53,573 bases of DNA from Akkermansia muciniphila. Lineage in GTDB: Bacteria > Verrucomicrobiota > Verrucomicrobiia > Verrucomicrobiales > V1-33. The DNA lies in assembly GCA_945861415.1 (NCBI GenBank), contig CAMAUV010000031.1, positions 1 through 53,573 on the forward strand, read 5' to 3'. The notes under the pieces were generated by a model. It was not told the origin of the DNA. It saw only the letters and a program-made list of their open reading frames with translations, and ran no database searches. Below are positions 1 to 53,573 of the stretch, piece by piece. Within the stretch, counting starts at the first letter, position 1. The number at the start of each line of letters is the position of its first letter. A program made the position numbers and the translations under genes.

Positions 1-2
1 CA

Positions 3-3000
3 TCAATCCCTCTGGCTTCCGTTTCGGTCGTGCACCGGCTCGACGCCCCTCCTCCCGCGATAGGCCAGCCTTATGTGGAAAATACATGGAATACCACCGC
101 CATGAACGATGCCGGCACCGGCGGTGACGCCACCGCCGGGGATGGCATCTATACCGCCACCTTGTCCACTTATAGAACAGAGGCAGCGATTGCTCAGTTC
201 TACATCCAAGCAGTCGCCACCGGGGGAGGGACTACCAATTTCCCGCCCGCCGGACCAGCTGCCCCCGGACTTTGGATCGTGGACAGCACTCCCGTCGTCA
301 GCGACCTCATGGTACGCCGCTATGTGATGACGCAGAAAAACCATTTCGCACTCAATAACAGTGCCGGTGTGAGTGCCACCTTCAACTTCCGTTTCCCGCG
401 GATGTCGAACCACTACTGGAACTCCACTCTCATCACCAACGAGAAGGAAGTGACCTACAATGTGGAAACCCGGAAGAGTGGATCCCCATGGACCCGCCAG
501 GGCGGCAACGGCATGGACCGTATCCGCTCGAAATTCCCCAAAGACCGCATGTTCCGCGGGCGCGAAAAAACCGGTGCCGATAACGATGCTGAAAGCGGTG
601 GAGCCCGGCGCATGAACAACGATGTGGAACGCTACTGGCTCTACCTGCTGGGCTATCCCGCGGCGGAAACCGAGTTCATTCAGGTCCAGTTCAATAACCT
701 CGGTCTTGCTCTCAAGCAGGATACCGAGCCTACGGATACCGACATGCTGGACCGGACTTATCCTGATTCCGGCGACAGCTATTTGCATGAAGTCGACGAC
801 GCATGGTATTTCAGTGATGACCTTGCGGGCGAAAACAGGGGCAGTATCAGCGGCGACTGGGTGGTGAACGCCAATTACTTCGAAAACCCGACCTACTGGC
901 ACGCCTCATGGCCCATGCGCACGCAGGTGGATACCTACGATTTCTCTCCGCTGACAACATGGATCCGGACGATGTATAATAACAACGTTACGCCGGCTGC
1001 CGGAACTGCTGATGACGCCTACCGTGCCAAGGTGGAGCAGGTTTTCGATGTGGACATGTTTGCGCGTTATGCGGCCATCAAAGGCTGGGCGGGTGCATGG
1101 GACAACTTTACCCTCAACCGGGGCAAGAACGGCTACGTTTACCGCCGCCCCACTGATGGCCGCTGGGAGTTTCACTTCTGGGATGGCGACCTCGACTTCC
1201 AGAATACCGGGGAGGCAGTTCTCAACGGACAGGCGGGTACTGCCCCATTCTTTGGCCGGCCATGGTTCCGCCGCCAGCTGAATTATTACCTGCAGGAAAT
1301 CCGGGACAAGTGGTCTCTCAATTCTCCCCGTGTTTATGCATGGCTTCAGGCCCGTGAAGACCAGTCTCCCAGTTTCACCGTCGACCAAAACTACTACAAG
1401 ACCAATTGGTTCCCAAACCGGCGCCCTACCATTGACGGCTTTATTGGTGCAGCGAATCAGAACGCTGCTTTCACGGCGACCGCCTCTGTGGGTGCCACCA
1501 CTACTCTTAGTCTCACCAACATCACCGGTAGCGCCCCTGCCGGGGTCTTCACGGTCACGGTGGACGCGCAGCCTCAGGCAGTCTTCAAGTGGCTCACCCA
1601 GACGAACTGGCAAATGACCGGGGTTTACCTTAGGGAAGGTGCCAATTCCTTCACTGTTCGTGGCTGGGACCGTCAGGGCATCGCCGCCGGCACCGCTACA
1701 GTGAATGTGACCAAGACCGGCAACGCGCCGCCCGTTTTGGTAATCGTTTCCGATCCTACTTCCCGGAACGCTTCGATTGGAGAAGCAGTCGTCGTCGATT
1801 CCACCGGGAGCATCGATCCGGAAGGCACTCCTCTCAGTTTTTCATGGGCTGTCAGTCCGCTCACGGGTGTCACCAACACCGCGTCAGGCGCAACTGGGCG
1901 CCGTCTCATGTTCACCATTCCGGGCATCTACACGGTGACGCTGACTGGAACCGACGGCGCCGGCAATTCCGCCAATCTGTCCCGCGAACTCTCCATTTAT
2001 GCCAGCAGTGACTTTGATTCGTTTGGCAGTGGTCTGGTGCTCGGCTCCGGGCTCACTGCCACGAACACGGAAGCGCGGGACAATAACTCGCCTAACAGCT
2101 GGTATTCACTGGAGGACGTCAGCGGGCGCCTCCAGTTGCAGCTAACTGACACCGCAGCTGCGCCTCTCGATTCAGGGAATTTCCCCCAAATCACCCGCCC
2201 GCTCCCATCATCGGCCGACTGGGTCCTGCAAACGGATACCCGCCTCGACACTCGGCATCTTGGCGAGTTCTTCAATTCCGGTCTGATGCTCGACATGGTG
2301 GAGGGAGGTCAGGCGGTCCGTTACGTTTACAGCCTCGAAACTGGTAACCAGGTAAAAGTCCGCCGCGATAATGCTAATACCACATTCTATGGTCCTGGGG
2401 GCGGATCTTCCACCCCTACGCCGATCCTGATCAACTGCGGTGGGGGACAGGTCACCGAAACGGACCTCAAAGTCTGGCAGGCAGACAACTACTCCCTCGC
2501 AAGTCCGGCCACGGCCGTGATTTCCCAAGCCTTCAATCCCACGGTTGGCGGCTCCAGCCAGCACTTCGGACGCATCGGCGGCTCCCGGAGGAATGGCGTT
2601 GCCTCCGGCGGCCTCATTTATGAGATTCCCGTCGACTCATGGGCCAGCAATTATAGCGTGACGCTCTACTCCAGCGTGGTCAACGCCACGACTCTGACAA
2701 TCTCAATGAACGTCAACGTGAATGACGCCGCTACCTCTACTGCATGGACCGCAAATAGCAGCCCTACTATCATGCGCCAACTGACGCTCAGCAATGTGAG
2801 CCGCAACGCCAACGGCAAGATCAGGCTTAACATCACCCGCAATGCCGCCACGTCAGCGGGAGCCGAGGCAGGGCTTAGTGGCATTAACATCACACCATTT
2901 ATTCCCTCGACCGGAGGCGGCCTCCCAGCGCTGACTCCTGCGCCGATGCCCGCCGATTCCATGCGCATCCAGCGCAGCGGTAATTCGCTCATTTTCTCCC

Positions 3001-3920
3001 GCTTTGTGGACGGAAAGTGGGTGGTGGATCAAACCCTGCCAGTCGCTGCCGGCTCCTCCGCCGTAAAGGGCGGTATCTTCGCCTCGACCGAGACTCCGAT
3101 GAATCTGCGGGCCACTTTTGATTATCTGCTCGTAGCTGATCCGACTAAGGCCGCTTCGATGCTGGCCAACCTGCGGCTCACCGAAGTTATGTATAACCCG
3201 GCCTCGGACAGCGTTGAGTATCTCGAATTCCTTAACACCGGTATTACCCCGCTGGATCTCACCGGCGTGACCCTGCCCGCCACCACGCCATTCTCTGCCT
3301 ACAGCTTTGTCGCCGAAACTCTCTCACCCGGGGAGTTCATCGTGCTCACCGGCGACCCTGCTGGATTCCGGAATAAATATGGCGCGGCCCCGCGGCTGGC
3401 GGTGACTCCATGGGCCTCCGGTTCACTCAACAATGCCGGGGAACGGGTTGTCGTCACTGATTCCAACGGAAATCCGCTGCATGATTTCACCTACTATGAT
3501 GCGGCACCATGGCCGGTGGCGGCGGACGGTCAGGGCCCCTCGCTGGAGGTGATCGACGTCAAAGGAGACTATAACAACCCGCTGAACTGGCGTGCCTCCG
3601 CCAGTCCCGCGGGCACTCCTGGCGGCACCACTCTCCCGACAGATCCGGACACCGACGGCGATGGCACGCCTGACTGGGTGGAGACGGCCTTCGGTCTTTC
3701 TATCGACTCCCCCGGCCAGCAACCGGCTGCAACTTCCTCCACCGCTGGAAGCGTGGTCACCATCAGTTGGCCATTCGCACTCGGTAGAAGCTATCGCGTT
3801 GAGCGCTCTACGAACCTCGTTTCGTGGGATTCTGTCGCAGTCGTGACCGGGGGATTCTATGTCGATTCGGACAGCTCCACCCGCTTCCGCGTTTTCTACC
3901 GCATCGTCGCGCTGCCTTAG
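3..3920 (+). CDS. Secreted multidomain CotH-like/PKD/lamin-tail protein (5' truncated)
   Basis: The reading frame is open to the left edge, so the start lies outside the window; about 1305 residues are visible. Numbered from the GTG at base 30: residues ~75-440 resemble the CotH-kinase-like region of large planctomycete and verrucomicrobial secreted proteins (RMFRGREKTG, FHFWDGDLDFQ). A PKD-like domain follows at ~565-660 (STGSIDPEGTPLSFSWAV). A lamin-tail domain lies at ~1048-1165 (LTEVMYNPASDSVEYLEFLN), then one thrombospondin-3-type calcium repeat (DPDTDGDGTPDWVE, ~1203). The end (RSYRVERSTNLVSW) is typical of verrucomicrobial exported proteins. The protein is probably extracellular or surface bound. 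Substrate and role are unknown; kinase activity should not be assumed. It stands alone and is followed by a terminator. The domain order is fairly secure, the CotH label less so. Confidence 0.7.
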   Translation, partial: SIPLASVSVVHRLDAPPPAIGQPYVENTWNTTAMNDAGTGGDATAGDGIYTATLSTYRTEAAIAQFYIQAVATGGGTTNFPPAGPAAPGLWIVDSTPVVSDLMVRRYVMTQKNHFALNNSAGVSATFNFRFPRMSNHYWNSTLITNEKEVTYNVETRKSGSPWTRQGGNGMDRIRSKFPKDRMFRGREKTGADNDAESGGARRMNNDVERYWLYLLGYPAAETEFIQVQFNNLGLALKQDTEPTDTDMLDRTYPDSGDSYLHEVDDAWYFSDDLAGENRGSISGDWVVNANYFENPTYWHASWPMRTQVDTYDFSPLTTWIRTMYNNNVTPAAGTADDAYRAKVEQVFDVDMFARYAAIKGWAGAWDNFTLNRGKNGYVYRRPTDGRWEFHFWDGDLDFQNTGEAVLNGQAGTAPFFGRPWFRRQLNYYLQEIRDKWSLNSPRVYAWLQAREDQSPSFTVDQNYYKTNWFPNRRPTIDGFIGAANQNAAFTATASVGATTTLSLTNITGSAPAGVFTVTVDAQPQAVFKWLTQTNWQMTGVYLREGANSFTVRGWDRQGIAAGTATVNVTKTGNAPPVLVIVSDPTSRNASIGEAVVVDSTGSIDPEGTPLSFSWAVSPLTGVTNTASGATGRRLMFTIPGIYTVTLTGTDGAGNSANLSRELSIYASSDFDSFGSGLVLGSGLTATNTEARDNNSPNSWYSLEDVSGRLQLQLTDTAAAPLDSGNFPQITRPLPSSADWVLQTDTRLDTRHLGEFFNSGLMLDMVEGGQAVRYVYSLETGNQVKVRRDNANTTFYGPGGGSSTPTPILINCGGGQVTETDLKVWQADNYSLASPATAVISQAFNPTVGGSSQHFGRIGGSRRNGVASGGLIYEIPVDSWASNYSVTLYSSVVNATTLTISMNVNVNDAATSTAWTANSSPTIMRQLTLSNVSRNANGKIRLNITRNAATSAGAEAGLSGINITPFIPSTGGGLPALTPAPMPADSMRIQRSGNSLIFSRFVDGKWVVDQTLPVAAGSSAVKGGIFASTETPMNLRATFDYLLVADPTKAASMLANLRLTEVMYNPASDSVEYLEFLNTGITPLDLTGVTLPATTPFSAYSFVAETLSPGEFIVLTGDPAGFRNKYGAAPRLAVTPWASGSLNNAGERVVVTDSNGNPLHDFTYYDAAPWPVAADGQGPSLEVIDVKGDYNNPLNWRASASPAGTPGGTTLPTDPDTDGDGTPDWVETAFGLSIDSPGQQPAATSSTAGSVVTISWPFALGRSYRVERSTNLVSWDSVAVVTGGFYVDSDSSTRFRVFYRIVALP

Positions 3921-3956
3921 CCTTGATCCGGAAAACGTTCGCTCCATAAACCAGCG

Positions 3957-3988
3957 AAGCCCCCATGACAGCAATGCCGTGGGGGCTT
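3957..3988 (+). terminator. Rho-independent-type terminator after the CotH/lamin-tail gene
   Basis: A perfect 9 bp stem (AAGCCCCCA at 3957-3965 pairing with TGGGGGCTT at 3980-3988) encloses a 14-base loop and lies 36 bp after the TAG stop. A short, imperfect T-rich stretch (TGTTGTG) follows on the plus strand. The opposite strand has no T-run, so it most likely ends only the plus-strand transcript. Confidence 0.65.
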
Positions 3989-4142
3989 TGTTGTGAGTGT
4001 GTCCACCACACAACTCATCGCTGCCCAGTAACGCAGCCATCATGGCTACGGCCGCTACGACAGGGCTGTGCAGCGGACCTTGTTACCCCAACTGGTCATG
4101 ATCGCCGGGTTTCCAAAAGTAGTGCGCGCCATTCCCACGACC

Positions 4143-5222
4143 TCAGTCCAGCGCACCTGCGCAGGCCTCCACGCACTCCCGCACCAGACCCGGTCCATGA
4201 TAAATCAGGCCGGTGTAAAGTTGAATGAGGGAGGCTCCGGCCTGCAGTTTTTCGACCGCATCGGCGGGCCTCATGATGCCGCCGGCGCCAATGACCGGCA
4301 TGGAGCCGTCAAGCGCCCGGCATAGACGCGCGATCACCTCCGTTGCGCGCCGGGTAAGCGGAGCTCCGCTCAGGCCTCCCCGCTCCTCTGCATGCCGTAG
4401 ATATTGCACATGCTGGCGGCTTAGCGTGGTGTTAGTGGCGATGACTCCCTCCAGTTTCTCCTCACTAAAAAGGCGGGCGAGCCCTTCTATGTGGGCGTCT
4501 TCGAGGTCGGGAGCGATTTTGATGAGCACCGGCACATGTCGCTGGTGCTGCTGAGCCAGTTGTTCCTGCGCGGCCCGCAGAGCCCGGATGAGCGCTCGGC
4601 AGCTTTCCTCCTGCTGGAGGTCGCGCAGGCCTTTGGTATTAGGCGAGGAAAGATTGACCGCGACATAACTGGCATGTGGCCATGCAGCGCGGAGACAGTG
4701 AAGGTAGTCCTCCACTGCGCGCTCGTTGGGTGTATCAAAGTTCTTTCCGATGTTTACGCCGGTAATGCCTTTCCATGTACGGCGCGCTACATTGGCCATG
4801 CCCTGCTCCATTCCGGGATTGTTGAAGCCCATACGGTTCACGATGGCTTCACGCTCGACGATACGGAAGAGCCGGGGCTGTTCGTTGCCGGGCTGCGGGC
4901 GCGGGGTGAGCGTACCGATTTCCACAAAGCCAAAGCCCATGGCACCAAATCCGTCGATGCATTCGCCGGTCTTGTCCAGTCCGGCAGCAAGTCCCACACG
5001 ATTGGGAACTCGAAGACCCCACAGCGTTACTGGAGCAGCCTCCGGAGTGGGCGGAAGGAGCTTGAGCAAACCAGTGGCGGCAGCCACCTTAAGGGCCCGG
5101 ATAGTAGCATGGTGCGCAGTCTCTGCATCCAGCTGGAAAAGCCCTGCGCGGGCCAGCGGATAACTCATCTCCAGCAGACCGCGCGCGGCACGCTGAAGAA
5201 CCGGTAATGAACGAGAAGGCAT
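4143..5222 (-). CDS. pyrD: Dihydroorotate dehydrogenase (quinone), class 2
   Basis: Oxidises dihydroorotate to orotate in pyrimidine synthesis, passing electrons to quinone at the inner face of the membrane. The 359-residue protein has the class 2 layout: an N-terminal helical membrane-association segment (MSYPLARAGLFQLDAETAHH) and an FMN-binding barrel. Visible motifs are GLAAGLDKTGE, NRMGFNNPG, the catalytic-serine segment NLSSPNTKGLRDLQ, ANTTLSR and PVIGAGGI. The first ATG has GAGGA about nine bases upstream and is kept; the ATG at codon 19 (base 5168) would give a more typical class 2 N-terminus. It lies 32 bp downstream of the desaturase gene on the same strand, so co-transcription is likely. 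Identification is secure. Confidence 0.95.
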   Translation of the reverse strand: MPSRSLPVLQRAARGLLEMSYPLARAGLFQLDAETAHHATIRALKVAAATGLLKLLPPTPEAAPVTLWGLRVPNRVGLAAGLDKTGECIDGFGAMGFGFVEIGTLTPRPQPGNEQPRLFRIVEREAIVNRMGFNNPGMEQGMANVARRTWKGITGVNIGKNFDTPNERAVEDYLHCLRAAWPHASYVAVNLSSPNTKGLRDLQQEESCRALIRALRAAQEQLAQQHQRHVPVLIKIAPDLEDAHIEGLARLFSEEKLEGVIATNTTLSRQHVQYLRHAEERGGLSGAPLTRRATEVIARLCRALDGSMPVIGAGGIMRPADAVEKLQAGASLIQLYTGLIYHGPGLVRECVEACAGALD

Positions 5223-5254
5223 GAGGGCGGTCCTCAGTTGCGCAGCCTCAGGGC

Positions 5255-6289
5255 CTAAGCCGACAACGGCATCTTTTTCAGGAAATCAAAGCCAACCATC
5301 TGATGCGAAGCTTCGTCCCAAAGCCGTAGGCTGAGGCTGCGCAGACTGGAACGGATGTTAATGTGAGGCACCCGACGGAACACCTCGCTGGAACGGTGGC
5401 AGGCCTCAAGGTAGTAATTCGGTATGCGCGGGCTGAGGTGGTGAATGTGGTGGAACCCGATGTTGCCGGTGAACCACTGTAAAATTTTCGGCAGCTTGTA
5501 GTAGGAACTACCCACCAGCGCGGCGTGTGTGTAGTCCCACTCGACGTGTTTCTCCCAGTAGGAATTTTCAAACTGATGCTGTACGTAGAACATCCACACT
5601 CCCGTGATACCGGCCACTGTGATCACCGGCAACTGTATCAGGGCCCAGCCTTTCCAGCCCAGCCACCAGATGAGGGCGGCAGACATGGCCACCACCGCTA
5701 AATTCATCCACCAGACAGAGGCCTTTTCGCGCTTCCCGGCTTTGCGGCTGTGAAAACGATGATGGGCAATAAACAGCAGCGGCGGGGCGATGACAAAGAG
5801 GACGAGCGGGTTGCGGGCAAAGCGGTAGATGAAGCGTTTCCATTTAGGAGCGGCGAGGTATTCCGCCACCGTCATGGTCCAGATGTCTCCCGTGCCGCGG
5901 CGGTCGAGATCGCCGCAGGTGGCATGGTGCAGAGAGTGCTCCCAGCGCCAGTGGAAGTAAGGCGTGAACGTCAGCATTCCGGCAATAAAACCGGTGATGT
6001 TGTTGGCCGTCTTGGATTCGAAAAACGCCCCGTGACCGCAGTCGTGAAAGATGATAAAGATCCGGACCAGCAGCAGGCCTGCAAGGGCCGTGAGCAGCAG
6101 GGTGACCCAATAGGGGCCGCTCAGGCTCCATTGCATGATGGGCCACAGCGCCGCGTATGGGATTACGGAATTGACGATCTGCCAGATCGAACGGGCGGGC
6201 GAGGATTTTTGAAAGCGGGCCACCATAGTTTTCCATTCAGGAATGGAGGGAATAGTAGACGTTTCTTGAGGCGAGGTCGCGTCGGTCAT
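5255..6289 (-). CDS. Membrane fatty acid desaturase (acyl-lipid type)
   Basis: Integral-membrane di-iron desaturase that inserts double bonds into acyl chains. All three histidine boxes are present: HDCGH at 82-86, HSLHH at 118-122 and HHIHH at 280-284. The spacing fits the FA_desaturase family, closest in style to delta-12/omega-6 acyl-lipid enzymes. Hydrophobic segments lie at about 40-80, 95-112, 160-176 and 195-235. At 344 residues the length is normal. No Shine-Dalgarno sequence precedes the ATG. It is the first gene of a probable two-gene unit with pyrD. Regiospecificity cannot be read from the sequence; a carotenoid or sphingolipid substrate is less likely but not excluded. Confidence 0.88.
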   Translation of the reverse strand: MTDATSPQETSTIPSIPEWKTMVARFQKSSPARSIWQIVNSVIPYAALWPIMQWSLSGPYWVTLLLTALAGLLLVRIFIIFHDCGHGAFFESKTANNITGFIAGMLTFTPYFHWRWEHSLHHATCGDLDRRGTGDIWTMTVAEYLAAPKWKRFIYRFARNPLVLFVIAPPLLFIAHHRFHSRKAGKREKASVWWMNLAVVAMSAALIWWLGWKGWALIQLPVITVAGITGVWMFYVQHQFENSYWEKHVEWDYTHAALVGSSYYKLPKILQWFTGNIGFHHIHHLSPRIPNYYLEACHRSSEVFRRVPHINIRSSLRSLSLRLWDEASHQMVGFDFLKKMPLSA

Positions 6290-6540
6290 GTATCTGGATG
6301 GGTATTGAGGATAGGTGAGGCTGGATCAATGGAGGCATTCCGCAGTCCCAAGTAAGGCGAATCAGGGACAGGTAAATACCGGGAACTCCTCAATATAAGG
6401 TAACTCTTATCCACCCTCCCATCATTCAAGTCAAGGCCATGGTATGACCGGCAGGAAGTGCGCGAAAGTGGCGTTGCTTAATCGTTTTCTCCTGTCGTGG
6501 TCAGCGGGGAGGCTTCCTCCTCTCTCAGCCTGCCGCCCCT

Positions 6541-7884
6541 ATGAATTCTGACGACGCCAAACTCATCGCCCTCGCCATCGCGGGCGTGGGATTACTGGTG
6601 TTGCTCATCACGAAGCTGAAAATGAACCCTTTCATCGCCCTCCTGCTGGCAGCCCTGCTCGCGGGCGTTGGTGGCGGGATGGCGATGACGCCGGTGTTGA
6701 AGGCCTTTGGGGACGGCATGGGTGCCACGCTTGGCGGAGTGGCCGGGGTGATCGGGCTCGGCGTGATGCTGGGCAAACTGCTGGCGGAATCCGGGGGGGC
6801 CGGGGTGCTGGCGCGGCGATTCAATGCCTTTTTTGGCCCCCGCTACGCCGTCTGGTGCATCATGACGCTGGCGATCGCCGTGGGGCTTACCACATGGTTT
6901 GCGGTGGGCATGCTTTTGCTGCTGCCCATTCTTATTACGTTGACAAAGGAATCCGGGCGGCCCTTTTTGCTGCTGGCTATTCCCCTCATTTCCTGCCTGT
7001 CAGTGATGCACGGCCTCATGCCGCCGCATCCGGGCCCGGTGGTGGCGGTGAGTGCACTCAAAGCGAACAATGGTCTCGTTCTGCTCTGGGGATTCCTCAT
7101 TGGCATTCCCATCGCAATCCTCGGTGGCCCGCTATTTGCCCGGTTGGTGGTGAAGCGGATGGAAGTTCCCGCGCCGGAATGGAATGTGGAAGAAACCACG
7201 GCCGCCCGCTCTCCGGGTTTTGGCCTCACCCTTTTTTCCATGCTGCTGCCGGTGGCACTCATGCTGTGTGCCACCCTTGCGGAACTCACGCTCCCGGAAA
7301 AACACGGACTGCGGGCCGCGGCGGCCTTCGCTGGCCACCCTGTCATGGCGCTGACCGTCGCCGTAATCTTTGCCACATGGTCGCTCGGCACCCGCTGCGG
7401 TCATCCACGGGAGCGGCTACTCAAATTCACAGAATCCAGCATTGCCACCATTGGCATGACCCTGCTGGTGGTGGGAGCTGGCGGTGGATTCGCCCGGGTG
7501 CTGAAGGAAGCCGGTGTCGCCGCCAGCATGGGGCACATGGCGCAGGCATGGCAACTGCCGCCTCTGATCTTTGGCTGGCTGGTCGCGGCTTTTATCCGCG
7601 TGGCCACCGGCTCCGCCACGGTTGCCATCACTACCGCCGCCGGAGTTCTGGAGCCGCTGCTGGCTTCAATGCCGGGCGTGAATCGCGAGCTTCTCGTCAT
7701 CTCCATCGGCTGCGGGTCACTTTTCCTTTCCCACCTCAATGACGGAGGCTTCTGGATCGTGAAGGATTGTCTGGGCCTGACGGTAAATCAAACGCTCTGC
7801 ACATGGACCGTCACCGAGACCATCGTCGGTCTCTCGGGACTGGCGCTCACGCTGCTGGCCGATGCCCTTTTACAGACGCTCTAA
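6541..7884 (+). CDS. GntP-family gluconate/organic acid:H+ symporter
   Basis: Polytopic inner-membrane permease of 447 residues, a normal GntP length, with about 12 hydrophobic segments. Family signatures include the loop SVMHGLMPPHPGPVVA near residue 160, the C-terminal segment RVATGSATVAITTAAG and SHLNDGGFWIVKD. GntP members import gluconate or related sugar acids with protons. No gluconate kinase or sugar-acid gene is adjacent, so the substrate (gluconate, glycerate, ketodeoxy acids) stays open. It is divergent from the desaturase gene (251 bp between starts) and converges on leuD with a 12 bp gap. No Shine-Dalgarno motif precedes the ATG. Confidence 0.9.
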   Translation: MNSDDAKLIALAIAGVGLLVLLITKLKMNPFIALLLAALLAGVGGGMAMTPVLKAFGDGMGATLGGVAGVIGLGVMLGKLLAESGGAGVLARRFNAFFGPRYAVWCIMTLAIAVGLTTWFAVGMLLLLPILITLTKESGRPFLLLAIPLISCLSVMHGLMPPHPGPVVAVSALKANNGLVLLWGFLIGIPIAILGGPLFARLVVKRMEVPAPEWNVEETTAARSPGFGLTLFSMLLPVALMLCATLAELTLPEKHGLRAAAAFAGHPVMALTVAVIFATWSLGTRCGHPRERLLKFTESSIATIGMTLLVVGAGGGFARVLKEAGVAASMGHMAQAWQLPPLIFGWLVAAFIRVATGSATVAITTAAGVLEPLLASMPGVNRELLVISIGCGSLFLSHLNDGGFWIVKDCLGLTVNQTLCTWTVTETIVGLSGLALTLLADALLQTL

Positions 7885-7896
7885 GAGCCAGCCTTT

Positions 7897-8499
7897 TCAG
7901 CTCTTCATGTAGTCCAGCGCGCCAGCTGTGGCGGCCACGGCCTTTTCGCCTTCCAAGAGGTCCGCGATGGCATCCCAGTGACCTGAGATCAGGGCGTCAC
8001 GCGCCGTATCCGGGATACTGACTGTGAAGTTCTCGCTTCCGAAAAACACACGGTTATTGTCCACATCCACGGTCACCGTGACAGCAGGATCCGCTTCCAC
8101 CGCAGCGCGCAGACGCTGCATGTCCTCCGCCGTGGCGACGGCGCAGGGAATCCCCAGCGTGGTGCAGTTGCCGAAAAAGATTTCCGCAAAACTTTCCGCA
8201 ACGACCGCACGGAATCCGTATCGGTAGATCGCCTGCGGGGCGTGCTCGCGGGAACTGCCGCAGCCAAAATTCACGCCGCTAAGCAGGATGCTCGCGCCTT
8301 TGAAGCGGGGATCATTGAGCGGGTGCTCCCTGTCCGATCCATCAGCGTTTTTGCGAACATCGTAAAAAAGGTATTCACCCAGTCCGTCAAAAGTGATGCA
8401 CTTCATGAATCGCGCCGGAATGATGCGGTCGGTATCGATGTCGGAGCCAGGAACATAAACGGCGGGGCCGGAGACTTGCGTGATTTTTTCAAGAGCCAT
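7897..8499 (-). CDS. leuD: 3-isopropylmalate dehydratase small subunit
   Basis: Small swivelling-domain subunit of isopropylmalate isomerase in leucine synthesis; it needs the iron-sulfur LeuC subunit, which is not in this window. Motifs are DIDTDRIIPARF near the N-terminus, GCGSSREHAPQAI and FAEIFFGNC. About 200 residues is normal for LeuD. Three in-frame ATGs are available (8529, 8508, 8499); the last is chosen because MALEKIT matches the usual N-terminus, but no Shine-Dalgarno sequence decides between them. Being separated from leuC, leuA and leuB is unremarkable. A homoaconitase-type small subunit is the main alternative. Confidence 0.88.
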   Translation of the reverse strand: MALEKITQVSGPAVYVPGSDIDTDRIIPARFMKCITFDGLGEYLFYDVRKNADGSDREHPLNDPRFKGASILLSGVNFGCGSSREHAPQAIYRYGFRAVVAESFAEIFFGNCTTLGIPCAVATAEDMQRLRAAVEADPAVTVTVDVDNNRVFFGSENFTVSIPDTARDALISGHWDAIADLLEGEKAVAATAGALDYMKS

Positions 8500-8574
8500 G
8501 CGTTTCATTGCGCTGACCCATTGCTCCATGCAACGGAAAAGCGGGTAAGCGCCGCTGCCGGCGCCGGTGCGGAG

Positions 8575-9015
8575 TCAGGGCAGGGGCACTTCGTAATACT
8601 CCAGCGCCCATTCTTTCATGTAACGCACCCGGGAGGGGATGATGCAATAAATAATGAGTGCCGGATTGTCCGGAGTGCCAAGGTAGCGGCGGAGCAGGGG
8701 ATTGTTATTCCAGATGTCTGCCAGCACGACGGCATCGGTGACGATTTTTGCGGTGCCGGTGATGCGCACCTGATCGTGCGCTGAGTCAAGGTAGCAAAGT
8801 TCTACCTGCGGATTGGCTGCGATTTCCGTTGTCTTGCCGTAGCCCCGCAGGTTGGCCACGTAGATCGTAAAGCCGTCCACTTTCACCGGCGAAACCGGGC
8901 GGACGCGCGGTTGGTTGCCATCCATGGTGGCGAGTACGGGAAATTTTGCATCAGCGATGACTTTGTGGGCCAGTGCGGGAAGTTCCTGTGGGGAAGGCGG
9001 AGCGGGCGGATTCAT
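8575..9015 (-). CDS. Pyridoxamine 5'-phosphate oxidase-fold (PPOX/FMN-binding) protein
   Basis: A 146-residue single-domain protein of the split-barrel flavin family. Seen are FPVLATMDGNQPRVRPVSPV (substrate/FMN strand), a central strand with VELCYLD and ITGTAKIV, and the C-terminal pair RVRYMKEW and LEYYEVPLP. Members bind FMN, F420 or haem and act as general stress or small oxidoreductase proteins; the true pdxH product is longer and carries different motifs, so this is not called pdxH. The ATG (9013-9015) overlaps the stop of the upstream SanA-like gene as ATGA, indicating translational coupling. Function unknown beyond the fold. Confidence 0.75.
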   Translation of the reverse strand: MNPPAPPSPQELPALAHKVIADAKFPVLATMDGNQPRVRPVSPVKVDGFTIYVANLRGYGKTTEIAANPQVELCYLDSAHDQVRITGTAKIVTDAVVLADIWNNNPLLRRYLGTPDNPALIIYCIIPSRVRYMKEWALEYYEVPLP

Positions 9016-9668
9016 GGTGGAACGGGCAGTGAGATTTTTGCGCCACCGAATTTCGGACGCACCCCGATGATGGCGTAGATCACATCCTTGGGCCGGGCCA
9101 GCCACTCGCGGCTGCGGCTGTTGAACAAGTTGCGCCGGTTTACCGGTTGGGAGTGGAAGGCGGTGGCCTTCATATCATGGTAGTCGGCCAGCCATAGCGA
9201 GCGGGCAAGGTGAAAGTCGTCCGAGATGATGATGCACCGGCTGAGCCCGAAGACCTCCTTCGCCCGGATTATGGATTCCATCGTGCTAAATCCGGCATAG
9301 TCGCAGGTCATGGCTGTGGCCGGCACGCCGCGGGTGACGAGCGCAACCTTCATGTCTTCGGGTTCATTATAGCCGGGGCGACTGTTATCCCCGCTGAGCA
9401 GAAGATGTTTGATTTTACCCTCCTTATACAGCGCCGCGGCAGCATCAATGCGCACACGAAAGTGAATATTGGAATATTTTCCGATTTTTTCAGCCGTACC
9501 AAGCACAAGCGCGACTGGCACGGCGGGGGCTCTGGCGGGGTCTGTAAAAATCCGGTCGCTGCATCGCGCGGTCATCCACACATTCACCGCGAGGATGGTG
9601 AGCATGCCGGCGAGTCCGGCCCAAAGGAAGCGCGAAATCCAGCGACGGGTCGTGGTTGAGAGCGCCAT
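9012..9668 (-). CDS. SanA/ElyC-like DUF218 envelope protein
   Basis: A 218-residue protein with one N-terminal membrane segment (about residues 13-33, LWAGLAGMLTILAVNVWMTA) and a DUF218 domain facing the periplasm. Visible DUF218 features are ALVLGTAEKI, LLLSGDNSRPGYNEPEDM, a middle segment ending in the conserved region STMESIIRAKEVFG, and IIISDDFHLARS. SanA and ElyC relatives affect envelope barrier function and lipid-carrier or peptidoglycan metabolism. The start MALSTTTRR is chosen because it lies 4 bp after the stop of the upstream membrane-protein gene; longer versions would overlap that gene. It is followed by the PPOX gene with an ATGA overlap. Confidence 0.78.
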   Translation of the reverse strand: MALSTTTRRWISRFLWAGLAGMLTILAVNVWMTARCSDRIFTDPARAPAVPVALVLGTAEKIGKYSNIHFRVRIDAAAALYKEGKIKHLLLSGDNSRPGYNEPEDMKVALVTRGVPATAMTCDYAGFSTMESIIRAKEVFGLSRCIIISDDFHLARSLWLADYHDMKATAFHSQPVNRRNLFNSRSREWLARPKDVIYAIIGVRPKFGGAKISLPVPP

Positions 9669-9672
9669 AAGA

Positions 9673-10533
9673 TTACTCGGGAACGACTTCGGCCCGGGGC
9701 GGACCTCCGCTCTGAAGGCCGGTGATGACCTCGCCGAGGGCCGTTTCCAGTTCCAGACCCAGCACCCTCTCCCGCAGTGGAGCATCGCTCAGGGCGGTGC
9801 GCACCTCGGTGAGCGCCAGCAGTCGGCTGTAGTGGGAAAAGCTCAGCGCATTGGCGACTTCGTGGTCATCGCGCAACCGGTCGAACGACGACAACAGCAC
9901 TGCCGGCCCGATGCTGCGGTGGCGGCGGGCGCGGTCCCACACAGCCTGCTGCCGTTGTAGGACCAGCAGTGAACAGGCGGCGATGGATTCCCGGCTGGTG
10001 ATGGGATCTGTGCGTTCCATTATGTCGCCGAGCATCCCTTTGGTAAGACTGCGGCTCAATCGGGCTAGAATGCTGGCTTTGTCCAAGGGCGCGGTATCCT
10101 TGGCCTCCACTGCCTGCTCCAGATGCCACAGGTAGTCGGCAGCTCCGGCCCAGCGCGCCGCTACGGCTCCACCATAAAGCAAAAGCAGCGCGGGAATGAA
10201 GCCAAGAAGGCCACTCTTCAGTCTGGAGCGCTCGGGATTGACGTCTCCGCCGCCGCTAACAATGCCCCCCAGAAACCTTCGCGTCAGCCACGCCACCACA
10301 AGGCCTGCGCCCAGCGTGCCGTATTGGAGTGCCTGAGGGGAGAGTTCGCTCAACGAAGGGACGCCGGGCAAATAGCGGTAGCAGGCCACCGCGGCAGCTC
10401 CTCCCGCGGCTAGTGACAGCGCAAGAAGAATAAGTCTTCCCATACCCTTCAGGAAAGCCATGAGGGCACAAAGTGCCGCCAGTCCAATCATAATGAACCG
10501 CAGCGACGGCTCGCTAGTCAGACTCTGGATCAT
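9673..10533 (-). CDS. Multi-pass membrane protein of unknown function
   Basis: A 286-residue protein not assigned to a family with confidence. The N-terminal half has four hydrophobic segments (about 13-30, 33-51, 66-86 and 107-128), a CvpA-like look but without motifs I can rely on. The C-terminal half (about 135-286) is soluble, helical and charged, with SRSLTKGMLGDIMERTDPIT and repeated hydrophobic heptads. It is the first gene of a compact minus-strand unit: a SanA-like gene starts 4 bp after its stop and a PPOX gene follows with ATGA overlap, so all three are probably co-expressed. The context suggests an envelope role; this is inference. Confidence 0.65.
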   Translation of the reverse strand: MIQSLTSEPSLRFIMIGLAALCALMAFLKGMGRLILLALSLAAGGAAAVACYRYLPGVPSLSELSPQALQYGTLGAGLVVAWLTRRFLGGIVSGGGDVNPERSRLKSGLLGFIPALLLLYGGAVAARWAGAADYLWHLEQAVEAKDTAPLDKASILARLSRSLTKGMLGDIMERTDPITSRESIAACSLLVLQRQQAVWDRARRHRSIGPAVLLSSFDRLRDDHEVANALSFSHYSRLLALTEVRTALSDAPLRERVLGLELETALGEVITGLQSGGPPRAEVVPE

Positions 10534-10635
10534 CGGGTTGAGGAGAGACAGGCAGGCCGGGGATGTGGCCGGGGTCGGGTTTGTGGCATGTGCTCCATTT
10601 CTCCTTCCTGTGACCGGCCCGGCAATGGGGAATTC

Positions 10636-11070
10636 CTATTCCCGCCGGCCCTCGTCCACGTCGATGTAGTGGGCGATGGTCTGGATGTCGTCGCGGCTGG
10701 CAAGACCTGCCTCCGCCTTCCGCTTCTCCAGCGCGAGAGTCACATGATCCTGCCAGCCGAGTTTGGCAACGTAGTAGTTCCACACCAGCCGGTCTATGTC
10801 GTTGAGTACCCGGCTACGGGCCTCGCACCATGCGAGCACTTCGGCATCGCTGCCTCCTTCCAGCACTCGCATGCGCAGAGCTTCATAGTCCACATGGAGA
10901 AATCCGCACAGTGCCGCGTCGATGCCTTTGCTCATATTGGCTGCCAGATCCTCCCAGAGCAAGCCAGCAGCCTGCAGCCGGATTTTTCCCGTGAGGCGCG
11001 GGAAGTAGTTCAAGCCGGCGGTTTCATCGCATGGACCGGGCGGCAGTCTAGATGGATTTGGTTTGCTCAT
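10636..11070 (-). CDS. DUF5069-like protein
   Basis: A 144-residue soluble protein. The pattern PSRLPPGPCDETAGLNYFPRLTGKIRL, about 15 residues later a conserved aspartate/glycine region (KGIDAALCGFLHVDYEALR), then GGSDAEVLAWCEA resembles DUF5069, a family of unknown function common in PVC bacteria. No signal peptide or membrane segment is seen. It lies 102 bp upstream of the membrane-protein gene on the same strand and diverges from ppc, with 99 bp between the two start codons, so the two share a short divergent promoter region. No Shine-Dalgarno motif precedes the ATG. Function unknown. Confidence 0.65.
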   Translation of the reverse strand: MSKPNPSRLPPGPCDETAGLNYFPRLTGKIRLQAAGLLWEDLAANMSKGIDAALCGFLHVDYEALRMRVLEGGSDAEVLAWCEARSRVLNDIDRLVWNYYVAKLGWQDHVTLALEKRKAEAGLASRDDIQTIAHYIDVDEGRRE

Positions 11071-11169
11071 GATTTCATGGGAGCCGACCTGGGCAAACTG
11101 TCAACCTAACGGGTCAGCACGGCAATTTTGTACAGAATTCCGGCCTAAAGGCATCCGGTTTGCTCTCTA

Positions 11170-13917
11170 ATGCCAGCTAATGACCACCCCAAATACAGAA
11201 ACCCGCGCAGTCTCGGCTTTTCCCTCCTCGAAGCCGACCTTAAGTTCCTCATGGAAGCCTTCGCAACCACCCTCGACAGGCTTGGGGAGAAGGCACTGGC
11301 GCAACGGCTCCCTTGGGTGGGGGATGTCGCGGAGGCGGACGGCCACGCAGACCGAAAACTAGGGCAGGCCTATTCCATCGCCTTCCAGCTATTGAATATC
11401 GTCGAAGAGCGCACTGCCTCCCGTGTCCGGCGCATGAGAGAGACCCAGCACGGCCCGGCGGCCGAAAAAGGACTTTGGGCGGATAACATGAAGCGCATGG
11501 TGGATGCTGGTCTTGGAGAACAGGCGATGCTCACCGTGCTGCGCAGTGTGCTCGTAGAACCAGTGCTCACGGCTCACCCGACCGAATCCAAACGCGATAC
11601 CGCACGCGAGCGCCACAACGAAATTTACGCCCTCATGAACCGCCATGAGAACGCTGGCTACACGCCGCGGGAGCAGGCCCGTTTGAAGCGCATGCTGGAG
11701 GTCCAGTTGGAAGGCCTTTGGCGCACCGGGGAAATCCATGTGACCCGGCCGTCCATTGATGCGGAACTGCAAAATGCTCTGCACTATCTGCGCGAAGTTT
11801 TTCCGGAAACACTCGCCCGCGCCCACACCCACTTGCGCGAAGCATGGGAGGCGTCGGGTTTTGATCCGGCCGCCATTGATGATCTGCCGCCGCTCGTGAA
11901 GTTTGGCACATGGATCGGCGGCGACCGCGACGGGCATCCTTTTATCACTGCGGAGGTTACGGACAATGCTCTGCACACCCTGCGGACGAATGCGCTGCGT
12001 GTGCAGCGGCGGGCGCTTGAAAAGCTGGCACATCAGCTCCCGCTCAGCGTGCTTTTTCAGCCGGTTCCGCCGGTAATCGCGGAAATGAGCACACGTCTAA
12101 CCGCTCAGCTGCAGGGACAACCCGGTGTGGATGTGGCCTACATTCTCGAGAGAAACCGGGAAGAGCCGTGGCGTGCGGCAGTTTATCTCATGCGGGCGAG
12201 GGTTCTGCTAGCTATAGAGCATCCGGATTCCACGGCTGCCTATCTGCACCCGTCAGAACTCGCCGCGGATCTGGATATCATAGCCGGTTCGCTTTCCTCC
12301 ACCACGCTGGTGCGGGAACTAATCGTGCCCTTCAAACGGCAGATTGCGGCTTTCGGTTTTCATTCGGCCATCCTTGATGTGCGGCAAAATTCGGCGTTCT
12401 ACGGCAACGCTTTTGCCCAACTGCTGGCTGCGGCGGGCGTGGAGGACGGGGCGTCGTTCGTTTTATGGCCGGAGGAGAAAAAGCGCGCGTTGCTCGAAAA
12501 GGAGCTCGCTTCCCAGCGTCCGTTTTTATCTCCGGGTGTGATCGCCGGCTCGGAGGCGGATACTGTGCTCGCCTGCTTCCGGGTGATAGCGGCGCAACGG
12601 GCGAGGTTTGGTGACGCTGGACTTGGGGCGCTTATTGTGTCCATGACCCGCAGCGCCGCAGACCTCTTTATCGTGTATCTGCTCGCACGGGAGGCAGGCC
12701 TCATGGTATGGACGTCGGAAGGATTGCGCTGTCCGCTGCCCGTCACGCCGCTGTTTGAAACGATGGCGGATCTCGAGGCCGGCCCCGGAATTGTGGAGGA
12801 ATTCCTCATGCATCCGGTGACGCAGCGCAGCATTTTTGCTCAGGCAGATCCTTCTCTGCAGATTATGGTTGGCTATTCTGATTCCAACAAGGACTGCGGC
12901 ATTTTTGCCAGTCAGTGGGCGCTTCACCGGGCGCAGAGCGGACTGTCAGAGGCTACTCTCCGCCGCGGCGTAAAGCCGGTGTTCTTCCATGGCCGCGGAG
13001 GCACAGTCGGCCGCGGTGCCGGTCCGACGCACTTCTTCATGGAAGCGCTGCCCGCCGGTTCGCTGCGGGGTCGGCTCCGCATGACTGAGCAGGGTGAGAC
13101 CATTGCGCAGAAGTATGCGCACTTCGCCAGTGCTGTGTTTAATCTGGAACTGCTCATGGCCTCCGCATCCTCCACCAGCGCCCGCCACCGGGATGCTGGA
13201 CGTGCCAGCGACACCCTCGCCCCGGCGCTGAATAAACTCGCCCTGTGGAGCCGCGATGCTTACCGGTCGCTGTTGGAGGAACCCGGTTTCATGCAGTTCT
13301 ACCGCACCGCCACCCCAATTGATGCTCTCGAGAACGCGCGCATCGGCTCGCGCCCCGCACGGCGTACCGGTCAGGCGACGCTGGATGATTTGCGTGCCAT
13401 TCCATGGGTCTTCTCATGGACGCAGGCTCGCTTCTACCTGCCTGGATGGTTTGGGGCCGGCAGTGCGTTTGAAAGGCTTCAGGTGGAGGATCCCGCCGCA
13501 TGGAGTCTGCTTCATTCTGAGGCCTCCAGCGATCCCTTTCTCCGCTACGTGCTCGCCAATATCGAAAGCTCCCTCGTGAGCGCCAACGAGGCATGGATGC
13601 ACCGCTACGCCGCCCTAGTCCCCAATGCCGCGGTGCGGGATCACTTCATGAATATCATCCTCGGCGAGTTTTACCGCACCCGCGATGCCCTCGGGAAGCT
13701 GTTACCCGAAAGTTTTGAAGTCCGCCGTCCGCGCATGGCTTTCACTTTGGGCATCCGGGAACAGCCGCTCAGCGTGCTGCACGGACAGCAAGTGGAGTTG
13801 CTCAAAGCGTGGCGTGCCAAAGCCGCTGCCGGCGATACTGAAGCCGCCGAGGCGTCGATTCCGGATATCCTCGTCTCCATCAACGCAGTGGCCGCGGGAT
13901 TGCGTACCACTGGCTGA
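11170..13917 (+). CDS. ppc: Phosphoenolpyruvate carboxylase
   Basis: Cytoplasmic anaplerotic enzyme converting PEP and bicarbonate to oxaloacetate. The 915-residue length is normal. Visible signatures are the catalytic histidine in VLTAHPTESKRDTARERHNE, GTWIGGDRDGHPFIT, VGYSDSNKDCGIFASQW with the second conserved lysine region, and the glycine-rich active-site loop FFHGRGGTVGRGAGPTH followed by GSLRGRLRMTEQGE. The C-terminus ends in LRTTG, close to the classical buried NTG end that forms part of the allosteric site. It is a single-gene unit facing a short divergent promoter region. No Shine-Dalgarno sequence is visible before the ATG. Identification is secure. Confidence 0.97.
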   Translation: MPANDHPKYRNPRSLGFSLLEADLKFLMEAFATTLDRLGEKALAQRLPWVGDVAEADGHADRKLGQAYSIAFQLLNIVEERTASRVRRMRETQHGPAAEKGLWADNMKRMVDAGLGEQAMLTVLRSVLVEPVLTAHPTESKRDTARERHNEIYALMNRHENAGYTPREQARLKRMLEVQLEGLWRTGEIHVTRPSIDAELQNALHYLREVFPETLARAHTHLREAWEASGFDPAAIDDLPPLVKFGTWIGGDRDGHPFITAEVTDNALHTLRTNALRVQRRALEKLAHQLPLSVLFQPVPPVIAEMSTRLTAQLQGQPGVDVAYILERNREEPWRAAVYLMRARVLLAIEHPDSTAAYLHPSELAADLDIIAGSLSSTTLVRELIVPFKRQIAAFGFHSAILDVRQNSAFYGNAFAQLLAAAGVEDGASFVLWPEEKKRALLEKELASQRPFLSPGVIAGSEADTVLACFRVIAAQRARFGDAGLGALIVSMTRSAADLFIVYLLAREAGLMVWTSEGLRCPLPVTPLFETMADLEAGPGIVEEFLMHPVTQRSIFAQADPSLQIMVGYSDSNKDCGIFASQWALHRAQSGLSEATLRRGVKPVFFHGRGGTVGRGAGPTHFFMEALPAGSLRGRLRMTEQGETIAQKYAHFASAVFNLELLMASASSTSARHRDAGRASDTLAPALNKLALWSRDAYRSLLEEPGFMQFYRTATPIDALENARIGSRPARRTGQATLDDLRAIPWVFSWTQARFYLPGWFGAGSAFERLQVEDPAAWSLLHSEASSDPFLRYVLANIESSLVSANEAWMHRYAALVPNAAVRDHFMNIILGEFYRTRDALGKLLPESFEVRRPRMAFTLGIREQPLSVLHGQQVELLKAWRAKAAAGDTEAAEASIPDILVSINAVAAGLRTTG

Positions 13918-13931
13918 TTTCGGTGTGCCTG

Positions 13932-15122
13932 TCAGTATGCGCTGACCTCACGCGCGGGCTCGCGCAGGACCAGCAGCGTAAGGACACCGGCCACGCCGCA
14001 GAGCGCCCACAGGGTATGGGGACTGACTTCGTAGATAGCGAGTCCTCCCCATGATCCCAGCAGGTTGCCGCCCAACCATGCGAATCCGGCGAATCCGCTA
14101 AAGCGCCCGCGCATTCCCTCCGGCGAGAGCTGCTGAACCCATGCGGAGTGCCGTGGCAGGCAGAGCATTTCGCCAACGGTGAAGACCGCCATGCCCGCCA
14201 GCACCACCCAGACATTGCCGCCAAAGAGATTGATGGCCATGCCCGCACCAAGTAGGAAAAAGCCCCACGCCACCCCGCGCCGGTAGCTGAAGTGACTGGT
14301 AGCGGCCGTGAGCGGGATTTCGCAGAAGATGATGATGGCGCCATTCACCGACTGCACCAGCCCGATGATGGCTTCGCCGTAGCCATGGGCTTTGAGGTGA
14401 AGATTCAGAGTAGTGCAGAGTTGGCGGAAAATGAAGCTAGCACACAGTGTCGCCGCCATTATGGCGATCATGGGCCTGCATTTCGCCAGCGCGGCGAGCG
14501 CCGGTGCCCACCGCCCGCCGTCAACTCCGGATGGTTTTCCGCGCGGAAGGAAAAACCACGAGAGCACCGCCAGAATCGCGGAGGTGCAGGCATCGGCGAC
14601 GAAGAGCGGAAAGTAGCTGTCGGCGTAAGCGATGACAAACCCCGCCGTTGCTGGCCCAAGGGACCAACCGACATTGATGGCTACGCGGATGGCAAGTTGG
14701 GCCGCCACGCGGTCCTTGTCCGGCACGATGTCCGCAATGAGCGCCTGCGTGGCCGGATGGGCCCCCTGCGCTACAAATCCGGCCACGCCCATGAGAATCA
14801 CGATCTCAGAAAAGCCCTAGGCAAATCCCACCGACAGCACGCATCCTGCCTCCGCCAGCAGGGCAATGGCCATGACGCGGTTCCGCCCGAAAAGGTCCGC
14901 TAGCGGTCCGGCGATGAAAGAGCAGGCAAACCCGCCCACGGCGTAGCTCAAAACCGCGAGACCAGCATCCGAGGGAGTGTAGCCAAGGCGTATTAGATAC
15001 AGCGTGATGAAAGGCACCAGCAGGGTGGCAAATCGGTTCACAAAGGTACCCGCAGCCAGCACCCAAAACGGCGGAGGTAGTCGGCGAAATGCGGCAAAGA
15101 GTTCTGTGGTCGCGGGTTTCAT
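13932..15122 (-). pseudogene. MFS transporter gene interrupted by an in-frame amber codon
   Basis: Two open frames in the same register, 14817-15122 and 13932-14816, together encode one MFS-like permease of about 396 residues, a normal length. The first part carries helices 1-3 and the motif-A-like loop GPLADLFGRNRV; the second begins within helix 4 and continues with a motif resembling the helix 4-5 region (ALIADIVPDKDRVAAQLAIR) through helix 12. Codon 102 is TAG (CTA at 14817-14819), in the sequence VLSVGFA-stop-GFSEIV, where a Trp or Gln codon one base away would restore the frame. It is either a pseudogene, a sequencing error or a suppressed stop. Drug or sugar export is possible; substrate unknown. 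Confidence 0.8.
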
Positions 15123-15369
15123 GGCATGAGATTTCGAGAAAAAAGAAACCCGCCGGTCTCGGTGAGCGCGGCGAGCGGCAGAAAAACGACGGGGATAGGA
15201 AAGACAGACCCTGCGTTAGTCGCACCGACAGCCGCTGGAATCATAGCGATTCATCTCACAACAGCCGTGCGTCGTCACGTAGGCTCGCGGGAGATTCCTG
15301 AGAATGGCCTGAGATGAAATGCTCACACAAGAAAAGACGTGAAAAATAGTTAGGGTGATTTTGAAATTG

Positions 15370-16131
15370 TCAACTAGTCTCCCCGCTCTCGCCGGTCACA
15401 AACTGATGAATGACCGGATCTGTGGAAGTGAACAGCTCCGCCGGCGTGCCGGAAAAGTAGATCACACCATCACGAAGATACACCACGCGGTCTGCCACTG
15501 TGCGCAAACTTTTCATGTCATGAGTGACGAATACCGCCGTGCAGCCATAGCGCCGCTGGGTTCGCCGTATCAGGTGGTCGATGCTGTCGGAGACAATCGG
15601 ATCCAAGCCTGCGGTGGGCTCATCGTAGAGAATGCACTGCGGCTTTGTAATCACTGCCCGCGCCAGAGCAGCGCGCTTTCTCATGCCCCCGCTAAGTGCC
15701 GGGGGCAGCTTTTCCTTGTGGTCCGCCAGCCCCACATCCTCCAGCACTTCCTGCACAGCGGCGGCGATTTTGCGATGGTCGCGCTCGCCGGCTTCGCGCA
15801 GCGGAAAGGCCACATTTTCTTCAAGGGAGAGACTGTCAAAAAGCGCACCGTCCTGAAAAAGCATGCCGATCTTCCGCCGGTGCGGACCGAGCTGGCGCTC
15901 ATTGAGCGTGGTGATTTCAACTCCGTCCACTTTGATGCTGCCGCTGGTGACAGACATAAGTCCCATGATGAGCTTCAGCGTCACACTTTTGCCCGTGCCG
16001 CTGCCGCCGATGATTCCCAGTGACTCCCCGTGAAGAATCGAGAGATCTAGGCCGCGCAGAATCTGCTGCGCGCCGATGTGCTTTTGCACATTCCGCAGTT
16101 CGATAAGGGGGCTGGGGGAGTCCTTTGGCAT
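15370..16131 (-). CDS. mlaF: ABC transporter ATP-binding protein, MlaF type
   Basis: ATPase of the phospholipid-trafficking MlaFEDB-type transporter at the inner membrane. Motifs from N to C: Walker A GGSGTGKSVTLK, Q-loop MLFQDGALFDSL, signature LSGGMRKRAALARA, Walker B CILYDEPTAGLDP, H-loop FVTHDMKS. The MlaF hallmark LSGGMRKR is present. The start MPKDSPSP is chosen because its ATG shares one base with the mlaE stop codon (TGATG), a coupling arrangement; an upstream start would extend into mlaE. About 253 residues. The mce/mlaD substrate-binding partner is not adjacent here, so the complex must be completed by a gene elsewhere. Confidence 0.92.
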   Translation of the reverse strand: MPKDSPSPLIELRNVQKHIGAQQILRGLDLSILHGESLGIIGGSGTGKSVTLKLIMGLMSVTSGSIKVDGVEITTLNERQLGPHRRKIGMLFQDGALFDSLSLEENVAFPLREAGERDHRKIAAAVQEVLEDVGLADHKEKLPPALSGGMRKRAALARAVITKPQCILYDEPTAGLDPIVSDSIDHLIRRTQRRYGCTAVFVTHDMKSLRTVADRVVYLRDGVIYFSGTPAELFTSTDPVIHQFVTGESGETS

Positions 16132-16925
16132 CAGACGCGGGCAACGGGCCACAGGTAGTTCAGGATAATGGTCAGGAAGAAATTGATAATGAGGATGGCC
16201 AGCGATGCGATGACTACTGCGGACGTGGTGCCCCGGCCCACACCCACTGCGCCCTGCCGGACCGTGAGCCCCTGATGACAGCAGATGATGACGATGAGAT
16301 ATCCGAACACCAGCCCCTTGGCCATGCCGAACCAGACATCGTGCAGTCCGAAATTCTTACTCAACTGATCATCGTAAAACGCCACCGGAACGTCATAATA
16401 GCCTGTGGTCATGACCCGTGCGGCCATCATGCCCAGCACCACGCTTTCTGTGATGAGTAGGGGCACGGAGAAAATCATTGCGAGGAACCGCGGGGCCACC
16501 AGAAAGTCGACCGGATGCACCCCCAGCGATCGCAGTGCATCCACCTGCTCCGTCACCTTCATCGTCCCGATTTCGGCCGCCATGGATGCCCCTACCCGGC
16601 TGGTTAGCATGAGCGCCGTGAGCACCGGCCCCAGTTCCCGGGCCATTGCCAGCGCCACAATGCCTCCCACCACACTCTCGAATCCCAGCTGGTTGAATTT
16701 GTAATATACCTGCGCCGCAAACACCGCTCCAGTGAACGCCCCTGTGACCATCACCTGCAGCTGCGAGCCAAACCCGATGGTCACCAGTTGCCGCGCCACG
16801 ATGCCCCAGCGCACCTTGCTGCGCCCTATGGAATACCACAACTCGCCCGTCAGCACGGCGAGTTCGCCGAGATAATTGACGAGCTGCACCAACGGGCTGC
16901 CCATGCTGTGAAAGAATCGCACCAT
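16131..16925 (-). CDS. mlaE: ABC transporter permease, MlaE type
   Basis: A 264-residue inner-membrane permease of the MlaE/YrbE family with five to six hydrophobic segments. Signatures are AFTGAVFAAQVYYKF, the ARELGPVLTALMLTSRVGASMAAEIGTM-type core (residues ~95-122), TEQVDALRSLGVHPVDFLV and the C-terminal GRGTTSAVVIASLAI. It works with MlaF to move phospholipids between the two membranes. It has one of the few strong Shine-Dalgarno sequences in the window: GGGGAG five bases before the ATG. Its stop overlaps the mlaF start by one base. The organism should therefore have an outer membrane, as the barrel protein at 35 kb also suggests. Confidence 0.92.
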   Translation of the reverse strand: MVRFFHSMGSPLVQLVNYLGELAVLTGELWYSIGRSKVRWGIVARQLVTIGFGSQLQVMVTGAFTGAVFAAQVYYKFNQLGFESVVGGIVALAMARELGPVLTALMLTSRVGASMAAEIGTMKVTEQVDALRSLGVHPVDFLVAPRFLAMIFSVPLLITESVVLGMMAARVMTTGYYDVPVAFYDDQLSKNFGLHDVWFGMAKGLVFGYLIVIICCHQGLTVRQGAVGVGRGTTSAVVIASLAILIINFFLTIILNYLWPVARV

Positions 16926-16995
16926 TTTTCTCCCCTACCTCTGACCAGTCTGCGGAGGAAGGAAAGCGAAAGGAACACGGCGTTGCACAGGGACC

Positions 16996-17043
16996 TCACA
17001 GGAGCGCGGCTGTTATCATAGGTCTACGGTTAGACTCCTGTGA
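16996..17043. repeat. Inverted repeat between mlaE and the 17.1 kb gene
   Basis: Perfect 9 bp arms (TCACAGGAG at 16996-17004 and CTCCTGTGA at 17035-17043) flank 30 bases. It sits downstream of the minus-strand gene ending at 17090 and upstream of mlaE. No T-run follows, so it could be a weak terminator or an operator; the function is unassigned. Confidence 0.35.
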
Positions 17044-17089
17044 CCCAGTCGTCCTGGCTGCCGTTGCGCAGCACTTCCGCGCTGGCTTC

Positions 17090-18043
17090 TTACGGCCGCG
17101 CTGAATTTTGCGTGGTCTCGATGGCATCGCAATATACGGGCCGCAGCGCGAAGGGGGCCATTTGCACTGCGGCGCGGAGGATTCCGGGACTTTCTGGGCA
17201 GTCCCAGCGCAGGCTGGGCGATGCCGGACGAGTGGAGCCGTCCGTCCAGATACGGCCTTCGAAGTCGCAGCCCTGAGGGGAATGGGTGGCCTGAAATTCG
17301 ATCCATGTCAGGCTTTGCGGGTTCCATTCCCATGGCGCGGAGGCCTTGAGGACATCGCGCTCGACAAGTTTTCCGTTTTCCTCCACCGGCTGGGACAGGA
17401 CGATTTCGAGCGTGTCCGTGGCAGGCACGGCGCGGAGATGGACTTTGAGGTCACCGTGCATCCCTAGCGCAAATCGTGGCGTGCTACGCCGGGCGCGCTC
17501 GCCGAAAAAACGGGCGCGCACGGCTCCGCCGCCGGGCAGCATTTTGAGCTGTATGACCGTGCCCTCCGTCATGGGATCGGGTGCCTGCTGAAGGGCGAGG
17601 CGTCCGTCCTTCTCCACGAGGCTGATGGCTCCATGGCGAAATTTCCAGCCGGGAAGCTGTCCACCCGGTTTGAGAGCGGCGAAGTCCACCGCCGTCCAGC
17701 CAGGCTCTACAGCCCTAGCTGCCGGGGGCAGAGGACCTGCGTCCGGTGACGGCTCCCGGAGGAGCAAGGCTACACCCGCAAGGAGCAGACCGGCCGCAGC
17801 CGGGGGCAGGATGAATTTCCAGCGTGTCACTTTGCCCGATTTGGGCGAGGATTCGAGCAGAGCAATAGGCAAACCCGGGCCTTTTTCGCCCCGTTCCAAA
17901 CGAGGTGCAGAAAAATGTTTCGGGAATTTTGCCGCAAAGTGGGACGAAAACGCATAGTACAGTGGTGTCTCTAGTGACATTATCCTTTTGATACTCCCAT
18001 GCGTGCGTTTTTTTAGTTTGCGATCAATTTTTGGCATAGGCAC
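17090..18043 (-). CDS. Membrane-anchored protein of unknown function
   Basis: Up to 317 residues. A basic, low-complexity N-terminal part (to ~residue 72) leads into one transmembrane helix (~76-95, ILPPAAAGLLLAGVALLL), then a proline-rich linker and an extracytoplasmic domain of about 200 residues rich in beta strands. Stretches such as GWKFRHGAISLVEKDGRLAL and ALGMHGDLKVHLRA look like a concanavalin/DUF1080-style sandwich, but the resemblance is too weak for a family call. Starts at codon 1 (18043) or codon 22 (17980, MSLETPLYY) are both possible; neither has a strong Shine-Dalgarno sequence. It diverges from the dehydrogenase gene by about 95 bp. Function unknown. Confidence 0.6.
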   Translation of the reverse strand: MPMPKIDRKLKKRTHGSIKRIMSLETPLYYAFSSHFAAKFPKHFSAPRLERGEKGPGLPIALLESSPKSGKVTRWKFILPPAAAGLLLAGVALLLREPSPDAGPLPPAARAVEPGWTAVDFAALKPGGQLPGWKFRHGAISLVEKDGRLALQQAPDPMTEGTVIQLKMLPGGGAVRARFFGERARRSTPRFALGMHGDLKVHLRAVPATDTLEIVLSQPVEENGKLVERDVLKASAPWEWNPQSLTWIEFQATHSPQGCDFEGRIWTDGSTRPASPSLRWDCPESPGILRAAVQMAPFALRPVYCDAIETTQNSARP

Positions 18044-18137
18044 CTAGGATTGCTGTGCGACCGTCTTCTCCTCTCGGCCCGCCGCAATCCTGCGGTGGAC
18101 AGTTGGGCCGCGACCGGTCAAAAGGGTGCTTTTTCCT

Positions 18138-19169
18138 ATGAAAGCCCTCACGCTTACCGGTCCCAGCCAGTTTTCCTTTGGAGATGTCCCCGAACCAGCC
18201 CTGCTCGAAGACGAAGTCCTGATCCGTGTGGCTGCCTGTGGTATCTGCGGCAGCGACGTGCACGGTATGGATGGCAGTACCGGGCGCCGCATTCCACCGC
18301 TCATTATGGGCCACGAAGCGGCGGGAACGGTGGTCCGTTGCGGTCCCAAGGCGGGCGACTGGAAAGAAGGCGAACGCGTCACCTTCGACAGTACGCTCTA
18401 CTGCGGAGTGTGCGAATACTGCGCCGACGGCCAAGTGAATCTCTGCAAAAACCGGCGCATCCTCGGGGTCTCCTGTGGCGACTACCGGCAGCACGGGGCC
18501 TTTGCGGAATACGTGAGCGTTCCCGGCCGGGTCGTCTGCCGCTTGCCGGGTAGGGTCACGTTTGAGCAGGCTGTTTTTGTGGAGCCAACAGCTGTCGCTC
18601 TGCATGCCGTGCGCCGCGCGCACGTGGGCCCGGGCCAGACGGGCCTTGTGGTGGGAGCCGGTATCATCGGACTGCTCACTGTGCAGGCGCTGAAAGCGGC
18701 GGGCTGTGAAAAAGTATATGCCACCGACCTGAGTGAAGGCCGTCTCGCGCTCGCTAGGGAACTGGGGGCGGATGAGGTTTTTCCCGCTAAAGCCGGCGGG
18801 CTCAAGGATGCAATGTTGGCCCGCACTGGTGGCGAAGGCGTGGACGTGGCCATGGAGTGCGTTGGCATCTCTACCACCGTGCAGAGTGCCATCGATTGTG
18901 TGCGCAAAGGCGGCACCGTTGGTCTGGTGGGCAACCTTGCCCAGCGAATTGAGTTTCCGCTTCAGTCCGTGGTGACGCGTGAAATCTCCCTCTTCGGCTC
19001 CTGTGCCAGTGCCGGTGAATACCCGGACGCGCTGGAGGAAATCGCCGCAGGGAGGATCCGCGTAGAGCCCCTCACCAGTGCCGTGCGTCCATTGGAGGAA
19101 GGCGCCGGGTGGTTTCACAAACTCCATGCCGCGGAAGGCGATCTGATTAAGGTCATCCTCCGTCCGTGA
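18138..19169 (+). CDS. Zinc-dependent medium-chain alcohol/polyol dehydrogenase
   Basis: A 343-residue MDR-superfamily enzyme. Catalytic-zinc residues lie in AACGICGSDVHG and MGHEAAGTVV; the structural-zinc cysteines are in YCGVCEYCADGQVNLC. The Rossmann nucleotide site is GLVVGAGIIGLL followed by an acidic residue (ATDLSEGRL), which favours NAD. The overall pattern resembles sorbitol/galactitol-1-phosphate dehydrogenases, but the substrate cannot be assigned. ATG at 18138 is used; an in-frame GTG four codons earlier is less likely. No partner sugar transporter or kinase is adjacent. Predicted cytoplasmic. Confidence 0.85.
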   Translation: MKALTLTGPSQFSFGDVPEPALLEDEVLIRVAACGICGSDVHGMDGSTGRRIPPLIMGHEAAGTVVRCGPKAGDWKEGERVTFDSTLYCGVCEYCADGQVNLCKNRRILGVSCGDYRQHGAFAEYVSVPGRVVCRLPGRVTFEQAVFVEPTAVALHAVRRAHVGPGQTGLVVGAGIIGLLTVQALKAAGCEKVYATDLSEGRLALARELGADEVFPAKAGGLKDAMLARTGGEGVDVAMECVGISTTVQSAIDCVRKGGTVGLVGNLAQRIEFPLQSVVTREISLFGSCASAGEYPDALEEIAAGRIRVEPLTSAVRPLEEGAGWFHKLHAAEGDLIKVILRP

Positions 19170-19244
19170 TGCCCGGTAAGCTCACTAATTTGGCGGCATT
19201 GCGTAAAGCGCCGCTCTCCTAAACACGACTGTTCTATACTGCAA

Positions 19245-19991
19245 ATGGACCTCTGGCACTATCTCCTCCTCACGCTTTGTGGTGCCGTGGCGGGATTTGT
19301 GGATGCGATCGCGGGCGGAGGAGGGCTTTTGACTATGCCGGCTCTGTTGCTGGCGGGGCTGCCTGAGCAGACGGCGCTGGGGACGAATAAGATGCAGGCG
19401 TGCTGCGGCACGGCGCTGGCGGTGCGCAATTACGCGCGCGGCGGGCTCATTCAGTGGAAAGACGTGAGGCTAGGAGTGATGTGGACGCTGGTTTTTGCCG
19501 CGCTAGGGGCGTGGACGGTCACGATGGTGAGGACTGACTTCCTGCGGCGCATCATTCCTTGGCTGCTGCTGGGCATCGCGGCCTATACGCTGCTGGCTCC
19601 GCGCATGGGGAGCGAGAAGCGAGCGGCGCTTATGGGGGCGGGGTCCTTTGCGCTCCTCGGAGGGGCGGTGCTTGGGTTTTACGATGGGTTTTTCGGGCCG
19701 GGCACGGGTTCGTTTTGGACGGTGGGCTTTGTGCTGCTGCTGGGGCACGAACTGCGGCAGGCCACGGCGCATACTAAGGTGATGAACCTGACGAGCAATC
19801 TAGCGTCGCTGGCCGTTTTCGCCGCCGCCGGACACGTGCGTGCAGATGTGGCCCTCCCAATGATCGCCGGACAACTCGCCGGGGCGCACATTGGTTCGCA
19901 CACAGTGCTTAAGAATGGCCCGGCGATTATCCGCCCGGTGCTGCTGGCCACTGTGCTGCTAATGGCAGGAAAACTGCTCTGGGAAGCGTGA
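19245..19991 (+). CDS. TauE/SafE (TSUP) family membrane permease
   Basis: A 248-residue polytopic protein with about eight hydrophobic segments. The TSUP duplicated motif is visible: AGFVDAIAGGGGLLTMPALL with ALGTNKMQACCGT in the N-terminal half, and LGFYDGFFGPGTGSF with ATAHTKVMNLTSNLASL in the C-terminal half. The family moves sulfite, sulfonates, sulfoacetate or similar anions, and this type is often annotated YfcA. There is no sulfonate or cysteine gene nearby, so the substrate is unknown. It follows the dehydrogenase by 75 bp on the same strand; co-transcription is possible. Confidence 0.88.
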   Translation: MDLWHYLLLTLCGAVAGFVDAIAGGGGLLTMPALLLAGLPEQTALGTNKMQACCGTALAVRNYARGGLIQWKDVRLGVMWTLVFAALGAWTVTMVRTDFLRRIIPWLLLGIAAYTLLAPRMGSEKRAALMGAGSFALLGGAVLGFYDGFFGPGTGSFWTVGFVLLLGHELRQATAHTKVMNLTSNLASLAVFAAAGHVRADVALPMIAGQLAGAHIGSHTVLKNGPAIIRPVLLATVLLMAGKLLWEA

Positions 19992-20448
19992 AGCTGAAAG
20001 CTGCGCGGCAAGCCACAATACGATCAGCTTGCACGGCCTCCAGCTTGAACTTGCGCCGAATTTCCTTCAGAACAGAGTGATTAATTCCCCAGTCCATCCC
20101 AAAATCGTGCCGGCGTATTGCCTGTGGGCTGAAGCAAATGAATGACCCGTGGCTGCGCAGCGGCAGTCCGTGGGAGAATACTTTGCACTTCTGGTCGCTG
20201 AGCCGCATCATGCGGTTAGGAGTCGCGGGCGGCGGATTAATGCTTGCGCTGTTTGCCACGTCGGCCCTGCTGCCGCCAGCGTGCTTACTGAAACATCTAC
20301 CCCGCCGGTCCAGCGCCGGGAGCGGACGGTTCCAGTTGTGCTGCCTCTTGTTCTTCATTACCTTCGGTTTACGCTCCTCCTTCTGCTACTCGCCACACGA
20401 CTTCTCCGCAGACGCGATCTCTAACCATTCACTCACCACTTCAGACTT
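19992..20448. other. 457 bp gap with no supportable gene
   Basis: Open frames exist on both strands (20138-20527 plus, 19927-20358 minus), but neither shows a recognisable domain, ribosome site or plausible codon pattern, and the minus one runs into the end of the TSUP gene. The stretch may hold the promoter of the zincin gene or gene debris like that found just beyond it at 21.4-22.0 kb. Confidence 0.4.
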
Positions 20449-21369
20449 ATGCGCCTCCTTGCCATGCTGGTCACTCTTTGCACCGTCGCCCGCAGCGGCG
20501 AAGTCACCGCGCTGCCGCCAGAATTAAAGGCCCCGGCGTTCTACAAGAAACACATCAGCGCCAGCGGCTACCCAATTGTCTCATCGGACAAGGTAAATGA
20601 CTACGCGCTGAAGGAAGCAGCCTACCTTGTTGACCTCATGCTAGCTAAGCGTCCGGATGTTCGTGAGGCCATGGTCACCAGTGGATCTCGGCTGCTCATC
20701 ATGGGACACCAAGAGTTCACGACTGATGTGCCCGAGTATGCGAGGTTGGGGGATGTACGCCACCCGGAACAACCGGCAATTACGGGCAAAGACTACTGGG
20801 ACGCCCGTGCCCGCGGTCTGGGCGGCAGCGAGGAGGATCCTGTTTGTTCCTGCGCCGAGGAGAACCTGCTGGGATTTGACGGCGATCCCTACTCCGCCGA
20901 GTGCATTCTCATCCACGAATTCGCCCACAACATTCATCTGCGCGGACTTATCCGAGTGGATAAGACCTTCGATACCCGGCTTAAGGAAACCTACCGCAAA
21001 GCCGTGGACGGTGGGCTGTGGCGCGGAAAGTATGCCGCCATGAATCATTACGAATATTTTGCCGAGGGCGTGCAGTCGTGGTTTGATAACAACCGCGAGA
21101 ACGATCACGATCACAACCACGTGAATACCCGATCCGAACTCCTTATATACGATCCTGGCTTGGCCGCCATTTGCCATGAAGTTTTCGGCGACACCGAATT
21201 GAAATACACGAAACCCGCCACCCGGCTCACCGGGCACATGGCAGGCTACGATCCCGCCAAAGCGCTCGTCTTTGCATGGCCGGAGCGCCTCGTGAAAGCC
21301 AATGACATCATCCGCGGCAAAGCGCGGAAACGTTCAGCGGACGCGGAAAAAAGAAACCCTGAGGATTAG
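20449..21369 (+). CDS. Secreted HEXXH zinc-metalloprotein (gluzincin-like)
   Basis: A 306-residue protein with a short N-terminal hydrophobic stretch that may be a signal peptide (residues 1-16). The zinc motif HEFAH is at 156-160, extended as HEFAHNIH, and a likely third ligand E206 lies in YFAEGVQSWF. The strongly patterned segment FDNNRENDHDHNHVNTR (212-228) is a block I associate with uncharacterised planctomycete/verrucomicrobial metalloproteins; its four histidines may bind further metal. A CxC pair is at 133-135. No known peptidase family can be named with certainty; a lethal-factor/Mop-like zincin fold is possible. It stands alone, followed by pseudogene debris, and is itself intact. 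Confidence 0.7.
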   Translation: MRLLAMLVTLCTVARSGEVTALPPELKAPAFYKKHISASGYPIVSSDKVNDYALKEAAYLVDLMLAKRPDVREAMVTSGSRLLIMGHQEFTTDVPEYARLGDVRHPEQPAITGKDYWDARARGLGGSEEDPVCSCAEENLLGFDGDPYSAECILIHEFAHNIHLRGLIRVDKTFDTRLKETYRKAVDGGLWRGKYAAMNHYEYFAEGVQSWFDNNRENDHDHNHVNTRSELLIYDPGLAAICHEVFGDTELKYTKPATRLTGHMAGYDPAKALVFAWPERLVKANDIIRGKARKRSADAEKRNPED

Positions 21370-21463
21370 TGTGCAACGCGGCACCGGCACCCGAAGAGGG
21401 GTGTTGAGCAACTGACTCTTGGCCCCAACGGCGGTTTTTATGCGCTGCCGCTACTCCTGTCAC

Positions 21464-21735
21464 CACCGCCCTTTGGCTGTGTGCGGATAGCATCGTCAGC
21501 AAACTGCTGGAGCGCGGTGCGTTTGAGGTGGTTGACTCCGCGCGAGCGGCCGCAGTGATGCGCCGCGAGGCGATGCAGATCCCTTTTTACATTGTGGCCG
21601 TTCTGGGTGCCCCGGTCGTCAACCTACTGCCCTCCGTGAGATTCCTCCTAGTCACTACGGCGGCGAATCTCCTGCTCAACTGGCGGCTCATGCAGTGGCT
21701 GGGCCTGCCGGGTATTGCTCTCGCCGCAACTAGTA
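21464..21735 (+). pseudogene. Relic of a MurJ/MviN-like lipid II flippase
   Basis: The frame reads ALWLCADSIVSKLLERGAF, then ARAAAVMRREAMQIPFYIVA, FLLVTTAANLLLNWRLMQW and LGLPGIALAATSS. This matches the second-half pattern of MurJ-family flippases (the ERGAF loop and the GLPGIALA helix). About 90 residues survive out of more than 500, without a start or a proper end, and the frame is lost after ATSS. It is evidently debris from a larger gene, so the functional murJ must be elsewhere. Confidence 0.6.
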
Positions 21736-21742
21736 GTGCGAA

Positions 21743-21905
21743 TTGCAGAATGGCCATATTCCTGCCCACGTGGAACTGCCGGGCACATGGGAGCAATACG
21801 TTGCTTTGCTGCTCGGGAACTGCCGCAAGAATCTACTCAAACGCTGGCGTAATCTCGAAGCTGCCGGCAAACTCAAAGTGTTGGAAGCGGGCAAAGACAT
21901 CCGCG
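21743..21905 (+). pseudogene. Relic of a GNAT/FemAB-type acyltransferase
   Basis: In another frame directly after the MurJ-like relic, the sequence LPGTWEQYVALLLGNCRKNL followed by KRWRNLEAAGKLKV matches the pattern of the CelD/FemAB-like GNAT domain (a tryptophan-x-x-Y segment then a basic helix). It has no start, no catalytic core and drifts into nonsense after about 55 residues. The junction between the two relics suggests deletion or recombination between different genes. Confidence 0.45.
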
Positions 21906-22173
21906 TGTCTTGCGCGCCTGCACGAAGAAGTCGCCACCGGTCTTGTTGCCATGGGGGTCTCTTCCGTGCGCCGATCTTGCCAATGCCGCCCTCTGCGGCG
22001 CTGCGGTGGAAAGCGTGAGCATGATCAAGGCATCCGCCTGCCTCGCTTAATGCCTCACCGGTAAAAGGTGAATAGGATTCCGTCGAATTTCGGCCTTCGT
22101 CATTGGTGCTCCTTTATTTCCGTCTCATCTTTAGCTGTGAAGACAGGTTTACTGATACGGGCTGCGCTAGCTG

Positions 22174-22650
22174 TCAGCAGCAGTGAGCGCTGCCATGTCG
22201 CTCGCGGCCATCGTGACAGCCGGGACAAATGCCAAAGAATTCCAGTTCGTGATAAACGTGCCGGAAGCCGGAGGCTTTCTCCAGTTTCTGTTCCAAACTG
22301 CGCACGGGGCACTCCATGTCCACTTCCTCGATCCTGCCGCAGCCGGTGCAGACGAGGTAGTCGTGATGGCGTCCAGGCACGACAAGGATGAAATACGCGG
22401 CGCGGTCATGCAGGCCCAGCCGGCGCACCATGCCGTGTTCCTCCAATTTCATGAGCAGTCGGTAAACAGTGGCGGGATCGCATTGTTCGCACAGCGCCGG
22501 GCACTGGGCAAGTTCCTGGATGGTGACAGGGTGCTCGCAGTCGGCCATTTCGCGCAGCAGCAGATCAAGCGCACGGGTGCGGCGCAGACCGCGGCTGCGC
22601 AGTCGCCGGGCAATGCCTTCCAGCAGACCGTCGATTTCAATTTTCTTCAT
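22174..22650 (-). CDS. Fur-family metal-responsive repressor
   Basis: A 158-residue DNA-binding regulator. The winged helix includes TRALDLLLREMADCEHPVTI and the recognition helix region PATVYRLLMKLEEHGMVRR. The dimerisation domain holds the histidine/cysteine metal site HHDYLVCTGCGRIEEVD and a C-terminal CPGC pair, giving the two CxxC motifs of a structural zinc site. Cysteine-rich features and length are compatible with Fur, Zur or PerR; I cannot separate them. It diverges from the Gfo/Idh/MocA gene with 141 bp between starts. No clear Fur box was recognised in that space. Confidence 0.85.
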   Translation of the reverse strand: MKKIEIDGLLEGIARRLRSRGLRRTRALDLLLREMADCEHPVTIQELAQCPALCEQCDPATVYRLLMKLEEHGMVRRLGLHDRAAYFILVVPGRHHDYLVCTGCGRIEEVDMECPVRSLEQKLEKASGFRHVYHELEFFGICPGCHDGRERHGSAHCC

Positions 22651-22791
22651 GGAGGCATTTGGGACGTGATTTTTCGCTGCGCTAGTCCAAAAGCCGGAAC
22701 CTCTGGGGGGTGCCGCGTTTAGGGAAAGAGAATCGCTTGGCTTATGGAATGATCGTGTTTTAGTACTGATTAATTCTCTCTCCTAATTACC

Positions 22792-24144
22792 ATGAACAAT
22801 CGTCGTCACTTCCTCAAATCCGCCGCAGCGCTGACTACCGCACCTCTCATCCTTCCATCTCGCGTTTGGTCTGCCGAAGTCGCCCCGAACAGCCGCATCA
22901 ACATGGGATTCGTAGGCACGGGCAAACAAAGCGGGCACCTGCTGGGCGCTTTCATGGGCCAGCCGGGTGTCCAGGTGGTGGCCGTGTGCGATGTGGACAA
23001 GAACCGCCGCGAGAGTGCGCAGAAACGCGTTCAGGAAAAATACAGCAAGGACAAGCCGGAGGGCTGGAATGGCTGCGAAGCCTACAACGACTTCCGCGAA
23101 CTGCTCGCCCGCAAGGACATAGACGCTGTGTGCATCGCTACGCCGGACCACTGGCACGCCGTAATCACGGTGGCGGCACTGGCGGCAGGGAAGGACGTGT
23201 ATTGCGAAAAGCCGCTATGCCACAACGTGCATGAAGCCGTGGCGGTGATCAATGCTGTGAAGAAGCACAACCGGGTCCTCCAGACCGGCTCCATGCAACG
23301 GAGCAGCGGAGAATTCCGCGTCGCCTCGGAGCTAGTGCAAAATGGGGTGATCGGCAAGGTCAGCCGCGTGGAGTGCCAGTTCGGCGGCCCGCCTCGCCTA
23401 AATGATCTGCCCGAGGAAGCCATCGAGCCAGGACTGGACTGGGACCTCTGGCTGGGCCCCGCGCAGAAGAAACCCTACAGCAGCGTGCTCGCCCCGCGCG
23501 GCGTGCATGACCATTTCCCCAAATGGCGCGAGTACGCCGAATACGGCGGCGGCTACGTGACCGACTGGGGTGCGCACCACCTCGACATTGCTCACTGGGG
23601 CCTCGGCATGGATGAGAACGGCCCCGTGGAGGTGGTGCCACCTGCGGACAGCTCGGAGCGGATATCTGCCAAGAACAACCTCGACGTTGATGGTTGCGAA
23701 CTCGTTTATGCCAGTGGGGTCCGGGTGAAGCACATGAAGGGGGGATTCGGTGTCCACTTCTTCGGTGAGAACGGCGAAGTGAAAGTGAACCGCGGGCAGT
23801 TTGAAGTCATCATGGGCGGCAAGCCCGTCTATGCCAAAGACGGCAAGACGAGCGTGGAACGCGCCTACATGGCCGCTGAGCGTGACCTACTGAAGGATGC
23901 GAAGATCAAGCTCTACAGAAGCGGTAACCACGTGGGCGATTTCCTCGACTGCATGCGCAGCCGGAAAAAACCCATCACGCACGAAGGCGTGGGAGGCAGC
24001 ACCAGCATCGTCTGCAACCTGATGAACATCGGCTACATCACCGGCAAGCCCTTCAAGTGGGATCCCATCAAGAACGAGTTCGCCTCCGGCACCGGCGACG
24101 CCAAACTGCTCACCCGCGACTACCGCGGGGAGTGGAAAGTGTAA
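22792..24144 (+). CDS. Gfo/Idh/MocA-family oxidoreductase, Tat-exported
   Basis: A 450-residue NAD(P)-dependent sugar oxidoreductase. The N-terminus has a twin-arginine signal (RRHFLK then a hydrophobic stretch to SRVWSA, about residue 29), so it is folded before export. The Rossmann motif GFVGTGKQSG is at about 38-47, the family signature CEKPLCHN at about 142, and the catalytic histidine region WGAHHLDIAHWGLG at about 262. Exported members of this family are abundant in PVC bacteria that degrade complex glycans. It is followed by a GH81 gene after 30 bp, suggesting a shared carbohydrate task. The substrate is unknown. Confidence 0.9.
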   Translation: MNNRRHFLKSAAALTTAPLILPSRVWSAEVAPNSRINMGFVGTGKQSGHLLGAFMGQPGVQVVAVCDVDKNRRESAQKRVQEKYSKDKPEGWNGCEAYNDFRELLARKDIDAVCIATPDHWHAVITVAALAAGKDVYCEKPLCHNVHEAVAVINAVKKHNRVLQTGSMQRSSGEFRVASELVQNGVIGKVSRVECQFGGPPRLNDLPEEAIEPGLDWDLWLGPAQKKPYSSVLAPRGVHDHFPKWREYAEYGGGYVTDWGAHHLDIAHWGLGMDENGPVEVVPPADSSERISAKNNLDVDGCELVYASGVRVKHMKGGFGVHFFGENGEVKVNRGQFEVIMGGKPVYAKDGKTSVERAYMAAERDLLKDAKIKLYRSGNHVGDFLDCMRSRKKPITHEGVGGSTSIVCNLMNIGYITGKPFKWDPIKNEFASGTGDAKLLTRDYRGEWKV

Positions 24145-24174
24145 GTTGATTCATTTCGCCGTTTTCAAGTATTC

Positions 24175-26475
24175 ATGCCCGCGGCAGAGTGCGGAATTAT
24201 CTATTTATCCCGCCCGCTTTTTCTCTCTGCGCTCTGCATTCTGTCCTCTGCGCGGGGCGTGGAAGTCGTGAACGCGGGAGCGGGATCGTATCTTAAGGGA
24301 CTGCCGCAGGGAGCCAAGGGGCCGCCTCGGGAAATCTGGCGCACGAAGGAACTCGCGCATTTGCCCATGCCGACGAATGACTGGTGGAGTTCGCTGGCGT
24401 GGGTGCCGTTTTCCGATGCCATGTTCCCGCACCCGCTGGCGCTCAAGGCGGAGGCGGGCGGGCTGCGCGTATCGTTTCCAGGAGCCAATATCACGGCGAA
24501 CAACGCCGCGATTTTTGCCGGGCTCGGAGACGATCTTGTATTGGGGCACTCTGCGGTGCCGGCATTCACCGATGCTAAAGTCGCGGGCTGGAGCGACTGG
24601 TTTGTCACGGCGCAGATGGGAGAAGTGGCGCGAGGGCTCACACTGACGTTCGGGCACGGATCGCCGTTTATTTTTGCCACGGTCACAGGCGGCGCGCCGG
24701 TGGTCACGTTCAAGCAGGCACCGGTAATTTTCGCCGGAAAGGAAACCGATGCGGTGCTCGGCGTGCGGGTGGGGAAGAGCGCTTATGGATTGTTTGCGCC
24801 CGCGGGTTCGACGTGGAGCGGAACAGGCACTCCGCGGCTGGAGGCGAAGACGAACGGCAAGTCGTGGTTTTCGCTCGCGGTGCTGCCGGATGAGAAGCCG
24901 GAGACTCTGGCGATGTTCGTGAAGGTGGCGCACCATCATGTGACGGAAAGCAAAGTCGTCTGGAGCTATGACGAAAAGCAGGGGCGGGTGACGACGGGAT
25001 TTCGTTTTGAAATTAAAGCCCGCGAGGGCAGCGGCGAAGACACGCTTTTCGGCCTCTATCCGCATCAGTGGCGCTCAGCGGACGCAAAGCTAACCGGACA
25101 CAGCTATGCCTCAGTGCGCGGGCCGATGAAGCTGGCGTCAGGCGCGGGATTCACAACTACCTCCGCGCTCCCGCCGGTGCTGCCCTCGCTGCCGCTGACG
25201 GAAAATCTGAAGCCAGAGGAATTGAGTGCATGGATCGCCGCAGACCTCGCGGGCAAACCCCAGCTCACTGGCGACACCTACTGGCTTGGCAAGCAACTGG
25301 GCAAATGGGCGACGCTGCTGCCCATTGCCGAGCAGGCGGGGGACAAGGCCGCGTTGGCGGAGTGTGATCGCCGCATTCGCACGGTGTTGGAGAATTTCCT
25401 TGCAGCCAGCGGTGCCGGCGGCGCGGTGAAGCGCGAGGGATTTTTCGCCTACGATCCGCTTTGGGGCACACTCATCGGGTTTCCTGCCAGCTTTGGCAGC
25501 GACGACCAGCTCAATGATCATCACTTTCACTACGGCTACTTTTTGCGCGCCGCGGGCGAGATCGCCCGACGCGATCCTGCATGGGCAAAGAAGCACTCGG
25601 AAATGCTTCAATTGATCGTGCGCGACATCGTGAGCCCGCGACGCGACGATGCCATGTTCCCGTTTCTCCGCTGCTTCGATCCTTATGCCGGGCACAGTTG
25701 GGCCAGTGGCCACGCGAAGTTCGGCGACGGCAATAACAACGAGTCGTCCAGCGAGGCGGTGAACGCATGGTTTGGCCTGCTGCTGCTGGGCGAAGCCACG
25801 GGCGACAAGCCGCTGCGCGATCTCGGCGCGTGGCTGCTGGCCACAGAAGTCGCGGCCGTCGAAGACTATTGGTTCGATGTGCGCGATGACCTGCACCCGG
25901 TAGCCTATCCGCCCTCTGTGGTGACGATGGTGTGGGGTGGCAAAGGCTCAAACGGCACGTGGTTCAGTGCGAATCCAGAGGCCGTGCACGGCATCAACTT
26001 TCTGCCCGTCACCGGTGCGTCCCTATACCTCGGACGCTGGCCGGATTATGCCGGGAAGAACTTCGACGCCCTCGTGAAGGAGAATCTGGCGGCGGACCAA
26101 AAAGACGCCGCCGCCAAAAACAAACCAGTGCCAACCCACGATGGCACGGGTTTCAACGAATGGGCGGACGTGCTCTGGATGTATCGCGCGCTGAGCGACC
26201 CGGCTCACGCCGCCCGCCTCTGGCAGGCGCGCCCAGCGGACTTCAAACCCGAAGCCGGTAACTCCCTCGCGCAAACCGGCGCGTGGATCGCCGCATTCTC
26301 CGCTCTGGGCACGATCGATCGCACCGTGACCGCCGATGCGCCCTTCACCGCATGTTTTTCCCGCGATGGCAGGAAGACCCACGTGGCATGGAACATCGGA
26401 AGCACAGCCCGCACCGCAACCTTCAGCGATGGCGCAAAAGTGCAGTGCCCGCCGAATTCAGTGGCGCGGAAGTAG
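24175..26475 (+). CDS. Glycoside hydrolase family 81 endo-beta-1,3-glucanase
   Basis: A 766-residue secreted enzyme predicted to cut beta-1,3-glucan (laminarin, callose, curdlan). A hydrophobic N-terminal segment (about residues 10-28) fits a signal peptide. The N-terminal beta-sandwich carries PMPTNDWWSSLAW; the catalytic alpha-barrel holds GSDDQLNDHHFHYGYF (about 441-456) and FGDGNNNESSSEAVNAW (about 516-532). E523 and E527 of the latter and the aspartate of NDHH match conserved acidic positions of GH81. The gene starts 30 bp after the Gfo/Idh/MocA gene and is probably co-transcribed. The family call rests on these motifs. Confidence 0.88.
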   Translation: MPAAECGIIYLSRPLFLSALCILSSARGVEVVNAGAGSYLKGLPQGAKGPPREIWRTKELAHLPMPTNDWWSSLAWVPFSDAMFPHPLALKAEAGGLRVSFPGANITANNAAIFAGLGDDLVLGHSAVPAFTDAKVAGWSDWFVTAQMGEVARGLTLTFGHGSPFIFATVTGGAPVVTFKQAPVIFAGKETDAVLGVRVGKSAYGLFAPAGSTWSGTGTPRLEAKTNGKSWFSLAVLPDEKPETLAMFVKVAHHHVTESKVVWSYDEKQGRVTTGFRFEIKAREGSGEDTLFGLYPHQWRSADAKLTGHSYASVRGPMKLASGAGFTTTSALPPVLPSLPLTENLKPEELSAWIAADLAGKPQLTGDTYWLGKQLGKWATLLPIAEQAGDKAALAECDRRIRTVLENFLAASGAGGAVKREGFFAYDPLWGTLIGFPASFGSDDQLNDHHFHYGYFLRAAGEIARRDPAWAKKHSEMLQLIVRDIVSPRRDDAMFPFLRCFDPYAGHSWASGHAKFGDGNNNESSSEAVNAWFGLLLLGEATGDKPLRDLGAWLLATEVAAVEDYWFDVRDDLHPVAYPPSVVTMVWGGKGSNGTWFSANPEAVHGINFLPVTGASLYLGRWPDYAGKNFDALVKENLAADQKDAAAKNKPVPTHDGTGFNEWADVLWMYRALSDPAHAARLWQARPADFKPEAGNSLAQTGAWIAAFSALGTIDRTVTADAPFTACFSRDGRKTHVAWNIGSTARTATFSDGAKVQCPPNSVARK

Positions 26476-26890
26476 GTGCGGCGGGCACTGGGAGGATTTG
26501 GCGAAAACTACGATGCATAATACAGCTGTGATTAAAATTTGAGTCCCTGATATACACGGGTATACAGCATTTCGATTTGCCCAAATTACGATGCAAAATA
26601 ACCTGCAGAGACTCTTTGCTTCATCTGTGTTCGGTAGAGCCGCAGCGCACCGTTCGTCACGTCGCAGAGGCAGTCCACCGCCATTAGCCCGACGGAGGCT
26701 GTGTGAAGCTGACCAGATTGAGACCGGGGGCGAAAGTCTGCACTACAGGACCGCTTTTTGTGCGGCGCTGAGGCGGGGGCGCGGCGGGGGAGGGAGGGTG
26801 ATGTGCAGGCGCTCGAGTAGAAGGCGCACGTCGTCGTTGGGTTGTTTATGGCTCGGCAGCCTTAGTACGCGATGGTCGGGGGTAGCGGGT
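26476..26890. other. Non-coding gap with a possible transposase C-terminal remnant
   Basis: No complete gene is seen. On the minus strand, from about 26890 to a TAG at 26742-26744, one frame reads LRLPSHKQPNDDVRLLLERL then a proline-rich end. This looks like the tail of a transposase, but it is too short to name a family. The remaining bases hold only short unsupported frames. A long palindrome follows at 26891. Confidence 0.3.
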
Positions 26891-26938
26891 GCTTCCAGCC
26901 CACAGGAATTTGGTTTAGCATGTGGGCTGGAAGCCCAC
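26891..26938. repeat. REP-like palindromic element upstream of hisA
   Basis: A perfect 14 bp inverted repeat (GCTTCCAGCCCACA at 26891-26904; TGTGGGCTGGAAGC at 26921-26934) encloses 16 bases. Nested in its right arm is a second hairpin, GTGGGCT-GGA-AGCCCAC (26922-26938). This nested arrangement is typical of REP/BIME elements. It lies 60 bp before the hisA start and may also act as a leader structure. Confidence 0.6.
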
Positions 26939-26997
26939 GCTGCGATTTTCTAAAGACGTTGACGCGCCGCTGCGTCAGCGCCACGGCTGGGGAGATG

Positions 26998-27777
26998 ATG
27001 ACTCGGTTTCGTCCATGTATCGACCTCCACGAGGGGCGCGTGAAACAAATCGTCGGTGGCACTCTCTCCGACGACGGGGCCGGGCTGCGCACGAATTTCG
27101 TGAGCGAACATCCCCCGTCGTGGTTTGCTGCACTGTATAAGAGTGATGCGCTCACCGGTGGCCACGTTATCAAGCTTGGGTCAGGCAATGACGCCGCCGC
27201 CCGAGAAGCGCTGGCGGCGTGGCCGGGAGGGTTGCAAATCGGCGGCGGTATCAGCGCGGAAAACTCCGCGGATTGGCTGACCGCGGGCGCGTCGCATGTA
27301 ATCGTGACTTCGTGGTTATTTTCTCCAGAGGGCCGGTTTTTGCATGAACGGCTGGAGGCGCTGGTCAAATCGGCGGGCCGCGACCGGCTGGTGATTGACC
27401 TCTCCTGCCGCCGGGATGATGATGGCGGCTGGACGGTGGCCATGAACCGCTGGCAAACGCGCACCGACCTGCGTGTGACGCTAGCGGCGCTGGATTCTCT
27501 CGCTGGGCAATGCGCAGAATTCCTGATTCACGCCGCGGATGTGGAGGGCCAGTGCCGGGGGATGGACGAGGATTTGCTCCGACTGCTAGGCTCGTGGGGG
27601 AAAATCCCGGTCACTTACGCTGGCGGCGCACGAAATCTGGACGACCTAGCGCTCGCGCAGCGCCTGAGCGGAGGAAAAGTGGACGTCACCATCGGCAGCG
27701 CGCTGGATATTTTTGGCGGCATCGGGCTGAGCTACGCGGATTGTGTGGCATGGAATCGGCGCAAGGTTAGCCCCTAA
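26998..27777 (+). CDS. hisA: HisA-type isomerase of the eukaryotic (HIS6) lineage
   Basis: Phosphoribosylformimino-AICAR-ribotide isomerase of histidine synthesis, about 259 residues in one barrel. The sequence follows the yeast/plant type and not the usual bacterial HisA: it opens with RFRPCIDLHEGRVKQIVGGT and continues with SHVIVTSWLF, RLVIDLSCRRDDDG, TVAMNRWQTRTDL, EFLIHAADVEG, VTYAGGARNLDDLALAQRLS and DVTIGSALDIFGG, all positions shared with HIS6 as I recall it. The start is placed at the second of two adjacent ATGs, with GGGGAG just upstream; starting at 26995 is equally possible. No other his gene is nearby, so it is not in a histidine operon. Identity is secure; the transfer history is inference. 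Confidence 0.9.
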   Translation: MTRFRPCIDLHEGRVKQIVGGTLSDDGAGLRTNFVSEHPPSWFAALYKSDALTGGHVIKLGSGNDAAAREALAAWPGGLQIGGGISAENSADWLTAGASHVIVTSWLFSPEGRFLHERLEALVKSAGRDRLVIDLSCRRDDDGGWTVAMNRWQTRTDLRVTLAALDSLAGQCAEFLIHAADVEGQCRGMDEDLLRLLGSWGKIPVTYAGGARNLDDLALAQRLSGGKVDVTIGSALDIFGGIGLSYADCVAWNRRKVSP

Positions 27778-28219
27778 CAACTCACTTTCTCAGTCCTGCC
27801 TCTCGCCACTGATCGTCCTCGCACTGGCTCAATTCCCGATTTTTGTCCGGCAACTGGGGGTGGAAGCGTTTTGGGCGCCACTAAGTGCTTAAATCCTGTT
27901 AGGAATTAGCTAGGGTGGAATTTTCACTCTTACGCAGCCGCGGATGACAATTTCGTCAGATTTCAAATTGGATCGCAGTCTGTTAAGCCTGATGAACCCC
28001 CAAATTGCTGGACTTGTGGCGCATAAGGGGGCTGCAAGCCTTGATTTCTATAGCGATTTGGCCGTCATGTTTAGGAGAGGTTAAGAAAATCAAGGGCGTG
28101 CAGGGAAAAAGCTGAAATCAACTAGAATTTTTAAGTGTTTTGGCGCGATTTTAGTTCGGGCAGGCAAGTGAAATTTTGGGAGAAAAGTTCTACGCAAGTT
28201 TAGAATCTTGTTGCCATGA

Positions 28220-28235
28220 CCACATAATGTTGTGT
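28220..28235 (+). promoter_or_regulatory. Candidate NrdR box 1
   Basis: CCACATAATGTTGTGT resembles the NrdR-box consensus (acaCwAtATaTwGtgt), with a matching right half TTGTGT and a good left CA. Its start lies 32 bp from that of the second site, the usual three-turn spacing of paired NrdR boxes. Confidence 0.45.
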
Positions 28236-28251
28236 ATGTTACCCCGCACCT

Positions 28252-28267
28252 CGCAATATCTAGGGGT
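28252..28267 (+). promoter_or_regulatory. Candidate NrdR box 2
   Basis: CGCAATATCTAGGGGT matches the NrdR core CwATATaTwG except for one base (C for A at position 9), with weaker outer positions. It is 161 bp before the nrdB start codon. With box 1 it forms a tandem pair at 32 bp spacing. Confidence 0.45.
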
Positions 28268-28428
28268 TAGATTCAAAACCCTGAGCAAAATTCATAATTT
28301 CCACACATTTCGCGAAGTCCGCTAAAATCGCTATAACGCAGCCTTCCCAATTCTGTAAATTCTCAGTGATTCTAATTTCTTAAAAGCCTTGTTCCTGCCC
28401 ACTTTAACACCACTCGACCAGACCAACC

Positions 28429-29511
28429 ATGGAAACTAGTTTCACCGTCGGCAACAAAACCTTCCTTCTCGACCGGGATAAAGCGGAAGCCGCATTTAAT
28501 GCCAAACGTGTTATCAACGGGCGTGACAGCATGGCCTTCAATCTGCTCCCGCTGAAATACTCATGGGCTTACGACCTCTACCGCACGATGAAGGTCAACC
28601 ATTGGGAGCCGGAAGACATCCAGATGCAGCAGGACATCCAGCACTGGAAAGGCACAGATATTACGGACAACGAGCGATGGATCATCCGTATGGGTATTGG
28701 CTACTTTTCCGCCGCTGAGGGAATTGTGGGGGACAACATTCAGCACGTGGTGCGGGAAATGGTAACGGCTCCGGAATTGAAACTGGTTCTCGGCCGGCAC
28801 GCGCATGAGGAAAACATCCATGCCGACAGCCTTCTCTACATGGTTTCCAGCCTCGGTATCAATCCGCACGACTGCGAAGCCATGTTTGAGCAAATCCCCA
28901 GCATCCTGCGCAAGAATGAGTTTGTCTCGGGGAACAGCCGGTCGCTCCGCCGCGACCTTGATTTGACCAAAACAGAGAACAAAAAGCTGCTGGCGAGGAA
29001 CATCTTCCTTTTCGGCCAGTGCATGGAGGGCACCCAGTTCTACGGGCTTTTCGGCATGATCCTCAGCCTTTACCGTCAGAACAAGTTCCCCGGCATTGGT
29101 CAAATGTTCCGCTACACCCTGCGGGATGAGTCGAACCACATTGAGGTCTTTCGCAACCTTTTCATGGACCTCATCGAGGAGAATAAAGAAATCTGGACGC
29201 CTGAATTCCGGGAGGATTTGCGCAATCTCATGCGCGAAGCCGTGGCTCTCGAAAAGGACTTTATCCGCGACTGCCTGCCGGTGAACAGCGTCGGCCTCAG
29301 CCTAGATGAGTTTCTCATTTACATTGACTACATCGCAGACCGCCGCCTCGAAGGCGTGGGTCTTGAGCCGCTGAACGCCCCCATCGTCAATCCCCTGCCA
29401 TGGCTCGCCGAACTGATGGACATCAAGAAGGAGCAGAACTTCTTCGAAGGCAAAGTCACGGACTACCAGAAGTCCAGTTCCCTTGTGACGGTGCCCGACG
29501 ATGACCTGTAG
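28429..29511 (+). CDS. nrdB: Class I ribonucleotide reductase beta subunit, subclass Ic-like
   Basis: Cytoplasmic radical-generating subunit that partners NrdA to make dNTPs. 360 residues, ferritin-like. The metal ligands are all visible: E97 (FSAAEG), E128 and H131 (HEENIH), E200 (CMEGTQFYG), E234 and H237 (DESNH). The residue four after H131, where Escherichia coli has radical Tyr122 and Chlamydia has Phe127, is Leu135 (HADSLLY). Glu at the first ligand (Asp84 in E. coli) also matches the chlamydial form. W59 and a C-terminal Tyr346 suitable for radical transfer are kept. This predicts subclass Ic chemistry with a metal-stored (Mn/Fe-type) oxidant and no tyrosyl radical. nrdB precedes nrdA, 111 bp apart. 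The function call is secure; the cofactor is inference. Confidence 0.95.
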   Translation: METSFTVGNKTFLLDRDKAEAAFNAKRVINGRDSMAFNLLPLKYSWAYDLYRTMKVNHWEPEDIQMQQDIQHWKGTDITDNERWIIRMGIGYFSAAEGIVGDNIQHVVREMVTAPELKLVLGRHAHEENIHADSLLYMVSSLGINPHDCEAMFEQIPSILRKNEFVSGNSRSLRRDLDLTKTENKKLLARNIFLFGQCMEGTQFYGLFGMILSLYRQNKFPGIGQMFRYTLRDESNHIEVFRNLFMDLIEENKEIWTPEFREDLRNLMREAVALEKDFIRDCLPVNSVGLSLDEFLIYIDYIADRRLEGVGLEPLNAPIVNPLPWLAELMDIKKEQNFFEGKVTDYQKSSSLVTVPDDDL

Positions 29512-29622
29512 CAATGACGAAATGCGAAGGCTGGCCGGATTCGCCCTAGTTACTTGTCATCGTTCATCGTCCATTCGATTTCCTTTTCCTCAACTTTCAC
29601 ATCTCAACGTTTCCATCACACC

Positions 29623-32600
29623 ATGATCGGCAAAAACCACGTCGAAGAAGACCTCAATTTGAAGCACATCGTCCGCTCCGGTCGGAGTGAGTCGAAGCCG
29701 CGCTTTAACTGGGCGGACGAATCCGTCAGTGCCGGCGCTCCCGTGCCCTATATTCCCTTCGTCGACGGCGGGCAGCAGAAAACTTTCAGTTCCGGGGACA
29801 TTGCCACTATCATAGGCGAGGCGCTCACGGACCTCATGCTCTCGCGCCAGGAGGACGAAATTTTCACCGACAAAAACCGGCGGCTGGTGAGCCAGATCGC
29901 GCAGGCGGTCTCCGGTGAGATTACCGCGAAATCCCGTGGAAACGGGGAAGACGACCGTGCCCCGGTTTCTTCTGTAGAGGTAACCCGTATCATTGAGCGC
30001 GCCCTAATCCGGCACAATGCGTATGATCTTGCCCGCAGCATCGTTACGCGCTACCAGCCAGACAGTGCCGCCCAAGACGAAAACATGTTTCAACTCAACT
30101 CCGCCGCTCCCATGACCTGCCGCGTCATTCGCCGCAATGGTCAGGTCGTGGCGTGGAATCAGGACAAAATCGAAGTCGCCATCCGCAAGGCCTTCCTTTC
30201 TCAGGAAATGGACAGCGCCCCCGCCGTGGACATCGCCAACAGCATCACCGCCCGCATCCAGGCCGATGGCATTCAGATGATCGGCATCGAGGAACTCCAA
30301 GATCTGGTGCAGGAGGAACTGATGAAGAGCGGCTATTATAAAGTGGCCGCCGCTTACGTCATCTATCGCGCCCACCGGAAGGAAGTGCGCGCCAAGTCCG
30401 ACGAAGATCAGCGCCACCTCGCCACCGACCGCCAAGACAGCATGATCCTCGTGAAGGGCGATGACGGCGCGAGTTTCCTTTGGGACGGCCTCGACCTCCG
30501 GAAGCGCATCGACTTCGCCGCCATGGGGTTGGAGCTCTGCATCTCCCGCGAGCAAATCGAGACGGAGCTTCGCCGCTCGCTCTTCCCCGAGATGTCCCAG
30601 AAGGACCTGAACAACACCATCATCCTTAATGCCAAGGTCCTCATCGAGCGGGATGCCGACTTCTCCAAATTTGCCGCCCGCATCCTGCTCAGCTTCATCT
30701 ACGAGGAAGTGCTCGGCTGGAACATCGTCACTGACGGCGTCTCTGCGCTCGGTGCCTTCCACCGCCGCGCCTTCAAGGTGAACATCCAGCGCGGCGTGGA
30801 GATCGACCGCATCAGCCCGCGCCTGCTGGAGTACAAACTCGACAAGCTTGCCGCCGCCCTCGATCCCACGGCGGACTTTGAGTTCGACTTTCTCGGCATC
30901 CAGACCCTCTACGATCGCTACTTGGTTGTGGACAAGACGAGCAAGAAGCACCGCCGCCTTGAGACCCCGCAACTCTTCTGGATGCGTGTGGCTATGGGTC
31001 TGTTCGTCGCAGAGAAAAAAGGCACCCGCGGTGACCACGTCATCGCTCTCTACCAGTTGTATAAGAGCCGCCGGTTCTGCTCGTCAACACCTACCTTGTT
31101 CAACAGCGGCACCAACCACAGCCAGCTCTCCTCCTGCTACCTCTACAAAGTGGACGACAACATCGAGTCCATCATGCTGCGCGGCATCGCGGAGAATGCC
31201 TTCCTTTCAAAGTGGGCCGGCGGACTCGGCGGAAGTTGGACCGCCGTTCGCGGTAGCGGTGGCTACATCAAAGGCACGAACGGAGAAAGCCAGGGCGTCA
31301 TTCCATTCCTCAAGCTGCACAACGACCAACTCATCGCCGTCAACCAGGGCGGCAAGCGCCGCGGATCCGGCTGCGCCTATTTGGAGACGTGGCACAACGA
31401 CATCGAAGACTTCCTCCAGCTTCGCGTGAATACCGGCGACGAGCGCCGCCGCACGCACGACATGAATACCGCCAACTGGATCCCCGATTTGTTCATGAAG
31501 CGCATGGAAGCCCGCCAGAACTGGACTCTCTTCCGCGCCAATGAATGCACTGACCTGCACGAACTCTACGGCCGCGCCTTCGAACAGCGCTACGAAGAGT
31601 ATGAAGAAAAAGCCCGCCTCGGCGAGATCTTCGGCAAAGAAGTTCCTGCCATCGAACTCTGGAAGAGCATGCTCAAAATGCTTTTTGAAACCGGTCACCC
31701 GTGGATTACCTTCAAGGATCCCTGCAACGTCCGCAGCCCTCAGGACCACTGCGGTGTTATCCACAGCAGTAACCTCTGCACGGAGATCACGCTCAACACC
31801 AGCAAAGAAGAAACCGCCGTCTGCAACCTCGGCTCCGTCATTCTCGAAAGTCACCTCAAGGCCGACGGCTCCATTGATCATGATAAGCTCAGCGTCACCG
31901 TCCGCACCGCCGTTCGCGCGCTCGACAATGTCATCGATATCAACTTCTATCCCACCGAAGCTGCAAAGACCGCCAACAACCGCCACCGTCCCATCGGGCT
32001 TGGCGTCATGGGGCTCGCCAATTGCCTTTACATGAAGAACATCCCGTTTGGCAGCGAGGCCGCTGTTGAATTCAACGATGAGGTCATGGAAGCCGTGGCC
32101 TACTACGCCTACGAGGCCAGCAGCGAACTCGCCGCAGAGCGCGGCACTTACTCCACCTACAAGGGCTCCAAGTGGGATCGCGGTCTGCTCCCGCAGGACA
32201 CCGTGGACCTCCTTGAACGCGAGCGTGGCATTCCCGTGGAAGTCCCGCGCGGCGGTCGTATGGACTGGACTCCGCTCCGCGAGAAGATCAAGGCCCAAGG
32301 CATGAGAAACAGCAACGTGCTCGCTATCGCCCCCACCGCCACCATCTCGAACATCATGGGCTCCACCCCCTGCATCGAGCCCCAGTTCAAAAACCTCTAC
32401 GCCAAGAGCAATCTCAGCGGCGACTTCACCATGCTCAATCCCTTCCTCGTCTGCGACCTAAAGGCCCGCGGTCTCTGGAATCAGGATATGCTCGACCGCC
32501 TCAAATATCACGACGGTGAACTCGGCGAGATCGACGAAGTCCCCGCCGATCTGAAGGCCAAGTATCTCACCGCCTTCGGTATTGACCACCAATGGATCAT

Positions 32601-32898
32601 CGCGGCCGCCGCCCGCCGGCAGAAATGGATCGACCAAAGCCAAAGCGTAAACCTCTGGCTCGCCACCCCCGACCTAAAGACACTGAGCCACATGTATCGC
32701 GGCGCATGGCGCAGCGGTCTCAAGACCACCTACTACCTCCGCAGCACTAGCGCCTCCAACATCGAAAAGGCCAGCATCAACGTGCAGAAGGAAGTCCGCA
32801 TCACCGGCGCCGCGCCGCGGGAATACACGGAAGAGGAAAAGGTGTCCTGTAGCATCGAAGCCATGCGCAACGGTGGGACCTGCGAAGCCTGCCAGTAA
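29623..32898 (+). CDS. nrdA: Class I ribonucleotide reductase alpha subunit with duplicated N-terminal ATP-cone region
   Basis: Catalytic subunit, about 1091 residues from the ATG at 29623, longer than the ~760 of E. coli NrdA. An ATP-cone allosteric domain is clear at about 165-255 (CRVIRRNGQVVAWNQDKIEV to AAYVIYRAHRKEVR). A second, more divergent cone-like region lies before it at about 45-147 (EVTRIIERALIRHNAYDLAR). In the barrel are RFCSSTPTLFNSGT (redox Cys), NLCTEITLN (thiyl-radical Cys) and TAVCNLGSV (partner Cys). The C-terminus CEACQ supplies the shuttle cysteine pair. An in-frame TTG at 29554 is less likely as the start. Extended N-terminal cones also occur in chlamydial NrdA. Confidence 0.95.
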   Translation: MIGKNHVEEDLNLKHIVRSGRSESKPRFNWADESVSAGAPVPYIPFVDGGQQKTFSSGDIATIIGEALTDLMLSRQEDEIFTDKNRRLVSQIAQAVSGEITAKSRGNGEDDRAPVSSVEVTRIIERALIRHNAYDLARSIVTRYQPDSAAQDENMFQLNSAAPMTCRVIRRNGQVVAWNQDKIEVAIRKAFLSQEMDSAPAVDIANSITARIQADGIQMIGIEELQDLVQEELMKSGYYKVAAAYVIYRAHRKEVRAKSDEDQRHLATDRQDSMILVKGDDGASFLWDGLDLRKRIDFAAMGLELCISREQIETELRRSLFPEMSQKDLNNTIILNAKVLIERDADFSKFAARILLSFIYEEVLGWNIVTDGVSALGAFHRRAFKVNIQRGVEIDRISPRLLEYKLDKLAAALDPTADFEFDFLGIQTLYDRYLVVDKTSKKHRRLETPQLFWMRVAMGLFVAEKKGTRGDHVIALYQLYKSRRFCSSTPTLFNSGTNHSQLSSCYLYKVDDNIESIMLRGIAENAFLSKWAGGLGGSWTAVRGSGGYIKGTNGESQGVIPFLKLHNDQLIAVNQGGKRRGSGCAYLETWHNDIEDFLQLRVNTGDERRRTHDMNTANWIPDLFMKRMEARQNWTLFRANECTDLHELYGRAFEQRYEEYEEKARLGEIFGKEVPAIELWKSMLKMLFETGHPWITFKDPCNVRSPQDHCGVIHSSNLCTEITLNTSKEETAVCNLGSVILESHLKADGSIDHDKLSVTVRTAVRALDNVIDINFYPTEAAKTANNRHRPIGLGVMGLANCLYMKNIPFGSEAAVEFNDEVMEAVAYYAYEASSELAAERGTYSTYKGSKWDRGLLPQDTVDLLERERGIPVEVPRGGRMDWTPLREKIKAQGMRNSNVLAIAPTATISNIMGSTPCIEPQFKNLYAKSNLSGDFTMLNPFLVCDLKARGLWNQDMLDRLKYHDGELGEIDEVPADLKAKYLTAFGIDHQWIIAAAARRQKWIDQSQSVNLWLATPDLKTLSHMYRGAWRSGLKTTYYLRSTSASNIEKASINVQKEVRITGAAPREYTEEEKVSCSIEAMRNGGTCEACQ

Positions 32899-33029
32899 AA
32901 ATTGAGGATTGCCTTGGCTATCGTGACAAAGCCTGCGGCTCACAGGCCCGTGATAACCCCTCATGATCGCGTGCATGAGGGAATTTCCTTTCGGACTCAC
33001 GTCGGCGTCAGACCCAAGCTCAAGACATA

Positions 33030-33535
33030 ATGCAGCCGCCGCCAGATGACGATTCCTCCGCCCAGTTGTCGAACGCTTGGGAGAAGGGTGGAATGAAGAA
33101 CGTTAACCCGACCAACCGTGGAAGCTGGGAGGACAAACAGCGGAGCCGCAGCTACAATCAATCCTTCGACCTTTTGTGCGGGGCGATTAGCATTTTGCTG
33201 ATGTGGTTGAGCATCATCGCTTCTGTCGTAGGCCTTGTTCTGATGTGGTTCGGCCGACCCGGGCCGTGGGGGAGCATGAGTGTGATAGGTCTAGTTTACT
33301 GGTCATCTCACTGCCGACCTCGCTGAGCTATTCCCTGACCAAAAAGTGCCCGCTGTGCCATGGCACTCCGTTGTACAGCCGCAGATGTCATAAGCACCGG
33401 CTAGCGGACCGCTGGCCAGGGCTCACCTACCGGTTCACCACCGTGCTCCGCATCCTCACTAGTCTAAGCTTTCGCTGTATGTATTGCGGGACCCCGTTCC
33501 GGCTCTTCAAGAAAAGCTCCCGTAACCGGCGGTAA
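33030..33535 (+). pseudogene. Frameshifted small membrane protein with zinc-ribbon-like cysteines
   Basis: Two overlapping frames look like one gene. The first (from ATG 33030) gives a soluble start and a transmembrane helix (SILLMWLSIIASVVGLVLMW, about 50-69); it stops at 33324-33326. The second frame picks up a second helix (SLLVISLPTSLSYSLTKK) and a tail with KKCPLCHGTPL and [10 protein letters not shown], two CxxC pairs of a zinc ribbon. A one-base loss around 33285-33300 would explain the break; joining them gives about 168 residues with two helices. It is either a true frameshift or a sequencing error. The family is not named; it lies between nrdA and kbl. Confidence 0.6.
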
Positions 33536-33602
33536 ATCTGTCTGTCCACTATCCGGGATATTGACTCTTGCATCCCGGAAGCGCTGCTGGCATCGGCGGA
33601 AT

Positions 33603-34793
33603 ATGTACGGAAGTTTTCAGCAGCACCTCCAGACCACGCTCTCCACCATCAAATCCGATGGGCTTTTCAAAAGCGAGCACCTCATTGGCACGCCTCAGGG
33701 CGGGCGTGTCAGACTGGCGAATGGAAAAGAGGCCATCGTCATGTGCGCGAACAATTACCTAGGGCTGGGGAATCACCCGGAAATCATCGCCGCAGCGCAC
33801 GATGCTCTGGACCGCTGGGGCTATGGGATGGGCAGTGTGCGCTTCATTTGTGGTACCCAGACGCTGCACCGGGAACTGGAGGAATCTATCTCCGCCTTTC
33901 TCGGCACGGAGGACACAATTCTCTACACTTCCTGCTTCGATGCAAATGGCGGGCTGTTCGAGACCCTGCTGGGACCTGAGGACGCCATCATTTCAGATGC
34001 ACTAAACCATGCCAGCATCATCGACGGCATTCGGTTGTCCAAAGCGAGGCGTTTCCGTTATGCCAATCGGGACCTAAGCGATCTCGAGGCGCAATTGCAG
34101 GCTGCTGATGCCGCCGGATCGCGCTACAAAATGATCGCCACGGATGGTGTCTTCAGCATGGATGGCACCTATGCTCCGATGAAGGAAATCTGCGACCTCG
34201 CGGACAAATACGGTGTTCTCGTCATGATCGACGACAGCCACGCGGTGGGATTCGTGGGGGAGAAAGGCCGGGGCACGCATGAGATGTGCGGGGTGATGGA
34301 CCGTGTGGACATTATCACCGGAACGCTGGGCAAGGCGCTGGGCGGCGCGTGCGGCGGCTACACCAGCGGCAAGCGCGAGATCATTTCGCTCCTTCGTCAG
34401 CGCAGCCGGCCTTACCTGTTCTCCAACACCCTCGCGCCCGTCATTGCCGCGGCGTCGCTGAAAGTGCTGGAAATGCTCAGCCGCAGCACGGAACTGCGCG
34501 ACCGTCTGTGGACCAATACGAGGTACTACGTGAGCGCCCTGCGTGCGGCCGGATTCACCATCGACGCGGGAGAGCACCCCATCGTGCCCATCATGCTGGG
34601 AGAGGCCCAGCTTTCCCAAAACATGGCCGCCGCCCTGCTGGAGCGCGGGGTGTATGCCGTCGGTTTCTTCTATCCCGTGGTCCCGAAGGGAAAGGCGCGC
34701 ATCCGCAGTCAGGTTAGTGCGGCGCATACCATCGCGGACCTCGATGAAGCCGTCGCGGCCTTCACGGCGGCGCGTGCGGCCGTGAGTGCCTGA
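33603..34793 (+). CDS. kbl: Glycine C-acetyltransferase (2-amino-3-ketobutyrate CoA ligase)
   Basis: PLP enzyme of the alpha-oxoamine synthase family that joins glycine and acetyl-CoA or, in reverse, cleaves 2-amino-3-ketobutyrate in threonine breakdown. About 396 residues. Motifs are [80 protein letters not shown] and the PLP-lysine segment [16 protein letters not shown]. These fit Kbl better than BioF or HemA paralogs. The start MYGSFQQ is used; the longer frame begins with unlikely residues. Threonine dehydrogenase (tdh) is not adjacent. It converges on the barrel gene with no gap. Confidence 0.93.
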
Positions 34794-35828
34794 TCAAAAC
34801 GTCCACGCCGCAGACACTGAAAACACCGGTTCCGGGTCGAGCGCGTCTTCATCCGAAAATGAGTCTGTGTATAAAGGCAGCATTACGCTGGCATTGGCAG
34901 TGAAGTGTTCACTGAATTTGTAGCCTACACTCAGAATGCCATTCAGCGTGAGCTGTCCGCTGTTTGGATCGCGCGTTCCGTCCCACTCGCTGTAGCCGTA
35001 GTAGTTTGCGGCAAGGCCTGTGGAAAGCGACAGCTTCTTATTTGCAAGGTAGGTCAGGCGCGGAATGAGGGTGCCTTCGATGCTTCCGAGGTAGCCTTTG
35101 TTGTTCTCATAAATTGGGAAGCGGCCCTTTCCATAAAGAGAAAAAGCCCACTTTTTCGCCAGAGGAATGCCGGCGTAGAAGTCGATCATGGGGTCGAAGG
35201 TGCCGTTCCCGAACTGAATGTGCAGGTGCTCAAGACCGAGATCACCGGCGGTCAGTGGGTTCGATTCCGTTTCGCCAACCGGGAGAGCGACGCCCAGCAA
35301 CAGGCGCAGGATGCTGCCTTCGCCAAAGACCCCACGCTTCCGCCAGCCGGCACCGGTTTCAAAGTCTGAGTATCCCTCATACACCTCTGTGCGGTGATGG
35401 GCATATCCTGCCCGGATCGCTGCGTCCCGCTCCTCCGGCGTGCCTTCGCCGGGAAAAAGGACACCGGCTGTCTGATCTTTGACGAAGTAAGGAATGCGCA
35501 CGAACGCATCCCATGTGTCGCTGAAGGTGCGGCTCAGCCCCAGTTCATAGCGCGTCAGGTCGAGTTCCACGGTGTGCTCGTGCTCCGTGACCTCGATGCC
35601 GCGGCCATCTGCGGTGATTCCCTCAGTTTCCGGGTGCCCCCCGCTGAGCCCTCTGGAGGTAGAAATATCCAGCGACAGGCGCCATGACGCCCCGTCCTGA
35701 CCGACGACACCAGCTTCTGAATCCCCCGACCGGGGGATAGCGGGATTCGCTCACGCCGGTCAACCAAAGGCCGCCTGAGGAAGCAGGATGGTGGCTGTGA
35801 GCAGCGCGGAAGGTAGAAGCCTATGCAT
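34794..35828 (-). pseudogene. Outer-membrane beta-barrel protein gene with two in-frame TGA codons
   Basis: From ATG 35828 the frame encodes a signal peptide (MHRLLPSALLTATILLPQAAFG), then TGA at codon 23 and TGA at codon 26, then reads on open to 34794. The downstream part (about 318 residues) is a barrel: alternating aromatic and glycine strands (ELDLTRYELGLSRTF, SVGYKFSEHFTANASV) ending in SAAWTF, the C-terminal phenylalanine of outer-membrane proteins. No ATG follows the stops; only GTG at 35570. A perfect palindrome ATCCCCCG-AC-CGGGGGAT (35721-35738) lies just downstream of the stops in the coding direction, a place where sequence errors are easy. Read as broken gene or local error; selenocysteine is unlikely. 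Confidence 0.7.
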
Positions 35829-35982
35829 ACAGGTGCATCTTAAGGCTACTGAGTCGCCTCACAATAGGGAACAATTCCGGCCCCTGGCTCCATCGGCGGC
35901 GCCGGTGCCAGTGCCCATTCCGGCAGCACATTCCCCTTTCCCTTCCCCTGCGTGCTCATAAGAAAGCGCCCCGATTTTTCCC

Positions 35983-38712
35983 ATGAGCGCAGACAGCCCG
36001 AACTACAAAGATACCGTCAACCTCCCGAAGACCGACTTTCCTATGAAGGCGGACCTCGTGATTCGTGAACCGCAACGGCTGGAGAAGTGGGAGCAGTCGG
36101 GCCTGTATGCGCGGATCCAAAAACGCCGGAAGGCCGCGAAAGCGCCGCGCTTCCTGCTGCACGACGGCCCGCCCTTCGCGAATGGCGATGTGCACATGGG
36201 CACTGCGCTGAACAAGGTCATCAAGGACCTCGTGCTGAAGTCGAAGACGATGGCGGGATTTGAGACGCCCTACATCCCGGGCTGGGACTGCCACGGACTG
36301 CCTATCGAATTCAAAGTAGTGAAGGAGGACACTGGCCTGACACCGCCGGAAGTGCGCCGCCGCAGCGAGGAATTCGCGCGCAAGTGGATCGGCGTGCAGA
36401 AGGCGTCGTTCCGCCGGCTCGGCGTGTTCGGCGACTGGGAGAATCCCTACCTGACACTGTCCGCGGGCTACGAGGCGCACATCGTTCGATTCTTCGCCAT
36501 CGCGCTGGAGAAGGGCTTAGTCTATCGTGACAAGCGACCGGTGCAGTGGAGCTACGGCGCGAAGACCGCGCTCGCTGAGGCGGAGGTGGAATACAAAGAA
36601 AAGATCTCGCCCGCCATCTTCGTGAAGTTCAAAGCCACCACCGGTCCCGTGGCGGAGGTAACCGGCTCGTTCGTAATCTGGACAACGACCCCATGGACGC
36701 TGCCGGCGAATCTGGGGATCATGGTGAAGGAGAATTATATTTACGTGCTCGGCGATTTCGTGCACGAAGACGGCCGGGCGGAGAAACTGGTGATCCTGAA
36801 GACGCTCGTCGGCGCGTTTGAGGCGAAGACAGGGTTCAAGCTTGCGGGGCAGGGGAGTGAGATCAAAGGCGCGGACCTCGCCGGTTCGCTTGCTCAGCAT
36901 CCATTCCTCGACCGCACCAGCAAAGTCATCTGCACGGAGTTCGTCACCGACGACACCGGCACCGGCCAGGTGCACACCGCGCCGGGCCATGGTAAGGAAG
37001 ACTACATCGCCGGCCGCGCGAATGACCTCGGCCTGCTCTCGCCCGTGGACGACGACGGCAAATTCACTGCCGAGTGCGGCCTGCCGCATCTTGCCGGTGC
37101 CCTCGTCTTCGACGCCAACGGTCCCATCATTAAACTGCTCGCCGAACGCGGCGTGCTGCTGGGCAAAGAAAACTACAAGCACGACTACCCCCACTGCTGG
37201 CGCAGCAAAACGCCCATCATCTTCCGCAGCGTGCCGCAGTTTTTCCTGCGCATCGATGACATCCGCGCCGCCGCACTCAGAGAGATTGATAAAGTCCAGT
37301 GGCTCCCTCACTGGGGCAAGGCGCGCATCCACGGCACCGCCGAGAGCCGCCCTGACTGGTGCATCAGCCGCCAGCGCACATGGGGTGTGCCGCTTCCTGT
37401 TTTCTACGAGAACGGCGAACCGGTCCTCGATGCCGCCGTCGCGCGCAAAGTTGCCGTTCTCATTGAACAGCACGGCACCAATGTCTGGTTCGAAAAAACC
37501 GACGCTGAACTCACCGCCATGCTCGGCCTGCCTACGACATGGACCAAGGGCCGCGACACGCTGGACGTCTGGATCGACTCCGGCTGCTCCAGCATGGCCG
37601 TCACCGAAGCGCATCCGGAACTTGGCAACGGCGGCGTGGCCGACCTCTACATCGAAGCCACCGACCAGCACCGCGGGTGGTTCCAGTCCTCCCTCATGTG
37701 CAGCGCCATCCACCGCGGCATTGCGCCTTACAAAACCGTTATGACGCATGGTTTCGTCACCGACACCAGCGGCGAGAAGATCAGCAAGAGCGGCGACAAG
37801 CCCATCAACGCCGAATACTACTACCACAAATACGGCGCCGACCTCGTGCGCCTGTGGGTCGCCAGCGTGGACTGGCAAAACGACGTGCCGTTCTCCGATA
37901 AACTATTTGAACAGAATGGCGAGGTTTATCGTCGCTTCCGCAACACCCTGCGCATCCTCCTCGGCAACCTCTGCGACTTCACGCCCGCCGACGCCGTGGC
38001 GAATGAGAAGCTCACCCTCCTAGACCGCTGGATCCTCGAACGCCTGCATCAGGTCACGAAAGAATGCCTCGCTGCCTACGCCGACTATGACTTCCGCAAG
38101 GTCTTCATCACGCTGAATCAGTTCTGCGCCGTCGACCTAAGCGCTCTGTATGTGGACATAACCAAGGACCGCCTCTATTGCGACGCTGTGAACAGCCCGC
38201 GCCGCCGCAGCGCGCAGACGGCCATGCAGCGTGTGCTCCGCGACCTCACGCGTCTGCTCGCCCCCATCCTCGCCTACACCGCCGACGAAGCATGGGAATT
38301 CGCGGGCCATACCGACAGCGTGCACGAACACGACTTTCCGCAGCCTGACCCCGCTTTCGCCGGCAGCGATGCCACTGCCGCCATCGCTAGCCTGCAAGAC
38401 GTCCGCGACGCCGTGCAACAGGAAGTGGACAAGGCGCGCAAGGAAAAGCTTATCGGCAGCAATCTCGAAGCCGCCGCCGAAGTCACCGTCCCTGACACCC
38501 ACGCCGCCTCCGCCGTGCTTAGGGACGCCGAAACTGCCGGCGAATTTCTCATCATCAGCGACCTCAAGATTCGCAGTGGCGATGCCTTCGCAGCCACCGT
38601 CGCCCGCACTGCCTTCCGCAAATGTCAGCGCTGCTGGCGCCACCTGCCGGACATCGGCGTGAATGCCAAACACCCGGCGCTCTGCGGCCGGTGTGCCGAT
38701 GTGGTGGGATAA
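35983..38712 (+). CDS. ileS: Isoleucyl-tRNA synthetase
   Basis: Charges tRNA-Ile; a 909-residue class Ia enzyme of normal length. Visible: the HIGH-type motif in FANGDVHMGTALNK, WDCHGLPIEFK, the editing-domain segment WTTTPWTLPANLG with GQVHTAPGHGKEDY, the KMSKS-type loop GEKISKSGDKPIN, and the C-terminal zinc finger CQRCWRHLP to LCGRCADVV. It is a bacterial type 1 enzyme by these features. It stands alone; no T-box leader was recognised in the 150 bp upstream, and no Shine-Dalgarno sequence precedes the ATG. A long open frame on the opposite strand (36517-37878) is a shadow of codon bias. Confidence 0.97.
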   Translation: MSADSPNYKDTVNLPKTDFPMKADLVIREPQRLEKWEQSGLYARIQKRRKAAKAPRFLLHDGPPFANGDVHMGTALNKVIKDLVLKSKTMAGFETPYIPGWDCHGLPIEFKVVKEDTGLTPPEVRRRSEEFARKWIGVQKASFRRLGVFGDWENPYLTLSAGYEAHIVRFFAIALEKGLVYRDKRPVQWSYGAKTALAEAEVEYKEKISPAIFVKFKATTGPVAEVTGSFVIWTTTPWTLPANLGIMVKENYIYVLGDFVHEDGRAEKLVILKTLVGAFEAKTGFKLAGQGSEIKGADLAGSLAQHPFLDRTSKVICTEFVTDDTGTGQVHTAPGHGKEDYIAGRANDLGLLSPVDDDGKFTAECGLPHLAGALVFDANGPIIKLLAERGVLLGKENYKHDYPHCWRSKTPIIFRSVPQFFLRIDDIRAAALREIDKVQWLPHWGKARIHGTAESRPDWCISRQRTWGVPLPVFYENGEPVLDAAVARKVAVLIEQHGTNVWFEKTDAELTAMLGLPTTWTKGRDTLDVWIDSGCSSMAVTEAHPELGNGGVADLYIEATDQHRGWFQSSLMCSAIHRGIAPYKTVMTHGFVTDTSGEKISKSGDKPINAEYYYHKYGADLVRLWVASVDWQNDVPFSDKLFEQNGEVYRRFRNTLRILLGNLCDFTPADAVANEKLTLLDRWILERLHQVTKECLAAYADYDFRKVFITLNQFCAVDLSALYVDITKDRLYCDAVNSPRRRSAQTAMQRVLRDLTRLLAPILAYTADEAWEFAGHTDSVHEHDFPQPDPAFAGSDATAAIASLQDVRDAVQQEVDKARKEKLIGSNLEAAAEVTVPDTHAASAVLRDAETAGEFLIISDLKIRSGDAFAATVARTAFRKCQRCWRHLPDIGVNAKHPALCGRCADVVG

Positions 38713-38886
38713 TGTGCTGTCTCGCAGGACGAAGGTGGATACACACAACTGTAGCCAACTGAGCATCTACTGATGAATCGTCCGCCTCCTAAATTCTCTC
38801 ACATCCAAGCCAATTCCGATTGGGAACTGTTCAATTTACGATTCGGCTAGCACCTAAAGCCAGCTCGCGCGTCTTCAAACACTGCC

Positions 38887-40101
38887 ATGAAATCAGTCAC
38901 CCTCCTCCTGCTCTCCGCCCTGCCTCTGGCCGCGCAGGACGCCGCTGCGTCGGCCAAAGCCGCGGCGGAGATTGCTGCATGGACGAAACTCCCGCGGGCC
39001 GACCGCGCTGCCATGCCTTCGGCAGCCGTAGCTCTGACGAAAGATGACGCGGTGGCCGTCGTGCGGGCCCTTTGGGTGGACCATTCCGTGTCCATTAAAG
39101 CGGATCGCGCTGCCGAAATGAAAGCGAAAGTCATCCGACTGGAGGACAAGGAAATGAAGTTTGAGATGTTGAAATTTGGCGACCTCAAATCGGATCAGCC
39201 ACTGTTCATTTCCATGCATGGCGGCGGCAACGCGCCTCCTCAACTCAACGACTCCCAGTGGCAGAACCAAATCAAACTTGGTAAAGCTTATAATCCCGCC
39301 TCCGGTATTTATCTCGCTCCGCGCGCCCCTACCAATACGTGGAATCTCTGGCATGAGCCGCACATCGACCAGTTCTTTGCCCAGCTGATTCAGAATCTCA
39401 TCGTCATGGAGGATGTGAATCCTGATAAAGTGTAATTCATGGGCTATTCCGCAGGCGGGGATGGCACTTACCAGCTTGCGCCGCGCATGGCCGACCGGTT
39501 GGCCGCTGCCGCTATGATGGCGGGACATCCAAATGAGACGTCGCCGCTTGGGCTGCGTAACATCGGCTTTACCATCCACGTTTGCGGTGAGGACAGCGGC
39601 TTTAACCGTAACAAGATCGCCGGGGAATGGGCCGTGAAACTCGCGGATCTCCAGAAGGCCGACCCCAAAGGATATCCGCACTGGGTGCACGTGCATAAAG
39701 GGCGGCCTCACTGGATGAATCTGGAGGACAAGGAAGCCATTCCGTGGATGGAGAAATTCACCCGCAATCCGCTGCCGGAAAAGGTTGTCTGGCAGCAGGA
39801 TGACGTCACCCACGAGCGGCTTTACTGGCTGGCCCTGTCTAAAGGCGACGCCAGAGGTGGCCAACTCATCACCGCAGAGCGCAACGGGCAGAAACTGAAC
39901 GTGACGGCGAAGGATGCGGCCCGGGTCACTGTTTTGCTGAATGATCACCTGCTAAATATGGATGAAACGGTGAACATTACCTTCAACGGCAGCGCATTGG
40001 AGCCAAAGAGGTCTCGGCGCACGGCTGCGGTTATTCAGCGGACCATGGCGGAGCGCGGCGATCCCCGGTTGGTGTTCAGCGGTGAAATCACCGTGCCCTG
40101 A
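38887..40101 (+). pseudogene. Secreted alpha/beta-hydrolase gene with an in-frame ochre codon
   Basis: A signal peptide (MKSVTLLLLSALPLAAQ) and an esterase-like domain run to codon 182, then TAA (39433-39435) at codon 183, then the same frame continues to 40101. The stop sits in NPDKV-stop-FMGYSAGGDG, immediately before the nucleophile elbow GYSAGG, where a tyrosine codon would differ by one base. The oxyanion segment SMHGGGNAPP is at about 110. The full frame would encode 404 residues, resembling phospholipase/carboxylesterase or PHB-depolymerase-like proteins. As read, the truncated product lacks the catalytic serine. Pseudogene or sequencing error; the substrate is unknown. Confidence 0.8.
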
Positions 40102-40187
40102 GTCGGTGCGCGCATCCTCGTTGTGAGAAATCCATTGCCGCAGTAACTTAGCGGGCGCTAGAGTGAAGAATCGCCCTTCGAACAAAA

Positions 40188-40643
40188 ATGCCGCCCCGGA
40201 TTGAAAACCAACGCCGCACTGAGTCCGCCGCTGTGGAGGACTACCTCGAACAGATTAGCCATCTGATTGAGGAAAAGGGGTATGCCCGCGTGGTGGACAT
40301 TGCGGAAAAGCTCGGCGTTTCCCAGGCGAGTGTGACGAATATGGTCCGCAGGCTGGATGCCAGCGGGCTGGTGGTTTATGAAAAATACCGCGGCACGGTG
40401 CTCACGGAGGAGGGCCGCCGCATTGGTGCCAGTGTGAGGCAGCGGCATCAGGTGCTGACCCGGCTTCTGGGCCACTTCGGATTGGATGCAGCCACGGTTT
40501 ATGCAGACGTGGAGGGGATGGAACATCATGTAAGCCGGCCTACTCTGAAGGTGTTGCGGATTCTTACGGAGGAACTCGAGAGCAACCCCGAACTGCTCAC
40601 CCGGCTCAAAGCCCTAGCTGCGGCTGAGCGGGAACCAGTCTGA
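40188..40643 (+). CDS. mntR: MntR/DtxR-family manganese-responsive repressor
   Basis: A 151-residue metal-dependent transcription factor. The winged helix covers residues 14-75 (VEDYLEQISHLIEEKGYARV, LGVSQASVTNMVRRLDASGL, YRGTVLTEEGRRIG). The dimerisation helices hold likely metal ligands: D/E in VEDYLEQI, the histidine in RQRHQVLTRLLGHFG, and E, E, H in ADVEGMEHHVS, matching the Mn-site layout of MntR. There is no C-terminal SH3 domain, so it is the short MntR type and not DtxR/IdeR. It probably controls Mn uptake or export genes elsewhere. A membrane-anchored small protein gene follows after 3 bp. Confidence 0.85.
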   Translation: MPPRIENQRRTESAAVEDYLEQISHLIEEKGYARVVDIAEKLGVSQASVTNMVRRLDASGLVVYEKYRGTVLTEEGRRIGASVRQRHQVLTRLLGHFGLDAATVYADVEGMEHHVSRPTLKVLRILTEELESNPELLTRLKALAAAEREPV

Positions 40644-40646
40644 ACC

Positions 40647-41057
40647 ATGGCCCGCAACGCACCACGAGGCACTCCCGCACGGGTCATGATTGTCTTTGCC
40701 CTGCTCATGGCGGTGGTTGTCATCTCCGCATGGCGGGATTCCCATCACGCCAGGGCACTTTGCCGCATCGCATGGCCCACAGCGGTGGGCGATGAGACTT
40801 TTTACGTCCCGGACAGCGGGCCGTTTACGCTTACCGCCTCTGGGCAATTCCTTATTCTTAAAGAGGACGGTGGTGAGCGACTGCAGATCCGCGATGATCA
40901 AATGTGGAGGCTCCCCCTAGCCGTCAGCACTTTGCGAATCTACTCCACGGGTGAGCGAATACCAGCGGACGCCGTGCCGGCCCTTTTTGTAAAAATTGCC
41001 CACGGTGAATATCTGAAAATGCGGCTCGAGCCCCTCTCTGGCGGAGGCGCGGGATAA
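40647..41057 (+). CDS. Small membrane-anchored protein of unknown function
   Basis: A 136-residue protein with one N-terminal transmembrane segment (about 13-28, VMIVFALLMAVVVISA) and a ~100-residue extracytoplasmic domain rich in beta strands (GDETFYVPDSGPFTLTASG, GQFLILKEDGGERLQIRD). The ATG is 3 bp after the mntR stop, so it is translationally linked to the regulator. No family is recognised. The position suggests a role tied to metal homeostasis or envelope function, but this is only context. Confidence 0.55.
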   Translation: MARNAPRGTPARVMIVFALLMAVVVISAWRDSHHARALCRIAWPTAVGDETFYVPDSGPFTLTASGQFLILKEDGGERLQIRDDQMWRLPLAVSTLRIYSTGERIPADAVPALFVKIAHGEYLKMRLEPLSGGGAG

Positions 41058-41137
41058 AGGTTGCCCAAGTCGGCAAGCTCCTATAGGGCGCACGGCGGTA
41101 GCCTCAATTTTCCTTATCCGAAACGAATTTAAGAACC

Positions 41138-42691
41138 ATGCCCTCTCCTCCCACTCCGCAGGACTGGCTCATTCATCAGTGCCTTGCGTGCGATTCTCCC
41201 ATGAAGATCCGGACGCAAACGATCGCTGCGGGCACGCGCATTTCGTGTCCTGTTTGCCTTACTCCTGTGGCTTTGCATCTCGCTGAGCCTCAGCAGAAGG
41301 AAGAGTTTCGGGCGGAACTCCTTGCTGGTCCCCGCAAGCTTCTCCCGGAATTGCCGCGGGCTGAGTTTTTTGAGCGCCTAGATGTCGAGTTCACGGGCGT
41401 TTCCGGCCGACCGGCCGGTCCTCCTTCCTCACGACCGGTGTCGTCTTCTCTGCCATCTCCTGCGCCTGAGGACTCAGTGGAGGGTGACCGCGGGACAGAT
41501 TCAGGAGAAGGGTTTTTAGGCCAACTGAAACATACTTCGGATTACGAATCGCGTCGGAAAGTGCGCCACAAAAAGAAGCGCAAGGCCGGTCTGCTCCGGC
41601 CGGAGGAAGTCGGTGACTGGGATACGGCCCAAGGGGAGTTGCCCGAGGCTAGGGTGGTGGATGACCCTTGGTTGGTCCCCCTGGCACTGCCGGAGGAAGT
41701 CGTCCACGAGTCTGAGTCGCAGTTCGTCGTATCGGAAGTCCGGAATGAGGGCGGCGTGAAGCGCCGGGTGAAGCGGGTGAAGAAGCGCCTCGTGGACACA
41801 CTGGCGCGCGAGTTCTTCCGTCGCCTGACATTCTCCATGCGCCTTTTCATTGTCGGCCTCGTCGTAATTTTGATCGGCTGGGCTGTCTGGGCAGTCTGGG
41901 ACGTGATTCGAACGAAATGGGTGGCTATCTTCTACAAGGAGGAAGTGGAAAAGGCACGGCCGTCCCAGATTTTCCTGACCAGTCAGGATGAGAGCGGCGC
42001 AATGGAGGTATTGAGAAAGTTTCTTGCCGCAACGACCATTGAGGAGAAGCTCAAGTGGGTGCGTCTGCCGGATCGGGTGCGCCCTATGATGTCAGCTTGG
42101 TATGCGAAATACCCGGATGGGGCCCTGATTCCCGGTGGAATCGTTGACCGCGACAAGATCCTCGCAAGCACGGGCAAGGATAAGCTCTACCTTGTACAAC
42201 TGGAACTAGAAGTCGACGAACCCGGTCCCCTCGAACCCGGCCGCACCCGGAAATCGCGCCGTTGGTATTTTATGGAGGAAGTTGGGTCCGCCGAGCAGCG
42301 AAGCTATAAGGTGGACTGGGAAATGGCGGTGAAGTATCAGCCCATGTCATGGGAGCAGTTTCGCACGCAGCGCCCCGTTCAGCCCGTCGCTTTCCGGGTC
42401 AAGCTGCGCGGCGATGACTATTACAACCACGGCTTCACCGATGAGAAAAAGTGGCAGGCGGTTTATCTTTACTACCCGGACCCGGATGATGGGGAGAACT
42501 TTCTTTTCCACGGGTATTTGGAGGACGGCACTCAGGCGTGGCGGGATCTGAAGGTTTTCACTAATCCCGGAAACTCGGCAGCTTACATTTTGCGTCTGCG
42601 TTTTCCGCAGGATGCCAGATCCGCAGACCAGGTCATCGTGGATGGGGTGGAGCACAAATCATGGTTCTACACCGCCGGGGACAAAAAATAG
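41138..42691 (+). CDS. Zinc-ribbon/transmembrane protein with a C-terminal domain shared by the next gene
   Basis: 517 residues, family not recognised. A zinc-ribbon-like pair occurs at the N-terminus (C15, C18, C37, C40 in HQCLACDS and SCPVCLTP). A long basic, low-complexity linker follows (130-230, RHKKKRKAG, GGVKRRVKRVKKR), then one transmembrane helix (~233-253) and an extracytoplasmic domain (~261-517). The outer domain holds VDWEMAVKYQ (391-400) and DYYNHGFTDE (426-435), also present in the next gene's product. The N-terminus should be cytoplasmic, so this may be a sensor or adaptor spanning the inner membrane. It lies 31 bp before its paralog and is probably co-transcribed. Confidence 0.6.
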   Translation: MPSPPTPQDWLIHQCLACDSPMKIRTQTIAAGTRISCPVCLTPVALHLAEPQQKEEFRAELLAGPRKLLPELPRAEFFERLDVEFTGVSGRPAGPPSSRPVSSSLPSPAPEDSVEGDRGTDSGEGFLGQLKHTSDYESRRKVRHKKKRKAGLLRPEEVGDWDTAQGELPEARVVDDPWLVPLALPEEVVHESESQFVVSEVRNEGGVKRRVKRVKKRLVDTLAREFFRRLTFSMRLFIVGLVVILIGWAVWAVWDVIRTKWVAIFYKEEVEKARPSQIFLTSQDESGAMEVLRKFLAATTIEEKLKWVRLPDRVRPMMSAWYAKYPDGALIPGGIVDRDKILASTGKDKLYLVQLELEVDEPGPLEPGRTRKSRRWYFMEEVGSAEQRSYKVDWEMAVKYQPMSWEQFRTQRPVQPVAFRVKLRGDDYYNHGFTDEKKWQAVYLYYPDPDDGENFLFHGYLEDGTQAWRDLKVFTNPGNSAAYILRLRFPQDARSADQVIVDGVEHKSWFYTAGDKK

Positions 42692-42722
42692 CCACTCAAC
42701 TGCCGCCTGAAAGCACCGACAC

Positions 42723-43979
42723 ATGGCTCAGAAAAAAGAAATGCCATCCGCGCAAGGCAACCCAAGAGACAACCTAGGGTTGGTGTGCTCGCGTCATGCG
42801 GCGGCAGATGAGTTTGAGCAGAATCCTCTTAGCCAGGTGCCGGAGCGCATCACCGTGGCGGCGGCCGGAAAGCTGGACGATGAATCTAGAGTTCGGGAAG
42901 CTCTCCGCATTGTGGTAGCCGAAGGGGTGCCCCTGCAGGCGGCCGCGCGCCAGTGTGGGGTTGTGCCATCATTCCTGCGGCAGTGGCGGGATAGGTATTC
43001 GGAACTGCTCCAAGAAGAGCAAAGCGTAGCCCCCCAGCTGCTGATGGACGAGGGCATACATGCCCCCGAGGCGGATCTCGTCCGCATCCCGCAGGCGGCG
43101 AGAGACATGTTTGCCGACAACTGGCAGCGGCTAGTTGAGCGCACGCGTGCTGCACCGGAGACGTTTCATCAATCACCCGTCCGGCTGTTCCTTGAAAACT
43201 CAGGGATGACGAGCTGGCTCTACGCGGACGGTCAATTGGACCGGGGGACTGCATGGCGCGCGGGGGTAGGATTCTGTGCCGTGTTGCTCTCGCTGACCTT
43301 CTTCGTCACCGGCCGGTTTTACCGCCCGTACTCCCTAGCTTCCGCCAAGGTGGAAAGTCTGGAAATGAAGCTGAACAGGGCGGCTTCAGTCGCCCGGGAA
43401 TTTTTCACGGCTGACACACTCGATGCCAAGTTCATGCTTGTCTATCCCGGGGTGAAGACGCGCGAGTTAATGGTGAAGTATTACGAAAATCGCCCGCTCG
43501 CCATTCCCGATGCCTCGCCTAGTCAGGCATGGCCTCATGTCGGTGTGTATTCGCTTGAGTTACGCTCTGAGGCCCTTGGCCGCAACTTGATGCTGAACGT
43601 TCTGGAAAGAGACGGGCGCATGCAGGTGGACTGGGAGACCAGTTCGTTATTCCAAGAAGTCTGCATTGACGAATTGCGCAAAAGCCGGCCCACAACTCCC
43701 ACCATGTTGTCGGTGAAAGTGCAGCGCGCTGATTACTATAATTTTGGGTTCACCGAGGAGCAGTATTCCTGTTATCAGCTTCGCTATCTGGGACTACAGC
43801 TGGACCTCTTCGGCTATGCGGCCAAATGCTCTCCTGAAGAGCAAACCATTGAGGCCCTCATATTGCCCATTACGGCGGGAGCGCGCGCTGCAGCGGCTAT
43901 CGTTGAGGTGCGCCACCCCGATGGGCCTGACCCCGCGCCCGACCAAGTGCAAATCACCAAAATCCTGCAGGAGTCATGA
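42723..43979 (+). CDS. HTH/transmembrane protein, paralog of the preceding gene
   Basis: 418 residues, family not recognised. The N-terminal cytoplasmic part contains a helix-turn-helix of transposase/Psq type (~55-95, REALRIVVAEGVPLQAAARQ, PSFLRQWRDRY). A transmembrane helix follows at about 179-197 and then an outer domain. That domain matches its neighbour in order: FFTADTLDAKFMLVYP resembles FLAATTIEEKLKWVRLP; VDWETSSLF (302-310) resembles VDWEMAVKY; DYYNFGFTEE (337-346) resembles DYYNHGFTDE. So the two genes share a C-terminal module behind different N-termini. A membrane-anchored regulator is plausible. Its stop precedes the photolyase start by 37 bp. Confidence 0.6.
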   Translation: MAQKKEMPSAQGNPRDNLGLVCSRHAAADEFEQNPLSQVPERITVAAAGKLDDESRVREALRIVVAEGVPLQAAARQCGVVPSFLRQWRDRYSELLQEEQSVAPQLLMDEGIHAPEADLVRIPQAARDMFADNWQRLVERTRAAPETFHQSPVRLFLENSGMTSWLYADGQLDRGTAWRAGVGFCAVLLSLTFFVTGRFYRPYSLASAKVESLEMKLNRAASVAREFFTADTLDAKFMLVYPGVKTRELMVKYYENRPLAIPDASPSQAWPHVGVYSLELRSEALGRNLMLNVLERDGRMQVDWETSSLFQEVCIDELRKSRPTTPTMLSVKVQRADYYNFGFTEEQYSCYQLRYLGLQLDLFGYAAKCSPEEQTIEALILPITAGARAAAAIVEVRHPDGPDPAPDQVQITKILQES

Positions 43980-44016
43980 CTCAAGGAGTAGGCGTCTGCC
44001 ACTCTGGCTGAGCCGT

Positions 44017-45447
44017 ATGCCGCGTATGCTCAAACACCAGACTGTCATTCATTGGTTTCGCCGTGACTTGCGGCTCACCGACAACACTGCACTTCACTCG
44101 GCTTCCGCCGCCTCTTCCTTTGTGGTGCCCGTGTATGTGGTTAGCCCGTGGGCGGGCAGGCACCGCTGGACCGGTCCGGTCCGTCAGGAGTTTCTGTGCG
44201 GGGCGCTTGCCTCGCTGGAGCGCAATATCGCCGCCGCCGGAGGCACGCTTATCTTTCGCCGGGGACAGGCTGCGGATGAACTTATAAAGCTGGTCAAAGA
44301 AACCGGGGCGGGTGCTGTATTCACCAATCGCGACCCGGATCCCCATGGCCGCGCTTTAGAGGAGCAACTGGCGAAAACCCTCGCCGCAGTGGGCGTGGAG
44401 TTTCACGCCTGCAAAGACTCTGTGCTTCATGACCGTGCGGAACTGCTGACGGGAAGTGGCACGCCTTTCCGTGTCTTCACTCCCTACAATAAAGTCTGGC
44501 AGGCACGGCCCAAGGCCCAGCCGCTGCCGGCGGTGAAATCGATCCGCACCCCGGCAGGGATTGCTTCTCTGCCGTGCCCGGATCTAAAAACATGGGGTCT
44601 CTCTCCATCGGGTGCTGCACTCCCCGAGGCCGGCGAGCACGCTGCCCGCCAGCGCCTGAAGCGTGCGCTCAACCTGATCCTGCCTCGTTATGGAGAGCAG
44701 CGCAATGCTCCCTTTGGTCAGACGACCTCGCGCTTATCCGTGGACCTCCGCCATGGCACGCTTGGCATTCGAGAAATTTACCACTTCGCCGCGGGTCTCC
44801 TTGCGGAGTCAAAAGACGCGACTGTGAGGAAAAGCGTGCAGACATGGCTCAATGAAATCGCGTGGCGCGAGTTCTACATGCAGATTCTCTGGCACTGGCC
44901 GAATGTGCTGGAGCATGAGTTTGACCCAAAGTTTCGCGGTCTTCCATGGGAATACGACGAGGCCAAGCTCCAGCGCTGGAAGGATGGCCTGACCGGCTTT
45001 CCCATTGTCGATGCCGGCATGAGGGAGCTGCGCGCCACCGGCTTCATGCACAACCGCCTACGTATGATTACCGCCATGTTCCTGACCAAAGATCTCCATC
45101 TCGACTGGCGACTAGGCGAGGAGTATTTCATGCAGACGCTCGTGGACGGGGAGGTCGCCAGCAACAACGGCGGCTGGCAGTGGAGCGCCGGCACCGGTGC
45201 CGATGCTGCGCCGTATTTTCGCATCCAAAATCCGTGGTCACAGACGAAGTCCTACGACCCTGAAGGGCAGTATATCCGCCGCTGGGTGCCCGAACTCAAG
45301 GACGCCCCGCAATCAGCCCTCCTGGCCCCACCCGAAGGACTGTTCCGGGTGTCAAAAGATTATCCTCTGCCTATTGTAAATCACCATGAGGAGCGTGACC
45401 GCACGCTGGCGATGTTTGCCAGGCACAAAGAACGGCAGATGGGCTGA
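44017..45447 (+). CDS. phr: Deoxyribodipyrimidine photolyase (class I CPD type)
   Basis: Light-driven FAD enzyme that repairs cyclobutane pyrimidine dimers. 476 residues. The N-terminal antenna domain opens with HQTVIHWFRRDLRLTDNTAL; the C-terminal FAD domain has WREFYMQILWHWP, FPIVDAGMRELRATGFMHNR and DGEVASNNGGWQWSAGTGAD. The conserved WQWSAGTGAD and NPWSQTKSYDPEG motifs support a class I photolyase over a cryptochrome. The start MPRMLKHQT is used, since the longer frame reads through the end of the preceding gene. It lies 37 bp after the HTH paralog and 73 bp before the cyclase gene; co-transcription is possible. Confidence 0.93.
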   Translation: MPRMLKHQTVIHWFRRDLRLTDNTALHSASAASSFVVPVYVVSPWAGRHRWTGPVRQEFLCGALASLERNIAAAGGTLIFRRGQAADELIKLVKETGAGAVFTNRDPDPHGRALEEQLAKTLAAVGVEFHACKDSVLHDRAELLTGSGTPFRVFTPYNKVWQARPKAQPLPAVKSIRTPAGIASLPCPDLKTWGLSPSGAALPEAGEHAARQRLKRALNLILPRYGEQRNAPFGQTTSRLSVDLRHGTLGIREIYHFAAGLLAESKDATVRKSVQTWLNEIAWREFYMQILWHWPNVLEHEFDPKFRGLPWEYDEAKLQRWKDGLTGFPIVDAGMRELRATGFMHNRLRMITAMFLTKDLHLDWRLGEEYFMQTLVDGEVASNNGGWQWSAGTGADAAPYFRIQNPWSQTKSYDPEGQYIRRWVPELKDAPQSALLAPPEGLFRVSKDYPLPIVNHHEERDRTLAMFARHKERQMG

Positions 45448-45520
45448 GCCCAAATCACCGACAGCGCTCACAGTGCGCTGGCGCAGTGGAAAATCCGCTC
45501 AAGGTCTGCGATCCGATTCC

Positions 45521-47251
45521 ATGCTCACCGATCAGCTTCACCATGCCTTTGCCAGCGCCCGTGCCTGCCTCAACGAGCAGTGTAGCGCCGGCGGCTGGTG
45601 GGAAGGGGAATTGAGCAGCAGTGCGCTTTCCACGGCCACTGCGGTCATCGCTCTGCTGAGAGTGGATCGTGAAGCTCACGCCGCGCCGGCCCGCCGCGGG
45701 CTAGAATGGCTGGCAGCCACGCAGTGCGCGGATGGCGGTTGGGGAGATACGTCCATCAGCAAGCCCAACCTCAGCACCACGCTGCTTTGCCGGGCGGCCT
45801 TTGGCATCGCCGGGGAACCGGGGTGGGGAGATGCCGTGAAACGTTGTGAGAATTGGATCACAGAGCGCACGGGGGGAATGAATCCAGAGAAAATTTCCGC
45901 CGCGCTGGAGGCGCGCTACGGGAAGGACAAAACGTTCAGTGTTCCGATTCTCATGGCCTGCGCTCTGGGAGGCGTGCTGGGGCCGGCCCCGGAGTGCTGG
46001 CGGCTTGTGCCCCAGCTTCCATTCGAACTTGCGGCCCTTCCGCGGGAGATGTTTGCCGCGGTCAAAATGCCTGTCGTCAGTTACGCCCTGCCGGCCCTGA
46101 TCGCCATTGGTCAGGTGCGGTTTCATCATGTCCGCGGCAACCGGCTCGCCGCGCTCTGGCGTGCGGCAGCCAAAGAGCGCACGCTGCGTTTGCTGCGCGA
46201 AATTCAGCCGGAGGGAGGCGGTTTCCTTGAGGCCACACCGCTCACCTCATTCGTCACCATGGCAATGGCGGACATGGGCTGCCACATGGACCCGGTGGTT
46301 CATGAAAGTGTGAGCTTCCTGCTGCAAAGTGAGCGCGAGGATGGCTCGTGGCCCATTGATACCAACCTTGCTACGTGGGTCACCACGCTGAGCGTAAAAG
46401 CCCTCGGTGATCGACTGGAGAATGCACCTGGCGTGCGCGACTGGCTCGTTGCCCAGCAGTACCGCACCGAGCATCCCTACACGTTGTCGCCTCCGGGAGG
46501 CTGGGCATGGACGGATTTGCCCGGCGGCGTGCCGGATGCCGATGACACTTCCGGTGCGCTGCTGGCACTGCGTCAGCTTCCGGGCGATCACGGTGACGCC
46601 GCCCGGGCCGGGATTGGCTGGCTGCTGGGACTGCAAAACAGCGATGGCGGCATTCCCACATTTTGCCGCGGCTGGGGCACGCTGCCCTTTGATCGCAGCA
46701 CTGCGGAAATCACTGCTCACGCCATGTCTGCCATGCACGCATGGAATGTACTGGATCTGCCGACGCTCCCGCATGCTATGGACCGGATGCGGGCATATCT
46801 GCACAGGACGCAGCATGCCGATGGCTGGTGGGAGCCGCTGTGGTTCGGCAATGAGCACGCGCCCCAGGAAATGAATCCCGTCTACGGTACTGCCCAAGTA
46901 TTAAAGCATCTCTCCCAAGTTCCGCGCACTGATGAAATCTGCCGCCGTGCTGCCGCCTATCTCGCCGGGGCACAGCGCAGCGATGGCGCGTGGTCCGGAG
47001 CACGGGGGCATCTTCCGCCTTCCATCGAAGAGACGGCCGCAGCTCTTGAGGCTCTGGCCCTTCACGGAGCCGGTCCCGCCGTGCTGGAATCCGGAGCCGC
47101 GGCTTTGCTTCGCCTGACGGAAAACGGCACGCAGTTTCCAGCCGCCCCCATTGGCCTCTACTTCGCCCGTCTCTGGTATCATGAGCGGCTTTATCCCCTC
47201 ATCGCAGCCACCGCGGCCTTTCGTGCACTGATCGCCGCCCGTCAGGCATGA
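45521..47251 (+). CDS. Squalene-hopene cyclase-family terpene cyclase
   Basis: 576 residues with prenyltransferase/squalene-oxidase repeats (QW-like): DGGWGDTS, EDGSWPIDTN, SDGGIPTFCRGW, ADGWWEPLWFG and SDGAWSG. The protonating motif DxDDT is present as DADDT at 339-343, and the segment PVVSYALPALIAIG (about 184-197) is SHC-like. It is slightly shorter than the usual 620-640 residues. The family turns squalene or related polyprenes into hopanoid-type rings at the membrane. No hpn genes are adjacent, so hopene synthesis is likely but not certain; other polyprenyl cyclases are possible. The start MLTDQLHH is chosen over an upstream ATG that overlaps the photolyase gene. cdsA follows after 58 bp and dxr next. 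Confidence 0.8.
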   Translation: MLTDQLHHAFASARACLNEQCSAGGWWEGELSSSALSTATAVIALLRVDREAHAAPARRGLEWLAATQCADGGWGDTSISKPNLSTTLLCRAAFGIAGEPGWGDAVKRCENWITERTGGMNPEKISAALEARYGKDKTFSVPILMACALGGVLGPAPECWRLVPQLPFELAALPREMFAAVKMPVVSYALPALIAIGQVRFHHVRGNRLAALWRAAAKERTLRLLREIQPEGGGFLEATPLTSFVTMAMADMGCHMDPVVHESVSFLLQSEREDGSWPIDTNLATWVTTLSVKALGDRLENAPGVRDWLVAQQYRTEHPYTLSPPGGWAWTDLPGGVPDADDTSGALLALRQLPGDHGDAARAGIGWLLGLQNSDGGIPTFCRGWGTLPFDRSTAEITAHAMSAMHAWNVLDLPTLPHAMDRMRAYLHRTQHADGWWEPLWFGNEHAPQEMNPVYGTAQVLKHLSQVPRTDEICRRAAAYLAGAQRSDGAWSGARGHLPPSIEETAAALEALALHGAGPAVLESGAAALLRLTENGTQFPAAPIGLYFARLWYHERLYPLIAATAAFRALIAARQA

Positions 47252-47309
47252 CCGGCGTTGCCGTTCTTTTCCGCTTTCCCAGGCAGAGGTGAGAACCTAA
47301 GCGCAGCTA

Positions 47310-48206
47310 ATGCCAGACGCCTTTACGCCACCGACCAAAGCTCAGGTCTTCTTCAAACGCCTCAGCAGCACGCTCGCGCTTTGGGGATTGGTGGCTGCTG
47401 CGATCATCCTAGGAAAGGCATGGCTCTTTTACATTTTGCTGGGATTTCTCGGGGGTATAGGAGTCTTGGAGTATGTGAAAATGGATGCTACTCTGCCCCG
47501 TCCGTGGCGATTTGGTTTCGTAGCTTTAAGTTTTGCCTACCTGCTGGGCACTTTCACCATCTGCGAATGCACGCATGCTGAGTGGCCGTTTTGGGTGGAC
47601 GCTGCCTTCGTCGCTCTGGCGGCTATGGCGGCGTGTGTGCCGGCGCTCTTTCGTCCGCTGGAAGGCCGCGCCACGCTGTGGCCGATCGGTTACACTCTTG
47701 CCGGGTTCATTTATGTCCCTGTCCTGTGGAGCTACATGACACGGCTACTGTTTTCCGGCGGTGTCGCCGCAGATGGTGTCGTCCAAAACGTACCGGTGCT
47801 TCTCTTTGTCATCGCGGCTACCAAATTCACAGACTGCGGGGCATACGTCATGGGTTCTCTCATCGGCAAGCACAAAATGATACCCCGAGTCAGTCCGGGA
47901 AAAACATGGGAGGGAGTTCCCGGGGCATTCCTTGGAGCAGTCGGTGCTGGTCTGGCGGTGTATTATGGCTACGGGGCAGAGCGCATGGGATTTAGTGCGG
48001 GTCATGCTATCGGGTTGAGCCTCATCCTTGGCGCTGTCTGCATCGTCGGGGATCTTTCCGAGAGCATCCTCAAGCGCTGTCTGGGTGTCAAGGACAGCGG
48101 TCAGATGTTCCCGGGAATTGGTGGGGCGCTCGACCTGATCGACAGCCTGCTCTGGAACGGCCCCGTCGCTTATTTTTATCTCAAGTATGTCAGCACAGCG
48201 GCCTAA
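47310..48206 (+). CDS. cdsA: Phosphatidate cytidylyltransferase (CDP-diglyceride synthase)
   Basis: A 298-residue inner-membrane enzyme that makes CDP-diacylglycerol from phosphatidate and CTP, the branch point for phospholipids. It has about seven hydrophobic segments. The signature is complete near the C-terminus: SPGKTWEGVPGAFLGA, then a membrane span, DLSESILKRCLGVKDSGQM and FPGIGGALDLIDSLLWNGP. The 20 bp overlap with the next gene (dxr starts at 48187) indicates coupling. In many bacteria cdsA and dxr are neighbours with uppS and rseP; here the cyclase gene takes the upstream place. Identification is secure. Confidence 0.93.
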   Translation: MPDAFTPPTKAQVFFKRLSSTLALWGLVAAAIILGKAWLFYILLGFLGGIGVLEYVKMDATLPRPWRFGFVALSFAYLLGTFTICECTHAEWPFWVDAAFVALAAMAACVPALFRPLEGRATLWPIGYTLAGFIYVPVLWSYMTRLLFSGGVAADGVVQNVPVLLFVIAATKFTDCGAYVMGSLIGKHKMIPRVSPGKTWEGVPGAFLGAVGAGLAVYYGYGAERMGFSAGHAIGLSLILGAVCIVGDLSESILKRCLGVKDSGQMFPGIGGALDLIDSLLWNGPVAYFYLKYVSTAA

Positions 48207-49341
48207 GCGCGTCATCATTCTGGGAAGTACCGGCAGCATTGGCACCAGCGCTATCAAGGTGGCCCGTGACCTGCCGGACCGGATGGAGGTTGTGGCTCTT
48301 GCTGCCGCGCGCAGTGTGGATGCGCTTGCCCGGCAGGTGGCGGAAACCGGTGTGCTTCACGCCGCACTTTTTGATGAGAGCGGCATGGAAGGCTTGCGCA
48401 CAAAAATTCCGGCCGGTGTTAAACTTTACGGCGGGGCGCAGGGACTCGTTGACCTTGTGACGGAGGTGGATGCGGATATGGTGTTGGTAGCCATTGTTGG
48501 CACCGAAGGGCTGCGGCCCGCACTGGCAGCCATCGAAACCGGGCGCGATCTCGCCGTCGCCAGCAAGGAGATCCTTGTCATGGCGGGCGAGCAGGTCATG
48601 GCCGCAGCAGGAAAAAAGGGCGTGCGCATTCTGCCTGTGGACAGTGAACATAACGCCATTTTCCAGTGCCTTGAAAGCCGGCCGGCATCAGATGTGAGCC
48701 GCCTGATTCTAACTGCCAGCGGCGGTCCGTTCCGCACATGGAGCACAGGGCAAATCGCCGCAGCCACCGTGGAGCAGGCTCTCAAACACCCCACATGGGA
48801 AATGGGCCGGAAGATCACCATCGATTCCGCCACGCTGTTCAATAAAGGGCTCGAGATGATCGAAGCGCGCTGGCTCTTCGATGTGGAAATGGCCCGGGTG
48901 GATGTCATCGTGCATCCGCAAAGCATCATTCACAGCATGGTGGAATTAATTGACGGCAGTGTGCTGGCCCAACTAAGCCATACGGACATGTGTTTCCCCA
49001 TTCAGTATGCTGTCACATGGCCTGCCCGCGTCCCGAATTCGCTGCCTCCGCTCGACTTCACTTCGCTCGCCAAGCTGGAATTCGAAGCCCCTCGGTGCGC
49101 TGACTTTCCAGCCCTCGACCTCGCCCGTCATGCCGGTACAGAGGGCGGCACCCTGCCCGCCGTGCTTAATGCCGCCAACGAAATTGCAGTCGCCGCATTT
49201 CTCGCGAAACGCATTTCCTTCCCGGACATCTGGAAAACCGTTGCCTCCGTCATGGAAAAGCATCGTGTCATTCCACACGCCGGATTGGAGGAAATTCTCG
49301 CCGCTGATGAATGGGCTCGCCGCGAAGCTGCGAAGGAATGA
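48187..49341 (+). CDS. dxr: 1-deoxy-D-xylulose 5-phosphate reductoisomerase
   Basis: NADPH enzyme of the MEP pathway to isopentenyl diphosphate. 384 residues, normal length. Motifs are the nucleotide-binding ILGSTGSIGTSA at the N-terminus, ASKEILVMAG, PVDSEHNAIFQCLE (metal-binding carboxylates), ILTASGGPFR and HPTWEMGRKITIDSATLFNKG. The ATG overlaps the end of cdsA by 20 bp, so translation is probably coupled. It supplies the isoprenoid precursor that the cyclase two genes upstream would ultimately use. Identification is secure. Confidence 0.95.
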   Translation: MSAQRPKRVIILGSTGSIGTSAIKVARDLPDRMEVVALAAARSVDALARQVAETGVLHAALFDESGMEGLRTKIPAGVKLYGGAQGLVDLVTEVDADMVLVAIVGTEGLRPALAAIETGRDLAVASKEILVMAGEQVMAAAGKKGVRILPVDSEHNAIFQCLESRPASDVSRLILTASGGPFRTWSTGQIAAATVEQALKHPTWEMGRKITIDSATLFNKGLEMIEARWLFDVEMARVDVIVHPQSIIHSMVELIDGSVLAQLSHTDMCFPIQYAVTWPARVPNSLPPLDFTSLAKLEFEAPRCADFPALDLARHAGTEGGTLPAVLNAANEIAVAAFLAKRISFPDIWKTVASVMEKHRVIPHAGLEEILAADEWARREAAKE

Positions 49342-49342
49342 T

Positions 49343-49446
49343 GAAACAAGAATGCCAAAAACCGAATAAATGACGAAACAAGAATACGGCATAATGAGGT
49401 TGGGACAGGAGGTACCCGGGTTTTCGAATTTCGGGTTTCGTCATTT
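49343..49446. repeat. Inverted-repeat element between dxr and the GcvH-like gene
   Basis: Perfect 12 bp arms, AAATGACGAAAC (49368-49379) and GTTTCGTCATTT (49435-49446), are 55 bases apart. A direct repeat GAAACAAGAAT also occurs twice (49343-49353 and 49375-49385). The block fills most of the dxr to GcvH-like spacer and looks like a small dispersed repeat or MITE; no transposase is present. Confidence 0.5.
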
Positions 49447-49481
49447 CGCGTGGCGGCCACAACACCTACCTTTCCTACATC

Positions 49482-49949
49482 ATGACTCCACCGCCGCGCG
49501 ATTGGCTTAAGTTCAAGCACGCCCGCTTTACGGCGCGATTTCCCTCAGACTTCCGCTACTCGCGGTCACACTACTGGATGGCACCGGTGGAGGGCGAGCC
49601 TAGGCTGTGGCGCGTGGGGTTTACCAAATTCGCCACGCGTATGCTGGGAGAGTTGGTGGATTTCAATTTCAAGGTCCCCGAAGGCGGGGGGGTGGAGCCA
49701 GGCATGGAGATTGGCTGGGTGGAGGGATTCAAGGCTTCCAGTGACGTGTTCTGCGTCATGCACGGAGCATTTTCCGGAGGAAATCCTCTGCTCGCGGCGG
49801 ATGCATGCATCGTGCGTAGCGACCCTTACCTTGACGGCTGGCTCTATGCGGTGCGCGGTGAACCCGAAGAGGGACACTTGGATGTGCACGGCTACATTGA
49901 GCTGTTGAACGCTCTCATCACTAAAATGGCGGAGGAGGAGCATCAGTAA
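49482..49949 (+). CDS. GcvH-like lipoyl-domain protein
   Basis: A 155-residue protein with the H-protein fold pattern: HYWMAPVEGEPRLWRVGFTKF at the front, ELVDFNFKVPEGGGVEPG, then the lipoyl-lysine hairpin GWVEGFKASSDVF with K84, and NPLLAADACIVRSDPYLDGWLY. It is about 30 residues longer than a typical glycine-cleavage H-protein, with an extra N-terminal stretch and an extra C-terminal helix. No gcvT, gcvP or lipoate-attachment gene is in the window. It may be a stand-alone lipoyl carrier or an H-like protein with another partner. The fold is likely, the role open. Confidence 0.75.
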   Translation: MTPPPRDWLKFKHARFTARFPSDFRYSRSHYWMAPVEGEPRLWRVGFTKFATRMLGELVDFNFKVPEGGGVEPGMEIGWVEGFKASSDVFCVMHGAFSGGNPLLAADACIVRSDPYLDGWLYAVRGEPEEGHLDVHGYIELLNALITKMAEEEHQ

Positions 49950-49972
49950 TTTTCGTTCATTCCCCGCCGCGG

Positions 49973-50776
49973 TCAGAGTCCGAACACCTCATCAAGGTCA
50001 ACGCCTTCCAGCGCTGCGGCGCGGACCGCTTCTACATCCGCAGGGGCCGTGAGTTGAGCCACCGCTTCCTTGGCATCTTTTGCCACCATTTCCTGGGGGT
50101 CCACGCCGCGTAGAGTGAATAGCAGCACCGGCTGTTCATCGAATAAAGAGCCCGCGGCATAAAGTGTGGCGGCGAGGTGCTTGCAGAGACCGGCAGAGTC
50201 CGGGCAGGTGCAGTCCAGTTTCATTTCTCCGGGGGCGGCAAAGAGCCCACCGTCCTGCTTCGTCACCTCCTTCATCACCCCATCGCTGAGTTCACCGCTG
50301 AGTAATTCCACCAATCCGCCGATTTTCCCCTGACAACGCTTTTTCAGCGACTCCCATACTTCCGTATCAAGGGGCGTAATGCGCATCTGGACTTCGTAAA
50401 TACGGGTGCCCGCAACGGTGGCGGTGATGCTTCCTCTAGTAATAGCAAGGTCCATCACTTGGCCTCTGCGGAAATAAGTTCGCCCCCGCGGCATGCGGCT
50501 CTCATAGTCGCTGTAGGACATGAGATTCCGGTTCCATGCCTGACCCCAAAAGGTTGTGCTGAGACTCCGTGCGTGGCCGGGAAGAACTGCCCGCAAGGGC
50601 TCGCCGGACTCCCGGCGTTTCTCCAGTTCCCGCTCAATCTGGCCCGCTACCTTGTCCCCATCCTCATCGTGCCAGAAAATCTCGTCCGCGCGCGGCGCAT
50701 GGGTGCGGATGGCAGTGAGGGCTTCGTCATCATAGACGATGTCATCACGGAAGGCGGGTTTCTTTTTGGCTGACAT
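49973..50776 (-). CDS. SWIM zinc-finger protein, orphan
   Basis: A 267-residue cytoplasmic protein. The SWIM motif CxC-x8-CxH occurs as LDCTCPDSAGLCKHLAATLY (about residues 186-205). The preceding region has PGHARSLSTTFWGQAWNRNL, RGRTYFRRGQVMDL and RVYEVQ-like strands, typical of the SWIM proteins encoded beside SNF2 helicases. No helicase is adjacent here, so its partner would be elsewhere or it acts alone. SWIM domains bind DNA or proteins. It converges on the GcvH-like gene with a 23 bp gap and diverges from the sigma-factor operon. Confidence 0.8.
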   Translation of the reverse strand: MSAKKKPAFRDDIVYDDEALTAIRTHAPRADEIFWHDEDGDKVAGQIERELEKRRESGEPLRAVLPGHARSLSTTFWGQAWNRNLMSYSDYESRMPRGRTYFRRGQVMDLAITRGSITATVAGTRIYEVQMRITPLDTEVWESLKKRCQGKIGGLVELLSGELSDGVMKEVTKQDGGLFAAPGEMKLDCTCPDSAGLCKHLAATLYAAGSLFDEQPVLLFTLRGVDPQEMVAKDAKEAVAQLTAPADVEAVRAAALEGVDLDEVFGL

Positions 50777-50880
50777 GGCGGAATTGTGAACGCAGGTTGA
50801 AAGGGTGCCAGAGAGGAATCAATTTCCGTCACATAAATTCCAACCGCAGCGGCGCTAATGCAGAAACTAAATCCACGGCT

Positions 50881-51372
50881 TTGAGCAACGAACCAGTCAG
50901 TGAGTGGGATCAGTGGCTTGCGGAAAACGCGGGCCGGTTCCTGCTGTTTTCCCGCCAGCAGACCCGCGGTGACGAAGACGCGCAGGACGTGCTTCAGGAC
51001 GCTCTAATTGAATCATGGCAGCGCGGGGGTGGCCGGCCTGAATCGGCGCTCGTGTTCGCCACCATCCGCCGCCGGGCCATAGACCTCGGCCGGCGGCACG
51101 ACCGGCGGACCCGGCGCGAGGAGGAGGCGGCCCCGGACCAAGATGTATGGTTCGACTCTGCTGTCCACGACCGGGAAACGGCGATGCTTCTCGAAGAGGC
51201 CGTGCGCACACTGCCGAAGGAGCTTTGCGATGTTATCACATTAAAGGTTTGGGGCGATCTTACTTTTGCCGAGGTTGCGGAGACGCTTGGTATTCCCCAA
51301 GGCACAGCGGCAACGCGCTACCGCACTGCATTAATGCAACTTCGCAAATCTCTATCTCCCGTATTGTTATGA
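50881..51372 (+). CDS. ECF-type RNA polymerase sigma factor
   Basis: About 163 residues. Sigma-2 region: ENAGRFLLFSRQQTRGDEDAQDVLQDALIESW with the -10 recognition helix; sigma-4 region: ALRTLP-like LPKELCDVITLKVWGDLTFAEVAETLGIPQGTAATRYR, a helix-turn-helix for the -35 element. The start is uncertain: no in-frame ATG precedes the sigma-2 region, and TTG at 50881 is taken as the likely start (an earlier TTG is at 50797). A membrane-protein gene overlaps the stop as ATGA, and a PDZ gene follows, so this is the first gene of a three-gene unit. The typical target is its own promoter and an envelope regulon. Confidence 0.85.
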   Translation: MSNEPVSEWDQWLAENAGRFLLFSRQQTRGDEDAQDVLQDALIESWQRGGGRPESALVFATIRRRAIDLGRRHDRRTRREEEAAPDQDVWFDSAVHDRETAMLLEEAVRTLPKELCDVITLKVWGDLTFAEVAETLGIPQGTAATRYRTALMQLRKSLSPVLL

Positions 51373-51863
51373 ATAATGAACCCCATGACACTGACAGTGT
51401 GGAAGTTCTGCTCCAGCGCTTTCGTCCCGCGCCACCAAAGGAAGTGTTCATGCAGCGCTTGCGCTCTGTCTGCCCCGTGCTCACTGCGGTGCCGGATCCG
51501 AAACGTATGAAGGTGATCGTGTTTCCTTTTTTATTAGCTCGGCTAGCCGCCATCGCCGCAGCCGTAGCAGCGGGATTGATTACATGGCATCTCATGCAGC
51601 CCCCCGGTGAAGTGCCCGCTGTGCCTGCCGGAACGGTGACCACCCGAGTGGACAACGGTCAGCAGGCTCCGCGTAAGTCCACTCAGCGACTAATGGGTGT
51701 GCGCGATATGGGCATTGCCCGCGATGAGCAGCGGCGCCCAGTGCGCCTCATGCACGCCACATGGATTGATGACGATGTTTATCTGAATGCCCCCGGAGAG
51801 GAGCCTGTGCGCGAGGCCCGCGTGCGTGAAGAAATTGTTCCCGTAGTACTCAACGACTTTTGA
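51369..51863 (+). CDS. Single-pass membrane protein, candidate anti-sigma factor
   Basis: A 164-residue protein with a cytoplasmic N-terminal region (about 1-50, VEVLLQRFRPAPPKEVFMQR), one transmembrane helix (~53-75, FLLARLAAIAAAVAAGLITW) and a periplasmic tail of about 85 residues ending in VVLNDF. Its ATG overlaps the sigma-factor stop (ATGA at 51369-51372), the usual arrangement of an anti-sigma gene, and PDZ and membrane topology fit. No known anti-sigma zinc motif (HxxxCxxC) is seen, so the assignment is contextual. Confidence 0.6.
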   Translation: MNNEPHDTDSVEVLLQRFRPAPPKEVFMQRLRSVCPVLTAVPDPKRMKVIVFPFLLARLAAIAAAVAAGLITWHLMQPPGEVPAVPAGTVTTRVDNGQQAPRKSTQRLMGVRDMGIARDEQRRPVRLMHATWIDDDVYLNAPGEEPVREARVREEIVPVVLNDF

Positions 51864-51868
51864 TCCTC

Positions 51869-52717
51869 ATGAAGTTTTCTCTCACCGTTTTTTCTGCCGG
51901 AATCATTGCGTGCGCTATCGCGCAGGAACCGACGTCGCCTCCCGAGCCCGGAGCTCGCGCTGAGCCCGCTTCGGGAGCAGAAAAGATTCCGCCTACACCA
52001 GCCACATACTCCCCCGGTCTCCGGGGAAAGCTCGAGATTACCGTCAATGGACAGAAGAGTATCATTGATCTCTCGCAGAATGGGAAAGAACTCATCGAGA
52101 CAGAGGTGGCCGGTAAGACGGATACCCGTGTCATGGACAGTGCGGAAGTCGATGCTCTCACGCGCTCTCTCTTTGCGGGGGAGAAGATGCCGCTGCGCGA
52201 AGGCCCCATGACCTATCTTGGAGTGGCCACTACCGAAGTGCCGCGCGAAGTGGCTGCTCAGCTCCCCCTGCCCCCAGACACCGGACTACTGGTGGCAGGC
52301 ATTGCTCCCGACAGCCCGGCAGCGAAAGCCGGAGTGATGGAGAGCGACGTGCTCATCATGCTGGACGATCAGATCATCATTACGACTCGGCAACTTGCTG
52401 TGCTCATCGCCAACAGAAAGAAGGACGAAGGCGTGAAGATCACTTTCTTCCGTAAAGGACAGCAGGGACAACTGACGGCCGTGCTCAGTGAACGTGAGGC
52501 GCCGCCTCCTGTGAGCACTGCCAATCCACTGGCCCGCATCACCCGCTATGCACTGGTGCTGGGGCCGGACGGAAAAGTCATCCGGCGGCCCAGTGATGAG
52601 GAACTCAAAGCCCTCCCCGAACATGTGCGCCAGCAATTGATGGAAGTGATCAAGCAGCATCAGAACTCGCAACCTCAGGCCGCTGCACCCGCTAAGACGG
52701 AAAATAAAAAGCCTTAG
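51869..52717 (+). CDS. Secreted PDZ-domain protein
   Basis: A 282-residue protein with a signal peptide (MKFSLTVFSAGIIACAIAQ) and a proline-rich stretch, then a beta-rich segment (KLEITVNGQKSIIDLSQNGK). A PDZ domain follows (about 114-210: TYLGVATTEVPREVAAQLPL, GIAPDSPAAKAGVMESDVLI, ITFFRKGQQGQ). The remaining C-terminus is polar and ends in a glutamine/proline/lysine-rich tail. There is no protease domain. It begins 5 bp after the candidate anti-sigma gene and is probably in the same transcript, which suggests periplasmic signal sensing or protein quality control linked to the sigma factor. Confidence 0.75.
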   Translation: MKFSLTVFSAGIIACAIAQEPTSPPEPGARAEPASGAEKIPPTPATYSPGLRGKLEITVNGQKSIIDLSQNGKELIETEVAGKTDTRVMDSAEVDALTRSLFAGEKMPLREGPMTYLGVATTEVPREVAAQLPLPPDTGLLVAGIAPDSPAAKAGVMESDVLIMLDDQIIITTRQLAVLIANRKKDEGVKITFFRKGQQGQLTAVLSEREAPPPVSTANPLARITRYALVLGPDGKVIRRPSDEELKALPEHVRQQLMEVIKQHQNSQPQAAAPAKTENKKP

Positions 52718-52728
52718 GGCCGCTAGTG

Positions 52729-53428
52729 TTAGGGAAGCGAGACTGCCACGCGGTATAATAGTCGACGCATGGTTTCCGCTGGTGCAGTGAGAGGCAGCTT
52801 GCCGCCGTTGCCGGGAACGAACACGACCCCTGCTACCCAGTTCCATGCTGTGAGGCCACTACTAGCACGTAGCACTCAGCGCCTTGAGGCGAGGCTGGGA
52901 AAACTGAGCGTGATCCCGGTAGCGTTGGTAGCGATACCCAAAATAACGAAACGGCAGGACGGATTGAAAGGATCGGTGTCGGCGGTTTGCTCAGTCTCAT
53001 CGGTGAATTCATCTTTGTTCGTATCGCCTGTGCTGCTGCGGCGCTGAAGGTTGAACTAAAGCGGCCGCGTTCTCTCAATCCCGTTAGGGCTGATCACGTT
53101 GATGCTGGTCGCCGCACTTTTGAGCCGGCAGAGTGATCCGATAGCCCTCGGCCACCGGGGACATGGTCCAGGGTTTAAAGTAATGCGCATCGCTGCCGGT
53201 GGGGATTGCGTTGCCGTTTGGGAATCTGATCCCGTCATGCACGCCGTCACCGTCGGCAATATTGTCCACGGATTCCCGGCGGTGGAGGCTGGCGAAAACT
53301 TCGCAAGTCTGCACTTCGGTCGTCGGGGGATCGAAAAACACGGTCACCGGGACCACTTCTGTTGCCAGTTCGTGCACATAAAGATGAGAAGTGCTTTAGT
53401 CCGCATCGGTGACCGGAGTGTTCACTGA
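52729..53428 (-). pseudogene. Decayed secreted glycosidase-like/verrucomicrobial C-terminal-domain gene, cut by an IS
   Basis: On the minus strand the frames read VNTPVTDAD-stop-STSHLYVHELATEVVP, then TTEVQTCEVFASLHRRE and NIADGDGVHDGIRFPNGNAI, a pattern I associate with the N-terminal region of verrucomicrobial alpha-amylase-like proteins. Further on, in a shifted frame, come DTNKDEFTDETEQTADTDPF, CRFVILGIATNATGITLSFP, a TGA codon (52876-52878), then LRASSGLTAWNWVAG ending LLYRVAVSLP. In-frame stops (TAA near 53396, TGA at 52876), a frame jump and the missing middle show it is not functional. The 5' end is replaced by the IS sequence near 53427. The glycosidase assignment is tentative. Confidence 0.65.
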
Positions 53429-53573
53429 GGTGAGCTAGATTTCTGGACCATCAACCGCTAGAACCAAGCACCGGATGAACCAGAAACCACGCAAGCGCTA
53501 CACCCCCGAATTCAAAGCCCAAGCCGTCGAGCTGCTGGCCCTCGGCAGGCCGGTCGCCGAACTCGCCGAAGAA
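53427..53573 (+). mobile_element. Left part of an IS3-family-type insertion sequence (runs off the edge)
   Basis: A transposase orfA begins at 53475. The preceding stretch, near TGAGCTAGATTTCTGG (from about 53428), is the likely element end, because the neighbouring minus-strand relic stops there. The right end, inverted repeat and target duplication are outside the window, so the exact boundary is not known. Confidence 0.55.
53475..53573 (+). CDS. IS3-type transposase OrfA (3' truncated)
   Basis: 33 visible residues: RKRYTPEFKAQAVELLALGR then PVAELAEE, the first helices of the HTH_Tnp_1/IS3-IS911 OrfA domain (YTxEFKxxAV signature). OrfA binds the IS ends and is normally fused to the DDE-bearing OrfB by frameshifting. 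The ATG at 53475 has GG four bases upstream (ACCGGATG). The gene runs past the right edge. Confidence 0.85.
   Translation, partial: MNQKPRKRYTPEFKAQAVELLALGRPVAELAEE

What the first reader, a model, noticed from the sequence alone, without database searches (positions are those of the whole stretch)
28429..29511. Ribonucleotide reductase R2 with Leu in place of the radical tyrosine (subclass Ic-like)
Seen: all six metal ligands are present (E97, E128, H131, E200, E234, H237), but the position four after H131, which is Tyr in class Ia and Phe in Chlamydia, is Leu135. The first ligand is Glu, also as in Chlamydia. Established: subclass Ic R2 proteins with Phe, Leu or Val there store the oxidising equivalent in a metal centre (Mn/Fe). 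Inference: this organism makes dNTPs without a tyrosyl radical. A Leu variant has been studied far less than the chlamydial Phe form.
Basis: partly seen in the sequence, partly recalled or inferred. Interest (0 to 1): 0.7.

Follow-up and report, generated by a model that had tools for sequence, protein, structure and literature searches.

The report
Tyrosine-less, leucine-type ribonucleotide reductase R2
The only ribonucleotide reductase found in this bacterium's draft genome has a leucine where the classic enzyme keeps its radical tyrosine, so it likely starts making DNA building blocks from an oxidised pair of metal ions instead of a tyrosyl radical.

Summary
Window 28429-29511 encodes a 360-residue NrdB (R2) with ligands E97, E128, H131, E200, E234, H237 and Leu135 at the radical site; nrdA follows. 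Leu is fixed: 81 of 81 close loci, 121 of 121 close proteins, 120 of 120 proteins of a second clade 49-58% identical, with all six Leu codons in use over 163 loci. Of 125 genomes of the phylum with an R2 match, 84 carry an intact Leu type, 13 Phe, 27 Tyr; Leu and Phe rows have Glu as first ligand, Tyr rows Asp. In the window's genome and in 13 single-contig relatives it is the only R2, with one R1 and no class III enzyme, so it presumably works. Closest solved structure: Chlamydia trachomatis Mn/Fe NrdB. Likely mechanism: metal-centred initiation as in subclass Ic; the metals are untested. Leu was already named in sequence definitions of Ic, so this is a new variant of a known kind. In passing: a conserved, ligand-less R2 paralog in relatives.

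The parts
28429..29511 (+). nrdB, R2 (beta) subunit of class I ribonucleotide reductase, 360 aa, Leu type
28831..28833 (+). codon CTT of Leu135, at the radical-tyrosine position (E. coli Y122, C. trachomatis F127; numbers recalled)
28717..28719 (+). codon of Glu97, first metal ligand (Glu as in Ic and Id, Asp in Ia/Ib)
28810..28821 (+). codons of E128-N-I-H131, second and third ligands (E127 just before is the NrdBz-type second-sphere Glu)
   Evidence: pattern from PMC6370689 Table 4
29026..29028 (+). codon of ligand Glu200
29116..29118 (+). codon of Thr230, in the radical pocket (Ile in the Phe and NrdBza rows; Thr in class Id)
   Evidence: class Id Thr191 from PMC8463856 section 7
29128..29139 (+). 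codons of E234 to H237, fifth and sixth ligands; D233 just before lies on the radical-transfer path
28603..28605 (+). codon of Trp59, radical-transfer Trp (C. trachomatis W51, E. coli W48; numbers recalled)
29464..29466 (+). codon of Tyr346, C-terminal radical-transfer Tyr (E. coli Y356 equivalent, number recalled)
29623..32898 (+). nrdA, R1 (alpha) subunit, 1091 aa from ATG 29623 (the longer open frame starts at TTG 29554), with Cys residues, Tyr-Tyr dyad and C-terminal CxxC by reading
   Evidence: motif names recalled
30121..30384 (+). ATP-cone domain of NrdA (PF03477)
27778..28428 (+). 651-base stretch upstream of nrdB without an ORF of 90 aa or more in the list; no NrdR-box-like match

Best explanation
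Window 28429-29511 encodes the NrdB (R2) subunit of a class I ribonucleotide reductase that has Leu135 in place of the radical tyrosine and Glu97 as first metal ligand, and it is predicted to start catalysis from an oxidised two-metal centre, most likely Mn(IV)/Fe(III) as in Chlamydia, instead of from a tyrosyl radical. The six-ligand site would bind one Mn and one Fe, react with O2 and store the oxidising equivalent on the metal in site 1, next to the place where the tyrosine would sit (inferred). During turnover the hole would pass from the metal centre through W59, D233 and Y346 to the Tyr dyad and active-site Cys of NrdA (path residues shown by sequence, transfer inferred). The Leu135/Thr230 pair would close off, or leave slightly open and polar, the pocket that holds Tyr or Phe in relatives (inferred). 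NrdA carries an ATP cone, so overall ATP/dATP control is expected there (inferred). In this organism the enzyme is the only ribonucleotide reductase detected.
Against: No metal, EPR or activity data exist here. The Leu clade is not inside the Phe group: it is separate from Phe + NrdBza (SH-aLRT 100 for Leu, 97 for Phe + NrdBza, and the fork that joins them with another Tyr group is unresolved; 98/97 and 94/72, the latter not starred), so a shared cofactor cannot be read from clade membership. A single non-Tyr clade is not rejected either (AU p 0.374; 0.055 with long branches removed). Thr230 (Ile in all 16 Phe and 7 NrdBza rows) is a class-Id feature, which leaves a dimanganese centre open. 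The genome is not closed.
Confidence: 0.75

Rival explanations
1. The Leu type uses a dimanganese Mn(III)/Mn(IV) centre, activated by superoxide, as class Id does.
For: Glu97 and Thr230 match class Id, where Thr191 of F. johnsoniae (four before ligand E195) holds the pocket Tyr by a hydrogen bond (PMC8463856 section 7; ligand numbers from PMC6370689; Thr294 in L. blandensis, PMC6754362 passage). Row L170, which has the class Id pattern Glu/Tyr/Lys, also has Thr there. Class Id needs no NrdI, and none was found.
Confidence: 0.15
2. A protein radical forms on another nearby aromatic residue (for example Y137, Y205 or Y229), so the radical-bearing residue has moved, not vanished.
For: Y137, Y205 and Y229 lie near the ligands by sequence; Y137 is Tyr in 81 of 81 loci and 121 of 121 proteins of the window's clade.
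Against: Y137 is His in 120 of 120 proteins of the second Leu clade, and C. trachomatis, which has no tyrosyl radical, also has a Tyr there. Y205 (90% or more) and Y229 are shared with Phe-type and Tyr-type relatives, so they are no replacement special to the Leu type.
Confidence: 0.06
3. It is an R2-like ligand-binding oxidase (R2lox), not a ribonucleotide reductase subunit.
For: R2lox also has Glu as first ligand and no radical Tyr; weak NCBIfam hits at 24-54 bits against cut-offs of 194-346.
Against: nrdA is adjacent. Of seven R2lox marker or cross-link residues named in PMC3824934 (passage; mapped by their distance to the ligands), one is met (Val100) and six are not (A96, I130, F204, F208, N236, G196). 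The C-terminal Tyr is present. No other R2 was found in the genome.
Confidence: 0.01
4. It is a decayed or inactive R2.
For: Loss of the radical Tyr inactivates E. coli class Ia R2 (recalled).
Against: The ligands and radical-transfer residues are intact, Leu is fixed with synonymous turnover, and it is the only R2 in 13 single-contig genomes.
Confidence: 0.02

Closest known systems
Class Ic R2 (NrdB) of Chlamydia trachomatis
   Same: Same six ligands with Glu first, no radical Tyr, same radical-transfer residues, best sequence and fold match in the PDB
   Different: Leu instead of Phe, Thr230 instead of Ile in the pocket, 36% identity over the fold alignment, separate clade
RNRdb group NrdBz: NrdBza (Tyr) and NrdBzc (Ic)
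   Same: Second-sphere Glu127/Asp233 pattern; NCBIfam NF005550/NF005544 above cut-off; the NrdBzc rule in PMC6370689 accepts Phe, Leu or Val
   Different: In the trees here the Leu clade lies outside the Phe + Tyr rows that I assign to NrdBz
Class Id R2 (F. johnsoniae, L. blandensis)
   Same: Glu first ligand, Thr in the pocket, metal-based oxidant (inferred here)
   Different: No pocket Tyr, no Lys after the first ligand, ATP cone in NrdA
Marine viral 'subclass Ic-like' R2 (PMC12918982)
   Same: Lacks the radical Tyr
   Different: Those have Ile or Val; that paper lists Phe or Leu for the Ic references (passage)

Membership tests
Class Ic (NrdBzc) | No Tyr at the radical position | tested here: met
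   Leu135
Class Ic (NrdBzc) | Glu as first ligand; E/E/H/E/E/H; second-sphere Glu and Asp | tested here: met
   pattern from PMC6370689
Class Ic (NrdBzc) | Phe at the radical position, as in the characterised enzyme | tested here: not met
   Leu in all members sampled. The RNRdb rule accepts Leu, so this bars 'same as the chlamydial form', not the Ic rule
Class Ic (NrdBzc) | One clade with chlamydial R2c | tested here: inconclusive
   Separate branch; joint non-Tyr clade not rejected, AU p 0.374 and 0.055
Class Ic (NrdBzc) | C-terminal Tyr and radical-transfer Trp/Asp | tested here: met
   W59, D233, Y346
Class Ic (NrdBzc) | Mn(IV)/Fe(III) cofactor and activity with Mn + Fe + O2 | not testable with these tools
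   needs purified protein
Class Id (NrdBi) | Tyr in the pocket with Glu first ligand | tested here: not met
   Glu97 present, Tyr replaced by Leu
Class Id (NrdBi) | Thr hydrogen-bond partner in the pocket | tested here: met
   Thr230 in the same column
Class Id (NrdBi) | Lys four after the first ligand (subgroup with solved structures) | tested here: not met
   Gly101; PMC6754362 says only a subgroup has Lys
Class Id (NrdBi) | NrdA without ATP cone | tested here: not met
   PF03477 in NrdA
Class Ia/Ib | Radical Tyr with Asp first ligand | tested here: not met
   Leu135, Glu97
R2lox | R2lox marker residues and Val-Tyr cross-link pair | tested here: not met
   6 of 7 not met, Val100 met (sequence; markers from PMC3824934)

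The most novel reading that the evidence does not exclude
The Leu135/Glu97/Thr230 R2s of Verrucomicrobiota are a separate metal-oxidant subclass of class I ribonucleotide reductase that lost the tyrosyl radical independently of Chlamydia, combining an Ic-like metal site with an Id-like pocket, so that its metal pair or its way of activation differs from both; it has carried whole lineages as their only ribonucleotide reductase.
Probability: 0.25. Interest if true: 0.75.

Novelty: new variant of a known kind. Interest (0 to 1): 0.5.

Why it matters
The characterised subclass Ic enzyme is the Phe form of an intracellular pathogen, and its lack of a tyrosyl radical has been read as a possible answer to host nitric oxide (PMC4390871, passage). 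A Leu form that is the only ribonucleotide reductase detected in many genomes, with relatives whose record titles name ponds, lakes and a bog, argues against host defence as the general reason. It also supplies natural material to test what the radical-pocket residue does and what selects Mn/Fe, Mn/Mn or Fe/Fe. Leu with Thr230 is a combination absent from the 16 Phe and 7 NrdBza rows examined.

Tried and rejected
Rejected: R2lox (6 of 7 markers not met); a radical on Y137 (His in the second Leu clade); class Ia/Ib. An early slip: W46 was tabulated as the radical-transfer Trp. By the chlamydial numbering (W51, recalled) it is W59, present in every row with a letter there. The Glu that replaces W46 in 120 of 120 second-clade proteins is therefore not a loss of the path.

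Led nowhere: an NrdR-box pattern found no match in the window; the scan near nrdB found 4 promoter-like sites (2.2 expected) and 10 terminator-like sites (5.8 expected), not used as evidence; in the phage and plasmid collections every matching record's best place is below 60% identity; a test of linked change of Tyr and Asp had only 2 independent pairs on starred branches and no power; a paper on Verrucomicrobium essential genes does not mention nrd in its main text; a chlamydial Mn/Fe paper has no text on F127. Pfam on ten other window ORFs showed ordinary genes or no family. The PDB Foldseek job for the paralog was not collected, and locus L245 was fetched and not used. Yeast Rnr4 chains did not appear among the 50 rows listed for the paralog model.

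Literature on Leu-type R2: searches listed no paper that I could recognise, by title and start of abstract, as purifying one; the library is open-access, and Hogbom 2004 and 2010 were not seen. Two searches likewise showed no tandem, ligand-less bacterial R2 paralog; class Ie, a metal-free bacterial R2 with a DOPA radical, is known and is listed there (PMC11846895, listing only), but the paralogs seen here have no Tyr at the radical position.

Rows dropped: L167 (wrong frame) from both trees; seven further long-branch rows and 12 near-duplicates from the careful tree; L117 (frameshifted), L218 and L219 (fragments) counted as frameshifted or undetermined; L232, a weak 22% match, is counted with the Phe rows; three paralog rows set aside from the 249 Leu rows.

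Changed on checking: the number of Leu rows with all ligands (87), the wording of the Leu clade's place in the tree, and the paralog's start in L115.

Full report
WHAT IS THERE. Window 28429-29511 (+) is one open frame of 360 residues, Pfam Ribonuc_red_sm at 219.6 bits, NCBIfam NF005550 (beta subunit) at 313.1 bits, just above its cut-off of 309. A script read E97, E128, H131, L135, E200, E234 and H237. The alignment to C. trachomatis R2 in the PDB places L135 opposite its Phe. nrdA follows at 29623-32898, with barrel, all-alpha domain and one ATP cone, NF005544 at 1230.9 bits, and by reading the Tyr-Tyr dyad, the expected Cys residues and a C-terminal CxxC (motif names recalled). No tRNA was found in the window. 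The nearest named relatives are Verrucomicrobiales and Verrucomicrobiaceae metagenome bins, up to 86% identical and 89%, so I take the organism for a member of Verrucomicrobiota.

IS LEU REAL AND FIXED. Of 82 loci held at the time, 81 had a hit and all 81 have Leu; 121 of 121 proteins (the query included) have Leu. A search with a divergent relative listed 120 proteins, 49-58% identical to the window protein: 120 of 120 have Leu, Glu97 and Thr230. Both protein lists are the best 120 of several thousand hits, so they show the near field. Over 163 loci at 65% identity or more the Leu codon is CTC 61, CTG 58, TTG 19, CTT 14, CTA 7, TTA 4. The residue is kept while the codon turns over, even through TTR codons that are one step from Phe. 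I read this as selection for Leu.

HOW WIDE. In 387 genomes drawn from the window's phylum, 125 have a match to the protein. I fetched the matched places and aligned 134 rows from 130 loci. By genome: 84 carry an intact Leu type (81 alone, 2 with a Tyr type too, 1 with a ligand-less paralog), 1 has a frameshifted Leu gene, 13 have Phe, 27 have Tyr (25 alone), 2 are fragments. Rows: 87 Leu-Glu-Thr230, 13 Phe-Glu-Ile, 1 weak Phe-Glu-Leu, 28 Tyr-Asp (24 Ile, 4 Ser at 230); the other 5 are the paralog, the two frameshifted halves and two fragments. So in this sample the first ligand follows the pocket residue without exception: Asp with Tyr, Glu with Phe or Leu. Two plasmid rows outside the phylum, L168 and L170, pair Glu with Tyr, the pairing described for class Id.

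IS IT THE ONLY ENZYME. The window's genome (93.9% complete) has one PF02867 match, the neighbouring nrdA, one PF00268 match, no NrdD and no NrdI. Of 80 Leu genomes searched (of 84), 61 have a single PF02867 match, 14 have NrdD, and 54 have a single PF02867 and no NrdD. So 26 of 80 have, or may have, a further enzyme. Of the 14 genomes in one contig, 13 are in the set of 54, and those 13 have exactly one PF00268 match each; the other, G186, has a second barrel. Leu-type R2 therefore seems to support growth by itself in several lineages (inference from gene content).

THE POCKET. Against 16 Phe and 7 NrdBza Tyr rows, the 249 Leu rows differ at 49 columns by the script's thresholds; at most of these the Phe and Tyr rows agree with each other. 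One lies in the pocket: the column of E. coli I234 (yeast I269, named as a pocket residue in PMC3824934, passage) is Thr in 249 of 249 Leu rows and Ile in all 23 others. Thr at this place is the class Id partner of the pocket Tyr (PMC8463856 section 7, read in full; PMC6754362, passages). In the Leu type there is no Tyr to hold, so its role must differ. The class Id Lys is absent (Gly101). The other pocket residues, F204 and F208, are unchanged.

TREE. With columns 97, 135 and 230 left out, the Leu clade has SH-aLRT 100 and a Phe + NrdBza group has 97; the fork that joins these two and a further Tyr group is unresolved, the root is at the midpoint, and inside the second group Phe rows fall in three places around Tyr rows. 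With long branches removed: Leu 98/97, Phe + NrdBza 94/72 (not starred), single non-Tyr clade AU p 0.055, single Phe clade AU p 0.075; with all rows the single non-Tyr clade has AU p 0.374. Four changes of state are needed. By my reading the same number results from several losses of Tyr or from a loss and a regain, and the tests do not settle it. Earlier work with other sampling also found R2c polyphyletic (PMC3824934 passage on Lundin 2010), though PMC3824934 itself found it monophyletic with few sequences.

MECHANISM. Shown: ligands, pocket residues, radical-transfer residues W59, D233, Y346, paired nrdA, no other enzyme found. Inferred: O2 activation at a Mn/Fe pair, storage of the hole on the metals, transfer to NrdA. 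The pairing rule (Phe/Glu in Ic, Tyr/Glu in Id, Tyr/Asp in Ia and Ib) is from PMC8463856; Leu/Glu fits the Ic side. A dimanganese centre stays open because of Thr230.

KNOWN OR NEW. PMC6370689 assigns NrdBz members with Phe, Leu or Val to Ic by rule (passage); PMC12918982 lists Phe or Leu for Ic references (passage); PMC3824934 cites Hogbom 2010 for Leu, Ile and Val (passage); class O R2-like proteins also have Phe or Leu (PMC9531940, passage). So Leu is documented by sequence. No paper in the listings of searches looked like a purification of a Leu type; the library is open-access only. What I met in none of the passages read is the Leu/Thr230 signature, its hold on the phylum, the sole-enzyme status and the separate branch. 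I therefore call it a new variant of a known kind.

Noticed in passing
L115:6455-7516 (beside nrdB 7565-8650); L233-L244; proteins P0243-P0315, P0317-P0319, P0336, P0346: Conserved R2 paralog that lost metal ligands (mostly QERE[V/I]R or GQQEAR) and the C-terminal Tyr but keeps the DDDL tail (62 of the first 65), encoded next to nrdB in all 15 genomes identified as having it; a possible bacterial beta' subunit like yeast Rnr4.
   Followed up: partly
L113:4447-5529 and L114:6896-7993: A different tandem second R2, about 53% identical to the window protein, with all ligands and Leu kept but Y229 changed to Asn, between nrdB and nrdA.
   Followed up: partly
P0122-P0241, L116: Second Leu clade, 49-58% identical, with Glu at column 46 and His at column 137 in 120 of 120.
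   Followed up: partly
G351:C13:22953-25703: The NrdA barrel match spans 2751 bases where most others span 1611, in one open frame of 1520 codons: an insertion of about 380 codons, perhaps an intein.
   Followed up: no
window 26872-27777: A HisA that matches the eukaryote-type model TIGR02129 (371.9 bits, cut-off 229.3) far better than the usual model TIGR00007 (55.6 bits).
   Followed up: no
window 24175-26475: Glycosyl hydrolase family 81 protein, C-terminal domain at 187.2 bits.
   Followed up: no
L049: A Leu-type nrdB contig filed under a Rubrivivax metagenome bin, 79% identical: probably a binning error.
   Followed up: no
window 27778-28428: A 651-base stretch before nrdB without an ORF of 90 aa or more in the list; no NrdR-box-like site.
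   Followed up: no
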